This document shows, piece by piece, positions 1 through 49,065 of a stretch of 49,065 bases of DNA; the first letter of the stretch is position 1; each line of letters opens with the position of its first letter. A program made the translations under genes and the position numbers. This DNA is from Bacteroidales bacterium (GTDB lineage Bacteria > Bacteroidota > Bacteroidia > Bacteroidales > Muribaculaceae), in NCBI GenBank assembly GCA_014800605.1, contig JAAVFS010000072.1, positions 1 to 49,065 on the forward strand. Direction: 5' to 3'. Below the pieces are notes generated by a model. That model had not been told where the DNA came from. It made no database searches and worked only from the letters and a program-made list of their open reading frames with translations.

Positions 1-92
<92 letters not shown>

Positions 93-102
93 TATCCAAA
101 GC

Positions 103-145
103 GAAGCCCGAGGAACACTCCGTTCCCCGGGCTTCCTTATTTTTA
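103..145 (+). terminator. Rho-independent terminator of the rRNA operon
   Basis: A 14-base arm, gaagcccgaggaac, faces gttccccgggcttc with one mismatch and a five-base loop, followed by a T-rich run (cttatttttat). It lies just after 5S rRNA and before the first protein gene, as expected for the end of an rrn operon. Confidence 0.85.
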
Positions 146-230
146 TCCAATCTGTATTTTCAATCTATCCAGGATAATATGTAATTAGATATTTCTTTTG
201 GAGATGTCAGTCTTTAAGGCGAAAATTTAT

Positions 231-238
231 TATTTTTG
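231..238 (+). promoter_or_regulatory. Possible Bacteroidetes -7 box (TATTTTTG)
   Basis: TATTTTTG fits the Bacteroidetes -7 consensus TAnnTTTG. It ends only three bases before the ATG at 242 and overlaps the upstream TTG offered by the ORF track, which argues for the ATG start. No convincing -33 TTTG is seen at the usual spacing, so the call is tentative. Confidence 0.35.
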
Positions 239-241
239 GGC

Positions 242-1249
242 ATGAATTGGATCAAACATATTACTTTATTCTGTCTTGCCGCTATCGCTGTCTCCTGCGG
301 CAGTAGCGACAGCCTTGAGATTACTGTCGATATAGATGGTCTCGGCACTCAGAATGTCAATCTTTCCTATTATACTCGCTCCGGCTTCAAGACTGTCTCT
401 ATCCCGGTGATTGACGGTCATCTGGAGTATTCTTATGTCTCAGAGGAGACACTTCTGATCGAGTTTACCACCGCCAACGGCCGCCTGATAGGCCACGTCG
501 TGGCGAAAAACGGTGAAAAGATCACGGCGAAATTCAAACTCGGTGATTCATCGGCCTCGTCGGTCAAGGGTAATGCAGTGGCAAAACGCCTTGCGGAATT
601 CTGCGCTGCCAATGCGGCGGTTATTGACTCACTCGACCTCGAGGGTCTGAATCAAGCTATCGCAAAATACGTCGAAGCGCATCCGGACGACCAGGTATCA
701 ACCATCCTGATGTCGCGCTACTATGATGCCACTCTCGACCCCGATAGGGCTGCTGAGCTTTTGTCGGGTATTGCGGCCGCTGCCCGCCCTGCGTCTTTAG
801 CTGCCGGCGCGTCTGAGCTCTACAATGTAGGGCCCGATACAGTGTCGCTCATGCCGGAGCTCTCGCTCTACAACAAGGGGGACTCCCTTTCAAAGTTCGC
901 GCCGAAGGATTCCCTCGGCCTGCTCTTGGCCATCAATGCCTACGATGCCGCTATATCACGCGACTCGACGGTGAGAATGCTCAACGCCATCGCTGACTCG
1001 CTGAAGGGGTATGCGCAGGTCGTGGAGCTGCTCTGCGCTCCTGACACGGCGGCATGGCACGCGCTCGCGCTTGAGGCTAAGGCTACATATCCCGTAACAT
1101 GGCTCCCCCTCGGATTGGCCTCTCCAGCCATCCGTGAGCTTAATATAAAGTCGCTGCCTACGATTGTGGTTGCTGATTCATGCAGTAATATCGTCTATCA
1201 AGGAGCATCATTTGACGAAGCAGCATCATATTTTAACTCAAAACCATAA
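242..1249 (+). CDS. DUF4369-like lipoprotein with a thioredoxin-like C-terminus lacking CxxC
   Basis: Predicted lipoprotein of 335 residues when started at ATG 242. The ORF track's TTG at 236 is two codons upstream and less likely. The signal peptide ends in lipobox AVSC, with Cys about residue 19. The next ~100 residues look like the beta-rich DUF4369 domain found in front of TlpA/ResA-type thioredoxins in Bacteroidetes. The middle is helical. The last ~60 residues carry a thioredoxin-like SLPTIVVAD strand with the cis-proline, but no CxxC motif is present, so disulfide exchange is not expected. It probably sits on the periplasmic side of the inner or outer membrane. Six bases separate it from the ComM gene, suggesting cotranscription. 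Domain identity is by eye; the function is unknown. Confidence 0.75.
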   Translation: MNWIKHITLFCLAAIAVSCGSSDSLEITVDIDGLGTQNVNLSYYTRSGFKTVSIPVIDGHLEYSYVSEETLLIEFTTANGRLIGHVVAKNGEKITAKFKLGDSSASSVKGNAVAKRLAEFCAANAAVIDSLDLEGLNQAIAKYVEAHPDDQVSTILMSRYYDATLDPDRAAELLSGIAAAARPASLAAGASELYNVGPDTVSLMPELSLYNKGDSLSKFAPKDSLGLLLAINAYDAAISRDSTVRMLNAIADSLKGYAQVVELLCAPDTAAWHALALEAKATYPVTWLPLGLASPAIRELNIKSLPTIVVADSCSNIVYQGASFDEAASYFNSKP

Positions 1250-1255
1250 GCAGCA

Positions 1256-2815
1256 ATGTTGGTCAAGACCTACGGAGCGGCGGTGCAGGGTATCGACGCC
1301 ATCATGATAACGATCGAGGTCGTGGTAGACCGCGGAAGCGGATTTGTGATCGTGGGTCTGCCTGACACGGCTGTCAAGGAGAGCGGCGACCGAGTTCAGT
1401 CGGCCATCAGGCAGTGCGGCGGTGAATTTCCCCGCCATCATGTGGTCGTCAATATGTCGCCGGCCGATGTCAGAAAAGAGGGAGCTGCCTACGACCTCCC
1501 GATCGCTGTCGGTATCCTGGCAGCAGATGGCAAGCTCCCCTCCGACCGTCTGGGGCGCTACGTGATCATGGGCGAGCTGTCACTCGATGGCTCCGTGCTC
1601 CCCATCCGCGGTGCGCTTCCGATGGCGATCGCCGCGCGTCAGCTTGGGTTTGAGGGTATGATCGTGCCGCGCGCCAATGTGACGGAGGCCGCTGTTGTCA
1701 ACAATCTCGATGTCTATGGGGTCGACAATCTTGTTCAGGTTCTCGACTTCCTCCGTGGCGAGGGCAACCTCCAGCCTACGGCGGTAAACACCCGCGAGGA
1801 GTTTGCGCGCTCGGCCTCGATGTCGACCTTCGACTTTGCCGATGTCAAAGGTCAGGAGCATGTCAAGCGCGCATTGGAGGTGGCGTGTGCCGGAGGTCAC
1901 AATATACTGATGGTCGGCACCCCCGGCTCCGGCAAGTCGATGATGGCGAAGCGCCTTCCATCCATACTCCCTCCGCTGACCCTCTCGGAAGCGCTCGAGA
2001 CTACCAAAATCCATTCCGTGGCAGGCAAGCTCAAGCGCGGCTCGATGCTGATGACCGAGCGCCCATTCCGCTCGCCCCACCACACCATCTCGCCCGTGGC
2101 CCTCGTCGGCGGTGGATCCAACCCGATGCCCGGCGAAATCTCGCTCGCGCATAACGGCATCCTGTTTCTCGACGAATTTCCGGAATTCAGCCGTGGTGTG
2201 CTCGAGGTGATGCGTCAGCCGCTTGAGGACCGCCACATCACAATCTCTCGCGCCCGCTACTCCATCGACTACCCCGCCGGCTTCATGCTCGTAGCGTCAA
2301 TGAATCCGTGCCCATGCGGCTATTACAATCACCCGACCAAGGAGTGTACATGCGCTCCGGGGCAAGTGCAGAAATACATGAGCCGCATATCCGGGCCGCT
2401 TATGGATCGCATCGACCTGCAGGTCGAGATACTCCCCGTCGCTTTCGAGCAGATGGCCTCTACACGCCCCGGAGAGTCGTCAGCCGCCATCCGTGAGCGC
2501 GTCATCCGGGCGCGCGAGATACAGACCGAACGCTTCCGCGACTGCAAGGACATACACTGCAACGCCCAGATGGACTCGCGCCTGCTCAATCGCTATGCCC
2601 GCCCCGACGAGGCCGGACTGCGCGAGCTCGAAAAGGTGATGACAAAGTATGATATGTCGGCGCGCGCCTACGACCGCATCCTCAAGGTCGCCCGCACGAT
2701 AGCCGACCTCGCCGGCAGCGAGTCGGTAGGGTTGACCCACATCTATGAAGCGGTGAGCTATCGCAAGCTCGACCGATCGTCGTGGGGCGCCCAGGCCAAG
2801 CCGATTCCGTTCTGA
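1256..2815 (+). CDS. comM: YifB/ComM family Mg-chelatase-like AAA+ ATPase
   Basis: A 519-residue member of the ComM/YifB family, close to the usual ~500. The N-terminal ~170 residues form the S5/Lon-like domain (SGFVIVGLPDTAVKES). The AAA+ core follows, with Walker A GTPGSGKS near residue 220, Walker B ILFLDEF near 303, and the typical cysteine-rich insert NPCPCGYYNH...CTCAPG near 350-370. A C-terminal Mg-chelatase-like helical domain ends the protein. Family knowledge: ComM is a hexameric helicase that promotes branch migration during natural transformation, and is widespread in species not known to be competent. The start at 1256 gives the conserved N-terminus MLVKTYGAAVQGIDA. It follows the lipoprotein gene by six bases. 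Confidence 0.95.
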   Translation: MLVKTYGAAVQGIDAIMITIEVVVDRGSGFVIVGLPDTAVKESGDRVQSAIRQCGGEFPRHHVVVNMSPADVRKEGAAYDLPIAVGILAADGKLPSDRLGRYVIMGELSLDGSVLPIRGALPMAIAARQLGFEGMIVPRANVTEAAVVNNLDVYGVDNLVQVLDFLRGEGNLQPTAVNTREEFARSASMSTFDFADVKGQEHVKRALEVACAGGHNILMVGTPGSGKSMMAKRLPSILPPLTLSEALETTKIHSVAGKLKRGSMLMTERPFRSPHHTISPVALVGGGSNPMPGEISLAHNGILFLDEFPEFSRGVLEVMRQPLEDRHITISRARYSIDYPAGFMLVASMNPCPCGYYNHPTKECTCAPGQVQKYMSRISGPLMDRIDLQVEILPVAFEQMASTRPGESSAAIRERVIRAREIQTERFRDCKDIHCNAQMDSRLLNRYARPDEAGLRELEKVMTKYDMSARAYDRILKVARTIADLAGSESVGLTHIYEAVSYRKLDRSSWGAQAKPIPF

Positions 2816-2869
2816 GCAAACTATTTACGCCCCGGAAGCGTTTATATTGAAAACAGACAAGCATCAGAT

Positions 2870-3322
2870 ATGAAACAGATTGGAGATATGACCCCCGATG
2901 TGCTCGGCGTTGACGACAATGGGCACGAGGTGAAGCGTAGCGATTTCCCCGGCAAGACGATCGCCCTGTATTTTTACCCTAAAGACTCGACTCCCGGCTG
3001 TACGGCCGAAGCCTGCAACCTGCGCGACAACTATCAGGAGCTGCTCGACAAGGGGTATCAGGTCATCGGTGTGAGTGTCGACAGCGCAGCGTCGCATCAG
3101 AAATTCCGCGCAAAGAACGAATTGCCCTTCCCGCTCATCGCCGATACCGACCATAAGCTCGTCGAGGAGTTCGGTGTCTGGGGCGAAAAGACGCTCGCCG
3201 GACGCAAATATATGGGTACATTCCGTACGACATTCATCATCGCGCCAGACGGCCGTGTAGAGCGCGTCATCGGCCCGAAGGTGATCAAGACCAAGGACCA
3301 CGCCGCTCAGATCCTCGCCTAA
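2870..3322 (+). CDS. bcp: Thioredoxin-dependent thiol peroxidase (BCP/PrxQ)
   Basis: A 150-residue peroxiredoxin of the BCP/PrxQ class that reduces hydroperoxides in the cytoplasm with thioredoxin as electron donor. The peroxidatic site is STPGCTAEAC, with Cys44 and a second Cys49 five residues on, the spacing of atypical two-Cys PrxQ enzymes. FYPKDSTPGC and the later FGVWGEK, FIIAPDGRV and KDHAAQIL segments match the family end to end. It lies 54 bases after comM and ~135 bases before gldE, so it may be a separate unit or the end of the upstream one. Confidence 0.95.
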   Translation: MKQIGDMTPDVLGVDDNGHEVKRSDFPGKTIALYFYPKDSTPGCTAEACNLRDNYQELLDKGYQVIGVSVDSAASHQKFRAKNELPFPLIADTDHKLVEEFGVWGEKTLAGRKYMGTFRTTFIIAPDGRVERVIGPKVIKTKDHAAQILA

Positions 3323-3457
3323 GGAGGTAGTTTTGAGGCGATGTGTTGGCTCGTAACGGAAAAATGCGTAAATTCGCGGTGTGGAAACGCCACTAAGTGT
3401 CTGCCCGACAGAAGATGGAGCCGATGCTGACTTTTTGACAACTAAGATTCTAACTTT

Positions 3458-4765
3458 TTGGATACTGTCCCTCTTGCGATTGCGCATTTTGAGTTGCCGC
3501 AGATTGTGGCGCTCGCTGTAGCTGTGCTCGCTCTTTTCCTCTCAGCGTTTATGTCAGGGAGCGAGATAGCATTCTTTTCTCTTACGCCCGAGACCCTCGA
3601 TGAGCTTGACGATACGCCTGAAAATCAGCGTATCCGTGCCATTCTGTCCGCACCTGAGCGGCTGCTGGCGACAATTCTGATCGGCAACAACCTGGTCAAT
3701 GTGACCATAGTCGTGCTCTGTAACTTCGCTTTGGGTCCGATTTTCAGCGGGATGAGCGAGGTGATGAGCTTCATCCTGCAGACGGTCCTGCTTACCTTCC
3801 TGATCCTGCTCTTCGGCGAAATCCTCCCGAAACTTCTTGCCAACAACAACCCCCTGCGCTGGGCTCATCGCGCAGTCGGGCCGCTCGCAGTGCTTCAGAA
3901 GCTGGTGTGGCCGCTGTCGAGCCTGCTGGTCAAGAGTACCTACATCGTCAATCGCGTAGTCACCAAGAAGCATGACAACATCTCGACCGACGAGCTATCG
4001 CAGGCCCTTGAGATCACCGACGTGGCCGAGGGTGAGAATAAGGAGATGCTTGAGGGAATCCTGAAATTCGGCGACACGACCGCCTCCGAGATCATGACGC
4101 CGCGTGTCGACATCACTGATATCGACATCACATGGGACTTCGAGCATGTGCTCGATGTGATCCGTACGAGCGGCTACTCGCGTCTGCCGGTCTACAGCAA
4201 GACCCAGGATGATATCCGCGGCGTGCTCTATTCGCGTGACCTCCTCCCGTATATAGGACCCGACAATCGTCTGCCGGCCAATTTCGAGTGGCAGGCGCTT
4301 ATCCGCGAGCCCTATTTCGTGCCCGAATCGCGAATGATTGATGACCTGCTTGAGGACTTCCGAAAACTCAAGAAGCATATTGCTATCGTAGTGGATGAGT
4401 TTGGCGGCACCCAGGGGGTAGTGACCCTTGAGGATGTCCTGGAGGAAATCGTGGGCGACATCAATGATGAATATGACGAGGAGGAGAAGACCTATAAGGA
4501 GCTTGGCAATGACACTTACATCTTCGAGGGACGAACCCTGCTCAATGATTTCTTCCGCGTGACAGGCCTGGATGAGAGTGACTATGCTCCTGTCATCGAA
4601 GACTGCGAGACGCTCGCGGGAATGCTTCTCTCAATCAAGGGGGATTTCCCCAAGGAGAAGGAGGCGCTCGTCTATGGCCGCTGCCGCTTCCTGATTCTTG
4701 ATATCGAACATCACCGTATCACCAGTGTCAGAGTCAAAGTGATGCCTGACATTCAGCAGGCCTGA
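3458..4765 (+). CDS. gldE: GldE: CNNM/CorC-type membrane protein with CBS pair
   Basis: A 435-residue protein with the architecture of GldE and the TlyC/CorC group. The N-terminal DUF21/CNNM membrane domain (about residues 5-150) has hydrophobic helices and the motif MSGSEIAFFSL. A CBS pair follows (about 200-320, with IMTPRVDITDID and DEFGGTQGVVTLEDVLEEIVGDI), then a C-terminal CorC/HlyC transporter-associated domain. The frame is closed by TAA at 3443 and has no early ATG, so the TTG at 3458 is the best visible start. Three bases separate it from gldD. In gliding Flavobacteria GldE is needed for motility; in non-gliding Bacteroidales the role is unclear, with ion handling or support of lipoprotein function suggested by homology. 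Confidence 0.88.
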   Translation: MDTVPLAIAHFELPQIVALAVAVLALFLSAFMSGSEIAFFSLTPETLDELDDTPENQRIRAILSAPERLLATILIGNNLVNVTIVVLCNFALGPIFSGMSEVMSFILQTVLLTFLILLFGEILPKLLANNNPLRWAHRAVGPLAVLQKLVWPLSSLLVKSTYIVNRVVTKKHDNISTDELSQALEITDVAEGENKEMLEGILKFGDTTASEIMTPRVDITDIDITWDFEHVLDVIRTSGYSRLPVYSKTQDDIRGVLYSRDLLPYIGPDNRLPANFEWQALIREPYFVPESRMIDDLLEDFRKLKKHIAIVVDEFGGTQGVVTLEDVLEEIVGDINDEYDEEEKTYKELGNDTYIFEGRTLLNDFFRVTGLDESDYAPVIEDCETLAGMLLSIKGDFPKEKEALVYGRCRFLILDIEHHRITSVRVKVMPDIQQA

Positions 4766-4768
4766 CGT

Positions 4769-5359
4769 ATGTTACAACCGATGTCGAGCCGATATTATCC
4801 ATTAGCGGCCATTGCAGGTGCTGTGTGGCTCTGGATGGCTGTAGCCTGCTCGACATCACCATCGTCGTCCGATACGCCTGTGCCGCGCCAATATGCCTAC
4901 CATCGTATCGATGTGCCTGCCGCCGTTTATCGTGCGGACACTATCGGTGGAATTCCTGTCGAGCTCAACCAGTCTGCTCAATCAGTCGCGAATACTCCCG
5001 GTTGGCTTACAGCCGTCTATGACGGCCTTAATGCCGAGCTTTACCTCACACTGACACCCCTTAGCGCCGAAACGGAAGAGTCTCTGATAGCCAATCGCGT
5101 TGAGCGGCTGTCGATGAATACCGGTGGAGCGTCGACCGAAGTGGTCGAGAGCCGGAATGCCGGCGGGTGGGAGTGTACGCTCCTCGTCACCCCCTCGGGC
5201 TCGCCGACCCCCGTACAGTTTCTCGCTGTCGAGCCTGGCAAATGGATGCTGAGCGGTAGCGCCATGATTCAGGGTGCCACCTCGGCTCCGGCTGACTCCA
5301 TCCGCCCTGTGGTCGAGATGCTCAGACGCGATATCACTCACTTACTTATGACCTTATGA
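4769..5359 (+). CDS. gldD: GldD-like lipoprotein
   Basis: A 196-residue lipoprotein (lipobox VAC, Cys about residue 27 from the first ATG; a second ATG four codons in is also possible). The segment just after the lipid anchor, PRQYAYHRIDVP, resembles GldD family proteins, which have a short P-x-Y-x-R-I-x-P opening. The strongest evidence is position: gldE ends three bases upstream and a phosphopantetheinyl transferase overlaps its stop by four bases (ATGA). This reproduces the gldE-gldD-PPTase order known, from memory, in Flavobacteria. Likely envelope-located; biochemical role unknown. Confidence 0.75.
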   Translation: MLQPMSSRYYPLAAIAGAVWLWMAVACSTSPSSSDTPVPRQYAYHRIDVPAAVYRADTIGGIPVELNQSAQSVANTPGWLTAVYDGLNAELYLTLTPLSAETEESLIANRVERLSMNTGGASTEVVESRNAGGWECTLLVTPSGSPTPVQFLAVEPGKWMLSGSAMIQGATSAPADSIRPVVEMLRRDITHLLMTL

Positions 5360-6801
5360 AACGCGCGGATATCGATGGAATCGTAATACTCTCTCAGCCC
5401 CTCGGAGACTCGAGGCTCCCGAGACGCGAGCAAGAGAGACGTGTCGTCCGGCAGATGCTCAGCGAATACTATGGCCGCGACGTCGCTGTCAGCCATCATC
5501 CAGACGGAGCTCCCTTTCTGTCTGATATCCATGATGAGATTTCTATCAGCCACTCGGCTGATCAGGTAGTCATAGCCATAGGGCAGGACAAATGTTTCGG
5601 CATAGACACCGAGACCCTCCGCCCGCAGCTCGAACGTGTAAAGGAGAAATTTCTGTCACCCGATGAGCAGTGGCTCTTCCCGACACTTGCCGACAAGCTT
5701 TGGGCCTGGTCGGCCAAAGAGGCTGTCTACAAGGCTGCCCGCAGCGAGGGGTTGCCGCTCAAGAATATTCGCTTGGTCGGCGACTATGCCACTGTCGATG
5801 GTGGCGGAGTATATCGCCTGACCACTGTTGACTGTCAGGAAGATTCGCTCACGATTTTGGCAAAGGGAGTTACCCCGAAAGGGCGATTCGCGCCCTCGCC
5901 ATCGGGGCGGATGCACCTCGGCAACATCTTTTCGGCTGTCATGTCGTATCTCTCAGTGAAATCGCGCGGCGGCAAGTGGATTTTGCGTATCGAAGACCTC
6001 GATCCCCAGCGTTCTAAGGAAGCATTCACCCGTCAGATTGAAGATGACCTCCTCTGGCTCGGCATTGAGTGGGATGAGGGGGGGATTGCCGACATCGGCC
6101 CTGACGGTCCTTACCGCCAGAGCCGCCGGTCAGATATCTACGAAGAATATCTTAACCGTCTGAAGGCCACGGGATATACCTATCCATGCCGCTGCACACG
6201 CGCCGAGATTATGGCTACGCAGGCGCCCCATAGCGGCGATAGCCGCATAGTCTATGGCGGAAATTGCCGGCCGGCCACATTGCCTACCATCACCGCCGAA
6301 CCGGCCGATCCGCACGCTACACGCCTGTATGTGCCTGACAGAGAGATTACATTCGTCGACCGTACCTACGGAGTGCAGTCTACCAATCTCGCTACCGACA
6401 GTGGCGACTTCATAGTGCGCCGGGCCGATGGAGCGTGGGCATATCAGCTCGCGGTCGTGGTGGATGATGCGCTGATGGGTGTGACGGAGGTTGTGCGCGG
6501 CAGCGACCTGCTGATGTCGTCGGCGCAGCAGATATATCTCTATCATCTGCTGGGACTTAATGCGCCCGAGTGGGCTCATGTGCCTCTGCTGACGGCAGCT
6601 GACGGGCGCCGTCTGGCCAAGCGCGACCGCTCGATGGCAATGGATAGCCTGCGTGAACTTTACACACCCGAGCAGCTCTTAGGTCGTGTAGCCCGGCTTG
6701 CCGGCTTCAACCCTTCCGGGGCCGCAATGTCGCTCCCCGAACTGCTCGACGCCTATCGTCTTCTTCCGGCTAACAGCACCATGACACTCTCAGTAGACTG
6801 A
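5356..6801 (+). CDS. Fusion: 4'-phosphopantetheinyl transferase + glutamyl-Q tRNA(Asp) synthetase
   Basis: One uninterrupted 481-residue ORF covers two enzymes. Residues ~1-170 are an Sfp-type phosphopantetheinyl transferase: SISHS at 63-67, FGIDTE with metal ligands D84 and E86, and WSAKEAVYK with E122 and K126. Residues ~175-481 are a GluQRS, a short glutamyl-tRNA synthetase without an anticodon domain that in known systems glutamylates queuosine-34 of tRNA(Asp). Seen there are GRFAPSPSGRMHLGN (HIGH-like HLGN at 187-190), RIEDLDPQR, the zinc-site pattern PCRC...YGGNC, and a KMSKS-like RRLAKRD. The linker is only a few residues and holds no stop. An internal TTG near the junction could give a separate GluQRS product. 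Both halves look catalytically intact. It overlaps gldD by four bases. Confidence 0.92.
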   Translation: MKRADIDGIVILSQPLGDSRLPRREQERRVVRQMLSEYYGRDVAVSHHPDGAPFLSDIHDEISISHSADQVVIAIGQDKCFGIDTETLRPQLERVKEKFLSPDEQWLFPTLADKLWAWSAKEAVYKAARSEGLPLKNIRLVGDYATVDGGGVYRLTTVDCQEDSLTILAKGVTPKGRFAPSPSGRMHLGNIFSAVMSYLSVKSRGGKWILRIEDLDPQRSKEAFTRQIEDDLLWLGIEWDEGGIADIGPDGPYRQSRRSDIYEEYLNRLKATGYTYPCRCTRAEIMATQAPHSGDSRIVYGGNCRPATLPTITAEPADPHATRLYVPDREITFVDRTYGVQSTNLATDSGDFIVRRADGAWAYQLAVVVDDALMGVTEVVRGSDLLMSSAQQIYLYHLLGLNAPEWAHVPLLTAADGRRLAKRDRSMAMDSLRELYTPEQLLGRVARLAGFNPSGAAMSLPELLDAYRLLPANSTMTLSVD

Positions 6802-6915
6802 GACCTCGTTTCCAATATTAGTTAATGCCGGTGAAGGGAACCTAATAATCGAAGATTATAGCGCGGACAGGAGTTCGGAACCGGTCAATACGACCATCTT
6901 GGAGAAGGCGAAGAG
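6802..6915. other. Convergent intergenic region with in-frame remnant of the RhuM/PLD gene
   Basis: Two genes converge here. Read on the minus strand past the stop at 6916-6918, the same frame stays open for 19 codons, LFAFSKMVVLTGSELLSAL, to another TAA at 6856-6858. A weak inverted repeat, ataatc-gaa-gattat, lies at 6845-6859. No clear terminator with a T-run is visible. Confidence 0.6.
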
Positions 6916-7725
6916 TTACTTGCCGAGATCTTTGAGAGAAGCTCCGATGTGATATACATCTTCGATAATTATTAGAAAGCGATCGTGGGCTTTATTGTAT
7001 TTGTGGAGCGTGATGCCTGGATACTGTTCGTTGTGCTTGTCCACATCCTGGCGCAGCTGCCGAGATATTTGACCATCGTAGATGTCAACGGTTACTCCCG
7101 GCCGACGCTTGGAAAGCTGGACTAATACTGTATCGTCAATATAATTGTCGATAATTACTATTCTTTTAGTTGCCTGCCGGATAAGGTCAGCTACAAGTGC
7201 ATAGGCATCGAAAATCTGCCCGTCGAAGAACACTCCCTCCTTGGGTTGAAGTGATGATTTGACAAAGAAATCGACCCTCTCTTCAAGTTGACAGAGTTGG
7301 CGGTCATGCTCCAACAATCGCCTGTCAATTCTATCTTCAAGCTGCATCAGGCGCTGATTTATCGAATAGCCGCGCAGCAGATAATCTTTCAACACCTTAT
7401 TGGCCCATTGGCGGAACTGAGTTCCTCTCAAAGACTTAACTCTGTATCCGACGGATATTATCACATCGAGGTTGTATAATTTTGTACGATACTTCTTCCC
7501 ATCTGTTGCAGTTAGTAAGGATTCCTTACTAACTGAATCCTCAACCAACTCACCTTCCTTGAATATATTACGTGTGTGAAGTGTAATGTTGTTTCTTGTG
7601 GTTTGAAACAATTCAGCCATCTGAGCTTGAGTGAGCCATACCGAATCATCCGCCACTCTTACATCAAGAGCTAAGGTATTATCCGGCTGATAGAGTATAA
7701 TCTCGTTAGATTGGTTCTTATCCAT
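6916..7725 (-). CDS. RhuM-type protein with PLD-like C-terminus, shortened by an early stop
   Basis: A 269-residue protein. Residues ~8-115 match the RhuM virulence-protein family (VWLTQAQMAELFQTTRNNI; YNLDVIISVGYRVKS; FRQWANKVLKDYLLRGY). A short coiled segment follows (LEDRIDRRLLEHDRQLCQLEERV). The C-terminal ~100 residues resemble a phospholipase D-like domain (RIVIIDNYID; KAHDRFLIIEDVYHIG-like), with the H-x-x-F HKD remnant HDRFLII. The ORF stops at LGK; family proteins usually read on as KKWFAFSKM, and the bases after the stop still encode LFAFSKM in frame. So the gene has either lost its last ~20 residues or is decaying. It is visibly more AT-rich than its neighbours, suggesting transfer. 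Function unknown; RhuM-like genes often travel with mobile or defence loci. It starts 24 bases after the TPM gene. Confidence 0.75.
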   Translation of the reverse strand: MDKNQSNEIILYQPDNTLALDVRVADDSVWLTQAQMAELFQTTRNNITLHTRNIFKEGELVEDSVSKESLLTATDGKKYRTKLYNLDVIISVGYRVKSLRGTQFRQWANKVLKDYLLRGYSINQRLMQLEDRIDRRLLEHDRQLCQLEERVDFFVKSSLQPKEGVFFDGQIFDAYALVADLIRQATKRIVIIDNYIDDTVLVQLSKRRPGVTVDIYDGQISRQLRQDVDKHNEQYPGITLHKYNKAHDRFLIIIEDVYHIGASLKDLGK

Positions 7726-7749
7726 TTTGGTGTGTATTGTAGGTGTCGG

Positions 7750-9009
7750 TTACCAGGAGCCGGAGGCGCCCCCGCCGCTGGTGGAGCCTCCACCGAAGCC
7801 CCCACCGAAGCTTCCTCCACCGAATCCTCCACCGCCAAATCCTCGACCGCCGCCCCCTAAGAATATCGGGGGATTGACCACTTTTGCGATCTTGTAAGGC
7901 ACGGAGCGACGATTGCCGCAGTTGAGGCAGTGGTAGTCGCGCTGACCGATCCCTTCAGCTACAGGGGTGGGATGGCGCAGAATACGGTTGGACTGAAGCG
8001 ACTCGGCACGCGCGCCGCAGACGGGACAGGTGGAGAATGTCGAGCGCTTGTTGACGTAGGGGATGATGTCGGTCTCATTGCAGTTGGGGCAGAGCCATAC
8101 GTCGTAGTCGACGGATTTCAGCCGCTCCTCGGTGTCCTGCGCCGGGGTCAGATACTCGTTGTCGGTGACTTCGTCAAGGCGATGCATCCGTGTGCCGCAG
8201 TTGGGGCAGTTGTGGCGCTTCAGACGCAGGTGGCGCAGGATGAGCCATAGGGGGACGAAGGCTATTATCCCGATGCCGAGAGTGAGCGGGATGAGCATCA
8301 TGGCGGGGAGCCACAGGCGGTTGAGACGCGTGTAGCGCTCCACGGAGTCATAGCGTGCCGAGGATATGAGCGTGTAGATCATCCACGCGATCAGCGCAAT
8401 GGTCAGTATTACAGCTAAATATATGTAGTCGCGGAAGAAGGTCTCATTGTCAGAGCTTCCTCCCCGTGAGCGGACAGCCTCGCGGTCGGAGTGGAGGTCG
8501 TCATAGTAGGCCGGGTCAGATACGATTGTGCCGATGGAGGCTATCGCGTCGAGCAGAGCCTTGTCAATGTTGCCTTCGCGCATGGCGGGAGCGATGTCGT
8601 GGCGGATGACAGAGCCGGAGCGACCGTCGGTCATGGCTATCTCCATACCACTGCCGGTACGGATTACGGCTTTGCGGTCGTCGCGCGAGATGAGCAGCAG
8701 CAGACCATTGGAGCGGTCCTTGCGTCCGACGCCCCAGAGCTCGAAGAGCTGCGTGGCATAGTCGTTGGCGTCAATGTCGCTGAGGTCGGGGACGATGACA
8801 GCGCAGATTTCCGTCGTGTTGGCGCGGTTGATCTTGTCAATAGCCTGATTGGCTTGCATGAGTGCCTCGGGGGATAGGAGTCCGGCGGGGTCGCTGACCC
8901 ACTGGTCATAGCGTTGGCGCTGCACGTTGGGGACATCCTCGGGGCGGATGGCTGAAGCTGTGATGCAGATCAGCAAGAGGAGCGGGAGAGTCAGAAGTCG
9001 TTTTATCAT
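7750..9009 (-). CDS. TPM-domain membrane protein with zinc ribbons and Gly-rich tail (YgcG-like)
   Basis: A 419-residue protein of the TPM/YgcG family. A signal peptide (~1-20) precedes the TPM domain (~35-165: VSDPAGLLSP, NTTEICAVIV, RDDRKAVIRTGSGME). Two hydrophobic helices follow at ~190-212 and ~235-258. Then come four CxxC pairs (CPNC, CPNC, CPVC, CLNC) that look like two zinc ribbons, and a Gly/Phe/Ser-rich tail (GFGGGGFGGGSFGGG) ending ASGSW. The tail is typical of the family; the zinc ribbons are less so. TPM proteins have been linked to membrane-protein quality control or phosphatase activity, but the role here is not known. The start overlaps the dgt stop by four bases. Confidence 0.85.
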   Translation of the reverse strand: MIKRLLTLPLLLLICITASAIRPEDVPNVQRQRYDQWVSDPAGLLSPEALMQANQAIDKINRANTTEICAVIVPDLSDIDANDYATQLFELWGVGRKDRSNGLLLLISRDDRKAVIRTGSGMEIAMTDGRSGSVIRHDIAPAMREGNIDKALLDAIASIGTIVSDPAYYDDLHSDREAVRSRGGSSDNETFFRDYIYLAVILTIALIAWMIYTLISSARYDSVERYTRLNRLWLPAMMLIPLTLGIGIIAFVPLWLILRHLRLKRHNCPNCGTRMHRLDEVTDNEYLTPAQDTEERLKSVDYDVWLCPNCNETDIIPYVNKRSTFSTCPVCGARAESLQSNRILRHPTPVAEGIGQRDYHCLNCGNRRSVPYKIAKVVNPPIFLGGGGRGFGGGGFGGGSFGGGFGGGSTSGGGASGSW

Positions 9010-10370
9010 ACTGCGGGTAGACTGGTTCCGTTGAGTTTGCGGTAGAGGTCAAGGGCATAGACGTCGGTCATGGCCGAGACATGGTCAAGCACGGCCTGGA
9101 TGCGGCCATAGAGTGTGGGAGCGGCTACGTCATACTGGCGCGGCACCTTGGCCAGCAGTAGTCGCGAATAGTTGAGGTCGGGGAAGCGGACTGCATGTAT
9201 CAGCTTGTCAAGCAGGAAGTTGATGATGCGGTTGCCGGCCAGCTCGATATCGACTACGTCGCCGGCTGAGTAGAGGCGGTCCCAGGATAGGGCGTTGCAG
9301 GCCTGATAGGCGCGACGCTCGGTCTCGGGTATGGCCTGGATGAGGGTGCCGCGGAAGGTGCCGTCGAGGATCTCGCTTTCATGCGCGACGAAAGCCTCGG
9401 CGCATCGGCTGACGAGCTGAGAGATGACGCATGAGCGCAGGTAGGCTACCTGCTCGTTGGGATCCTCGATGTCGGCGATGGTCTCTTTGTGCCGGGCAAG
9501 CGCTTCGCCTGAGAAGTAATCGAGCAGCAGTGGTATGACCTCTGAGGTGGGGAGTATCTTGAGCTTGTGGGCATCCTCGATGTCCATTATCTCATAGCAG
9601 ATGTCGTCGGCGGCCTCGACTATGTAGACGAGCGGATGGCGGGCATAGCTGACTGTGCCGTCAGGGCGCTCGCGGCGGAGCATGCCGAGGGTGTCGGCGA
9701 TGCGTATGAAGTCGTCCTGCTCGCTGGCGAAGAATCCAAACTTGCCGTTGGGTGAGATGGTCGATTCGTAGGGGTATTTGACGATAGAGGCGAGTGTTGA
9801 GTAGGTCATGCCGAATCCGCCGTGGCGACGTCCCTTGAAGCGATGGGTGAGCACGCGCAGCGAGTTGGCATTGCCTTCGAATGATACCAGGTCGCACCAC
9901 TCGCGCTCGGTCAGGTCGGCGCGAAGCTCTGCGCCCGCACCCTCTGAGAAGAATGTCGAGATGGCTTTCTCGCCCGAGTGGCCGAACGGGGGATTGCCCA
10001 GGTCGTGGGCAAGGCAAGCTGCGGCGACTATCTCGCCGATAGATGTCAGCGCCTCTCCGTCGGGGGTGCCGGCATAGCGTGGAGCGAGCGCATGGCTGAT
10101 CTCGGCTGCTATCGAGCGGCCTACTGAGGAGACTTCGAGGCTGTGGGTCAATCGGTTGTGTACGAAGATACTGCCCGGCAGCGGGAAGACCTGGGTCTTA
10201 TTCTGCAGGCGGCGGAAAGGGGATGAGAAGACGAGGCGGTCATAGTCGCGGCGGAAGTCGCTTCTGACGCCCCCTTTAGTGTCGACCGTGTCTTCATGGC
10301 CGAAGCGCTTGTCATTGATGAGGCGCTCCCAGGTCATGGCCGTGGCGGCTGGCTTACTCGGCGTTTTCAT
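9006..10370 (-). CDS. dgt: dGTP triphosphohydrolase (HD superfamily)
   Basis: A 454-residue dGTPase that in known enzymes hydrolyses dGTP to deoxyguanosine and triphosphate and adjusts dNTP pools. Diagnostic segments are FRRLQNKTQVFPL, the metal-binding histidine in NRLTHSLEV, the HD pair in ACLAHDLGNPPFGHSGE, and the later Asp in EAADDICYEIMDIED. The track start overlaps hflX by 17 bases. An internal ATG at 10337 (MTWERLINDKRFG) lies 16 bases after the hflX stop, matches family N-termini better, and may be the true start. Downstream it overlaps the TPM gene by four bases, so hflX-dgt-TPM look like one operon. Confidence 0.95.
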   Translation of the reverse strand: MKTPSKPAATAMTWERLINDKRFGHEDTVDTKGGVRSDFRRDYDRLVFSSPFRRLQNKTQVFPLPGSIFVHNRLTHSLEVSSVGRSIAAEISHALAPRYAGTPDGEALTSIGEIVAAACLAHDLGNPPFGHSGEKAISTFFSEGAGAELRADLTEREWCDLVSFEGNANSLRVLTHRFKGRRHGGFGMTYSTLASIVKYPYESTISPNGKFGFFASEQDDFIRIADTLGMLRRERPDGTVSYARHPLVYIVEAADDICYEIMDIEDAHKLKILPTSEVIPLLLDYFSGEALARHKETIADIEDPNEQVAYLRSCVISQLVSRCAEAFVAHESEILDGTFRGTLIQAIPETERRAYQACNALSWDRLYSAGDVVDIELAGNRIINFLLDKLIHAVRFPDLNYSRLLLAKVPRQYDVAAPTLYGRIQAVLDHVSAMTDVYALDLYRKLNGTSLPAV

Positions 10371-11583
10371 CTATGTCGTCGTATTTCTGATAGAGGAAGT
10401 CGTTGTAGGGGAAGCGCTGGAGATGTATCTCGCGGGCCTTCTCGTAGAGCAGGTGCTTGAGCTCGTCGATGTTGCGGCCTGTCTTGGCTGAGATGAAGAC
10501 GCAATTGTCGTGCATCTTGGCCATCCATGTCTCCTTGAGCTCCTCGAGCGGGATGTTCTCGCGCTTGCGGGGTGTCAGGTCGTCGGCGTCCTTGGGCTTG
10601 TAGGAGAAAGCGTCGATTTTGTTGAAAACCATAATCATAGGTTTTTCGGCGCTGCCGCAGATGTCGCGGAGGGTCTTGTTGACGACTTCGATCTGCTCTT
10701 CGAAGTTGGGATGGCTGATGTCGACCACATGTACGAGGAGGTCGGCCTCGCGCACTTCGTCGAGGGTCGACTTGAAGGAGTCGACGAGGTGGGTCGGGAG
10801 CTTGCGGATGAAGCCGACGGTGTCGGTCAGCAGGAAGGGAAGGTTGTCGATGATGACCTTGCGTACAGTGGTATCAAGGGTGGCGAAGAGCTTGTTTTCA
10901 GCGAATACTTCGCTCTTGCTCAGCAGGTTCATCAGTGTCGACTTGCCTACGTTGGTATAACCCACGAGGGCTACGCGGGTCAGCTTGCCGCGATTCTTGC
11001 GCTGGATCGACTTCTGCTTGTCGAGGTCGCGGAGCTCGGCTTTGAGGCGGGAGATCTTGTCGAGGATGATGCGTCGGTCTGTCTCGATCTGAGTCTCACC
11101 CGGGCCACGCATGCCGATACCGCCTCGCTGACGCTCAAGGTGGGTCCAGAGTCGGGTGAGTCGCGGCAGCAGGTATTGATATTGAGCGAGTTCTACCTGG
11201 GTGCGGGCGCTCGCTGTCTGGGCTCTGCGGGCGAAGATGTCGAGGATCAGGCTCGTGCGGTCGAGAATCTTGACCTGGAGCTCGCGCTCGATATTGGAGA
11301 CTTGCTTTGTGGTCAGGTCATCGTCGAATATGACCATACCGATTTCATTTTCTTCGATATAGGTCTTGATTTCGTCGAGTTTGCCCTTGCCGACGAATGT
11401 GCGCGGGTTGGGGTAGTCGAGTTTCTGGATGAAGCGTTTGACGGTGACAGCGCCGGCGGTATCGGCGAGGAATGCGAGTTCGTCGAGGTATTCGTTGACT
11501 TTTTCCTCCGACTGGTCGCGTGTGACGAGTCCGACGAGAACGGTGCGTTCGGTGGTTTCCTGACTTATTACAAATTCTTTCAT
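10354..11583 (-). CDS. hflX: Ribosome-associated GTPase HflX
   Basis: A 409-residue GTPase. The N-terminal HflX domain (~20-190) contains NPRTFVGKGKLDEIK and the RGGIGMRGPGETQIETDRR signature. The G domain follows, with G1 GYTNVGKST near 210, G3 DTVGF, G4 NKID and G5 SAKTG. Family knowledge: HflX binds 50S subunits and splits stalled or hibernating 70S ribosomes, notably after heat stress. A 134-base gap separates it from pyrC, and a weak box TAATCTTG lies at 11598-11605, so it may begin its own transcript. Confidence 0.96.
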   Translation of the reverse strand: MKEFVISQETTERTVLVGLVTRDQSEEKVNEYLDELAFLADTAGAVTVKRFIQKLDYPNPRTFVGKGKLDEIKTYIEENEIGMVIFDDDLTTKQVSNIERELQVKILDRTSLILDIFARRAQTASARTQVELAQYQYLLPRLTRLWTHLERQRGGIGMRGPGETQIETDRRIILDKISRLKAELRDLDKQKSIQRKNRGKLTRVALVGYTNVGKSTLMNLLSKSEVFAENKLFATLDTTVRKVIIDNLPFLLTDTVGFIRKLPTHLVDSFKSTLDEVREADLLVHVVDISHPNFEEQIEVVNKTLRDICGSAEKPMIMVFNKIDAFSYKPKDADDLTPRKRENIPLEELKETWMAKMHDNCVFISAKTGRNIDELKHLLYEKAREIHLQRFPYNDFLYQKYDDIDENAE

Positions 11584-11717
11584 TAGGCGAAAGTCTACAA
11601 GATTAAACGTTATGAGTTAAAAGCGGGAGTCGCTGAAGGCGCTCTAAGAGATGTTAGACGTCGAACCGTTATCAGTTCTATATTTAAACGCTTATCGGGG
11701 GCAAAAAGATGTGTCGG

Positions 11718-13055
11718 TTATTTGGATGAGTTGAGAAATCTCAGCGGAGCGGCCGATGAGCGGTGGGCTACGGAGCCGTTGTCAAAAGCCTTTTTGCCGT
11801 TGACCCAGGTGGTGATGACCTTGTAGTGGGTCTGCATCCCGGCGTAGGGGGTCCAGCCGCATTTAGAGATGACGTCGGCATCGGTGATGGTGATCGGCTC
11901 GCGGAGACGTCTGACTCTGACGATGTCGGCATGGAATCCGGCCAGGAGAAATCCGCGGTTGGCGATGCCGAAGATGCGTGCCGGATTCTCGCTCATCAGC
12001 GCGGCTACGCGCTCGGGGCGGCCGTCGAGGAGCTCGAGCATCACCGGCAGGGAGAATTGTATGCCGGGCATGCCTGAGGCGGCTGTCAGCAGGTCCCCCT
12101 CCTTGTCGGCGGGGAGATGTGGCGCATGGTCGGTGGCAATGGTGTCGATGGTGCCGTCGGCAACACCGCGCACGAGGGCGATGCGGTCGGCCTGCGACTT
12201 GATGGACGGGTTGCATTTGATTCGGCTGCCGAGGCGGTCCATGTCGGCGTCGGTGAAGAGCAGATAGTGGGGGCAGGTCTCGGCGGTGATGTTGCGGTCG
12301 CCGCCGAGGAGGGTGAGTTCCTCGGCCGTGGAGAGGTGGAGCAGGTGGAGCCGGGTGCCGTAGCGGCGTGCGAGCTCGATGGCGCGGCGCGAAGCCTTGA
12401 CGCACGCCTCGGCGGGACGGAGCGACGAGTGGAGCCGGACAGGGAGCGGACGCCCGGCGGCCAGGTCGGTGAGCTCCTGACGGCGTCGGTTGATAGTCTC
12501 CTCATCCTCAGCGTGTACGGCTATGATGGCCGGGGCGGAGGCAAAGAGCTGCTCGAGTGTGGAGGCATTGTCGACGAGCATATTGCCGGTCGAGGAGCCC
12601 AGGAAGAGCTTGATGCCGGGGACGCGGGTATAGTCCACGGTCAGGAGGGTCGGGAGATTGTCATTGGTAGCCGCTATGAAGAAGGCATAGTTGGCCATCG
12701 AGACCTCTGCGGCGCGCTCCATCTTGGCTTCCCAGTCGGCCGTGGTCACAGTGGCCGGTCGGGTATTTGGCATGTCGATATAGGATGTCACTCCTCCGGC
12801 CACTGCGGCACGGCTCTCCGAGGCGATGTCGCCCTTGGCTGTGAGCCCCGGGTCACGGAAGTGGACGTGAGTGTCGATGGCGCCGGGCATCAGCATGTCG
12901 CCCTCGCAGTCGATGGCTTCGTCGGCCAGTCGGGAGAGCTCTCCGGGAACCGGACCCGCGCCTATGGCTGCGATATGTGCGTCTTTGATGAGGATGTAGC
13001 CGTCAGAGCATTCGGCGCCGGTGACTATTTTTGCGTTATGTAATAATGTGAGCAT
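11718..13055 (-). CDS. pyrC: Dihydroorotase
   Basis: A 445-residue amidohydrolase that cyclises carbamoyl-aspartate to dihydroorotate, the third step of pyrimidine synthesis. Metal and substrate motifs of the longer (type I) dihydroorotases are present: AIDTHVHFRDPG near 60, SYIDMPNTRP, AVHAEDEE, LHLLHLSTAEE and ATDHAPH. Its start lies seven bases after the glycosyltransferase stop, so it is probably the last gene of the rex-FAH-porU-yeiH-GT-pyrC run. Confidence 0.95.
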   Translation of the reverse strand: MLTLLHNAKIVTGAECSDGYILIKDAHIAAIGAGPVPGELSRLADEAIDCEGDMLMPGAIDTHVHFRDPGLTAKGDIASESRAAVAGGVTSYIDMPNTRPATVTTADWEAKMERAAEVSMANYAFFIAATNDNLPTLLTVDYTRVPGIKLFLGSSTGNMLVDNASTLEQLFASAPAIIAVHAEDEETINRRRQELTDLAAGRPLPVRLHSSLRPAEACVKASRRAIELARRYGTRLHLLHLSTAEELTLLGGDRNITAETCPHYLLFTDADMDRLGSRIKCNPSIKSQADRIALVRGVADGTIDTIATDHAPHLPADKEGDLLTAASGMPGIQFSLPVMLELLDGRPERVAALMSENPARIFGIANRGFLLAGFHADIVRVRRLREPITITDADVISKCGWTPYAGMQTHYKVITTWVNGKKAFDNGSVAHRSSAAPLRFLNSSK

Positions 13056-13062
13056 GGAGGGG

Positions 13063-13827
13063 TTATTCTACAGGTTTAGGGTATTTGCGAAACCAGCTTG
13101 ACATCTTCAGTTTCAGCACTCCGAAGACGGCCTCACCAAAGATGCCGCTGCTCATCTTGCTCTGCCCGAGGACGCGATTGACAAAGATGATGGGGACCTC
13201 GACTACCTTGAATCCGCATTTATGGGCGGTAAACTTCATCTCGATCTGGAATGCGTAGCCTTTGAAGCGTATCTTGTCGAGTTCGATAGTGGCGAGGACG
13301 CGGCGGCGATAGCAGACAAACCCGGCGGTGGTGTCGCGCACCTTCATGCGGGTGACCATGCGCACATATTTCGATGCGTAGTAGCTCATGAGCACACGTC
13401 CCATCGGCCAGTTGACGACATTGACTCCCGTGATATAGCGCGAGCCGATGGCAAGGTCGGCTCCATCTTCTGAGCAGGCCTTGTAGAGTGCCATCAGGTC
13501 GTTGGGGTTGTGGGAGAAGTCGGCGTCCATCTCAAATATATACTCGTAGCCGGCGTCGAGGGCGTAGTGGAATCCGGCGATATAGGCTGTGCCGAGTCCG
13601 AGCTTGCCTTCGCGCTCGATGATGTCGACGCGGCCCGGATAGAGCTGCATCCGGCCTTTGACGATGCCGGCTGTTCCGTCGGGTGATCCATCGTCGATTA
13701 CGAGGACATTCATGGGGTGTGGCAGAGCCATGACGGCGTCGATGATAGCCGCAGCATTTTCGCACTCGTTGTACATCGGGATGATGACAAGACAATCGGA
13801 GGAGGGTGTGGGGCGCGTCGTAGTCAT
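13063..13827 (-). CDS. Polyprenol monophosphomannose synthase-like glycosyltransferase (GT2)
   Basis: A 254-residue GT-A enzyme of the DPM1 branch. CLVIIPMYNE opens the fold, DDGSPDGTAGIV is the nucleotide-binding segment, EMDADFSHNP near 97-101 carries the metal-binding D-x-D, and TTAGFVCYRR is the acceptor-loop motif of DPM synthases. There are no C-terminal membrane helices, so it is a soluble-type DPM that would act at the inner face of the cytoplasmic membrane, moving mannose or another hexose to undecaprenyl-phosphate. The sugar cannot be read from sequence. It could feed protein O-glycosylation, common in Bacteroidales; that link is inference. Confidence 0.9.
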   Translation of the reverse strand: MTTTRPTPSSDCLVIIPMYNECENAAAIIDAVMALPHPMNVLVIDDGSPDGTAGIVKGRMQLYPGRVDIIEREGKLGLGTAYIAGFHYALDAGYEYIFEMDADFSHNPNDLMALYKACSEDGADLAIGSRYITGVNVVNWPMGRVLMSYYASKYVRMVTRMKVRDTTAGFVCYRRRVLATIELDKIRFKGYAFQIEMKFTAHKCGFKVVEVPIIFVNRVLGQSKMSSGIFGEAVFGVLKLKMSSWFRKYPKPVE

Positions 13828-13866
13828 GAGTGGAGTTTATAGTGATTGTATCTGATTAATAGATGA

Positions 13867-14934
13867 TTAAAGTAGGGCGGGCGCGAGGTAGCGGGCAAGG
13901 AGGTAGCCGCCGCCAAGGAGCCATATATAAATAATGAATGCGAGTACAAAAGGTTTGGCACCGGCTTTCTTGAATTTGTCGATCGAGGTCTCGGCGCCGA
14001 GTGCGGCCATCGCCATGGTCAGCAGGAAGGTGTCGACATAGTTGATCACGTCGACTACGCTTTCAGGGAGGCCGCAGGGGGTGGAGAGGGTATTGAGGTA
14101 GGTGGAGAGGGAGTTGATGGCTATCACCAGGAGGAAGCCGAAGGCAAACCATGGGATGGCAACCCGGCCTTTGCCGGCATTTCCGCCATCGGCTTTGGGG
14201 CGGCGGGCTGCCCAGACGCCGAGGATCAGCAGGACGGGAACGAGCATCATCACGCGTATCATCTTGACGATGACGGTGGTAGAGGCGATGTCATCGCCCA
14301 TGGCATTGCCGGCACCGACGGCGTGGGCCACTTCGTGAAGGGTCGAACCGCCGTAGATGCCCATCTCGGTGGGGGTCAGATGGAGGGCACCGGTGCGATA
14401 GAGGATGGGGTAGATAAACATTGACAGGGTTCCGAAGATCACCACGGTAGCAACGGCGACGGCTGTCTTGTAGGGCTTGGTGCGGAGGGTGGCTTCAGCG
14501 CCGAGTACGGCGGCTGCACCGCAGATGCCGCTGCCGACGGAGGTCAGCATGGCTGTCTCGCGGTCCATCTTGAGGAGCCGGCTGCCGATGAGATAGCCGC
14601 CGATGATGGTGACGGTCACGATGATGGCATCAATAGCTATTCCGGCCACGCCGACGGCTGCAATATCCTGAAATGTAAGGCGGAAGCCGTAGAATATGAT
14701 ACCGATACGCAGCAGGCGCTTGGAGCAGAACTGGATGCCGGGGACCCATGTCTCGGGCAGGTGATTGCGCAGGGAGTTGGCGTAGAGCATGCCGAGGATG
14801 ATGCCGATGATCATCGGGCTGAATGATATGTCGGTAAAGAATTTTGCGCTACCGATATAGAAGGCTGCACATGCGAAGAGGGCGATGAGCAGAATGCCGT
14901 GGAGCATGCTGCTGCGTTGGTCTGATAGCTTCAT
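13867..14934 (-). CDS. YeiH/UPF0324 family membrane transporter
   Basis: A 355-residue integral membrane protein with about ten hydrophobic helices. Family landmarks are SPMIIGIILGMLYANS, the glycine-rich SVGSGICGAAAVLGAE, STLHEVAHAVGAGNAMG and AMAALGAETSIDKFKK. UPF0324/YeiH proteins are annotated as putative sulfate or sulfonate exporters, but the substrate is poorly established. It lies 35 bases after porU and 39 before the glycosyltransferase. Confidence 0.9.
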   Translation of the reverse strand: MKLSDQRSSMLHGILLIALFACAAFYIGSAKFFTDISFSPMIIGIILGMLYANSLRNHLPETWVPGIQFCSKRLLRIGIIFYGFRLTFQDIAAVGVAGIAIDAIIVTVTIIGGYLIGSRLLKMDRETAMLTSVGSGICGAAAVLGAEATLRTKPYKTAVAVATVVIFGTLSMFIYPILYRTGALHLTPTEMGIYGGSTLHEVAHAVGAGNAMGDDIASTTVIVKMIRVMMLVPVLLILGVWAARRPKADGGNAGKGRVAIPWFAFGFLLVIAINSLSTYLNTLSTPCGLPESVVDVINYVDTFLLTMAMAALGAETSIDKFKKAGAKPFVLAFIIYIWLLGGGYLLARYLAPALL

Positions 14935-14969
14935 TGTGGGTGGTTATGAGTCTGTTATGTGGTTATGAG

Positions 14970-17900
14970 TTATTTGATTACTACTATTTCGGCCGGGGTG
15001 GCATTGCCGACAGTGCGGTCATGTGTGAGCCACGCATGGATGGTGTAGTGTCCGTCGGCGACGGGTTGACCCTCGGCGTCGCAGCAGTCCCAGACGAAGG
15101 GGAATGTAGGGTCGGTGACTGTCTTGACTGTGTTGCCGTGGCGGTCTATGATGGAGAGTCGACCCCCGGGTTCAGTCGGGAAATCGTGGCTGAGGTCGAT
15201 GGTCACGTTTTCGGAGGCTACGGGGCGGTCGGCGGTGAGGGTGCCGGTCCGGATGTCGCTGACTACGTTGAAGCGGAATGAGGCTTTGGCGGAGCGTCCC
15301 GAATTGTCAGCGATGTAGAGCGTGGCGGTGTGGCGTCCCGGGGCGAGGGGCTCCGGCGTGAAGTCGAGGGATCCTGAGCCGTCGCTGCCGCAGGAGGCTA
15401 TGGAGCTGAGCGATGTGCGCCTACCGTCGATTGCGATATAGGAGGTGCCGGCCACTCCGAGCTTGGAGAGCGAGTAGGGGGTGAGCCACTCGGCATGGAG
15501 CGATGGGCGGGAGTCGGTGGCGACTCCATCGGCGCTCTCTGTGCCGTCGATGCTGAAGAGGGTGATTGAGGGGGCTTCAGGGAGTGACGGCGAGTCAGGG
15601 AGCGATGTGTCGATGGTCACATCGCTGAGGGTTATGGCGGCGAGGTCGTGAGAGTTGTCGCGGAAGGCTGCGAGATGGAGCTCAAAGCCTGGCCCGGGAT
15701 CTTTGACGACTGGCATGTCGAAGTTGAAGTCAAACTGTCCGTCGGTGACGGTTGCTCTGACGGTAGCCAGCAGCTGGCCGTCGTTGGGCACGGCGCGGAG
15801 TGTGTCAGACGACGCATGTTGCTGAGTAGTAATCATCTTCATCGGGGCATACAGGTCGGCGATCAGGGTGCCGTTGAAGTCGCGGTCGATGGAGCCGTCG
15901 GGACGGCATACCGTGCCTGAGATGCGATTGTCGGATGCGAGAGGGGTCAGAGTCAGCGATTTGCTTTCAGTCGTTAAGGTATGGGTATAGGTGTAGACCG
16001 GTAGCGAAGGGTCGCCAATGTAGCTGTAGCAGAGGGTATTGAAGATGTATTCGTCAGATTTGTCGCTTTTTATTTTGTTGTAGGCGAGGCGGAAGACGTC
16101 GCCAAGCGTTGAGGTGGGATCGGCTGAGAAATAGTTTTCGATCACAGCGAGGTGGAGGTGCTGGTTGTAGGACATGTTGACCTCGCGGCAGGAGGCGACG
16201 GCGGCTATTGCTCCGCCATCGGGGTTGAGGACGAAGGAGTGGCCGATGCCCTGGCGACCCAGATCGAACGGATAGGAGTCGCAGGTGGCGAGCATGACGA
16301 ATGGCAGGTCGGTGATGGGGGTCGAGGCTATCAGGCGACGGTTCCAGAGCGGGGCTGAGCCTATGGATACCTCGTTGCCGTGGCCGCAATAGGTCATGAG
16401 GCCGACGCCGGCGCGGAGCTGATCGGCTATGAGCTGATTGTGGATCTTTGGGTTGTTGTCTTTGTAGAAGTAAGACTGGTCGTAGTCGCGGAAGATGTGT
16501 GTCCCTGGGGCTACGGAGTCGATGAACTGGCCGATCTCAATGGCCTGAAGGGTGTGGCCGCTCTTGTTGCCTCGGTCGCTGACGGAGATTACCCGCGAGC
16601 GGACATCCGTCTTGGCCGGACAGGTCAGATAGCGCTCGACTTTCCGGATATAGGCGGATGCTTCAGCGCTGTTGGAGGCCGGGATTCGCCCGACGTTGAC
16701 ATCCATGGCTGAGGACATCGGCGACATGGAGCCGTCGGCCATCACGCCGTAGAAGCTGTCGGTGCTGTAGGCTTGAGCCTTATTGAACTGATTGCTAATG
16801 TCTTCTGTGGGAAATGTCGGCAGATACGTGGAGATGTCGGGGACGAAGGTGGCGTCAATGCCGCGAGGGTTGACGTAGCTCGTGCCGAGCAGGATGATGT
16901 CGTGCAGCTTGCCTGGCCGGCGGTCGTAGAGCATCTTGGCAAAGCGGCGGATGGCGTCGGCCGAGGGGGTGCCGGAGGAGAATTCGTTGAAAATGGAGAT
17001 ATGGTCGGCCACAAGGACGTCCAGCTGCTGGTGGGTGCGGTGGAGCCGTGCGAGCTTTTCAGCTTCCACCAACAGTGCAGGGGTGGTGACGATGAGCAGG
17101 TCGGGGGTGGCCGCGGAGTGTAAATCGGAGTTGGCCGTTTCGCCGATGATTTCGACGCTGTTGAGCTGATAGTCAGGCTTGAATGCTATGAATCGACTCA
17201 GCGATCCGGCGCCGCGAGCCGTTTTGTTGATGGCTATGGCCGACGACTCGCTGTCGGCGTTGACGGCGAGTCTGACGGGGGCCGAGGCTGTCGTCAGATC
17301 CCAGACTTCGAGGGGAGCAGAGGTGGTGACATTGGTGAAGCGCAACGGCTCGCCGGCGCCCATCTTGCCTACGTTGTAGAATATCATCTGCGACTGATCG
17401 TCGGTGAAGTCGGTCAGCCGGTAAAAGAGCATAGCGAAATAGTTGGCCGCGGCGAAGTCGAAGTCGTCGGTGCGCACTGTCAGGGCGACTTCGGCCTGAC
17501 AGTCGGAGGTGAGCTGCTGTACGGTCGCTTTGTCGTCGAAACTGTAGGTATAGAGCTTTGTCGACTCGCTCTTGACCGAGGATGTGTTGATGGCGTTCGG
17601 ATAGCTGAACGAAATCTTGCCTCCTTCGGTGGAATTAGCTGCTGCGTAGCTTACGTGGTAGGAGGGTAGTTGGGTCGGATCGGGGCGCATGACCTCGAAT
17701 GAGTGGGTGAGGCGGTGGCGGGGGAGTGTCGAGAGGTTTTCGCTCAGGATGATAGTGCCGAATCCTGTGTGGTAGCGGTCCATGTATTTGTGCATCAGCA
17801 GGGTGAGGACCGACCTGCGCGGCTCTCCCGGGGCCGGGGGAGTGGTGTCTGTCTGCGGGCGGACGGGAGAGTCGGTCTCATGCAGGAAGTAGTAGCCGTA

Positions 17901-18314
17901 GAGCGAGGACGGGTTCTGGCGGTAGGCCGGCGTGGGCTTGTCTGAGCCGGTCACGCCGATGCCGCAACGCTCGCCGGCTTCGGCATAGAATATCAGCTTG
18001 CCGTCGTCGGTGCATATCGAGGGGATGGGAGGGAGGTCGTCGGGCTTGGCGGCGGTCAGCGCATGGTCGGCGATGTCGACGGAGCTGAATCCGTAGACAC
18101 CGACACGCTGCGGGTCGGTAAAGCCGGCTTCGGCAAGCTCGGCGGCAGTGATCTGCTGCATGCCGGCTTCGGCGACTTTGATCTTGACCCAGCGGCCTGA
18201 GGCGAGGGCTGATGAGGTGGCGTAGCTGCCGGGAGGCAATGCCGAGGCAGCCAGCGTGGCCGAGAGCGCCAGGGAGGTGAGTGTGGTCTTTAGTGTATGT
18301 AAGGTAAAGGTCAT
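14970..18314 (-). CDS. porU: Type IX secretion system sortase PorU (C25 peptidase)
   Basis: A 1114-residue secreted protein with a signal peptide ending near ALPPGSYA. It has the PorU layout: a beta-rich N-terminal region, a gingipain-like C25 caspase fold, and C-terminal Ig/FlgD-like strands (FVWDCCDAEGQPVADGHYTI). The catalytic pair is visible as His in MTYCGHGNE (about residue 643) and Cys in MLATCDSYPFD (about 677). Their spacing of ~34 matches PorU. Family knowledge: PorU sits at the cell surface with PorV, cleaves the C-terminal sorting domain of T9SS cargo and attaches cargo to A-LPS. It ends the tight rex-FAH-porU block, with a seven-base gap to FAH. PorV lies ~11.5 kb away on the same strand rather than adjacent. 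Confidence 0.92.
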   Translation of the reverse strand: MTFTLHTLKTTLTSLALSATLAASALPPGSYATSSALASGRWVKIKVAEAGMQQITAAELAEAGFTDPQRVGVYGFSSVDIADHALTAAKPDDLPPIPSICTDDGKLIFYAEAGERCGIGVTGSDKPTPAYRQNPSSLYGYYFLHETDSPVRPQTDTTPPAPGEPRRSVLTLLMHKYMDRYHTGFGTIILSENLSTLPRHRLTHSFEVMRPDPTQLPSYHVSYAAANSTEGGKISFSYPNAINTSSVKSESTKLYTYSFDDKATVQQLTSDCQAEVALTVRTDDFDFAAANYFAMLFYRLTDFTDDQSQMIFYNVGKMGAGEPLRFTNVTTSAPLEVWDLTTASAPVRLAVNADSESSAIAINKTARGAGSLSRFIAFKPDYQLNSVEIIGETANSDLHSAATPDLLIVTTPALLVEAEKLARLHRTHQQLDVLVADHISIFNEFSSGTPSADAIRRFAKMLYDRRPGKLHDIILLGTSYVNPRGIDATFVPDISTYLPTFPTEDISNQFNKAQAYSTDSFYGVMADGSMSPMSSAMDVNVGRIPASNSAEASAYIRKVERYLTCPAKTDVRSRVISVSDRGNKSGHTLQAIEIGQFIDSVAPGTHIFRDYDQSYFYKDNNPKIHNQLIADQLRAGVGLMTYCGHGNEVSIGSAPLWNRRLIASTPITDLPFVMLATCDSYPFDLGRQGIGHSFVLNPDGGAIAAVASCREVNMSYNQHLHLAVIENYFSADPTSTLGDVFRLAYNKIKSDKSDEYIFNTLCYSYIGDPSLPVYTYTHTLTTESKSLTLTPLASDNRISGTVCRPDGSIDRDFNGTLIADLYAPMKMITTQQHASSDTLRAVPNDGQLLATVRATVTDGQFDFNFDMPVVKDPGPGFELHLAAFRDNSHDLAAITLSDVTIDTSLPDSPSLPEAPSITLFSIDGTESADGVATDSRPSLHAEWLTPYSLSKLGVAGTSYIAIDGRRTSLSSIASCGSDGSGSLDFTPEPLAPGRHTATLYIADNSGRSAKASFRFNVVSDIRTGTLTADRPVASENVTIDLSHDFPTEPGGRLSIIDRHGNTVKTVTDPTFPFVWDCCDAEGQPVADGHYTIHAWLTHDRTVGNATPAEIVVIK

Positions 18315-18321
18315 GTGTGTG

Positions 18322-18873
18322 CTATTTTATCTTGAAGTTCAGACACTCGGAGCCGTTGAGTGTCAGGCGGAGAGATGTGTCGATTTGGGGCGTGCGGATG
18401 AAGCCGTCGATGTCGCCGGCCACAATGATGTCGCCTGTCTTGAGCATGAAGTATTGGCTCAGATGCTCTACCAGATTGTCGACTGCCTCGCGGTCAAACG
18501 GTAGCGTGAGGTCAGCATCACCTCCTATGGTGATCGCTTCCGGGGCACCGTCGCCAAGGGGCATCCACTCGCCTACGACGGCCGAGGAGTCGAAGGCTGT
18601 CATAGTGGCTGTAGCCGGCAGTCTGAGGTTGGCGGGGCGGAGGCGGGCGATGAGAGTGGCGGCGTCGTAGTAGCGGTGGGCGAATCGGGCAGAGATAAAC
18701 TTGCCGAGCCTGACGATTCGGATGGCTATGCCTGTGGTCAGCCTCCACTCCGAGGAGTGGGGCGGGAGAAAGAGCGGATGGAAATTGCGCGAAAGCGACG
18801 AGTCGACCAGCAGGCTGACGTCGGTCGGCTCGCCGGGAGTCCATATCGGGTTCTCGCAATAGAGTATCTTCAT
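18322..18873 (-). CDS. Degenerate fumarylacetoacetate hydrolase-family protein
   Basis: A 183-residue protein, slightly short for the ~205-residue FAH proteins of Bacteroidales. The family is recognisable from RLGKFISARFAHRYYD, FDSSAVVGEWMP, the FMLKTGDIIVAG segment and the terminal LNFKIK. The metal-binding E-x-E of active members (HYExE-type segment) is replaced by RLTTGIAIRI, and the ligand Asp of GIDFTARD is missing from the matching TLIARLRPAN. The N-terminal catalytic His is also absent. It is therefore probably a pseudoenzyme or a scaffold, by eye alignment to family patterns recalled from memory. It starts five bases after rex and ends seven before porU. Confidence 0.8.
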   Translation of the reverse strand: MKILYCENPIWTPGEPTDVSLLVDSSLSRNFHPLFLPPHSSEWRLTTGIAIRIVRLGKFISARFAHRYYDAATLIARLRPANLRLPATATMTAFDSSAVVGEWMPLGDGAPEAITIGGDADLTLPFDREAVDNLVEHLSQYFMLKTGDIIVAGDIDGFIRTPQIDTSLRLTLNGSECLNFKIK

Positions 18874-18878
18874 TGGGG

Positions 18879-19526
18879 TTACATGTTGTCTAAGCGGTTG
18901 TACATCACGGCAAGGTGAGCATAGATCGACGTGTTGGCGATCACGATGCCGTCGGCTACGCGAATGCGGACCGGGGTGAAGTTCCAGAGGGCTTTGACGC
19001 CTGCGGAGATGAGCATGTCGGCAGCGTCCTGGGCGTGGTCGACCGGGACGGTGATTATGCCGATGTCGGCCTTCAGGCGGCGGCAGCGGGAGTCAAGCTC
19101 GTCGACGGAATATACGGGCACACCACCTATCTGGGCACCGATGATCTCCGGATTGATGTCGAATCCGGCCACGACTCTCAGTCCGTAGCGCGACAGGCCC
19201 GAGTCCTGCATCAGGGCTGCACCGAGGCTGCCGGCACCGAATATGACGGCATTGTGTGTGCGGCTGAATCCCAGGAAGTTGCGGAGCTCCTTCTCGAGGT
19301 GGACTACATTGTAGCCGATGCGGGTCTTGCCCTTGATGTTGAGGAATGAGAGGTCTTTGGCGATCTGAGAAGCATCGACATTGAGCTCGCGGGAGATGTG
19401 GGTCGACGACACATGCTCTACATGCTTGTCACGCAGCATACTGACGTAAGCCAGATACCAGGGGAGCCGTCGCAGAGCGGGTTCCGGTATGAAGTCGCGC
19501 AGGTTGTTGTCTTTACTTTCTGACAT
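18879..19526 (-). CDS. rex: Redox-sensing transcriptional repressor Rex
   Basis: A 215-residue Rex, the usual length, when started at MSESKDNN (19526). The ORF track's longer start is rejected because a good -7 box lies inside that extension. An N-terminal winged helix (~10-75: ALRRLPWYLAYVSML, STHISRELNVDASQIAKDL) precedes a Rossmann NAD(H) domain (VIFGAGSLGAAL, VAGFDINPEIIG) and the C-terminal swapped helix (NTSIYAHLAVMYNRL). Family knowledge: Rex dimers bind operators when NAD+ is high and release them when NADH rises, controlling fermentation and respiration genes. It heads the rex-FAH-porU run. Confidence 0.95.
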   Translation of the reverse strand: MSESKDNNLRDFIPEPALRRLPWYLAYVSMLRDKHVEHVSSTHISRELNVDASQIAKDLSFLNIKGKTRIGYNVVHLEKELRNFLGFSRTHNAVIFGAGSLGAALMQDSGLSRYGLRVVAGFDINPEIIGAQIGGVPVYSVDELDSRCRRLKADIGIITVPVDHAQDAADMLISAGVKALWNFTPVRIRVADGIVIANTSIYAHLAVMYNRLDNM

Positions 19527-19557
19527 CGGTGTGGATAATGATGGTATGGATAATCTA

Positions 19558-19565
19558 CAAAGATA
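19558..19565 (-). promoter_or_regulatory. Bacteroidetes -7 box for rex (TATCTTTG)
   Basis: Read on the minus strand, TATCTTTG matches TAnnTTTG exactly. It would place transcription start about 25 bases before the rex ATG at 19526. No clear -33 TTTG is seen. Because the genes behind rex are spaced 5-39 bases apart, this promoter could drive rex through pyrC. Confidence 0.6.
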
Positions 19566-19615
19566 AGAAAAACCTGCCATATCACCATGCCTGTCAGCGC
19601 GTTTAACCGCTATTA

Positions 19616-19631
19616 ACACCACCCGGGTGTC
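19616..19631. promoter_or_regulatory. Palindrome between WYL gene and rex (CACCCGGGTG core)
   Basis: A perfect ten-base palindrome, CACCCGGGTG (19620-19629), lies in the 122-base gap between the WYL gene stop and the rex start. It can also fold as ACACC-CGGGT-GGTGT on the minus strand. There is no T-run after it, so an operator is as likely as a terminator. It does not resemble the known TTGTGA-type Rex operator. Confidence 0.3.
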
Positions 19632-19648
19632 AATGATTGTGGTCGGGG

Positions 19649-20539
19649 TCAGTCGTAGAGGGCGAGGGTGTTGCGCAATTCGTTGAGGACCATGGCGCGG
19701 AGCTCGGGTGGCTGCATGACCATGACGCTGGAGCCGTGGGAGAGGAGCTCCTGGATGAAGTCGGCGGTGATCTTCATCTTGTAGGTGAAGATGGAGTAGG
19801 TGTCATGGATGAGTTCCTGCTGGGAGTGGTGGAGGGGGAGGGCACGGAAGTATTTGGCCTGGCGCGAGTCGACTTTGAGCATAATGTTTTTGACTTCGCC
19901 CTGGGTGAAGATTATGCCGAAGCTGTCGCGGAAGTAGCTTTCGGCGTCAAAGTCGTCGGGGATAGAGTAGTTGATGCCGGTCAGTACGGGCGATATCATG
20001 CGGTCGAGAGCGTAGGTCTTTATGGCTTTGTCGGTGGGGACATTACCGGTCAGATACCAGCGCTGCTTGAACAGCTTGAGGAAATATGGCTCGACGATGA
20101 CGTCGCGCGTCGGGGTGGAGCGTGAGTAGGGGGCATAGTCGAATCGGAGGCACTGCTTCTCTTTTAGCGCCTCGACGGCGAGGCTGAGGTAGTCGCGCGC
20201 GGAGGGGACCTCTTCGAGGAATATGTTGCGGGCCACTTCGCGGGAGTCGGAGAGGGCCTGGCTGAGCTCGGATGAGTGGACGATCCAGTTGGTCATGCTG
20301 CGTGCGTGGTCGTCTTCCTCGAGATAGTATTCGTAGGTATTTGGATCGCAGAGGATACGGATATTGAATATCGACTCGACTTCCTCGCGATAGTTGAAGA
20401 ATGTGCGTCGGGGTATGTCGCGCCCGTCGGAGAAGGATGTGCGTCGCCAGTGCTGATTGATCTCGGCACGTGTCAGGCGTCCGTAGCGTCTGAGGAGATC
20501 GACGAGCCAGAGGGCGCGGTTTAGTTGGGTTGTTGACAT
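19649..20539 (-). CDS. WYL-domain transcriptional regulator
   Basis: A 296-residue regulator when started at MSTTQLNRALW (20539). The ORF track's extra ~99 N-terminal residues are His/Arg-rich readthrough antisense to nothing useful and lie inside the symporter gene, so they are rejected. The N-terminal ~70 residues form a winged-helix DNA-binding region (ALWLVDLLRRYGRLTRAEI; IPRRTFFNYREEVES). The WYL domain follows, with FDYAPY, the signature RWYLTGN, and a C-terminal WCX-type region. WYL proteins bind nucleic acid-derived or other ligands and often control stress, DNA-damage or defence genes. It overlaps the symporter stop by 19 bases, so the two are cotranscribed. Confidence 0.9.
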   Translation of the reverse strand: MSTTQLNRALWLVDLLRRYGRLTRAEINQHWRRTSFSDGRDIPRRTFFNYREEVESIFNIRILCDPNTYEYYLEEDDHARSMTNWIVHSSELSQALSDSREVARNIFLEEVPSARDYLSLAVEALKEKQCLRFDYAPYSRSTPTRDVIVEPYFLKLFKQRWYLTGNVPTDKAIKTYALDRMISPVLTGINYSIPDDFDAESYFRDSFGIIFTQGEVKNIMLKVDSRQAKYFRALPLHHSQQELIHDTYSIFTYKMKITADFIQELLSHGSSVMVMQPPELRAMVLNELRNTLALYD

Positions 20540-21978
20540 GGCTTTGAAAGTATTATGAGACCTATGACTGTGTAGGCGGCGTTGATCAGCAGGAGCTCGA
20601 AGCCGGTGTGATAGCCGACGGTGGAGGCGAGCAGGCGTGTGGTGGCCCACGCGAGTATCGGGGCGGCGATGCAGGCTATGGGGACGAGCCGGTCGCGCAC
20701 GGGTCGGCGCGACATCATGCCGAAGGTGAATAGGCCGAGTATCGGGCCGTAGGTATAGGATGCGAGGGTGTAGACGGCGCTGATGGCATCGGAGTCGCTG
20801 ATATAGTAGAAGCAGATGATGATGGCGCCCATGCATGTCGACATGGCAAGGTGGGTGATGCGCCGGGCGCGGTTGAGCTTGCGGTCGGGATAGCGGGTGG
20901 CATCCAGGATGTCGATAGTAAATGAGGTGGTCAGCGAGGTGAGAGCCGATCCGGCTGCCGAGTAGGCGGCGGAGATGAGTCCGAGGATGAAGAGGATGCC
21001 GACGATGAGGGGCATATCGGAGTGGGTGGCTACGAGCGCGAAGAGGTTGTCGCTTTTCTGTGGCATCGCGAGGTCGTGGCGGCTTTCGACGTACATGACC
21101 AGCAGCGTGCCGAGCACGAGGAAAAGGGCGACGACTATGAGCTGCATCATCGAGGCGACGATGAGGTTTTTGCGGGCCTGGCGGTAGTCGCCGCAGGCCA
21201 GGGTGCGCTGCATCATGTCCTGGTCAAGTCCGGTCATGGCTACTGCAAGGAATACGCCCGCGATGAATTGCTTCCAGAAGTAGTTGCCTGACATCGGGTC
21301 GTCGAAAAAGAAGATACGCGATGTCTGGTGGCCACCGACTGCGGAGGCGAGCGAGCCGGTATCGTGGCCCATGCCCCTCGCTATGAAGTAGATGCAGAGG
21401 ACGACGGACATGATGAGGCAGAAGCTCTTGAGGGTGTCGGTCCAGATTACGGCTTTGACTCCCGAGCGGGCTGTGTAGAGCCAGATCAGGGCGATGGTGA
21501 CTATGACATTGAATGAGAAGGGGATGCCGAGCGGACCGAAGACGAGCTCCTGGAGAACGACGCAGACCACAAAGAAGCGCACCCCCGCGCCGAGCATTTT
21601 GCTGAAGAAGAAGAACCACGCTCCGGAGCGATAGGTCGAGTCGCCGAAGCGCTGCTGCAGGTAGGTGTAGATGGAGATGAGGTTGCGGCGGTAGAACATC
21701 GGAATCAGTGCGAAGGCTATCAGTGCATAGCCGACGACGAATCCGAGGATCATCTGCAGGTAGGCATAGCCGTTGGCAGCTACCATGCCGGGGACGGAGA
21801 CGAATGTGACGCCTGAGATGGAGGCTCCTATCATGGCGAAGGCTACGATGGGCCAGGGGGTGCGACGCTCGCCGCCGAAGAATGTCGACGAGCCTGCCCG
21901 ACGCCCTGCGACATAGGAGATGGCTATCAGCAGCAGGAAGTAGGCGGCTATTACGATGATGACGATGGATGGCTTCAT
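20521..21978 (-). CDS. Sodium:solute symporter (SSS family)
   Basis: A 485-residue inner-membrane transporter with about 13 hydrophobic helices. It has the SSS family opening (AYFLLLIAISYVAGRRAGS), the sodium-site region IGASISGVTFVSVPGM, and GLDQDMMQRTLAC in the middle helices. The substrate is not readable from sequence. Context suggests a cell-wall sugar: the NamZ-like muramidase gene ends 14 bases upstream of its start. This link is inference. Confidence 0.92.
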   Translation of the reverse strand: MKPSIVIIVIAAYFLLLIAISYVAGRRAGSSTFFGGERRTPWPIVAFAMIGASISGVTFVSVPGMVAANGYAYLQMILGFVVGYALIAFALIPMFYRRNLISIYTYLQQRFGDSTYRSGAWFFFFSKMLGAGVRFFVVCVVLQELVFGPLGIPFSFNVIVTIALIWLYTARSGVKAVIWTDTLKSFCLIMSVVLCIYFIARGMGHDTGSLASAVGGHQTSRIFFFDDPMSGNYFWKQFIAGVFLAVAMTGLDQDMMQRTLACGDYRQARKNLIVASMMQLIVVALFLVLGTLLVMYVESRHDLAMPQKSDNLFALVATHSDMPLIVGILFILGLISAAYSAAGSALTSLTTSFTIDILDATRYPDRKLNRARRITHLAMSTCMGAIIICFYYISDSDAISAVYTLASYTYGPILGLFTFGMMSRRPVRDRLVPIACIAAPILAWATTRLLASTVGYHTGFELLLINAAYTVIGLIILSKPCQQPN

Positions 21979-21992
21979 TGGGCAGTGGTGTG

Positions 21993-23171
21993 TCAGGGGT
22001 AAATGTAGTGTTGGCGGCTACGGACTGCGAAGTCGGCGGCCTCTTTCTGCCAGGAGGCCTTGACTGTAGCGGCATCGGCTCCCTCGGTGATGAGTCGGCG
22101 GATGGTGTCGTTACCGGCAAGCAGTTCGAAGAATGTGGTGAAGAACTTGGCCGGGCGCCCCATGCGATTGTATGCGTCGATGATGTAGGTGAAGTCGACT
22201 CCGCGGGCTATCAGCGTGTCGGCAGGGATCTCGCGGAGATCAATACCGCGGCATCGGCGGCCCATCAGTGGCGGTTTCTTGGCTCCGGGGCGCGACTGAG
22301 GTGTGAAGGTGAATGTCCCGGAGGTCTTCATGTCTGGGTGGCCGTAAACTTCAAAGGGGAAGTCGGTGCCGCGGCCGAGCGAAAGCGGGGTGGCCTCAAA
22401 GAAGCAGGTCGATGGGTAGAGATAGATGGCGTGGATATTGGGGAGATTGGGTGAGGGAGCGATGGGGAGCTCATAGCGGGTGGCATGGGTATAGCTGTCG
22501 CAGGGGACGACATGGAGCCGCGATGTGCGCCCCTCCTTGAGCCATCCTTCGGCTGAAGCCATGGTGGCCAGCTCGCCAAGGGTCATGCCGTGGAGGATCG
22601 GAATAGGCAGAGCGCCGACTCCCGAGGCGTGACGCATGTCGAGGATCGGGCCGTCGACCCCCATGGGGGCAGTCGGGTTGGGGCGGTCGAGGACTACGAA
22701 ATCGATATCGCGGTCGGTGGCGCGGTTCATAAGCTCGATCATGGTGACATAGTAGGTGTAGAAGCGGAGACCTACGTCCTGGATGTCAGTGACTATGACA
22801 TCGACTGAGTCAACGGCGGCCATGGCCCGGCGTTTTCCGGCGCCGAAGAGGGAGCGGATCGGTGTGCCGGTCAGAGGGTCGACGGAGCTGTTGATATGTT
22901 CGCCGGCATCGGCGTTGCCGCGAAATCCGTGCTCGGGCGAGAAGATATATCTGACATCCACTCCGGCATCGAGGAGGATATCGAGGGTGTGGCGGTCGCC
23001 TACCATGCCGGTGTGATTGGAGTAGAGTGCGACCTTCTTTCCTTTGAGCAGAGGCATATAGAGGTCGGGACGGGCGGCTCCGACGGTCACTGTGTCGGCG
23101 GCCGAAAGAGTTGCCGCTGATATGACTGTCAGGAGGACTACGAGAATGGTTTTCAGTCTGAGAGTATTCAT
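21993..23171 (-). CDS. namZ: Exo-beta-N-acetylmuramidase NamZ-like (DUF1343)
   Basis: A 392-residue exported protein (signal peptide ending near LSAADTV). The DUF1343 landmarks are GKKVALYSNHTG, YIFSPEHGFRG, VDVIVTDIQDVGLRFYTY and VVLDRPNPT. Family knowledge: characterised DUF1343 enzymes (NamZ) remove terminal MurNAc from the non-reducing ends of peptidoglycan fragments, acting in cell-wall turnover. There is no lipobox, so it is probably periplasmic. It begins a three-gene unit with the symporter and the WYL regulator. Confidence 0.9.
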   Translation of the reverse strand: MNTLRLKTILVVLLTVISAATLSAADTVTVGAARPDLYMPLLKGKKVALYSNHTGMVGDRHTLDILLDAGVDVRYIFSPEHGFRGNADAGEHINSSVDPLTGTPIRSLFGAGKRRAMAAVDSVDVIVTDIQDVGLRFYTYYVTMIELMNRATDRDIDFVVLDRPNPTAPMGVDGPILDMRHASGVGALPIPILHGMTLGELATMASAEGWLKEGRTSRLHVVPCDSYTHATRYELPIAPSPNLPNIHAIYLYPSTCFFEATPLSLGRGTDFPFEVYGHPDMKTSGTFTFTPQSRPGAKKPPLMGRRCRGIDLREIPADTLIARGVDFTYIIDAYNRMGRPAKFFTTFFELLAGNDTIRRLITEGADAATVKASWQKEAADFAVRSRQHYIYP

Positions 23172-23175
23172 GCCT

Positions 23176-23183
23176 TAAAGGTA
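23176..23183 (-). promoter_or_regulatory. Possible -7 box for namZ (TACCTTTA)
   Basis: On the minus strand TACCTTTA fits TAnnTTTG except for the last base. It ends four bases before the namZ ATG, implying a leaderless or almost leaderless message if real. The mismatch keeps confidence low. Confidence 0.3.
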
Positions 23184-23240
23184 TGACAAAAAATCTGCTC
23201 CGACATGTTAAAATACATTAAACCACATTCTCGTGTATAT

Positions 23241-23288
23241 AAAAGGAGGAAGCTCCGCTGTCGTCGAGTGACGATTTGCGGAGCTTCC
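23241..23288 (-). terminator. Rho-independent terminator after the secreted 1490-residue protein
   Basis: An 11-base perfect stem, ggaagctccgc with gcggagcttcc, encloses a smaller tcgtc/gacga stem. On the minus strand the hairpin is followed by TCCTTTT. It lies 28 bases past the stop at 23316 and separates that gene from namZ. Confidence 0.8.
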
Positions 23289-23315
23289 CTGATCAGTAGG
23301 GTGTGTCAGAGATGA

Positions 23316-26300
23316 TTATCTGACTGAGATTTTTGCGGTTGTTTCTCCGACGGTGACGATATAGACGCCGCTTGAGAGAGGCAGGACGGTCTTATCGGCG
23401 CCGGTGACGGCGGCTACAAGGCGGCTGTCGACAGCGAACACCTTGACATCACGGCCTTCGGCTCCGGCGATGATGATCTCACCGTTTCCGCCGACGATGC
23501 TGAGGCCGTCGGTAGCGATCTCATCAGCCGATGAGTAGGTGATGTCGAGGGTGGCGGGAGATGATTCGCCTACGGTGTAGAGGGCTGTCACGGCATACTT
23601 GTGGCTGCCTTCTTCAAGGTCTTTGTCGACAAATGATGTCTCGGCTACTGGCTCGGCATTGAGCTTCACGCCATCGCGATAGATGTTGTAGCCGGTAAGT
23701 TCGAGGCCGTCGCCTGCATCTGCGGGGATGTAGGTCACGTCGTCGACGAGGAGCATCATGGCGCCGGCAGCAATTGAGCGGATTGCGAAGTAGCGTGCGC
23801 CTTCGGGGAGCTCGGCCTTGAATTCAGTCCATTCCTGCGAGATCTTCTCGTATTTGGCGATGGATGTGAAGTCGGCGGCCTCTGTGCCGGTCGTAGAGTA
23901 GAGTATCTCGATTGACTCGGTGTAGAGGTTGTGGTAGCTGCGGGCGAAGAATGAGATGGTCTGCGCTCCGCCGAAGAGGCGGGGTGAGATTGCCCAGTCG
24001 TCGACAGCTTCATAGTAGTAATTGAAGAGCGATGCGAGATATTTTGTGCCTGAATGAGCATCAAAAGTCGAGTTGTAGTCGTCGCCTTCGGTGTCAAAGA
24101 CAAAGAAGGTGGCGGGCTTGTTCTTGGTGATACCCGGGGTGGGAACGGTCATGCCGCCTACGCCCTTGCCGTCGAGGTCGAGGAATGTCCATTTGCCGTA
24201 TGCGCGTGAGAAGGACTCGCCATCCTCGAAGTCGTCAGTGACAGCTTCGGGAGCGGCGGCGTTGAGCTCGGGCGCGGTCCATGTGAGGGCGATACCTTCA
24301 GTGCCGGTTTCGGCATTGAGCTCAGTCACAGCGGGATATTCGGGCATGATGTTGGCGACGGCGAGGGTCTCGGAGTCATTGTCGGACTTGTCAGCGTCGG
24401 CAGCGTATTCCACTTTGGCCATGTAGGCGTGATCCTCGCCATCGACAGTGCGGAGGGTCTGGGCAAAGGTGAATGTCAGGTTTTTACCGGGCTCGATAGT
24501 TTCGCCGGGGAGTTCGGCCATTTTGTCGCCGTTGCGGTAGAGGGCTACGATGAAGTCGTCAGCTGACTTGAGACCGCCATTGTCTACCTTGACATTGACG
24601 TCGAAATTGTCGCCGGCATTCACTTTCTCGGGAGCCTCGATGGCAAGCACTGAGAGGTTGTCGTCGAGGAGCTCGACGACGCGGATGTTGTCAAGGAAAG
24701 AGTACTGATAGTTGCGGCAGATGCCTTCGAAGCGGAAGAATACGGCTTTGTCCTTATACTCATCGAGAGCTACGACTACGGGATACCATCCGGTGGCTTC
24801 GAATGTGCTCATGTCAATGTGTTTGAGGAGTTTTTCGTCGTTGCCGGCGGGGGTGCTGACGTAGAGGTTGAGCTCGTTGAGGTCGGCAGGCTGACCTTCT
24901 TCATGGAAGTTGAAGACGAAGAATGTGATGCCGGGTTTGTCGCCGGCGATCTTGATCTTGCCGGTGGTGAGTGAGCCGGATGTGTCCTGGCCATTGCCCT
25001 TCATGCCGAACATGCCGTTGTCGTCATCGTGGTTGGGGACGGCGGGCATTGTTTCGAGGGTGTAGGGGCGCCAAACGCCGCCAAGGAACTGGTCGCTGGT
25101 GAAGTTGTAGGAGAGTTTGCCGTCAGCTACTGACTCCTTATAGGGCATCGTGTAGTCGGGACCTACGGCTACTACGCCGGTAGATGTGCCGGCTCCGGAG
25201 CCTTTGGAGGTCATGGCGAAGACTACCCACTCCATGTTCTGCTGCTCTTCATCGTCGTTGACAGCCTGATAGGTGAATGTTGTCTCGGTAATACCATCTT
25301 TGACGAGTATCTGCTTATAGTCAATGGTGTATTCGCACACGGCGTAGGTCAGCAGCTCGGGATTGAGGGGGTATCCGTCGGCATCGACGGTGGGAGCATC
25401 CCATGTGAAGGTCACTTCGCCATTCTTGGAGGTCTCGCGAGCGACGAGGTTAGTGACAGTTCCGGGTTTGTTGATGCCCACGTAGCTTACTATTGAGGCA
25501 GCCTTGCCGGCGCCTGATTCATTGGATGCTACGAAGGTGTAGGTATATGTGTCGGCTGCTGAGGGCTCATCGACAAATTCGAGCGCTTCGCCTGCGGCGG
25601 GAGTGTCGAAGGTCTTCACGAGCTGACCGTTGCGGCTCACTTCGATCTTGGTGAGCGATGAGAGAGCCGAGCCGCTGATGTCGAGCTTGGGCGCGGTGAA
25701 TTTGATGGTAGCTTTGTTGAGGCCGTTGTAGTCGGGGACTACCTCGATGTCGCTGACAGTATCGGGAGCGTTGACTGAAAGGCCTTCGGCTATGCTGAGC
25801 TTGGCTACATTCAGGCCATACTGATATTTGTCGCTGATGCCGTGGATACCGACATAGTAGATGCCATCGGCCTCGGGAGTGATGTAGCCGTCGAAGTCAA
25901 CGTCCTTGATGGATGCAAATACGTAGGGGGCGAGGAGCTCTCCGGTCATGCCTTCGGAGGTGGGGGCAGAGCCCCATTTCACCTCGACGCGCTCCTTGTA
26001 GGAATTGCTGGTGGTGAAGAGGGTGTAGGCTACACAGTAGGTCTTACCCTTTTCGAGCTTCAGCGGGGGAGAAATCAGCCAGTCGTCCGAGTCCAGGTAT
26101 CTGCTGTAGTTGAGGTTGGCGGCGCCGCTCTTGAGCGCCCATGTGATATCGTCACTGTTGGCATCGATGATGGTGAAGCCGTCTAACCCGTTGGATGTGC
26201 CGAATGCAGAGCTGAATGGAGGAACGACAGAGCCGAGGGTGACAGAGTTGGAGCGTCCGGCTGACGATGTCTTTTCGCCGGCGAAGGCTACGACTGTATA

Positions 26301-27788
26301 GTAGTAGGAGGTCAGGGTCTCGGGGTCGGGAGCAGTCTCGGTGAATGTGGTGAGAGCGGTCTTTTCGGCTACGACTGTTTCGCCGGGGAAGCGGGTCACG
26401 GTGTAAGTTACAGCTTCAGGGTCGATGTAGCCATTGTCGACGCTCACTTTGATGGAGTCCCATGTCAGGGTCATCTGTCCGTCGATGATAGAGAGCTGAG
26501 GCTTGGGGGCTGCGGGGGTGCCGGTACCGATGAATCCTTCGGCCTTGACAGTGGGTGAAGCGCCTACAGAGTTGGAGACGGTCACTGCAAACTCGTAGTT
26601 GCCGGCCTCGTCGAGAGTCACGGGAGCTTCGGTCGCGGCGCCGAAAGAGGTCTTGCCGACAGAGACTTCGGTGCCGTTGGCAAGGACCTTGTAGTCGAGT
26701 TCGCCGGAAGCAGCCTCGCCGTTGAAAAGGGTGGAGGGAGCGGTGAAGTCGACAGAGCCTGTAAGGGCGCCTTTGGGGAAGTTGAGCTTGAGGTCGGTGA
26801 CGGCTGCGGGAGCTTCGTCTTCAGCAAGAGGAGCTACGACTACGAGTCCTGAGATCTCGGTCTTGCCGGGGAGCTCGGCGATGAGGGTAGCCTCGGCTGT
26901 TGCGGTGTTGACCTGATAGAGCTTGCCGATCTGGTCTTCGCCAAAGACGCTCCAGATCATGACACCTGACTTCGGGTCGATAACGGCTGAGGTCAGATAC
27001 ATTGGCACGACGCCTGTGGAGCCAACCTTGGCGGTGGCGCCTGTCGATTTGTCGACAGTGAGGAGGTCGCCGTTGACGTCGATGGCGTAGAGAGTGCCGT
27101 CAGCGGCGAAGGCCACACTGTTCCACTGGTTTGACAGCGAGCAGATCGGGGTGCGGGTGAAGTTGGTGTAGTCGCCGATGCCGAAGACGTAGCCGTCGGC
27201 GTCGTCATTGATATAGCAGCCATAGACCTTGCCGCTGATTGGGTCAACAGAGACGTCGGAGGCAAAGAGGTTCTGGTTGTTGAGCTGAACGTGCTGGACG
27301 CGCTCCCATGTCTCCATGTCAAAGATGTCGACATAGTTGATCAGCTGGATATCAAAGAAATTGTACTGCCAGGCTGAATAGTATTTACCATCCATAGCGA
27401 AGCCGCTGCGGTTGGCGTTCGGGCATTTGTCGGTGACGGTGCAGATGGGAGTGAGCTCGCCGTCGGTGAGAGAGATCTTGTACATTCCGACGGGATTGGT
27501 CTCGGAGGAGATTACGGATCCGATCAGATTGACAGAGGCCAGAGAAGGTGTCGAGGCTTTGGCCGTGGCGAGGGGGCTGACGAATGAGCCGAGCGCCTGG
27601 CGGATGCCGGGGTTTCCCTCATAGACTTTGAGAGTGCGTCCGGGAGGGTCGCTCATGGGGCGAGCGACTGCACTGCTGTGGAGCGATGCGGTCTCGGAAG
27701 AGACACGCTGTGCGTGCTGGGCCATAATCTGAGCGGGCACGGAGAGAGCCGCTGCGGCCAGCAGTGTGGTAAGTACAATTTTTTTCAT
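23316..27788 (-). CDS. Large secreted T9SS cargo with cleaved-adhesin/choice-of-anchor J and FN3-like domains
   Basis: A 1490-residue exported protein. A signal peptide (~1-23, ending IMAQ) is followed by a beta-propeller-like region (~85-320; KVYGCYINDDADGYV, DGTLYAIDVNGDLLTVD). Then come alternating fibronectin III-like segments (AVTDLKLNF, TVSDIEVVPDY, GTVTNLVARE, AVTELNAETG) and three cleaved-adhesin/choice-of-anchor J-like modules (SDDWLISPPLKL; the GVWRPYTLE region; VDDWAISPRLF). A CARDB-like stretch (VDNGGLKSADDFIVALYRNGD) lies between. The last ~75 residues (VKVFAVDSRLVAAV...SSGVYIVTVGETTAKISVR) fit a type A T9SS sorting domain. Export by T9SS and processing by PorU are inferred from this tail. 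Ligand and role are unknown. Confidence 0.85.
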   Translation of the reverse strand: MKKIVLTTLLAAAALSVPAQIMAQHAQRVSSETASLHSSAVARPMSDPPGRTLKVYEGNPGIRQALGSFVSPLATAKASTPSLASVNLIGSVISSETNPVGMYKISLTDGELTPICTVTDKCPNANRSGFAMDGKYYSAWQYNFFDIQLINYVDIFDMETWERVQHVQLNNQNLFASDVSVDPISGKVYGCYINDDADGYVFGIGDYTNFTRTPICSLSNQWNSVAFAADGTLYAIDVNGDLLTVDKSTGATAKVGSTGVVPMYLTSAVIDPKSGVMIWSVFGEDQIGKLYQVNTATAEATLIAELPGKTEISGLVVVAPLAEDEAPAAVTDLKLNFPKGALTGSVDFTAPSTLFNGEAASGELDYKVLANGTEVSVGKTSFGAATEAPVTLDEAGNYEFAVTVSNSVGASPTVKAEGFIGTGTPAAPKPQLSIIDGQMTLTWDSIKVSVDNGYIDPEAVTYTVTRFPGETVVAEKTALTTFTETAPDPETLTSYYYTVVAFAGEKTSSAGRSNSVTLGSVVPPFSSAFGTSNGLDGFTIIDANSDDITWALKSGAANLNYSRYLDSDDWLISPPLKLEKGKTYCVAYTLFTTSNSYKERVEVKWGSAPTSEGMTGELLAPYVFASIKDVDFDGYITPEADGIYYVGIHGISDKYQYGLNVAKLSIAEGLSVNAPDTVSDIEVVPDYNGLNKATIKFTAPKLDISGSALSSLTKIEVSRNGQLVKTFDTPAAGEALEFVDEPSAADTYTYTFVASNESGAGKAASIVSYVGINKPGTVTNLVARETSKNGEVTFTWDAPTVDADGYPLNPELLTYAVCEYTIDYKQILVKDGITETTFTYQAVNDDEEQQNMEWVVFAMTSKGSGAGTSTGVVAVGPDYTMPYKESVADGKLSYNFTSDQFLGGVWRPYTLETMPAVPNHDDDNGMFGMKGNGQDTSGSLTTGKIKIAGDKPGITFFVFNFHEEGQPADLNELNLYVSTPAGNDEKLLKHIDMSTFEATGWYPVVVALDEYKDKAVFFRFEGICRNYQYSFLDNIRVVELLDDNLSVLAIEAPEKVNAGDNFDVNVKVDNGGLKSADDFIVALYRNGDKMAELPGETIEPGKNLTFTFAQTLRTVDGEDHAYMAKVEYAADADKSDNDSETLAVANIMPEYPAVTELNAETGTEGIALTWTAPELNAAAPEAVTDDFEDGESFSRAYGKWTFLDLDGKGVGGMTVPTPGITKNKPATFFVFDTEGDDYNSTFDAHSGTKYLASLFNYYYEAVDDWAISPRLFGGAQTISFFARSYHNLYTESIEILYSTTGTEAADFTSIAKYEKISQEWTEFKAELPEGARYFAIRSIAAGAMMLLVDDVTYIPADAGDGLELTGYNIYRDGVKLNAEPVAETSFVDKDLEEGSHKYAVTALYTVGESSPATLDITYSSADEIATDGLSIVGGNGEIIIAGAEGRDVKVFAVDSRLVAAVTGADKTVLPLSSGVYIVTVGETTAKISVR

Positions 27789-27839
27789 TAGAAAAAGTGT
27801 GATTGATTAGAATGTATATTGGAAATCTGGAATGAGTTG

Positions 27840-27847
27840 TAAAGATA
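27840..27847 (-). promoter_or_regulatory. Possible -7 box for the secreted cargo gene (TATCTTTA)
   Basis: TATCTTTA on the minus strand differs from TAnnTTTG only in the last base. It would give a leader of about 45 bases to the ATG at 27788. The AT-rich surroundings (27789-27930) fit a promoter region between this gene and pgi. Confidence 0.4.
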
Positions 27848-27928
27848 ATTGAAATTTAAGTACTTGAGCCAGTATGTGTTTGAAATTTTAAGTATGATAT
27901 ATGAATTTTATAAATTTTTTGTAAGAAA

Positions 27929-27956
27929 TGGAGCGCTGCCACGAGGTAACGCTCCA
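27929..27956 (-). terminator. Hairpin after pgi, possible weak terminator
   Basis: Seven-base arms, tggagcg and cgctcca, enclose a 14-base loop, 58 bases beyond the pgi stop. On the minus strand the second arm is followed by TTTCTTAC, a poor T-run. A second small inverted repeat, atacttg/caagtat, lies near 27977-27995. Termination here is plausible but not secure. Confidence 0.4.
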
Positions 27957-28013
27957 GATAAAAAAACATATTCTCAATACTTGTACAAAGCAAGTATGAG
28001 GTAAAGCTATTCT

Positions 28014-29339
28014 TTAGAGACGGGCTTTGATGGCATCGGTCTCTTTTTCGTAACCGGGCTTGGCTAGAAGTGCAAACATGTTGCGCTTATAGTCTTCTAC
28101 GCCGGGCTGGTTGAAGGGGTTGACATTGAGAATGTAGCCGCTGATGCCACAGGCTTTCTCGAAGAAGTAGATAAGCTCGCCGAGATAGAGCTCTGTGAGA
28201 GCGGGTATGGTTATGTGGAGGTTGGGGACACCACCGTCGACGTGTGCGATACGTGTGCCGAGTTCGGCCATCTTGTTGACCTGGTCGACATGGAGTCCGG
28301 CGATGTAGTTGAGTCCGTCGAGGTTGGCCTCGTCGGTGGGGATGATGACGCTGTGGCGTGTGGTCTCTACGGAGAGGACTGTCTCGAAGATAGTGCGCTC
28401 GCCATCCTGGATCCACTGACCCATGGAGTGGAGGTCGGTGGAGTTGTCGACGGCTGCGGGGAAGATGCCTTTGTGGTCTTTGCCTTCGCTCTCGCCGTAG
28501 AGCTGTTTCCACCATTCACCGAAGTAGTGGAGTTTGGGGTTGTAGTTGACAAGTATTTCGATCTTTTTGCCGGCACGATAGAGTGCGTTACGGGTAGCAG
28601 CGTAGAGCTCGGCGGGATTTTCGAGGCCGGGGTGAGCGGTAGCTTTCTCCATGCGGATGGCGCCTTCGATGAGGGCGTGGATGTCGAATCCGGCTACTGC
28701 GATGGGGAGCAGGCCTACGGGGGTCAGCACTGAGAAGCGGCCGCCGACATTGTCTTCGATGACGAATGTCTTGTAGCCTTCTTCGGTAGCGAGCTGGCGG
28801 AGTGCGCCACGATGTGCGTCGGTGATGGCGACGATACGGCGTGCTGCTTCGGCTTTGCCGAGGGTCTTTTCAAGGTTGTCCTTGAGCAGACGGAAGGCGA
28901 TGGCGGGCTCGGTGGTAGTGCCTGACTTGGAGATGACGATGATGCCATACTTTTTGCCCTGGAGATACTGCATCAGCTCGTGGAGATAGTCTTCACCGAT
29001 GTTCTGTCCGGCGAAGATCACGGGGGTCTCGCAGGGAGCAAATGTGTCGGAGAGGGCTTCGATTACGGCTTTCGCACCAAGGTAGCTGCCGCCGATACCG
29101 ATGGCTACTACTACTTCGCAGTCTTTGCGGAGCTGTAGGGCGGTAGCCTGAATGTCGTCGAGAAGAGAGGCGGGGGTTTCGGTTGGGAGTTTCACCCATC
29201 CGAGGAAGTCGTTGCCGGCAGCTGTGCCGTTGTTGACATGGCCGAGAGCTACAGCTGCTTCGGAGCTGAGAGCTTCGATGTCGGCTTTGGTGACAGCGGA
29301 GCCAAGTGCGTGATCGATGTTTACTTGAATTGATTTCAT
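28014..29339 (-). CDS. pgi: Glucose-6-phosphate isomerase
   Basis: A 441-residue isomerase of the compact Bacillus-like type, interconverting glucose-6-phosphate and fructose-6-phosphate in glycolysis. Visible motifs are [35 protein letters not shown], the sugar-isomerase signature region [15 protein letters not shown], and [12 protein letters not shown] near the end. It starts 22 bases after ispF, so porV-ispF-pgi probably form one unit. Confidence 0.97.
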
Positions 29340-29361
29340 GCTTTATGTTGTTAAGAGTCTC

Positions 29362-29844
29362 TTAGTCTTTGGTGATGAGGGCTGTGGCTTGGGCTGCGAT
29401 GCCTTCGCCGCGGCCGGTGAATCCGAGTCGCTCTGTGGTGGTGGCTTTGACTGACACTCGATCAGGGTCGAGGGCGAGGTCGGCGGCCATGTTCGCAATC
29501 ATCTGCGGAATGTGGGGGAGCATTTTGGGCTGCTGGGCTATGATGGTGATGTCGACGTTTGACACCCGATAGCCTTTTTCGCCGATCAGCTCCACGACGC
29601 GGCGGAGGAGCCGGCGGGAGTCGGCACCGGCGTAGGCGGGATCGGTATCGGGGAAGTGATAGCCGATGTCGCGCATGGTGGCGGCTCCGAGTATCGCATC
29701 GGCGAGTGCGTGGATGGCTACATCGGCATCGCTGTGGCCGAGCAGGCCGAGGGTGTGGGGGATTTCGACTCCGCAGATGATGAGTGGGCGCCCCTGGACG
29801 AGGCGATGTACGTCAAATCCGTTGCCTATGCGAATATCTGTCAT
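29362..29844 (-). CDS. ispF: 2-C-methyl-D-erythritol 2,4-cyclodiphosphate synthase
   Basis: A 160-residue IspF, full length. It forms MEcPP in the non-mevalonate isoprenoid pathway. The metal and substrate motifs are [41 protein letters not shown], and the C-terminal [22 protein letters not shown]. It follows porV by 26 bases. A porV-ispF adjacency is, from memory, also found in other Bacteroidales. Confidence 0.97.
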
Positions 29845-29870
29845 CCTGTGCTATATGTTATTTATGTGTA

Positions 29871-31067
29871 TTAGCGCCGCTTTCCGAGGAGGTCGCGAAG
29901 ACCGTCCATATCGAATGTGAGGGTGAATCGGAGTGTCTGGTCGAGTGGCGATGTCTGGGCTGTGGCGAGCATATATGCTGCGTCGAGTCTGACTACATTG
30001 AGCGAAAAGCCTGCGCCGAAGCTGAAATACTGGCGATTGCCCTTGTAGGAGCTTTCGTGGAAGTAGCCGCCGCGGAGGAAGAACTGGTTGTTGTAGGCAT
30101 ATTCGGCGCCGAAAGACCAGTTGATCTCGCGCAGCTCCTCTTTGAATCCGCCGGGAGCGTCGGTAAATGATTTGAAGATGCCGGTGATGGGCGACATGTT
30201 CTCCCACTTTTCGAGGGCGTCGAGATATTCGATCTGGCCATCGGTGGTGTCGGCATAGTCGGATTCGCGGGGCTTGGCCGGGACGAGGAGCTTGTTGAGG
30301 TCGAGCGAGAGGGCCAGTGTGTGATAGTCGGCAAGGGGGAACATGAATGTCGTACCGAGACGCAGGTTAGTCGGCAGGAAGGCCGGATCCTCACCATTGT
30401 TGTAGGAGACCTTGGAGCCGATGTTGGATATGTCAAAGCCCCATGACCACTGGCACTCGTTGCGGCCGATGATGGGATAGGTGGTATAGTAGCCGGAGAT
30501 GTCGGCTGAGAATGCTGATGCACCTACGGTCTGGTCGCCGGCGTATGACTCTGAGAATCCGAGGTCGGAATAGATGTAGCGGAAGACTACGCCCATAGAG
30601 AATTTCTCGGAGAGCTTGCGTGAGTAGCCTACATCAAATGAGAGCTCATAGGGGTTGAGACTCTGGGCGACGACTCCGGTGAGGTCGTTGGTGGTCACTT
30701 CGCCGAGAGAGAAGTAGCGGAGGGAGGCGCTGATGGCCTGATTGTCGTTCTGGCCGAGCTTCCAGTAGCCTGCGAGGTTGGCCAGGAAGATGTCGTTGAC
30801 GAGTTTGCGCAGCCACGGTGTGTAGCTTAGCGAAACGGCTCCCTGGCTATATGCAAAGGCGTATTTGGAGGGGTTCCAGAACTGGGAGTTGACGTCAGGA
30901 TCGGTGGCTGCACCCAGGTCACCCATTGAGGCTCCGCGCGCATCGGGTGCTATCGAGAGTGATGTGACGCCGGTCTCGATAGGGTTGAATTCGTTCTTCT
31001 GCGCCGCGATTGAGCCTGCGCCAATCAGAATGGCGATCAATGCAGTTATGATGTGCTTCATTTTCAT
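29871..31067 (-). CDS. porV: Type IX secretion outer-membrane protein PorV
   Basis: A 398-residue outer-membrane beta-barrel of the PorV/LptO family. A signal peptide (to about IAAQ, residue 22) is followed by the PorV-like opening TSLSIAPDARGASMGDLGAATD and NSQFWNPSKYAF, then alternating strands ending in ...FTFDMDGLRDLLGKR. Family knowledge: PorV shuttles T9SS cargo from the Sov translocon to PorU and the attachment complex. It starts 47 bases after the pgpH-like stop. porU lies downstream on the same strand but with nine genes between. Confidence 0.92.
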   Translation of the reverse strand: MKMKHIITALIAILIGAGSIAAQKNEFNPIETGVTSLSIAPDARGASMGDLGAATDPDVNSQFWNPSKYAFAYSQGAVSLSYTPWLRKLVNDIFLANLAGYWKLGQNDNQAISASLRYFSLGEVTTNDLTGVVAQSLNPYELSFDVGYSRKLSEKFSMGVVFRYIYSDLGFSESYAGDQTVGASAFSADISGYYTTYPIIGRNECQWSWGFDISNIGSKVSYNNGEDPAFLPTNLRLGTTFMFPLADYHTLALSLDLNKLLVPAKPRESDYADTTDGQIEYLDALEKWENMSPITGIFKSFTDAPGGFKEELREINWSFGAEYAYNNQFFLRGGYFHESSYKGNRQYFSFGAGFSLNVVRLDAAYMLATAQTSPLDQTLRFTLTFDMDGLRDLLGKRR

Positions 31068-31114
31068 TCAGTATAAGCTGTCATTTCTACACTATTAACT
31101 GAAAAAATGGCTGT

Positions 31115-33379
31115 TTATTGTGGGATTCTGGGCGTAAAGGCGTTTTTTTCAGGGGCTGATGGGCCTGTTTTATGGGGGGCGTCGTAGTGGGGCACTGACA
31201 CGGGGGAGTCGAGCGGGGCGTGACGAGGTGGCTCGGGAGCCGGAGCTGCGGCCGGCTGGACGTGAGCGGGGGCTGCCGGCTCATGGTGCTGTTCGGGCTG
31301 AGGAGCAGGCGCCGGGGCGGTCTCCGTCTCGGGCGCAGGAGCGGGAGCGGGATGGCGCGGCGACGGGGGATAGGCGATGCGAGTGTGATACATCGTGCGC
31401 AGGCGGGAGATGAAGGCCTCCTTGACGAGCTTGATGTCACGGAATGAGAGGGGCGACTCGCGGTGGAGCCCGTCAGCTACCTGCCCGTCGATGACGTTGT
31501 TGACAAGCTTGGTGATAGCCTCGGTCGAGTAGTCTTTGAGGGAGCGTGAGGCGGCTTCTACGGAGTCGGCCATCATCAGCAGGGAGGCTTCTCGGGTCTG
31601 CGGGTTGGGGCCGGGATAGGTGAAGAGCTCGTCGTCGATAGGCTCATCGGGGTGTTGCTGCTGATATTTGATGTAGAAGTATTTGGTCTTGCTCTTGCCG
31701 TGGTGCTGGGCTATCATGTCGCGGATGACGGCGGGAAGTTTGGCTTTTTCGGCCATCTTGAGGCCATCGGTCACATGGCGATGGAGCACATAGGCGCTCT
31801 GTTCGGGCGAGAGGGAGTCGTGGGGGTTGACGCCGTGCTGATTTTCGGTGAAGAATGCCGGATTGTTGATCTTGCCGATGTCGTGATATAGAGCTCCGGT
31901 TCTGACCAGTAGGGGGTCGGCGCCGATGCGGGTTGCGGCTATGGCGGCGAGATTGCCCACTCCCATGGCATGCTGGAATGTGCCGGGACACTTCTCGGAG
32001 AGGGCGCGCAGCAGCGGAAGGTTGATGTCTGACAGCTCTACGAGGGTCACCGACGAGATCAGACCGAAGGTCTTCTCCATAATAAATATAAGGATATATG
32101 CGAAGGTGATCAGGATGCCGTTGACGGCGAAGAATCCGAGCATGCGGCCTGAGATGGTGGCTATTGATGATGTCAGCAGCAGGTCGATGGCTATATATGA
32201 GAAGATATAGGCGATGAATGCGAACAGGGCCGTGCGCAGCAGCTGTGAGCGCCGCGAGAGTTCGCGCATGGAGAAGACGGCTACAAGGCCGACGGTCATC
32301 TCGATGAAGATGAGTTCCAGTGGCGACGGGCTGTAGCAGGCGGTGAGGAGTATCTCGCAGAGATAGAAGAAGATTGCTGTATTGGCATCGAAGAATACGA
32401 CGATGACTATGGCCAGAATCGCAAACGGGACGAGGAATATACCCAGATGGAATGTCACTGAGATGATGACTCCGAGGATGTAGAAGACGACAAAGAGCAG
32501 CATGACGGCTGTCAGTGAGCGGACGGAGTCGAAGATGTCGCGGCGGTAGAGGAAGAGGTAGCAGTAGAGTCCGACAAGGAGAATGATGGTGACGAACAGG
32601 CGGCCGGCCAGCGAGGCGATATGTTCGGCTGCTGAGGATGAGTAGCGTCCGGCAAACATTTCGTCGTAGGTCGAGATGATCTTGCCCAGCTGAGGGGTGA
32701 CTAACTCGCCGCGGTCGATGATGATCTGCCCGGGCTTGATTGACGAGATGGCGCGGGTGGCCGGGATCACTTTTTCGTTGTAGAGGCGATTGGTCTCCGC
32801 TGTATCTTTGACTATCGACGGACCCAGAAGGGCATAGATGTCGATGCCGTCGAGATACCCTTCCTTGGTGGCGGTGTGAAGTTTCTGTCGAATCTCGTCA
32901 TGGGCCTGCACGAGGGAGATGATGTCGCCGGTGCGCAGTGAGTGGGTCTTGATGCCGTCGATTATGTTGATCGATGGCATGGATCCTATCTCGCGGTAGG
33001 TCGGGACGCTGACGACGCCGTTTTTATAGACGGCTTCGATGTTTTTGAGGATGGATGCTGTCTGTGCCTCGGTCATGACGCGATGGTCCATGGAGGCGAG
33101 GACGGCGCGAAGCGAGTCGAACGGATTGTCGACGAAGCGATAGACGGGTCGGAACTCTTTTTTTATGGAGTCGATGATGCTCTTCTGGACGGAGTCTTCG
33201 AGGTAGACGGGTATCTCGAATGATGCGGTCAGGACGGGATGGTCCCACTTCTCCCCCTCGGTATATGAGAGGTTGACTCTTTCGGAGCGAGGCATCAGGT
33301 AGATGATGGCCGCAAGGCTCACGATAAAGATGGCGGCCCGGCTCAGGGAGAAGCGGTTGATCTGTCGGAAGATGTTCAT
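31115..33379 (-). CDS. pgpH: 7TM-HD phosphohydrolase (PgpH-like, putative c-di-AMP phosphodiesterase)
   Basis: A 754-residue protein when started at MNIFRQINRF (33379), which overlaps the RSH stop as ATGA. The longer track start is rejected. It has one N-terminal helix, a 7TMR-HDED extracytoplasmic domain (~35-270), about seven helices (~280-450), and a cytoplasmic HD domain (CPGTFQHAMGVGNLAA, GALYHDIGKINNP near 497, IAQHHGKSKTKYFY). In Firmicutes such proteins hydrolyse c-di-AMP. The same reaction is likely but unproven here. The last ~85 residues are an unusual Pro/Ala/His-rich tail (PAPAPETETAPAPAPQPEQ), probably disordered. Confidence 0.88.
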   Translation of the reverse strand: MNIFRQINRFSLSRAAIFIVSLAAIIYLMPRSERVNLSYTEGEKWDHPVLTASFEIPVYLEDSVQKSIIDSIKKEFRPVYRFVDNPFDSLRAVLASMDHRVMTEAQTASILKNIEAVYKNGVVSVPTYREIGSMPSINIIDGIKTHSLRTGDIISLVQAHDEIRQKLHTATKEGYLDGIDIYALLGPSIVKDTAETNRLYNEKVIPATRAISSIKPGQIIIDRGELVTPQLGKIISTYDEMFAGRYSSSAAEHIASLAGRLFVTIILLVGLYCYLFLYRRDIFDSVRSLTAVMLLFVVFYILGVIISVTFHLGIFLVPFAILAIVIVVFFDANTAIFFYLCEILLTACYSPSPLELIFIEMTVGLVAVFSMRELSRRSQLLRTALFAFIAYIFSYIAIDLLLTSSIATISGRMLGFFAVNGILITFAYILIFIMEKTFGLISSVTLVELSDINLPLLRALSEKCPGTFQHAMGVGNLAAIAATRIGADPLLVRTGALYHDIGKINNPAFFTENQHGVNPHDSLSPEQSAYVLHRHVTDGLKMAEKAKLPAVIRDMIAQHHGKSKTKYFYIKYQQQHPDEPIDDELFTYPGPNPQTREASLLMMADSVEAASRSLKDYSTEAITKLVNNVIDGQVADGLHRESPLSFRDIKLVKEAFISRLRTMYHTRIAYPPSPRHPAPAPAPETETAPAPAPQPEQHHEPAAPAHVQPAAAPAPEPPRHAPLDSPVSVPHYDAPHKTGPSAPEKNAFTPRIPQ

Positions 33380-35637
33380 ATTCGGGAGGCCTTGGTGACG
33401 CCGTTGATGGAGCGGACGTTGTCGCACAGGGTGTTGACTACGTCGGCATCGCTGACCAGCACGGAGAGTTCGCAGTTGAAGACTTCATCGCGGGCCTCGA
33501 TGTCGAGACGTCGGATGTTGATATTTAGATGTGTAGAGATCATGTGGGTGAGCTCCTGGAGGATGCCCAGGCGGTCGATACCTTCGATGTGGACTTTGGC
33601 GAGGAATGATCCCTCGACCTCTGGAGCCCATTCTGTGGTGACAATGTTCTGCCCGTAGCTTGCCTTGAGGGCGAGGGCGCGGGGGCAGTCGACGGTGTGG
33701 ATGGTGACTTCGTTGTTGTCGTCGACGAAGCCGAGCACGGGGTCGCCGGGGATCGGGCAGCAGCAGCCTGAGAACTTGAAGTTGGAGCCGTTGCTGTCGT
33801 AGCGTAGCAGGTAGGTCTGCTTCATGTTGACGGGCGGACGCTTTGTCACCTCCTCGTCATCGGTTTCCGCGTCGTCGGCCGACGAGCGGTTGACTCTGAA
33901 TATTTTGGCGAGGACTCCTCGCTGGCGGTCGTTCTGGCGGCGGAGCGCTTTGGCAAGACTTTTGTCGATGATTATCTCGTCGTTGCCGAGCATGAGGTAG
34001 AGTTCGTCGCGATTGGCGGCGTGGAAGATTCCGAGCGTTTTGGTCAGGACGTCGTTGGTCAGCGGGATATTGTTCTCTTCGAGGAATTTATCGAAGATTT
34101 CGCGGCCGCGGTTGATGGCCGGCTGCTGTATCTTTCGCAGGGCGGCGCGCAGGCGGGTCTTGCCCTTGGCTGATGCAAGGAAGTTGATCCATTCGGGCTT
34201 CGGTGTCTGCGATTGTGATGTGAGCACTTCGACCTGGTCGCCGCTATTGAGTTTCTGGCTCAGAGGCACGAGTTTATGGTTGACCTTACCGGCGATGCAG
34301 TGGCATCCGATCTGGGAGTGGAGCCAGAATGCGAAGTCGAGCACGGTGGCGTCTTTCGGGAGGGTAATCAGCTCACCCTTAGGGGTGAAGACGACGATTT
34401 CGCTCGAGAAGAGATTGAGTTTCAGGGTGTCGAGGAAGTCGAGGGCGTTGGGCTCGGGGTTGTCGAGGATATCCTTGATGGTGCGGAGCCATGCGTTGAG
34501 TTCTGACTCTTCGTCGTGGTCGCCGATCTTGTATTTCCAGTGTGCTGCAAATCCCTTTTCGTCGATCTCGTCCATGCGGCGGGAGCGGATCTGGACTTCG
34601 ATCCAGTTGCCGTCGGGGCCCATGACGGTCAGATGCAGCGCCTGGTAGCCGTTGGCTTTGGGGACGGAGATCCAGTCGCGGGTGCGGTCGGGGTGGAGGC
34701 GATAGAGGTCGGTGATGGCTGAATAGATCTGCCAGCAGATGGCTTTTTCGTGAGAGTGGTCGTCGCAGTCGAAGATGATGCGCATGGCGTAGAGGTCATA
34801 GACCTCCTCGAAGGGGACTTTCTTCTTCTCCATCTTGTTCCAGATGGAATAGACGGATTTGATGCGCGCTTTGGCTTCGAATTTGATGCCCATGCGCTCG
34901 AGTTCGCGTGTGATCGGTGCGGAGAAGTCGTTGTAGACGCTTGAGCGCTTGGCTTCGGATTCGAGTATCTTGCGCTCGATCATGGCATAAGCCTCCGGGT
35001 GCTCGTATTTGAAGCTGAGGTCTTCGAGTTCGGTCTTGATGCTGAAAAGTCCGAGGCGATGGGCCAGCGGGGCATAGATGTAGAGGGTCTCTCCGGCTAT
35101 CTTGTACTGCTTGTTGGGAGCCATGGAGCCGAGTGTCCGCATGTTGTGGAGTCGGTCGGCCATTTTAATGAGCACTACGCGTATGTCTTCGCTCATCGTC
35201 AGGAGCAGTTTGCGGAAGTTTTCGGCCTGCAGCGAGGCTTTGTCGCCGAAGATTCCGCCGGAAATTTTCGTCAGGCCATCTACGAGCTGGGCTATCTTGG
35301 GTCCGAAATGCTGCTCGATGTCCTCGACGGTGTATTCTGTGTCTTCCACGACGTCGTGGAGCAGGGCGGCGCAGATAGATGTCGACCCGAGGCCGATCTC
35401 TTGGCTGGCTATGCGGGCCACGGCGATGGGGTGGAGTATGTAGGGCTCGCCACTGCGGCGACGGATGCCGCTGTGGGCTTCGCGGGCGAAGTTGAAGGCG
35501 CGCTCTATGATCTCGACCTTTTTACGGTGGTTGCTGGCGATGTAGCCGTCGAGAAGGTCGCGGAATGCGTCTTGTATGATGAGGTCTTCCTCGGGAGTCG
35601 TGAATGATTTTTGGGCAGTTGTCATCGTTTTAGTCAC
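33376..35637 (-). CDS. Bifunctional (p)ppGpp synthetase/hydrolase (RSH family)
   Basis: A 753-residue long RSH protein. The N-terminal hydrolase HD domain (~45-200) keeps YILHPIAVA and the metal-site HDVVEDTEYT, so hydrolysis is likely. The synthetase domain (~250-370) has DLYAMRIIF, the basic-type loop DRTRDWISVPKANGYQALH, and VEVQIR-like VQIRSRRMDEIDEKG. The loop is basic like the RxKD of bifunctional enzymes rather than acidic like RelA. TGS (~405-465), a helical/zinc-finger region with FSGCCCPIPGD, and a C-terminal ACT domain (HIEGIDRLGILQELT) follow. It makes and degrades the stringent alarmone. The stop overlaps the pgpH-like start by four bases. Confidence 0.95.
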   Translation of the reverse strand: MTKTMTTAQKSFTTPEEDLIIQDAFRDLLDGYIASNHRKKVEIIERAFNFAREAHSGIRRRSGEPYILHPIAVARIASQEIGLGSTSICAALLHDVVEDTEYTVEDIEQHFGPKIAQLVDGLTKISGGIFGDKASLQAENFRKLLLTMSEDIRVVLIKMADRLHNMRTLGSMAPNKQYKIAGETLYIYAPLAHRLGLFSIKTELEDLSFKYEHPEAYAMIERKILESEAKRSSVYNDFSAPITRELERMGIKFEAKARIKSVYSIWNKMEKKKVPFEEVYDLYAMRIIFDCDDHSHEKAICWQIYSAITDLYRLHPDRTRDWISVPKANGYQALHLTVMGPDGNWIEVQIRSRRMDEIDEKGFAAHWKYKIGDHDEESELNAWLRTIKDILDNPEPNALDFLDTLKLNLFSSEIVVFTPKGELITLPKDATVLDFAFWLHSQIGCHCIAGKVNHKLVPLSQKLNSGDQVEVLTSQSQTPKPEWINFLASAKGKTRLRAALRKIQQPAINRGREIFDKFLEENNIPLTNDVLTKTLGIFHAANRDELYLMLGNDEIIIDKSLAKALRRQNDRQRGVLAKIFRVNRSSADDAETDDEEVTKRPPVNMKQTYLLRYDSNGSNFKFSGCCCPIPGDPVLGFVDDNNEVTIHTVDCPRALALKASYGQNIVTTEWAPEVEGSFLAKVHIEGIDRLGILQELTHMISTHLNINIRRLDIEARDEVFNCELSVLVSDADVVNTLCDNVRSINGVTKASRI

Positions 35638-35934
35638 TTACAGACGGGGTCGGTGCCGTAAATCCTTTTGGACACTAACTGACAAAGATAATGCAATTAA
35701 ATGATATCTCCTATAATACGCGCGAAAAACTTGTGCGCGCGAGCGTAGGGGCTTAGCTTTGTTTGCAGAGGTGTCTGACTTCGTGTTTGTGATGGCCCGA
35801 TTGCGAGTTCTGACAAACTTGATTCCACCACCTGCCGACGCGCCCGAAGCAGCGCTATGCACGAATAGGCCATATCAGTATGGTCTACTGACACAGCCTT
35901 TCTGTATGCTTGCGGGGCAGGGATGCCCTGATGA
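35638..35934. other. 297-base gap between secG and RSH; RSH promoter, no confident gene
   Basis: This gap holds the RSH -7 box at 35683-35690 and, nearer secG, several short inverted repeats (for example gggca-ggga-tgccc at 35915-35928). Two overlapping minus-strand ORFs of 74 and 65 residues are Arg/Ser-rich and unlike ordinary proteins. I do not call them. A small RNA or a long RSH leader is possible but unsupported by a clear terminator. Confidence 0.5.
35683..35690 (-). promoter_or_regulatory. Bacteroidetes -7 box for RSH (TATCTTTG)
   Basis: TATCTTTG on the minus strand matches TAnnTTTG exactly and would give a leader of about 40 bases to the RSH ATG at 35637. The -33 element is not clear. 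The pgpH-like gene would share this promoter because of the ATGA overlap. Confidence 0.6.
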
Positions 35935-36276
35935 TTAGTTGGCTTCTGTAGTTGAAGTGGGGAGGACTTCAGTGGGGAGGTCGTTGGAGGTGGTTGTGGT
36001 AGTGTTGGTCACGGTACCCTTATCGAATGCGGGGCCGTTGGCAGTCTTGCCGCTCTTTTCCATTACAACGCCTGAGAGGATAGCGAGGACAGCTACGATT
36101 GCTGCGAGGGTCCAGGTTGCTTTCTCGATGAAGTCGGTTGTACGGCGTACACCCATCAGCTGGTTAGAGCCTGCGAAGTTGGAAGCGAGGCCTCCTCCTT
36201 TGGATTTCTGAATGAGGACTACGATGATGAGCAGTACGGAGATGATTACAGCGAGTACAATAAATGTTGTTACCAT
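35935..36276 (-). CDS. secG: Preprotein translocase subunit SecG
   Basis: A 113-residue protein with two membrane helices (~3-22 and ~53-72) joined by the SecG loop IQKSKGGGLASNFAGSNQLMGVRRTTDFIEKATW. It is the small accessory subunit of SecYEG. The C-terminal ~35 residues are a Thr/Ser-rich polar tail (TNTTTTTSNDLPTE) of the sort seen in Bacteroidetes SecG. Its ATG overlaps the stop of the TPR gene (TAATG), implying coupled translation. Confidence 0.95.
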   Translation of the reverse strand: MVTTFIVLAVIISVLLIIVVLIQKSKGGGLASNFAGSNQLMGVRRTTDFIEKATWTLAAIVAVLAILSGVVMEKSGKTANGPAFDKGTVTNTTTTTSNDLPTEVLPTSTTEAN

Positions 36277-37052
36277 TATTTAGATTTTTGTTTATTCTTT
36301 TTATTGCGTTCGGCCGCGTCCTGGATGATTATCAGTTTGCGGAGGAAACGTAATTGGTCTGCAAAGTAAATACTTTTTTCCGGATAATTCAAACTTAGGG
36401 AGTGGATTATTTCGTATGCCTGTCGATAATGTCCCTGTTTGATGAATATTTTTGCGAGTGACTGGCTCAGCAGACCCCCCTGAGGCATAGCGGGTTGCGC
36501 CTGAGCTTCGGGCTCGGCGGCTGGGGTCGGTTCGGGCGTCGCCGGGGGCTCTGTTTTTGGCGCGGGAGTGATCTCCTCGGAGTGGGAGCTGATGAAGGCA
36601 TCGAGCAGTGAGTCCTGCTCATCGCGCTCGCCAAGGGGGGCGTCGTCGCCGAGCGAAAGGGCGTAGTCGGCAGGCACGGGGTTGAATATCAGTCGATTCA
36701 GGAGCTCGTCCTCGGCCGGGTCGGAGTGGCCGTAGGTGGCGAGGAATGTGTCGATTGTGTCATTGGTCGAGGGGGTGGCGTCAGCGGCCGCTGCGGGATA
36801 GAAGCGGTCAAACTCGCCGGTACCTTCCGGGTCGAGCAGAATGCGCAGGCGCGACATGTCAGGGATGGATAGCGCGATCCGCTGCACGATGTCGGCTGTC
36901 TGCTCCTCGGTCAGCGCTGGATGCGGGTGGCGTAGTTGCAGTATCAGCGGATAGACGCATGCGGGGGCCTGCCGCATGAGCTGTGCTACTTGTGCGGCGT
37001 CGAGCGGAGCGCTCAGAGGGGTGTTGATTATGTCGCTGAGAGAAGTTTCCAT
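36276..37052 (-). CDS. TPR-like protein of the lptE-secG operon, function unknown
   Basis: A 258-residue protein with no signal peptide. The N-terminal ~95 residues are helical (DAAQVAQLMRQAPACVYPLIL). The middle (~165-195) is a Pro/Ala/Glu-rich linker (TPEPTPAAEPEAQAQPA). The C-terminus has a single TPR-like unit (SQSLAKIFIKQGHYRQAYEIIHSLSLNYPEKS). A lysine-rich end follows. From memory, a similar gene often sits between lptE and secG in Bacteroidales, but its role is not known. It lies 15 bases after lptE. Confidence 0.75.
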   Translation of the reverse strand: METSLSDIINTPLSAPLDAAQVAQLMRQAPACVYPLILQLRHPHPALTEEQTADIVQRIALSIPDMSRLRILLDPEGTGEFDRFYPAAAADATPSTNDTIDTFLATYGHSDPAEDELLNRLIFNPVPADYALSLGDDAPLGERDEQDSLLDAFISSHSEEITPAPKTEPPATPEPTPAAEPEAQAQPAMPQGGLLSQSLAKIFIKQGHYRQAYEIIHSLSLNYPEKSIYFADQLRFLRKLIIIQDAAERNKKNKQKSK

Positions 37053-37067
37053 TGTCGGGTGGGGCGT

Positions 37068-37592
37068 CTACCAGTTGCCGAGTGTAGCGTTGAATATCAG
37101 GTCTACGAGTTCTTCGGAGATCTGCTGACACAGTTCGTCCTGGACGTCGGTCAGCATCTGCGATGCGTCGAAATCGCGATAGGCCGTGAAAGTCTGGTCG
37201 ACGTTGTTTTTCTCGTTCTTGGTGTCGGTATATTTTACTCTGACGCCGATGGTCAGTCGGGTCTGTGATGCGTATGCGTCCTCGGTGACGGCCTGAGGCG
37301 AGAGCGAGTAGGTGGTGATTTCGCCTTCGAGCATGAGGTCTGACTGACCGTCGGTCGTCTGCAGGCGGGTGTTGCGGTTGATGTAGTCGAGCAGCTCATT
37401 CTCAAATGTCTGCTGGAGCGGGGGGTAGACGAGCGCCGCGCGGATCGGGAACTGACTGACATGGATCGTGTGATAGACATTGTAGTCGATCGGCGCGCCG
37501 TTGAGAGTGAAGTTGATGCGGCATGATATGGCTGCTACCGCAAGGATTGTGGCAGTCAGTGACAGTAGGAGCAATCGGGCGTGGCGTTTCAT
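37068..37592 (-). CDS. lptE: LptE-family LPS-assembly lipoprotein
   Basis: A 174-residue lipoprotein with signal peptide and lipobox AISC (Cys24). The mature part begins INFTLNGAPIDYNVYHTIHVSQFP, characteristic of Bacteroidetes LptE, and continues with QQTFENELLDYINRNTRLQ and the beta segment LMLEGEITTYSLSPQAV. LptE plugs the LptD barrel in the outer membrane and helps insert LPS. It overlaps the sigma-54 activator stop by four bases. Confidence 0.87.
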   Translation of the reverse strand: MKRHARLLLLSLTATILAVAAISCRINFTLNGAPIDYNVYHTIHVSQFPIRAALVYPPLQQTFENELLDYINRNTRLQTTDGQSDLMLEGEITTYSLSPQAVTEDAYASQTRLTIGVRVKYTDTKNEKNNVDQTFTAYRDFDASQMLTDVQDELCQQISEELVDLIFNATLGNW

Positions 37593-38827
37593 TCGAGATT
37601 GTATTCTTTGATTTTGCGGTAGAGGGTGCGCTCCGAGAAGCCGAGCTCGGCTGCGGCGTTGCGTCGGCGCCCCATGTTGCGCTCCAGGGCGAGGCGGATG
37701 AGTTCACGCTCATTCTCTTCGAGTGTGGGGAGGGGTTCGTCAGCTTCCGCGCGTCGGGCGTTTCGGGGTGGCAGATCCGATGCTGTCGGAGCATACTTGA
37801 CGAGCGATGTGGGCTGCGGAGTGACGGACGTAGCCACCTCGACGTGGGGTGTGATCGGAGCCTCCTCGGAGGGTACGGAGCTCCCGCGGCCGGTGACTAT
37901 CGCACGCAGGTCGTCGATCTCGCTCTGCAGCCGCCATATCAGGTTGAAGAGGGCTTCGCGTTCACGCTCGTAGGCTCCGGTGGAGGGGGTGCCGGCGAGG
38001 GTGGGCGATAGCGTTGCCGGTACGTCGGGCAGATATTTGCGCAGTATCGCGTCGTCGATCTCCTGGCCCGCCTCAAAGAGAGCCATCTGCTCGACTACAT
38101 TCTTGAGCTGGCGGACATTGCCGGGCCATGCATAGTGGAGCATCGTGCGGGTAGCCTCCTCGGTTAGAGTGATCTGGGGAGTGCGGTAGCGCTCTGAGAA
38201 GTCGGCGGCGAAGCGGCGCGCCAGGGTGGTGATGTCGTTGCCGCGCTCGCGAAGCGGCGGGACGTTGATCTGCACGGTCGAAAGGCGGTAGAACAGGTCC
38301 TGACGGAATCGTCCTTCGCGCACGAGGCGCTCCAGATCTACATTCGTGGCGGCGACGATGCGCACGCTCGTCTTCTGCACGGTCGACGATCCGACCTTGA
38401 TAAATTCGCCTGACTCGAGCACGCGGAGCAGGCGGGCCTGAGTGGTGAGCGGCAGCTCGGCCACTTCGTCCAGGAAGATCGTACCCCCGTCAGCCTCCTC
38501 AAAGTAGCCTTTGCGGGTGGCTATAGCGCCCGTGAAAGCCCCCTTTTCGTGGCCGAACAGCTCGGAGTCGATGGTGCCCTCGGGGATGGCGCCGCAGTTG
38601 ACGGCTATATATCGCGAGTGCTTGCGCGGACTGAATTGATGTATTATCTTGGGGAAGAACTCTTTGCCGGTGCCGCTTTCGCCGGTGACCAGCACGGAGA
38701 GGTCGATGGGCGCGACGCGGACGGCACGTGTCAGCGCTTCCGTCAGTGCCGGCGCATTGCCTATGATGCCCAGTCGAGCCTTGGCTGCGGCTACTTCCTG
38801 CGGTATTTCTACAAGGTTGAGTTCCAT
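37589..38827 (-). CDS. Sigma-54-dependent activator lacking a receiver domain
   Basis: A 412-residue enhancer-binding protein when started at MELNLVEIP (38827). The track's ~98 extra N-terminal residues are low-complexity readthrough inside the acyltransferase gene. The AAA+ domain begins almost at once: Walker A GESGTGKE at 49-56, the sigma-54 contact ELFGHEKGAFTGA, Walker B GGTIFLDEV, and the arginine-finger region FRQDLFYRLSTVQI. A linker of ~100 residues leads to a Fis-type helix-turn-helix (RRRNAAAELGFSERTLYRKIKEYNLE). With no receiver, GAF or PAS domain, the input signal is not evident. It overlaps the acyltransferase stop by one base (TAATG) and the lptE start by four. Confidence 0.93.
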   Translation of the reverse strand: MELNLVEIPQEVAAAKARLGIIGNAPALTEALTRAVRVAPIDLSVLVTGESGTGKEFFPKIIHQFSPRKHSRYIAVNCGAIPEGTIDSELFGHEKGAFTGAIATRKGYFEEADGGTIFLDEVAELPLTTQARLLRVLESGEFIKVGSSTVQKTSVRIVAATNVDLERLVREGRFRQDLFYRLSTVQINVPPLRERGNDITTLARRFAADFSERYRTPQITLTEEATRTMLHYAWPGNVRQLKNVVEQMALFEAGQEIDDAILRKYLPDVPATLSPTLAGTPSTGAYEREREALFNLIWRLQSEIDDLRAIVTGRGSSVPSEEAPITPHVEVATSVTPQPTSLVKYAPTASDLPPRNARRAEADEPLPTLEENERELIRLALERNMGRRRNAAAELGFSERTLYRKIKEYNLE

Positions 38828-39711
38828 TAGGATTGCTTGGACTTTATGTCGCGGAGCGAGTAGGTGCGCTCGCGCAGAAATGTGCCGAACTCCTCGAGCG
38901 AGCCCTTGTGTCGTGCCTGCTCCTCGACCGATATCGGGTCGCCGATGGTGACGCGGAAGGTTTTGCCTTTCTTTTTGAAGACCTCGTGGGGGTGCATGAT
39001 CGAGCGCACCTGCCAGCAGACTACTCCCATGAAGTTGAAAAACCAGCTGTTGGAGCCGTGGAAGAATATCGGGATGACCGGGACGTCGAGCTGGTCGATC
39101 AGTCGGATGATGTTGGGCTGCCACTGGCGGTCCTTGAGGCGGAGCCGCCAGTTGACCTTGGCCACTGCGCCGGCCGGGAAGAAGCCCACGGGGTCGCCTT
39201 TGCGCACATTGAGGATCACCTCCTTGATGCCGCGCATCGAGACAGCCTTTTTCTTCGGGTCGTCGCTCGCCATGGCGTCGACGGCTATGAAGTTGGGCCG
39301 CATGCCGCGTATGTGGTTGAGTATCATGTTGACCATCACCTTGTATCGGGGGCGACGGCTGGCTATGAGGTCGATGAGTATGATGCCGTCGAGCGCGCCG
39401 AAGTGGTGATTGCTGACGGTGATAAACGCCCCCTCGGGCAGGTGGTTGAGCACATCCTCATTGTCGACCTTCAGCTTGATGTCGAGGTCGGTCAGCAGTC
39501 CGCGCACAAATTCCGGACCGGGATGATCCACATGGCGTGCATGCAGATCGTTGACCTTGTTGAGCCATAGGAAGTTGACGAGCCGATTGACGAGCTTCGG
39601 GTGCTTGCGTAGCTTCGGCGCCATCTGCATGATGTCGTCGGCATTCAGCACATCGCGTTTCTTGTCGTCATCGAGCGCTGCGGCGGGTTGTTCGTTAGAA
39701 ATTGTATTCAT
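38827..39711 (-). CDS. PlsC-like lysophospholipid acyltransferase
   Basis: A 294-residue acyltransferase. The catalytic H-x4-D motif is in SNHHFGALDGIIL. The phosphate-binding block appears as KGDPVGFFPAGAV, and PVIPIFFHGSNSW is the third family motif. A hydrophobic stretch around FMGVVCWQV may contact the membrane. It resembles the hemolysin-type PlsC group that acylates lysophospholipids or, in Bacteroidetes, makes ornithine- or glycine-type lipids; the exact acceptor is unknown. It is the first gene of the acyltransferase-sigma54-lptE-TPR-secG operon. Confidence 0.85.
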   Translation of the reverse strand: MNTISNEQPAAALDDDKKRDVLNADDIMQMAPKLRKHPKLVNRLVNFLWLNKVNDLHARHVDHPGPEFVRGLLTDLDIKLKVDNEDVLNHLPEGAFITVSNHHFGALDGIILIDLIASRRPRYKVMVNMILNHIRGMRPNFIAVDAMASDDPKKKAVSMRGIKEVILNVRKGDPVGFFPAGAVAKVNWRLRLKDRQWQPNIIRLIDQLDVPVIPIFFHGSNSWFFNFMGVVCWQVRSIMHPHEVFKKKGKTFRVTIGDPISVEEQARHKGSLEEFGTFLRERTYSLRDIKSKQS

Positions 39712-39718
39712 ACATTCG

Positions 39719-39726
39719 CAAAGTTA
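39719..39726 (-). promoter_or_regulatory. Bacteroidetes -7 box for the acyltransferase operon (TAACTTTG)
   Basis: TAACTTTG on the minus strand matches TAnnTTTG exactly, with a TTG about 20 bases upstream (ATTGTTTTTAGC) as a possible -33 element. It ends seven bases before the ATG at 39711, so the message would have almost no leader. Confidence 0.6.
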
Positions 39727-39929
39727 CAAATCTTTTTGCTAAAAACAATCCCCCGCCGCCATGACCTGTTAAATTACGCCTCTGTCTGCTGCCGGTGAGG
39801 GCCCGCACCACCCTCGTGTCTTGGCTATTTTGACATTATAGTTGGTCGAAAGTTCCACATCGGAGTTAAAAAAGTCAAAATCACCCGTTTCACGCTGCTT
39901 TACATCTTTTATAAGGAAGTAACATTTAC

Positions 39930-39937
39930 TACCTTTG
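39930..39937 (+). promoter_or_regulatory. Bacteroidetes -7 box for the RND efflux operon (TACCTTTG)
   Basis: TACCTTTG matches TAnnTTTG exactly. A TTTT at 39907-39910 lies 19 bases upstream as a possible -33 element. The leader to the adaptor ATG at 40025 would be about 83 bases. Confidence 0.6.
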
Positions 39938-40024
39938 CAGCGGTTTAATAGGTACAAACGATTCCAATTTCCGTAACCACTAAGCTAAGTAATTAAGCAA
40001 TAACAACTTATATAATCAATCAAA

Positions 40025-41206
40025 ATGAAAAAGCAACTCAGACACGGCTCTATCTCGATGATGGGCCTCGCAGCAGCGGTTTCACTGGCGTCTTGCGGCG
40101 GAAAATCAGAGCAGCAGATGCAGATGCAGCAGGGTGCTCCTGCTATCGCAGTAGAAACTGTAGGATTCGGTTCTACTGATTTCACTTCCGACTATCCCGC
40201 TACAATCAAGGGTAAGACTGACATTCAGATTCGTCCCCAGGTTTCAGGCTTTATTACAAAAGTCCATGTCGACGAAGGCGATCACGTCAGAAAGGGTCAG
40301 TTGCTTTTCACTATCGACCAGGTGCAGTTTCAGGCAGCTGTAGATCAGGCCAAAGCAGCCGTCGAGTCAGCCCGCACAGCCGTCAATACTGCAAAAATGA
40401 CCGCCGATCAGAAACAGAACCTCTTCAATCAGAACATCATCAGCGAATATGAGAATCAGCTCGCCAAGAACTCACTGACCCAGGCTCAGGCTCAGCTCGC
40501 CACAGCTGAGGCAGCCCTCGTGACAGCGCGTAAGAATCTCGCCTACACCGAGGTGACCTCTCCCAGCGACGGCGTGATCGGCTCGATCCCCAGCCGTGAG
40601 GGCTCGCTCGCATCTCCCTCGATGGCCCAGCCCCTGACAACAGTCAGCGACAACAACGAAGTCTACGCCTACTTCTCACTCAATGAGAAAGATCTCCTCC
40701 GCCTGACCGACAACGGCGCCAACACCCTCTCGCAGAGCATCGCCGAGATGCCCGAAGTCGAGCTCCAGCTCGCCGATGGCACCATCTATCCCTACAAGGG
40801 CAAGATCGCTACCGTCTCGGGCGTGATCGACAATTCGACCGGTGCAGCTACCGTTCGCGCGCTCTTCCCCAACAAGAACGGCATGCTCCGCAGCGGCTCT
40901 ACCGGCAAGATACTCATCCCCGGCATTCAGGATAGCGTCATCGTGATCCCACAGAAGGCTACTTTCGAGCTTCAGGACAAGAAATTCGTCTTCGTGCTCA
41001 ACGACTCTAACCGCCTCGAGTCTACCCCCATCCAGGTGTCACCCGTCAGCGACGGTAAGGTCTACGTAGTGACCGGCGGCCTCAAGGGCGGCGAGGTGAT
41101 CCCCGTCGAAGGCATCGGCACCAAGCTGCGCAACGGCATGGAGATTCAGCCCATGGACGCAACTGCACGTGCAGCCGCCGCTCAGGGTGCTCCCGCCGCT
41201 ATGTAA
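40025..41206 (+). CDS. RND efflux periplasmic adaptor lipoprotein (AcrA/MexA family)
   Basis: A 393-residue membrane-fusion protein. Lipobox SLASC (Cys24) anchors it in the inner membrane. The barrel-sandwich/lipoyl halves are IQIRPQVSGFITKVHVDEGDHVRKGQLLFTI and LAYTEVTSPSDGVIGSI, flanking a coiled-coil hairpin (~95-155, Gln/Ala-rich). The beta-barrel and membrane-proximal domains follow (ALFPNKNGMLRSGSTGKILIPG). It bridges the RND pump to the outer-membrane factor. The coding strand here prefers C-ending codons and is richly expressed in style compared with the opening genes. It lies 48 bases before the pump. Confidence 0.95.
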   Translation: MKKQLRHGSISMMGLAAAVSLASCGGKSEQQMQMQQGAPAIAVETVGFGSTDFTSDYPATIKGKTDIQIRPQVSGFITKVHVDEGDHVRKGQLLFTIDQVQFQAAVDQAKAAVESARTAVNTAKMTADQKQNLFNQNIISEYENQLAKNSLTQAQAQLATAEAALVTARKNLAYTEVTSPSDGVIGSIPSREGSLASPSMAQPLTTVSDNNEVYAYFSLNEKDLLRLTDNGANTLSQSIAEMPEVELQLADGTIYPYKGKIATVSGVIDNSTGAATVRALFPNKNGMLRSGSTGKILIPGIQDSVIVIPQKATFELQDKKFVFVLNDSNRLESTPIQVSPVSDGKVYVVTGGLKGGEVIPVEGIGTKLRNGMEIQPMDATARAAAAQGAPAAM

Positions 41207-41254
41207 GATTAAGCCACATTTTCTTCATTTCACATTCTTCAGCAGAAAAAAGCA

Positions 41255-44200
41255 ATGAAATTAGATACATTTATTAACCGCCCGGTGCTCTCGACGGTAA
41301 TCTCCATCTTTATCGTCCTGTTGGGTCTGATCGGACTGACTTCGCTCCCTATCACTCAGTTCCCCGACATCGCGCCTCCTACCATCCAGGTGTCGACCAC
41401 TTATACCGGTGCTAATGCCCAGGCTGTGCTCAACTCCGTGATCGCGCCCCTTGAGGAAGCCATCAACGGTGCCGAAGGCATGGTCTACATGGAGTCAACA
41501 GCCACCAACACCGGCTCCGCCAACATCACCATCACATTCCGTCAGGGCTTCAACCCCGACATGGCTGCCGTCGACGTGCAGAACCGTGTGGCCAAGGCTA
41601 CCAACCTCCTTCCCGCCGAAGTAACCCAGGTCGGCGTGCTCACCCAGAAGCGCCAGACCTCAATGCTCGTAGGTATCGCCCTCTATAGCCCCAACGACTC
41701 TTACGACGGCCTCTTCATCGACAACTATATGAAGATCAACGTCATCCCGATGCTTCAGCGTGTGTCCGGTGTGGGCGACGTCATGTCGTTCGGCGCTGAC
41801 TACTCGATGCGTATATGGCTCAAGCCCGACGTGATGGCCCAGTATCACCTGATGCCGACCGATGTAGCCGCTGCCCTCTCGGAGCAGAATATCGAGGCTG
41901 CGCCCGGTGCATTCGGCGAGCAGGGCGACCAGACATTCCAGTACACCCTCAAATATCGCGGCCGTCTCGCCACTCCCGAGGAGTTTGATAATATCGTCGT
42001 GCGTGCCAACTCCGACGGCTCTGTCCTATACCTCAAGGATGTAGCCGACGTAGAGCTCGGTAAGGTGACCTACGGATTTGCCAACTCACTCAATGGCCAC
42101 CCGTCATCCACCTGTATGGTGTTCCAGACAGCAGGCTCCAACGCTACCGAGATTATCAACAACTGTCTTGCTCTTGTTGATGAAATCTCGACCGACCTTC
42201 CCGAAGGTCTTGAGTTTGCTACAATCCTCAACAACAACGACTTCCTCTATGCGTCAATCCATCACGTGATCCAGACCCTCATCGAGGCCTTCATCCTGGT
42301 GTTCTTCGTGACCTACGTCTTCCTGCAGGACTTCCGCTCCACACTTATCCCCGCTATCGCCATCCCCGTGGCCCTTATCGGTACATTCTTCGGTATGAGC
42401 GCCATCGGATTCTCGATCAACCTTATCACCCTCTCGGCACTCGTGCTTGCCATCGCGATCGTGGTCGACGATGCCATTGTGGTCGTCGAGGCTGTCCATG
42501 CCAAGCTTGACGCCGGCTACAAGAGCGCGCGCAAAGCATCTATCGACGCCATGAGCGAGATCGGCTCAGCCATCATATCGATCACGCTTGTCATGATGCT
42601 CGTGTTCATCCCCGTGTCATTCATGCCAGGCACTTCCGGTATCTTCTATCAGCAGTTCGGTCTGACCATGGCCATCGCGATCGGTATCTCCGCTCTGAAC
42701 GCGCTTACCCTTTCGCCCGCGCTATGCGCCGTCTTCCTGAAGCCTCACAATGACGACCGCTCCCTGAAGGAACGCATGGGCGTCGCCTACTCCGAGGCAG
42801 CCCGTACCATGAAAGGCCGCTTCCAGCTCCCCGCTTTCGTGACATTCATCTTCCTTGTTGCGACAATCGTATTCATGATCCTTGGATGGTACAACCTGCA
42901 TAACACCCTCCACTTCGTAATCGCAGTCATTTCAGCCATCATCGCCGTTATCGGCATCTTCGGAAAACGCTTCCAGCGGGCATTCGAGAAATCTTACGAA
43001 AAACTTCTCGGCGGATACCGCAAGGGAGTCAAATTCTTCGGCAACCATAAGATCGTATCCTTCCTGCTCGTGATTGTCAGCGGATTCGTGCTCGTCTTCC
43101 TGATGCAGCGTACACCCTCGACCATGGTGCCCGACGAAGACACCGGCGTGCTGTTCGCCATGATCGACATGCCTCCCGGTACATCACAGGAGCGCACCGA
43201 CGAGGAGCTGACCAAGCTCGGAGCTGCTATTCAGCAGATCCCCGGCGTCAAGTACACCCAGAAGATTCTCGGCTATAGCTTCATTGCCGGCCAGGGTGCT
43301 ACCTACGGTACATTCATCATCAAGCTCGATCCCTGGGAAGACCGTACAGCCGAGGACGAATCCTCAAAGGCTATCGTGCGCAAGATCTTCGGCATCGGCG
43401 CGCAGGTAGTCAAGGACGGTCGCGTGGTGGCATTCGCTCCTCCGATGATCTCCGGCTACTCCGTGACCAACGGTTTCGAGCTCAAGATGCAGGATAAGAC
43501 CGGCGGCGACATCAATACCTTCTTCGGCGTCGTCCAGGGATTCCTCGCCAAGCTCAATGAGCAGCCCGAAATCATGTCGGCATATTCGACCTTCAACCCC
43601 ACCTTCCCTCAGTATATGATCGACATCGACGCCGCCAAGTGTATGCAGGCCGGCATCAGCCCCAAGACAATCCTCACCACACTCCAGGGCTACTACGGCG
43701 GTATGTATGTCTCCAACTTCAACCGCTTCGGTAAGATCTACCGCGTCATGATGCAGGCTACCCCCGAGTCACGCGTCTCTCCCGAGACTCTCGCATCGAT
43801 CAAGGTGCGCAATGGCTCCGAGATGGCTTCGCTCGAGAACTTTGTCACCATGACCCGCGTCTACGGTCCTGACCTTCTCAACCGCTTCAACATGTTCCAG
43901 TCGATCTCCGTGACCGGTCAGCCCAACCCCGGCTTCACCTCGGGCGACGCTCTCGCCGCCGTGAAACGCGTGGCAGCCGAGACCCTCCCTCAGGGATATG
44001 GCTACGACTATGCAGGTATGACCCGTGAGGAAGCCAACAGCTCCGGTGGTTCCACAGGCATCATCTTCGGCCTCTGCCTCCTCTTCGTCTACCTCCTCCT
44101 CTCAGCTCAGTATGAGAGCTATGTGCTCCCCTGGGCTGTTATCCTCTCGATCCCCTTCGGTCTGATGGGTACATTCATCTTCGCCAACATCTTCGATATC

Positions 44201-44614
44201 GCCAACAGTATCTACCTGCAGATCGCGCTCATCATGCTTATCGGTCTTCTCGCTAAGAATGCCATCCTTATCGTAGAGTTCGCGCTCGAACGCCGCCATA
44301 CAGGCATGTCCATCTTCAATGCCGCCGTAGCCGGTGCAACCGACCGTCTCCGCCCGATTTTGATGACATCGCTTGCGCTGATCATCGGTCTGCTCCCCAT
44401 GATGTTCTCCACAGGTGTAGGAGCCAATGGTAACCGTGCACTCGGTGCCGGCTCGATCGGCGGTATGCTTATCGGTATGATCTGCCAGATCTTCATCGTG
44501 CCCGCCCTCTTCATCGTCTTCGAGATCATTCAGGAGAAATTCTCTCCCATCAAGTTCAGCGATACCGACAATTCAGGCATCGAAAGCGAGATCGAACAGT
44601 ATTCGGCCAACTAA
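41255..44614 (+). CDS. RND efflux pump, inner-membrane permease (AcrB/HAE1) with an inserted helix pair
   Basis: A 1119-residue pump, ~70 longer than AcrB. Proton-relay residues are present: the Asp pair in AIVVDDAIVVVEAVHAK (TM4) and the Lys in GLLAKNAILIVEFAL (TM10). The N-terminus MKLDTFINRPVLSTVISIFIVLLGLIGL is typical. Between TM6 (TLSPALCAVFLKP) and TM7 (VSFLLVIVSGFVLVFLM), an extra ~75 residues carry two strongly hydrophobic segments, FVTFIFLVATIVFMILGWY (~526-545) and LHFVIAVISAIIAVIGIF (~550-568). The usual amphipathic FQRAFEKSYEKLLGGY follows. Such pumps form trimers and expel drugs, bile salts and lipids. The substrate here is unknown. Confidence 0.95.
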   Translation: MKLDTFINRPVLSTVISIFIVLLGLIGLTSLPITQFPDIAPPTIQVSTTYTGANAQAVLNSVIAPLEEAINGAEGMVYMESTATNTGSANITITFRQGFNPDMAAVDVQNRVAKATNLLPAEVTQVGVLTQKRQTSMLVGIALYSPNDSYDGLFIDNYMKINVIPMLQRVSGVGDVMSFGADYSMRIWLKPDVMAQYHLMPTDVAAALSEQNIEAAPGAFGEQGDQTFQYTLKYRGRLATPEEFDNIVVRANSDGSVLYLKDVADVELGKVTYGFANSLNGHPSSTCMVFQTAGSNATEIINNCLALVDEISTDLPEGLEFATILNNNDFLYASIHHVIQTLIEAFILVFFVTYVFLQDFRSTLIPAIAIPVALIGTFFGMSAIGFSINLITLSALVLAIAIVVDDAIVVVEAVHAKLDAGYKSARKASIDAMSEIGSAIISITLVMMLVFIPVSFMPGTSGIFYQQFGLTMAIAIGISALNALTLSPALCAVFLKPHNDDRSLKERMGVAYSEAARTMKGRFQLPAFVTFIFLVATIVFMILGWYNLHNTLHFVIAVISAIIAVIGIFGKRFQRAFEKSYEKLLGGYRKGVKFFGNHKIVSFLLVIVSGFVLVFLMQRTPSTMVPDEDTGVLFAMIDMPPGTSQERTDEELTKLGAAIQQIPGVKYTQKILGYSFIAGQGATYGTFIIKLDPWEDRTAEDESSKAIVRKIFGIGAQVVKDGRVVAFAPPMISGYSVTNGFELKMQDKTGGDINTFFGVVQGFLAKLNEQPEIMSAYSTFNPTFPQYMIDIDAAKCMQAGISPKTILTTLQGYYGGMYVSNFNRFGKIYRVMMQATPESRVSPETLASIKVRNGSEMASLENFVTMTRVYGPDLLNRFNMFQSISVTGQPNPGFTSGDALAAVKRVAAETLPQGYGYDYAGMTREEANSSGGSTGIIFGLCLLFVYLLLSAQYESYVLPWAVILSIPFGLMGTFIFANIFDIANSIYLQIALIMLIGLLAKNAILIVEFALERRHTGMSIFNAAVAGATDRLRPILMTSLALIIGLLPMMFSTGVGANGNRALGAGSIGGMLIGMICQIFIVPALFIVFEIIQEKFSPIKFSDTDNSGIESEIEQYSAN

Positions 44615-44642
44615 TCAATACACATTATTATATATAGCAATA

Positions 44643-46022
44643 ATGAAACAAGCAAAACTACAGCTCCTCGTGGTGTCGGCACTCATGGTGTCGACACTCA
44701 CCGGATGCAATATCTATAAGAAATTTCAGATGCCTGCCGACACGGCCCTCCGCCAGGAGTATGTCGACGCACGTGCAGCTCAGCTTGATCCCACCGAGCT
44801 CGGCAATCTCCCCTGGGAGCAAGTCTTCACCGATCCGATGCTTGCTGACCTCATCAATCAGGCACTCGAGGCCAACACCAACCTCGAGAATGCCCGCATC
44901 AACGTTGAGATAGCCCACGCCGGCCTCCGCGGTGCCCGCCTGTCTTATCTCCCCTCATTCGCTATCGCCGCCCAGGGGGGTGCCTCATCCTATGCCAACG
45001 GCTCGCTCGGCAACTGGAACTACACCATCCCCTTGACAGCCTCTTGGGAGATCGACGCCTTCGGCAAGCTCCTCAATGCCAAGCGTAATGCCGAGGCCAC
45101 TCAGGCTCAGGCCGAAGCCTATGCGCAGGCTGTCCGCTCTCAGATTATCGGCGGCGTGGCCAATTGCTACTACTCTATCTCAGCCCTCTCACGCCAGCTC
45201 GAGCTCAACCGCTCCACTGCCGAGATCTGGCGCGATAATGTCGAGACAATGCGCCGCTACAAGGAGGCCGGCCGCACCAATGAGGCTGCCGTCATGCAGG
45301 CCGATGCCAACTATCGCTCGATACTCGCATCTATCACCGACCTCGAAAGCGCCCTCCACGAGGCTAATCTCTCGATGTCGCTCCTGCTCAACGTCAAGCC
45401 TCAGTCATGGGCCGTCAATGCCTCAGCACTGACCATCCCCGCCGAGCTCAGCAATGGTGTCCCCATGGCCCAGCTCGCGGCCCGTCCCGATGTCCGCGCC
45501 GCCGAGGCTGCCGTGGCCGTAGCCTACTATGCTACAAATCAGGCTCGTGCTGCCTTCTATCCCGGCCTGACCATTACCGCCAACTATGGCTTCACCAACC
45601 TTGCCGGATCTATCGTCCGTAATCCAGGTGAGTGGTTTGCCAACCTTGCCGGCTCGCTCGTAGCGCCCCTCTTCTCGCGTGGCCAGAACATCGCCCGCCT
45701 CGAAGCCGCCAAGCTCCAGCAGCAGCAGGCCATGAACAACTTCGAGTATTCTCTCCTGTCGGCTTCAGCTGAAGTCTCAGGCGCGCTGACCACCTATGAC
45801 CGCGCCAACGCCAAGGCAGAGCATCTCGCCGTTCAGGTCGACGACCTCGTCAAAGCATCCAAATACACAGCCGAGCTCTTTAAGACAGCCGATGCCACAT
45901 ATCTCGAGGTGCTGACCGCACAGTCGAGTCTCCTCGGCGCCCAGATGTCGCAGATCTCTTGCGAGCTCGCACGCTCCCAGGCCATCATCAACCTCTACCA
46001 GTCACTCGGCGGAGGCCGCTGA
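44643..46022 (+). CDS. RND efflux outer-membrane factor (OprM/NodT family)
   Basis: A 459-residue TolC-type lipoprotein with lipobox TLTGC (Cys22). It has the two-repeat OMF layout. The first repeat begins DPMLADLINQALEANTNLENARINVEIA and the second AQLAARPDVRAAEAAVAVAYYATNQARAAFYPGLTI. GSWEIDAFGKL-type ASWEIDAFGKLLNAKRNAEA is a NodT hallmark. It forms the outer-membrane channel of this tripartite pump. The gap to the pump gene is 28 bases. Confidence 0.95.
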   Translation: MKQAKLQLLVVSALMVSTLTGCNIYKKFQMPADTALRQEYVDARAAQLDPTELGNLPWEQVFTDPMLADLINQALEANTNLENARINVEIAHAGLRGARLSYLPSFAIAAQGGASSYANGSLGNWNYTIPLTASWEIDAFGKLLNAKRNAEATQAQAEAYAQAVRSQIIGGVANCYYSISALSRQLELNRSTAEIWRDNVETMRRYKEAGRTNEAAVMQADANYRSILASITDLESALHEANLSMSLLLNVKPQSWAVNASALTIPAELSNGVPMAQLAARPDVRAAEAAVAVAYYATNQARAAFYPGLTITANYGFTNLAGSIVRNPGEWFANLAGSLVAPLFSRGQNIARLEAAKLQQQQAMNNFEYSLLSASAEVSGALTTYDRANAKAEHLAVQVDDLVKASKYTAELFKTADATYLEVLTAQSSLLGAQMSQISCELARSQAIINLYQSLGGGR

Positions 46023-46099
46023 TAGACAGCTCACACAGTTAGCCATTCTCCTCTCTCACCTTTTTCTTACTATTTGAAGTTTACCTTATTTCTACCATC

Positions 46100-46888
46100 A
46101 TGATTTCTCCACTTGCACATATCGCGCCCGGAGCCAGGATCGGCAGCGGCGTGACCATCCATCCCTTCGCATTCATCGACGACAACACCGTCATCGGCGA
46201 CAACTGCGTCATCATGCCCTACGCAAGCGTAATGGCCGGAACGACAGTCGGCGAGGGCTCTACCATCTATAATGGCGCCATCGTCGGAGCCGCCCCCCAG
46301 GATTTCCGCTGGAAGCCCGGTCAGCCCAGCCACTGCACCATCGGCGCCCGCTGCGTTATCCGCGAGAATGTCATCATCAACCGCGGATTTGCTACCCCCG
46401 AGGGCACATCTATCGGCGACGAGACCTTCATCATGGCCACAGCCCATATCGGCCACGACTGCCACCTGCAGGGGCGCACAGTCGTGGGCAATGGCGTCAC
46501 CATGGCCGGCAATATCGAGATCGGTGCCTGCACGATCCTTTCAAGCAACTCTGTAGTCCACGAAGGGTCTCGCATCGGAGAGTGGGTACTCATCAAGGGA
46601 GGCTGCCGCATCTCAGGCAATGTCCCTCCCTATGTCATCATCGCCCACAACCCCGCCTCCTACTATGGCATCAACGCCAGCATAATGCGCAAATCCGACT
46701 TCACCGACGAGCGCATCGACGACATCGCCAAAGCATACCGCCACATCTACCAGTCGGGCACATCGGTATTCAACGCCCTCCAGCGTATCGAGGCTGATAT
46801 CGACCCCTCCGACGAGCGCGACAAGATCCTCAGCTTCATCCGCGATAATAAGCTCCGCATCGTAGCCGTTCCAATCGACCTCGAATAA
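46100..46888 (+). CDS. LpxA-like acyl-ACP:UDP-sugar O-acyltransferase, probable paralogue
   Basis: A 262-residue left-handed beta-helix protein, the same length as E. coli LpxA. Hexapeptide repeats fill ~1-190 and a helical tail ends the chain. The catalytic region ATAHIGHDC keeps the two His equivalent to H122 and H125, and GAAPQDFRWKPGQPS matches GAQPQDLKYKGEPS. But the His equivalent to H144 (AGH) is Asn here (MAGNIEIGA), and the HRGT segment is NRGF. LpxA catalyses the first lipid A step and normally sits with lpxD/lpxC-fabZ. This copy follows the efflux operon by 77 bases, so I read it as a paralogue with a changed substrate or acyl length. The start is ATG 46100. Confidence 0.85.
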   Translation: MISPLAHIAPGARIGSGVTIHPFAFIDDNTVIGDNCVIMPYASVMAGTTVGEGSTIYNGAIVGAAPQDFRWKPGQPSHCTIGARCVIRENVIINRGFATPEGTSIGDETFIMATAHIGHDCHLQGRTVVGNGVTMAGNIEIGACTILSSNSVVHEGSRIGEWVLIKGGCRISGNVPPYVIIAHNPASYYGINASIMRKSDFTDERIDDIAKAYRHIYQSGTSVFNALQRIEADIDPSDERDKILSFIRDNKLRIVAVPIDLE

Positions 46889-46895
46889 GACCCAC

Positions 46896-46927
46896 AGGGG
46901 CGCCCTCCACGGCGCCCCTTTTTTTAT
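46896..46927 (+). terminator. Rho-independent terminator after the LpxA-like gene
   Basis: The stem aggggcgcc / ggcgcccctt with loop ctccac is followed by a run of seven or more T residues. It starts eight bases after the stop codon and ends the efflux-lpxA transcript. Confidence 0.9.
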
Positions 46928-46944
46928 TTTCGGGGCGAGCGAGC

Positions 46945-46963
46945 CATGCGCGGAGCGTATGGC
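46945..46963 (+). repeat. Direct repeat copy 1 (catgcgcggagcgtatggc)
   Basis: Nineteen bases that recur exactly 200 bases downstream, each copy preceded by gcgag or gag. Confidence 0.8.
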
Positions 46964-47144
46964 CTACTGATTTGATAGGGTGACTATTGATGAGCGCCCG
47001 GAGGGCGTATCATTGTGGCAAACCCCAGGCGTGCGTCAGCGCCTGGGGGTAGGGGCAGTGCTCTCTTCCAGAGCGTCGGAGACGCGATGTTGTGGTGATA
47101 CCCTTTCGGGCTTTTTTAGCGTCGTCTTCAGAGCAAGTGCGAGG

Positions 47145-47163
47145 CATGCGCGGAGCGTATGGC
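47145..47163 (+). repeat. Direct repeat copy 2 (catgcgcggagcgtatggc)
   Basis: Identical over 19 bases to 46945-46963, in the same orientation. Confidence 0.8.
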
Positions 47164-47330
47164 GGCAGAGTATCGTGGCGGTTGAGACGCAGTCGAAACC
47201 CCACGATCGTGTATTCTGCTTTCCGCCGCGCGCGCAGAGCGTGTGCGAACAATAATCTGCTACACAGATGTCAAGCCCGGACTGCCATACCCGGCCCGGG
47301 GCGTCCCGACGAGGACGCCGATTAACTCCA

Positions 47331-47539
47331 CCCTGAGCCTTACGTTTTGCTGCCGACTGGTATTTAATTAATATAAATTAACATATTTCATCCGATCTCC
47401 AATCAATTTATCTTTAAAAACTCTGCTGATTATTAAAAAATAATTAATTATATTTGCACGCGATACCATGTAACTATTCTATTTTTGAGAGCTATATATC
47501 ATCTTCTGATACCATACAAACCAATTTAATAAACCATTT
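47331..47539 (+). other. AT-rich promoter and leader of the final gene
   Basis: Base composition turns sharply AT-rich after 47345. A -7 box lies at 47449-47456 and a leader of about 75 bases precedes the ATG at 47540. No further gene or operator is seen. Confidence 0.6.
47449..47456 (+). promoter_or_regulatory. Bacteroidetes -7 box for the final secreted protein (TATATTTG)
   Basis: TATATTTG matches TAnnTTTG exactly inside a very AT-rich stretch. No clear -33 TTTG is seen at the usual spacing. Confidence 0.6.
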
Positions 47540-49065
47540 ATGAAAAAATCATTACTCTTCTCTGCCGCTGCGCTCATGCTCGCCGGCACGATGACTGCTC
47601 AGACATTTACTGCTGAGACAGTCTGGAGCTACGATGTCAATGGCGGCACGGCCAATCCCGTCCCCGGTCTCGATGCCGGTTGGTCCGGTTGGAATGCTGA
47701 CAATGCTGCAACCCAAGCTGCCACAGCCACCTGCTCACGTTTCGGCGTAGGCTACAATGGCAAATTCCTCACTACTGACCACAAGAAAAACGCTATCGTC
47801 GCTATCGATAAGGACGGCGTTACTACATTCAAGGAACTCCCCGCCCGTACTGCCGACCACTGGAATGGTACTGCAGTTACCACCGACGATGCCGGCAACG
47901 TAATCTTCAACTACAACTTCACCAACGCTACCGGTTCTGCTCAGGAATGGGGCGTCATCACCACGGAGGGTACAATATACAACCTCACCTGCGCAAGCTC
48001 CCTCGCTAATCAGGGCGCTACCGGTCGTGTCGACATCATGGGTCATGTTGTAGGCGACGTTACCAGCGCTGAAGGCGGTATCGGCTACGTCGTTTCTCAG
48101 AACGCCGGCGCCGTTATCAAAATGACATTCACAGGTGACGGCACAAAGCCCGTTGACCTCAACTGCGTTAAGGCTTACGATTATCCCCTCGCTGCAGTTA
48201 CAGCTATGGGCACTAACGCACAGCTCACATCTGTATGCCCCCGCTTCACTACCGTTGCAGCTATCAACGCTGCTGAAGGCCCCGCATTCATCCTTCCCTT
48301 AGGTATGCTGGGCAATAGCGTTGAAAATTGCCCCTCTGTCGAGGAAGGCTGGGTAGGTAAATTCATCCCCGGTTGGAATCCCGGTGCTCCCGCTATGGGC
48401 AACCGCTGGTATATGGGTATCGCCTACTTCGAGCTCGGCGGTAAGAGCTACATCGTTCGTAACTATATCACCCCTGAGTTCTCAGCAGCTCACATGGACG
48501 GTGAGACAGAAATCTTCTCTAAGTGGAAAGGCACCATGAACTTCGCTGTTTATGAGTACAACGCTGCTGACAACACCGCTAAAATAGCAGGTACATGGCA
48601 GGGCTCTGAGTACTCTAACGGCAACGGTATGGGTACTCTCACCGCTGAGGTAGTCGACGACAAGACTGTCAATATCTACACCTATGCTTCTACCGGCACA
48701 GCTGAAGCTGCTACCGGCACTGTAGCAGGCGTTTACTGCGCTATGGTTAAGATGACTCTCGGCGAGGCTGCTGCTCTCGAAGGCGAAGGCACTGAGGCAA
48801 GCCCCTACCAGATCACCAAGCCTGCCGACGTAGAAGCTATGAAGGATCTCGTATCTGCTGACAAAGCTACCTACTTCAAGCTGATGAACGATATCGATAT
48901 GACCGGTATCAACCACATCCCGACCGTAGGCAGCAAGAACGTAGATTTCGGCAAGACCATCTACTTCGACGGTAACAACCACGTGATCTCCAACCTCACC
49001 TCAGTAGCCGAAAACGAAGAGTTCTACTACGCTTCACTCTTCGGCGTATTCCAGGGCGAAGTGAA
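47540..49065 (+). CDS. Secreted protein, 5' part only (GLUG-like repeat region)
   Basis: Not in the ORF track because it has no stop inside the window. From ATG 47540 the frame is open for 508 codons to the end. The signal peptide MKKSLLFSAAALMLAGTMTAQ is followed by a beta-rich region (~25-240, with FGVGYNGKFLTTD and IVAIDKDGVTTFKELP suggesting a propeller-like fold). A second region runs to ~410, and then comes GEGTEASPYQITKPADVEAM with YFKLMNDIDMTGI and FDGNNHVISNL. That last pattern is typical of GLUG/beta-helix surface proteins of Bacteroidales. Whether it ends in a T9SS sorting domain cannot be seen. The minus-strand ORFs in this stretch are shadows. Confidence 0.85.
   Translation, partial: MKKSLLFSAAALMLAGTMTAQTFTAETVWSYDVNGGTANPVPGLDAGWSGWNADNAATQAATATCSRFGVGYNGKFLTTDHKKNAIVAIDKDGVTTFKELPARTADHWNGTAVTTDDAGNVIFNYNFTNATGSAQEWGVITTEGTIYNLTCASSLANQGATGRVDIMGHVVGDVTSAEGGIGYVVSQNAGAVIKMTFTGDGTKPVDLNCVKAYDYPLAAVTAMGTNAQLTSVCPRFTTVAAINAAEGPAFILPLGMLGNSVENCPSVEEGWVGKFIPGWNPGAPAMGNRWYMGIAYFELGGKSYIVRNYITPEFSAAHMDGETEIFSKWKGTMNFAVYEYNAADNTAKIAGTWQGSEYSNGNGMGTLTAEVVDDKTVNIYTYASTGTAEAATGTVAGVYCAMVKMTLGEAAALEGEGTEASPYQITKPADVEAMKDLVSADKATYFKLMNDIDMTGINHIPTVGSKNVDFGKTIYFDGNNHVISNLTSVAENEEFYYASLFGVFQGEV

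Follow-up and report, generated by a model that had tools for sequence, protein, structure and literature searches.

A pump gene in a 49,065-nucleotide stretch of Muribaculaceae DNA (contig JAAVFS010000072.1 of assembly GCA_014800605.1; hereafter the window) encodes an HAE1-type RND permease with an insert between TM6 and the amphipathic helix Ialpha. The insert is well supported by prediction as a membrane hairpin, which brings the pump to 14 predicted helices. The explanation that we consider rather probable as a whole is an HAE1 pump fitted with an exchangeable, selected, cytoplasm-in hairpin cassette whose role, by analogy with AcrZ, would be one of tuning.

The gene (41255–44614, + strand) encodes 1119 aa. 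In profile searches the protein scores 943 bits against PF00873 (cut-off 28) and 997 bits against TIGR00915, above the cut-off of 940; its 1115 bits against NF000282 fall below the cut-off of 1250. Foldseek comparison of its AlphaFold2 model with the PDB returned AcrB, CmeB and AdeJ at target-normalised TM-scores of 0.95–0.96 and rmsd values from 2.0. The proton-relay residues Asp405-Asp406 (42467–42472; D407/D408 in AcrB), Lys1001 (44255–44257; K940) and Arg1033 (44351–44353; R971), all encoded on the + strand, are invariant in alignment A2. Profile, AcrB-like fold, proton-relay residues and a tripartite operon thus all place the pump in HAE1, and it departs only from the usual, though not strictly defining, count of 12 transmembrane helices. 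With its hairpin, the pump is a variation on a known type.

The boundaries of the insert come from alignment and from ortholog spacing. A phmmer search of PDB chains aligns query residues 5–498 and 575–1094 to CmeB and leaves the 76 residues between them unmatched; CmeB fills this gap (498–575) with about 8 residues (503 to 512), making the insert about 68 residues longer than the corresponding CmeB segment. The spacing from the SPALC to the VPxED motif is 132 residues in the window pump versus 71–73 in most insert-free orthologs, a net gain of about 61. The preliminary description, which had reported about 75 extra residues between TM6 and the amphipathic helix, was therefore right that added sequence is present. 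The range that it gave, 42750–43110, starts correctly and contains the insert, but its second half is normal Ialpha and TM7. The insert proper covers residues 499 to ~574 (42749–42976). It begins with a basic cytoplasmic segment bearing an LKERMGxAY motif (residues 499–524, 42749–42826), followed by helix TMa (residues 527–545, 42833–42889; model helix 527–542), a short uncharged turn predicted to be periplasmic (residues 546–550, 42890–42904) and helix TMb (residues 551–570, 42905–42964; model helix 551–568). Ialpha, a helix in the model, comprises residues 571–597 (42965–43045), and TM7 in the AlphaFold2 model residues 599–619 (43049–43111); all of these features lie on the + strand. Known domains were rejected as homologs of the insert, the PDB profile matches to kinases and SERCA being at chance level. 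The single Pfam match of the insert, to DUF4191, was below cut-off and is taken as chance.

Three lines of prediction agree on the hairpin and hence on 14 helices: hydrophobicity, the positive-inside pattern over 96 insert-bearing homologs, and the AlphaFold2 model. The two long hydrophobic segments of the preliminary description have Kyte–Doolittle (KD) peaks of 2.69 (residues 525–543) and 2.61 (552–570), equal to or above those of most of the 12 genuine transmembrane helices of the pump. Across the 96 homologs TMa and TMb have mean KD values of 2.38 and 2.53 and mean approximate dG values of −1.65 and −1.30, within the range of TM1–TM12, compared with +10.9 for Ialpha. The homologs average 6.7 K+R before TMa, 0.05 in the turn (residues 544–551) and 6.0 after TMb, a high/low/high pattern that fits a cytoplasm-in hairpin with TM7 in its usual orientation. 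The turn averages 1.0 D+E in the homologs and reads GWYNLHNTLHF in the window. It is uncharged, and the charge that had been assigned to it lies instead before the first helix and after the second. Both insert helices are present in AlphaFold2 model 1 (89 close sequences, mean pLDDT 72) and in model 2 (108 more diverse sequences, mean pLDDT 81), where helices 527–542 and 551–568 reach about 70–85 and a helix at 505–520 before TMa is of low confidence (pLDDT ~42–47). The 14 helices initially proposed in place of 12 are thus borne out by prediction.

The insert is absent from all four other RND pumps of the same genome. Counted from the matches listed, 94 of 149 Muribaculaceae genomes contain a match that runs over its full length; the insert-bearing reading frames measure 1119–1158 aa where contig ends do not interrupt them, and named loci include Heminiphilus, Paramuribaculum, Duncaniella and Muribaculum. 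A second family carries it in 21 of 201 genomes (23 matches, two with stops). This family is probably Bacteroidaceae, since the insert-bearing pump of a Bacteroides finegoldii record is 80% identical to that of one of its members. Among 396 phylum-wide and 393 order-wide genomes, real insert matches occurred in Muribaculaceae and the second family only; the remaining matches, near E=0.001, were short, in small frames or interrupted by stops. Orthologs in other Bacteroidales families, 71–75% identical over the N-terminal half, have frames of ~1060–1085 aa and lack the insert, so the added length is not the norm for Bacteroidales HAE1 pumps. A phage or plasmid origin was rejected, as no relative was found in viral contigs and the plasmid-labelled records resemble chromosomal pieces. 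Three such records, from Bacteroides finegoldii, Parabacteroides distasonis and Phocaeicola massiliensis TSDC17.2-1.1 (L301, L302, L303), contain either this operon or a related RND pump; they look chromosomal because one contains mdh and uxuA and one is numbered plasmid 82.

The insert is under purifying selection. Over ten close pairs its dN/dS is 0.067, compared with 0.035 and 0.043 for the long flanks and 0.10 for Ialpha plus TM7; a value near 0.07 indicates constraint. L504, R507, A511 and G567 are invariant within the insert in both families, as are F573 and F577 directly after it. Conservation along TMa outlines a helical face only weakly (p=0.07 and 0.22 in the two families). Residue shifts that parallel insert presence in the two families are concentrated in Ialpha residues 574–582 (42974–43000) and not in TM6; H574, A579 and D582 are the residues frequent in insert-free pumps. 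This clustering points to joint transfer, or co-adaptation, of the insert and the first half of Ialpha.

The distribution of the insert does not follow the phylogeny of the pump. A core tree of 118 pumps, from which the insert region was removed, splits the two families with full support. On this tree the insert is patchy in each family and requires at least nine state changes, and supported sister pairs (L107/L152, L112/L150 and L117/L151) differ in insert state. The linker of L151, an insert-free Muribaculaceae pump, spans 94 residues from SPALC to VPxED (usually 71–73) and has no hydrophobic hairpin. The earlier suggestion that the insert might mark a Bacteroidales subfamily fails, since insert-bearing and insert-free orthologs are interleaved in two families; the nine or more changes rule it out as a clade marker. 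The insert tree also conflicts with the core tree. Within one genus of the second family (g410), the cores of L175/L176 group with those of L171/L173/L177 and the alternative is rejected (p=0.0006); in the insert tree the L175/L176 inserts group with other genera, and the genus as one clade is rejected (AU p=0.0002). The insert tree rests on 86 usable columns, and the conflicting rows and groups were partly picked after the trees had been seen. The number of changes on the core tree and the conflict between trees point to a probable exchange of the insert between orthologous pump genes, in which recombination within the gene moved it as a cassette. The remainder of the pump behaves as vertically inherited, with the hairpin gained and lost between close relatives as if swapped. 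Dips in flank identity were rejected as recombination breakpoints because TM6 and TM7 values are equal in same-state controls; the one small drop below the controls, in pairs that differ in state, is at the start of Ialpha.

Other explanations of the insert and its history are less probable. That it is an artefact of assembly or annotation would accord with the fragmentation of the window genome into 135 contigs, but homologous inserts at the same site, with the frame intact, in more than 100 independent assemblies including isolates refute this. It is quite unlikely that the hydrophobic segments are re-entrant or interfacial and that the pump keeps 12 spanning helices. At 16 and 18 residues the modelled helices are on the short side for a full membrane span and leave some room for a re-entrant form, and their pLDDT is moderate; against this, both segments match real transmembrane helices in hydrophobicity, each has 19–21 nearly charge-free residues and the positive-inside flanks are clear, so that a spanning hairpin is favoured. 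An insert already present in the common ancestor of both families, followed by many losses and zero lateral exchange, is a somewhat stronger alternative but still improbable. In its favour, both families have homologous inserts, and polyphyly of the second-family inserts is unsupported, a single clade being compatible with the data (AU p=0.76). Losses, however, would have had to recreate the outgroup-like linker: an RFH motif shortly after TM6 is found in 16/18 and 15/19 insert-free pumps of the two families and in 10/16 pumps of outgroup families, but at that place in 0/95 insert-bearing pumps. Because insert-free pumps of both families share this linker, absence of the insert looks like the ancestral state and not like the product of deletion. 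The disagreement of insert and core trees within one genus likewise speaks against a history without exchange.

The genomic setting of the pump is conserved. The periplasmic adaptor (RND_mfp; 40025–41206, + strand; TIGR01730 264 bits, above cut-off) is its upstream neighbour and a TolC-like outer-membrane factor (44643–46022, + strand; PF02321 142 bits) its downstream neighbour in nearly all orthologs. The fourth and last gene of the operon, conserved 3' of the pump, is a second LpxA (LpxA2; 46100–46888, + strand), which exceeds the equivalog cut-offs of TIGR01852 (237.5 against 231.05) and NF003657 (244.9 against 226). It is separate from the housekeeping copy: another LpxA in the window genome lies next to an LpxD-like gene, at 36% identity. 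The order adaptor–RND–TolC-like–LpxA occurs at 68/68 insert-bearing and 17/17 insert-free Muribaculaceae loci with more than 3 kb of downstream sequence, and at 20/20 insert-bearing loci of the second family. Pump orthologs in other Bacteroidales families also have the operon with LpxA2, paralogous pumps are without it, and genomes G001, G017 and G018, which have no close match to the pump, likewise have no close LpxA2. Conservation of LpxA2 in the operon suggests that the pump as a whole is tied to envelope lipids. Divergent from the operon, an acyltransferase gene (38827–39711, − strand) resembles GlsA/OlsF lipid synthases below their cut-offs; among the loci compared, the window and its closest relative are the only two with it upstream of the operon. 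The reading frame of a sigma-54 activator (37589–39124, − strand) has a GTG start that overlaps this acyltransferase by ~300 bases, and its true start is probably further downstream.

In the mechanism that we propose, the RND permease of this tripartite pump is a proton-driven HAE1 protein, ordinary except for a cassette of ~61–72 extra residues between TM6 and Ialpha. The cassette would form a basic cytoplasmic segment and a cytoplasm-in hairpin (TM6a/TM6b) whose turn is short and periplasmic; the helix count would rise to 14 without inverting TM7–TM12. As an optional structural module, it would have spread, mainly through recombination, in Muribaculaceae and a second Bacteroidales family. 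The hairpin may pack beside TM6 and Ialpha, on the rim of the transmembrane domain, whose stability or conformational cycle it may tune as a built-in counterpart of the small AcrZ helix. In AcrB, Ialpha links the two repeats on the cytoplasmic side, and protomers contact each other through their membrane domains only at a small TM1/TM8 interface (PMC8277102); given both features, an added peripheral hairpin could be accommodated. The AcrZ helix is described as occupying a groove of AcrB, where it may adjust the conformational dynamics for particular substrates (PMC13095208).

Such AcrZ-like tuning of the transmembrane domain is a tentative assignment of function, possible by analogy. Less likely still, the hairpin may be a dock for a separate accessory protein or a gate for a lipid-like substrate related to the operon's LpxA2. 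LpxA2 does close the pump operon in orthologs with enough downstream sequence, and purifying selection on the insert would fit a dock or gate. LpxA2 is linked equally to insert-free orthologs, however, so the insert is not required for that association, and none of the operon-linked genes tested separates insert-bearing from insert-free loci. A specific tie of the insert to LpxA2 or to neighbouring genes was rejected, because insert-free pumps share the same operon, and LpxA2 therefore does not explain the insert. A more speculative combination, which we regard as doubtful, is that gut Bacteroidales retune the pump with a hairpin that intragenic recombination passes from species to species, the natural cargo of the pump being an acylated envelope lipid made by the operon's own LpxA2. 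Apart from the insert, the linked LpxA2 is a testable clue to the natural substrate of a pump that is otherwise anonymous.

To our knowledge and in the literature searched, descriptions of AcrB-type RND pumps give 12 membrane helices. The searches, which covered open-licence full texts, found no report of additional helices between TM6 and TM7 of an RND pump. AcrB, CmeB, MexB and AdeJ share with the window pump the fold, the proton-relay residues, the two repeats, Ialpha and a tripartite operon with adaptor and TolC-like factor. They differ from it in the hairpin between TM6 and Ialpha (about 68 residues over CmeB) and in having 12 helices against its predicted 14. AcrZ resembles the hairpin as an extra membrane helix element at an RND transmembrane domain, a proposed analogue with no claim of homology. 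AcrZ is, however, a separate 49-aa protein with one helix that binds in a groove, whereas the hairpin is a covalent two-helix insert and part of the permease chain itself, which places it outside the AcrZ type. A further comparison is with insert-free Bacteroidales orthologs such as that of Parabacteroides distasonis (WP_094582382.1), which have the same adaptor, TolC-like factor and second LpxA and are ~61–78% identical to the window pump overall, but have a SPALC–VPxED linker of ~71–73 residues and no hairpin. Pairs with and without the insert at ~80–85% identity offer natural material for asking how two additional helices affect an RND pump.
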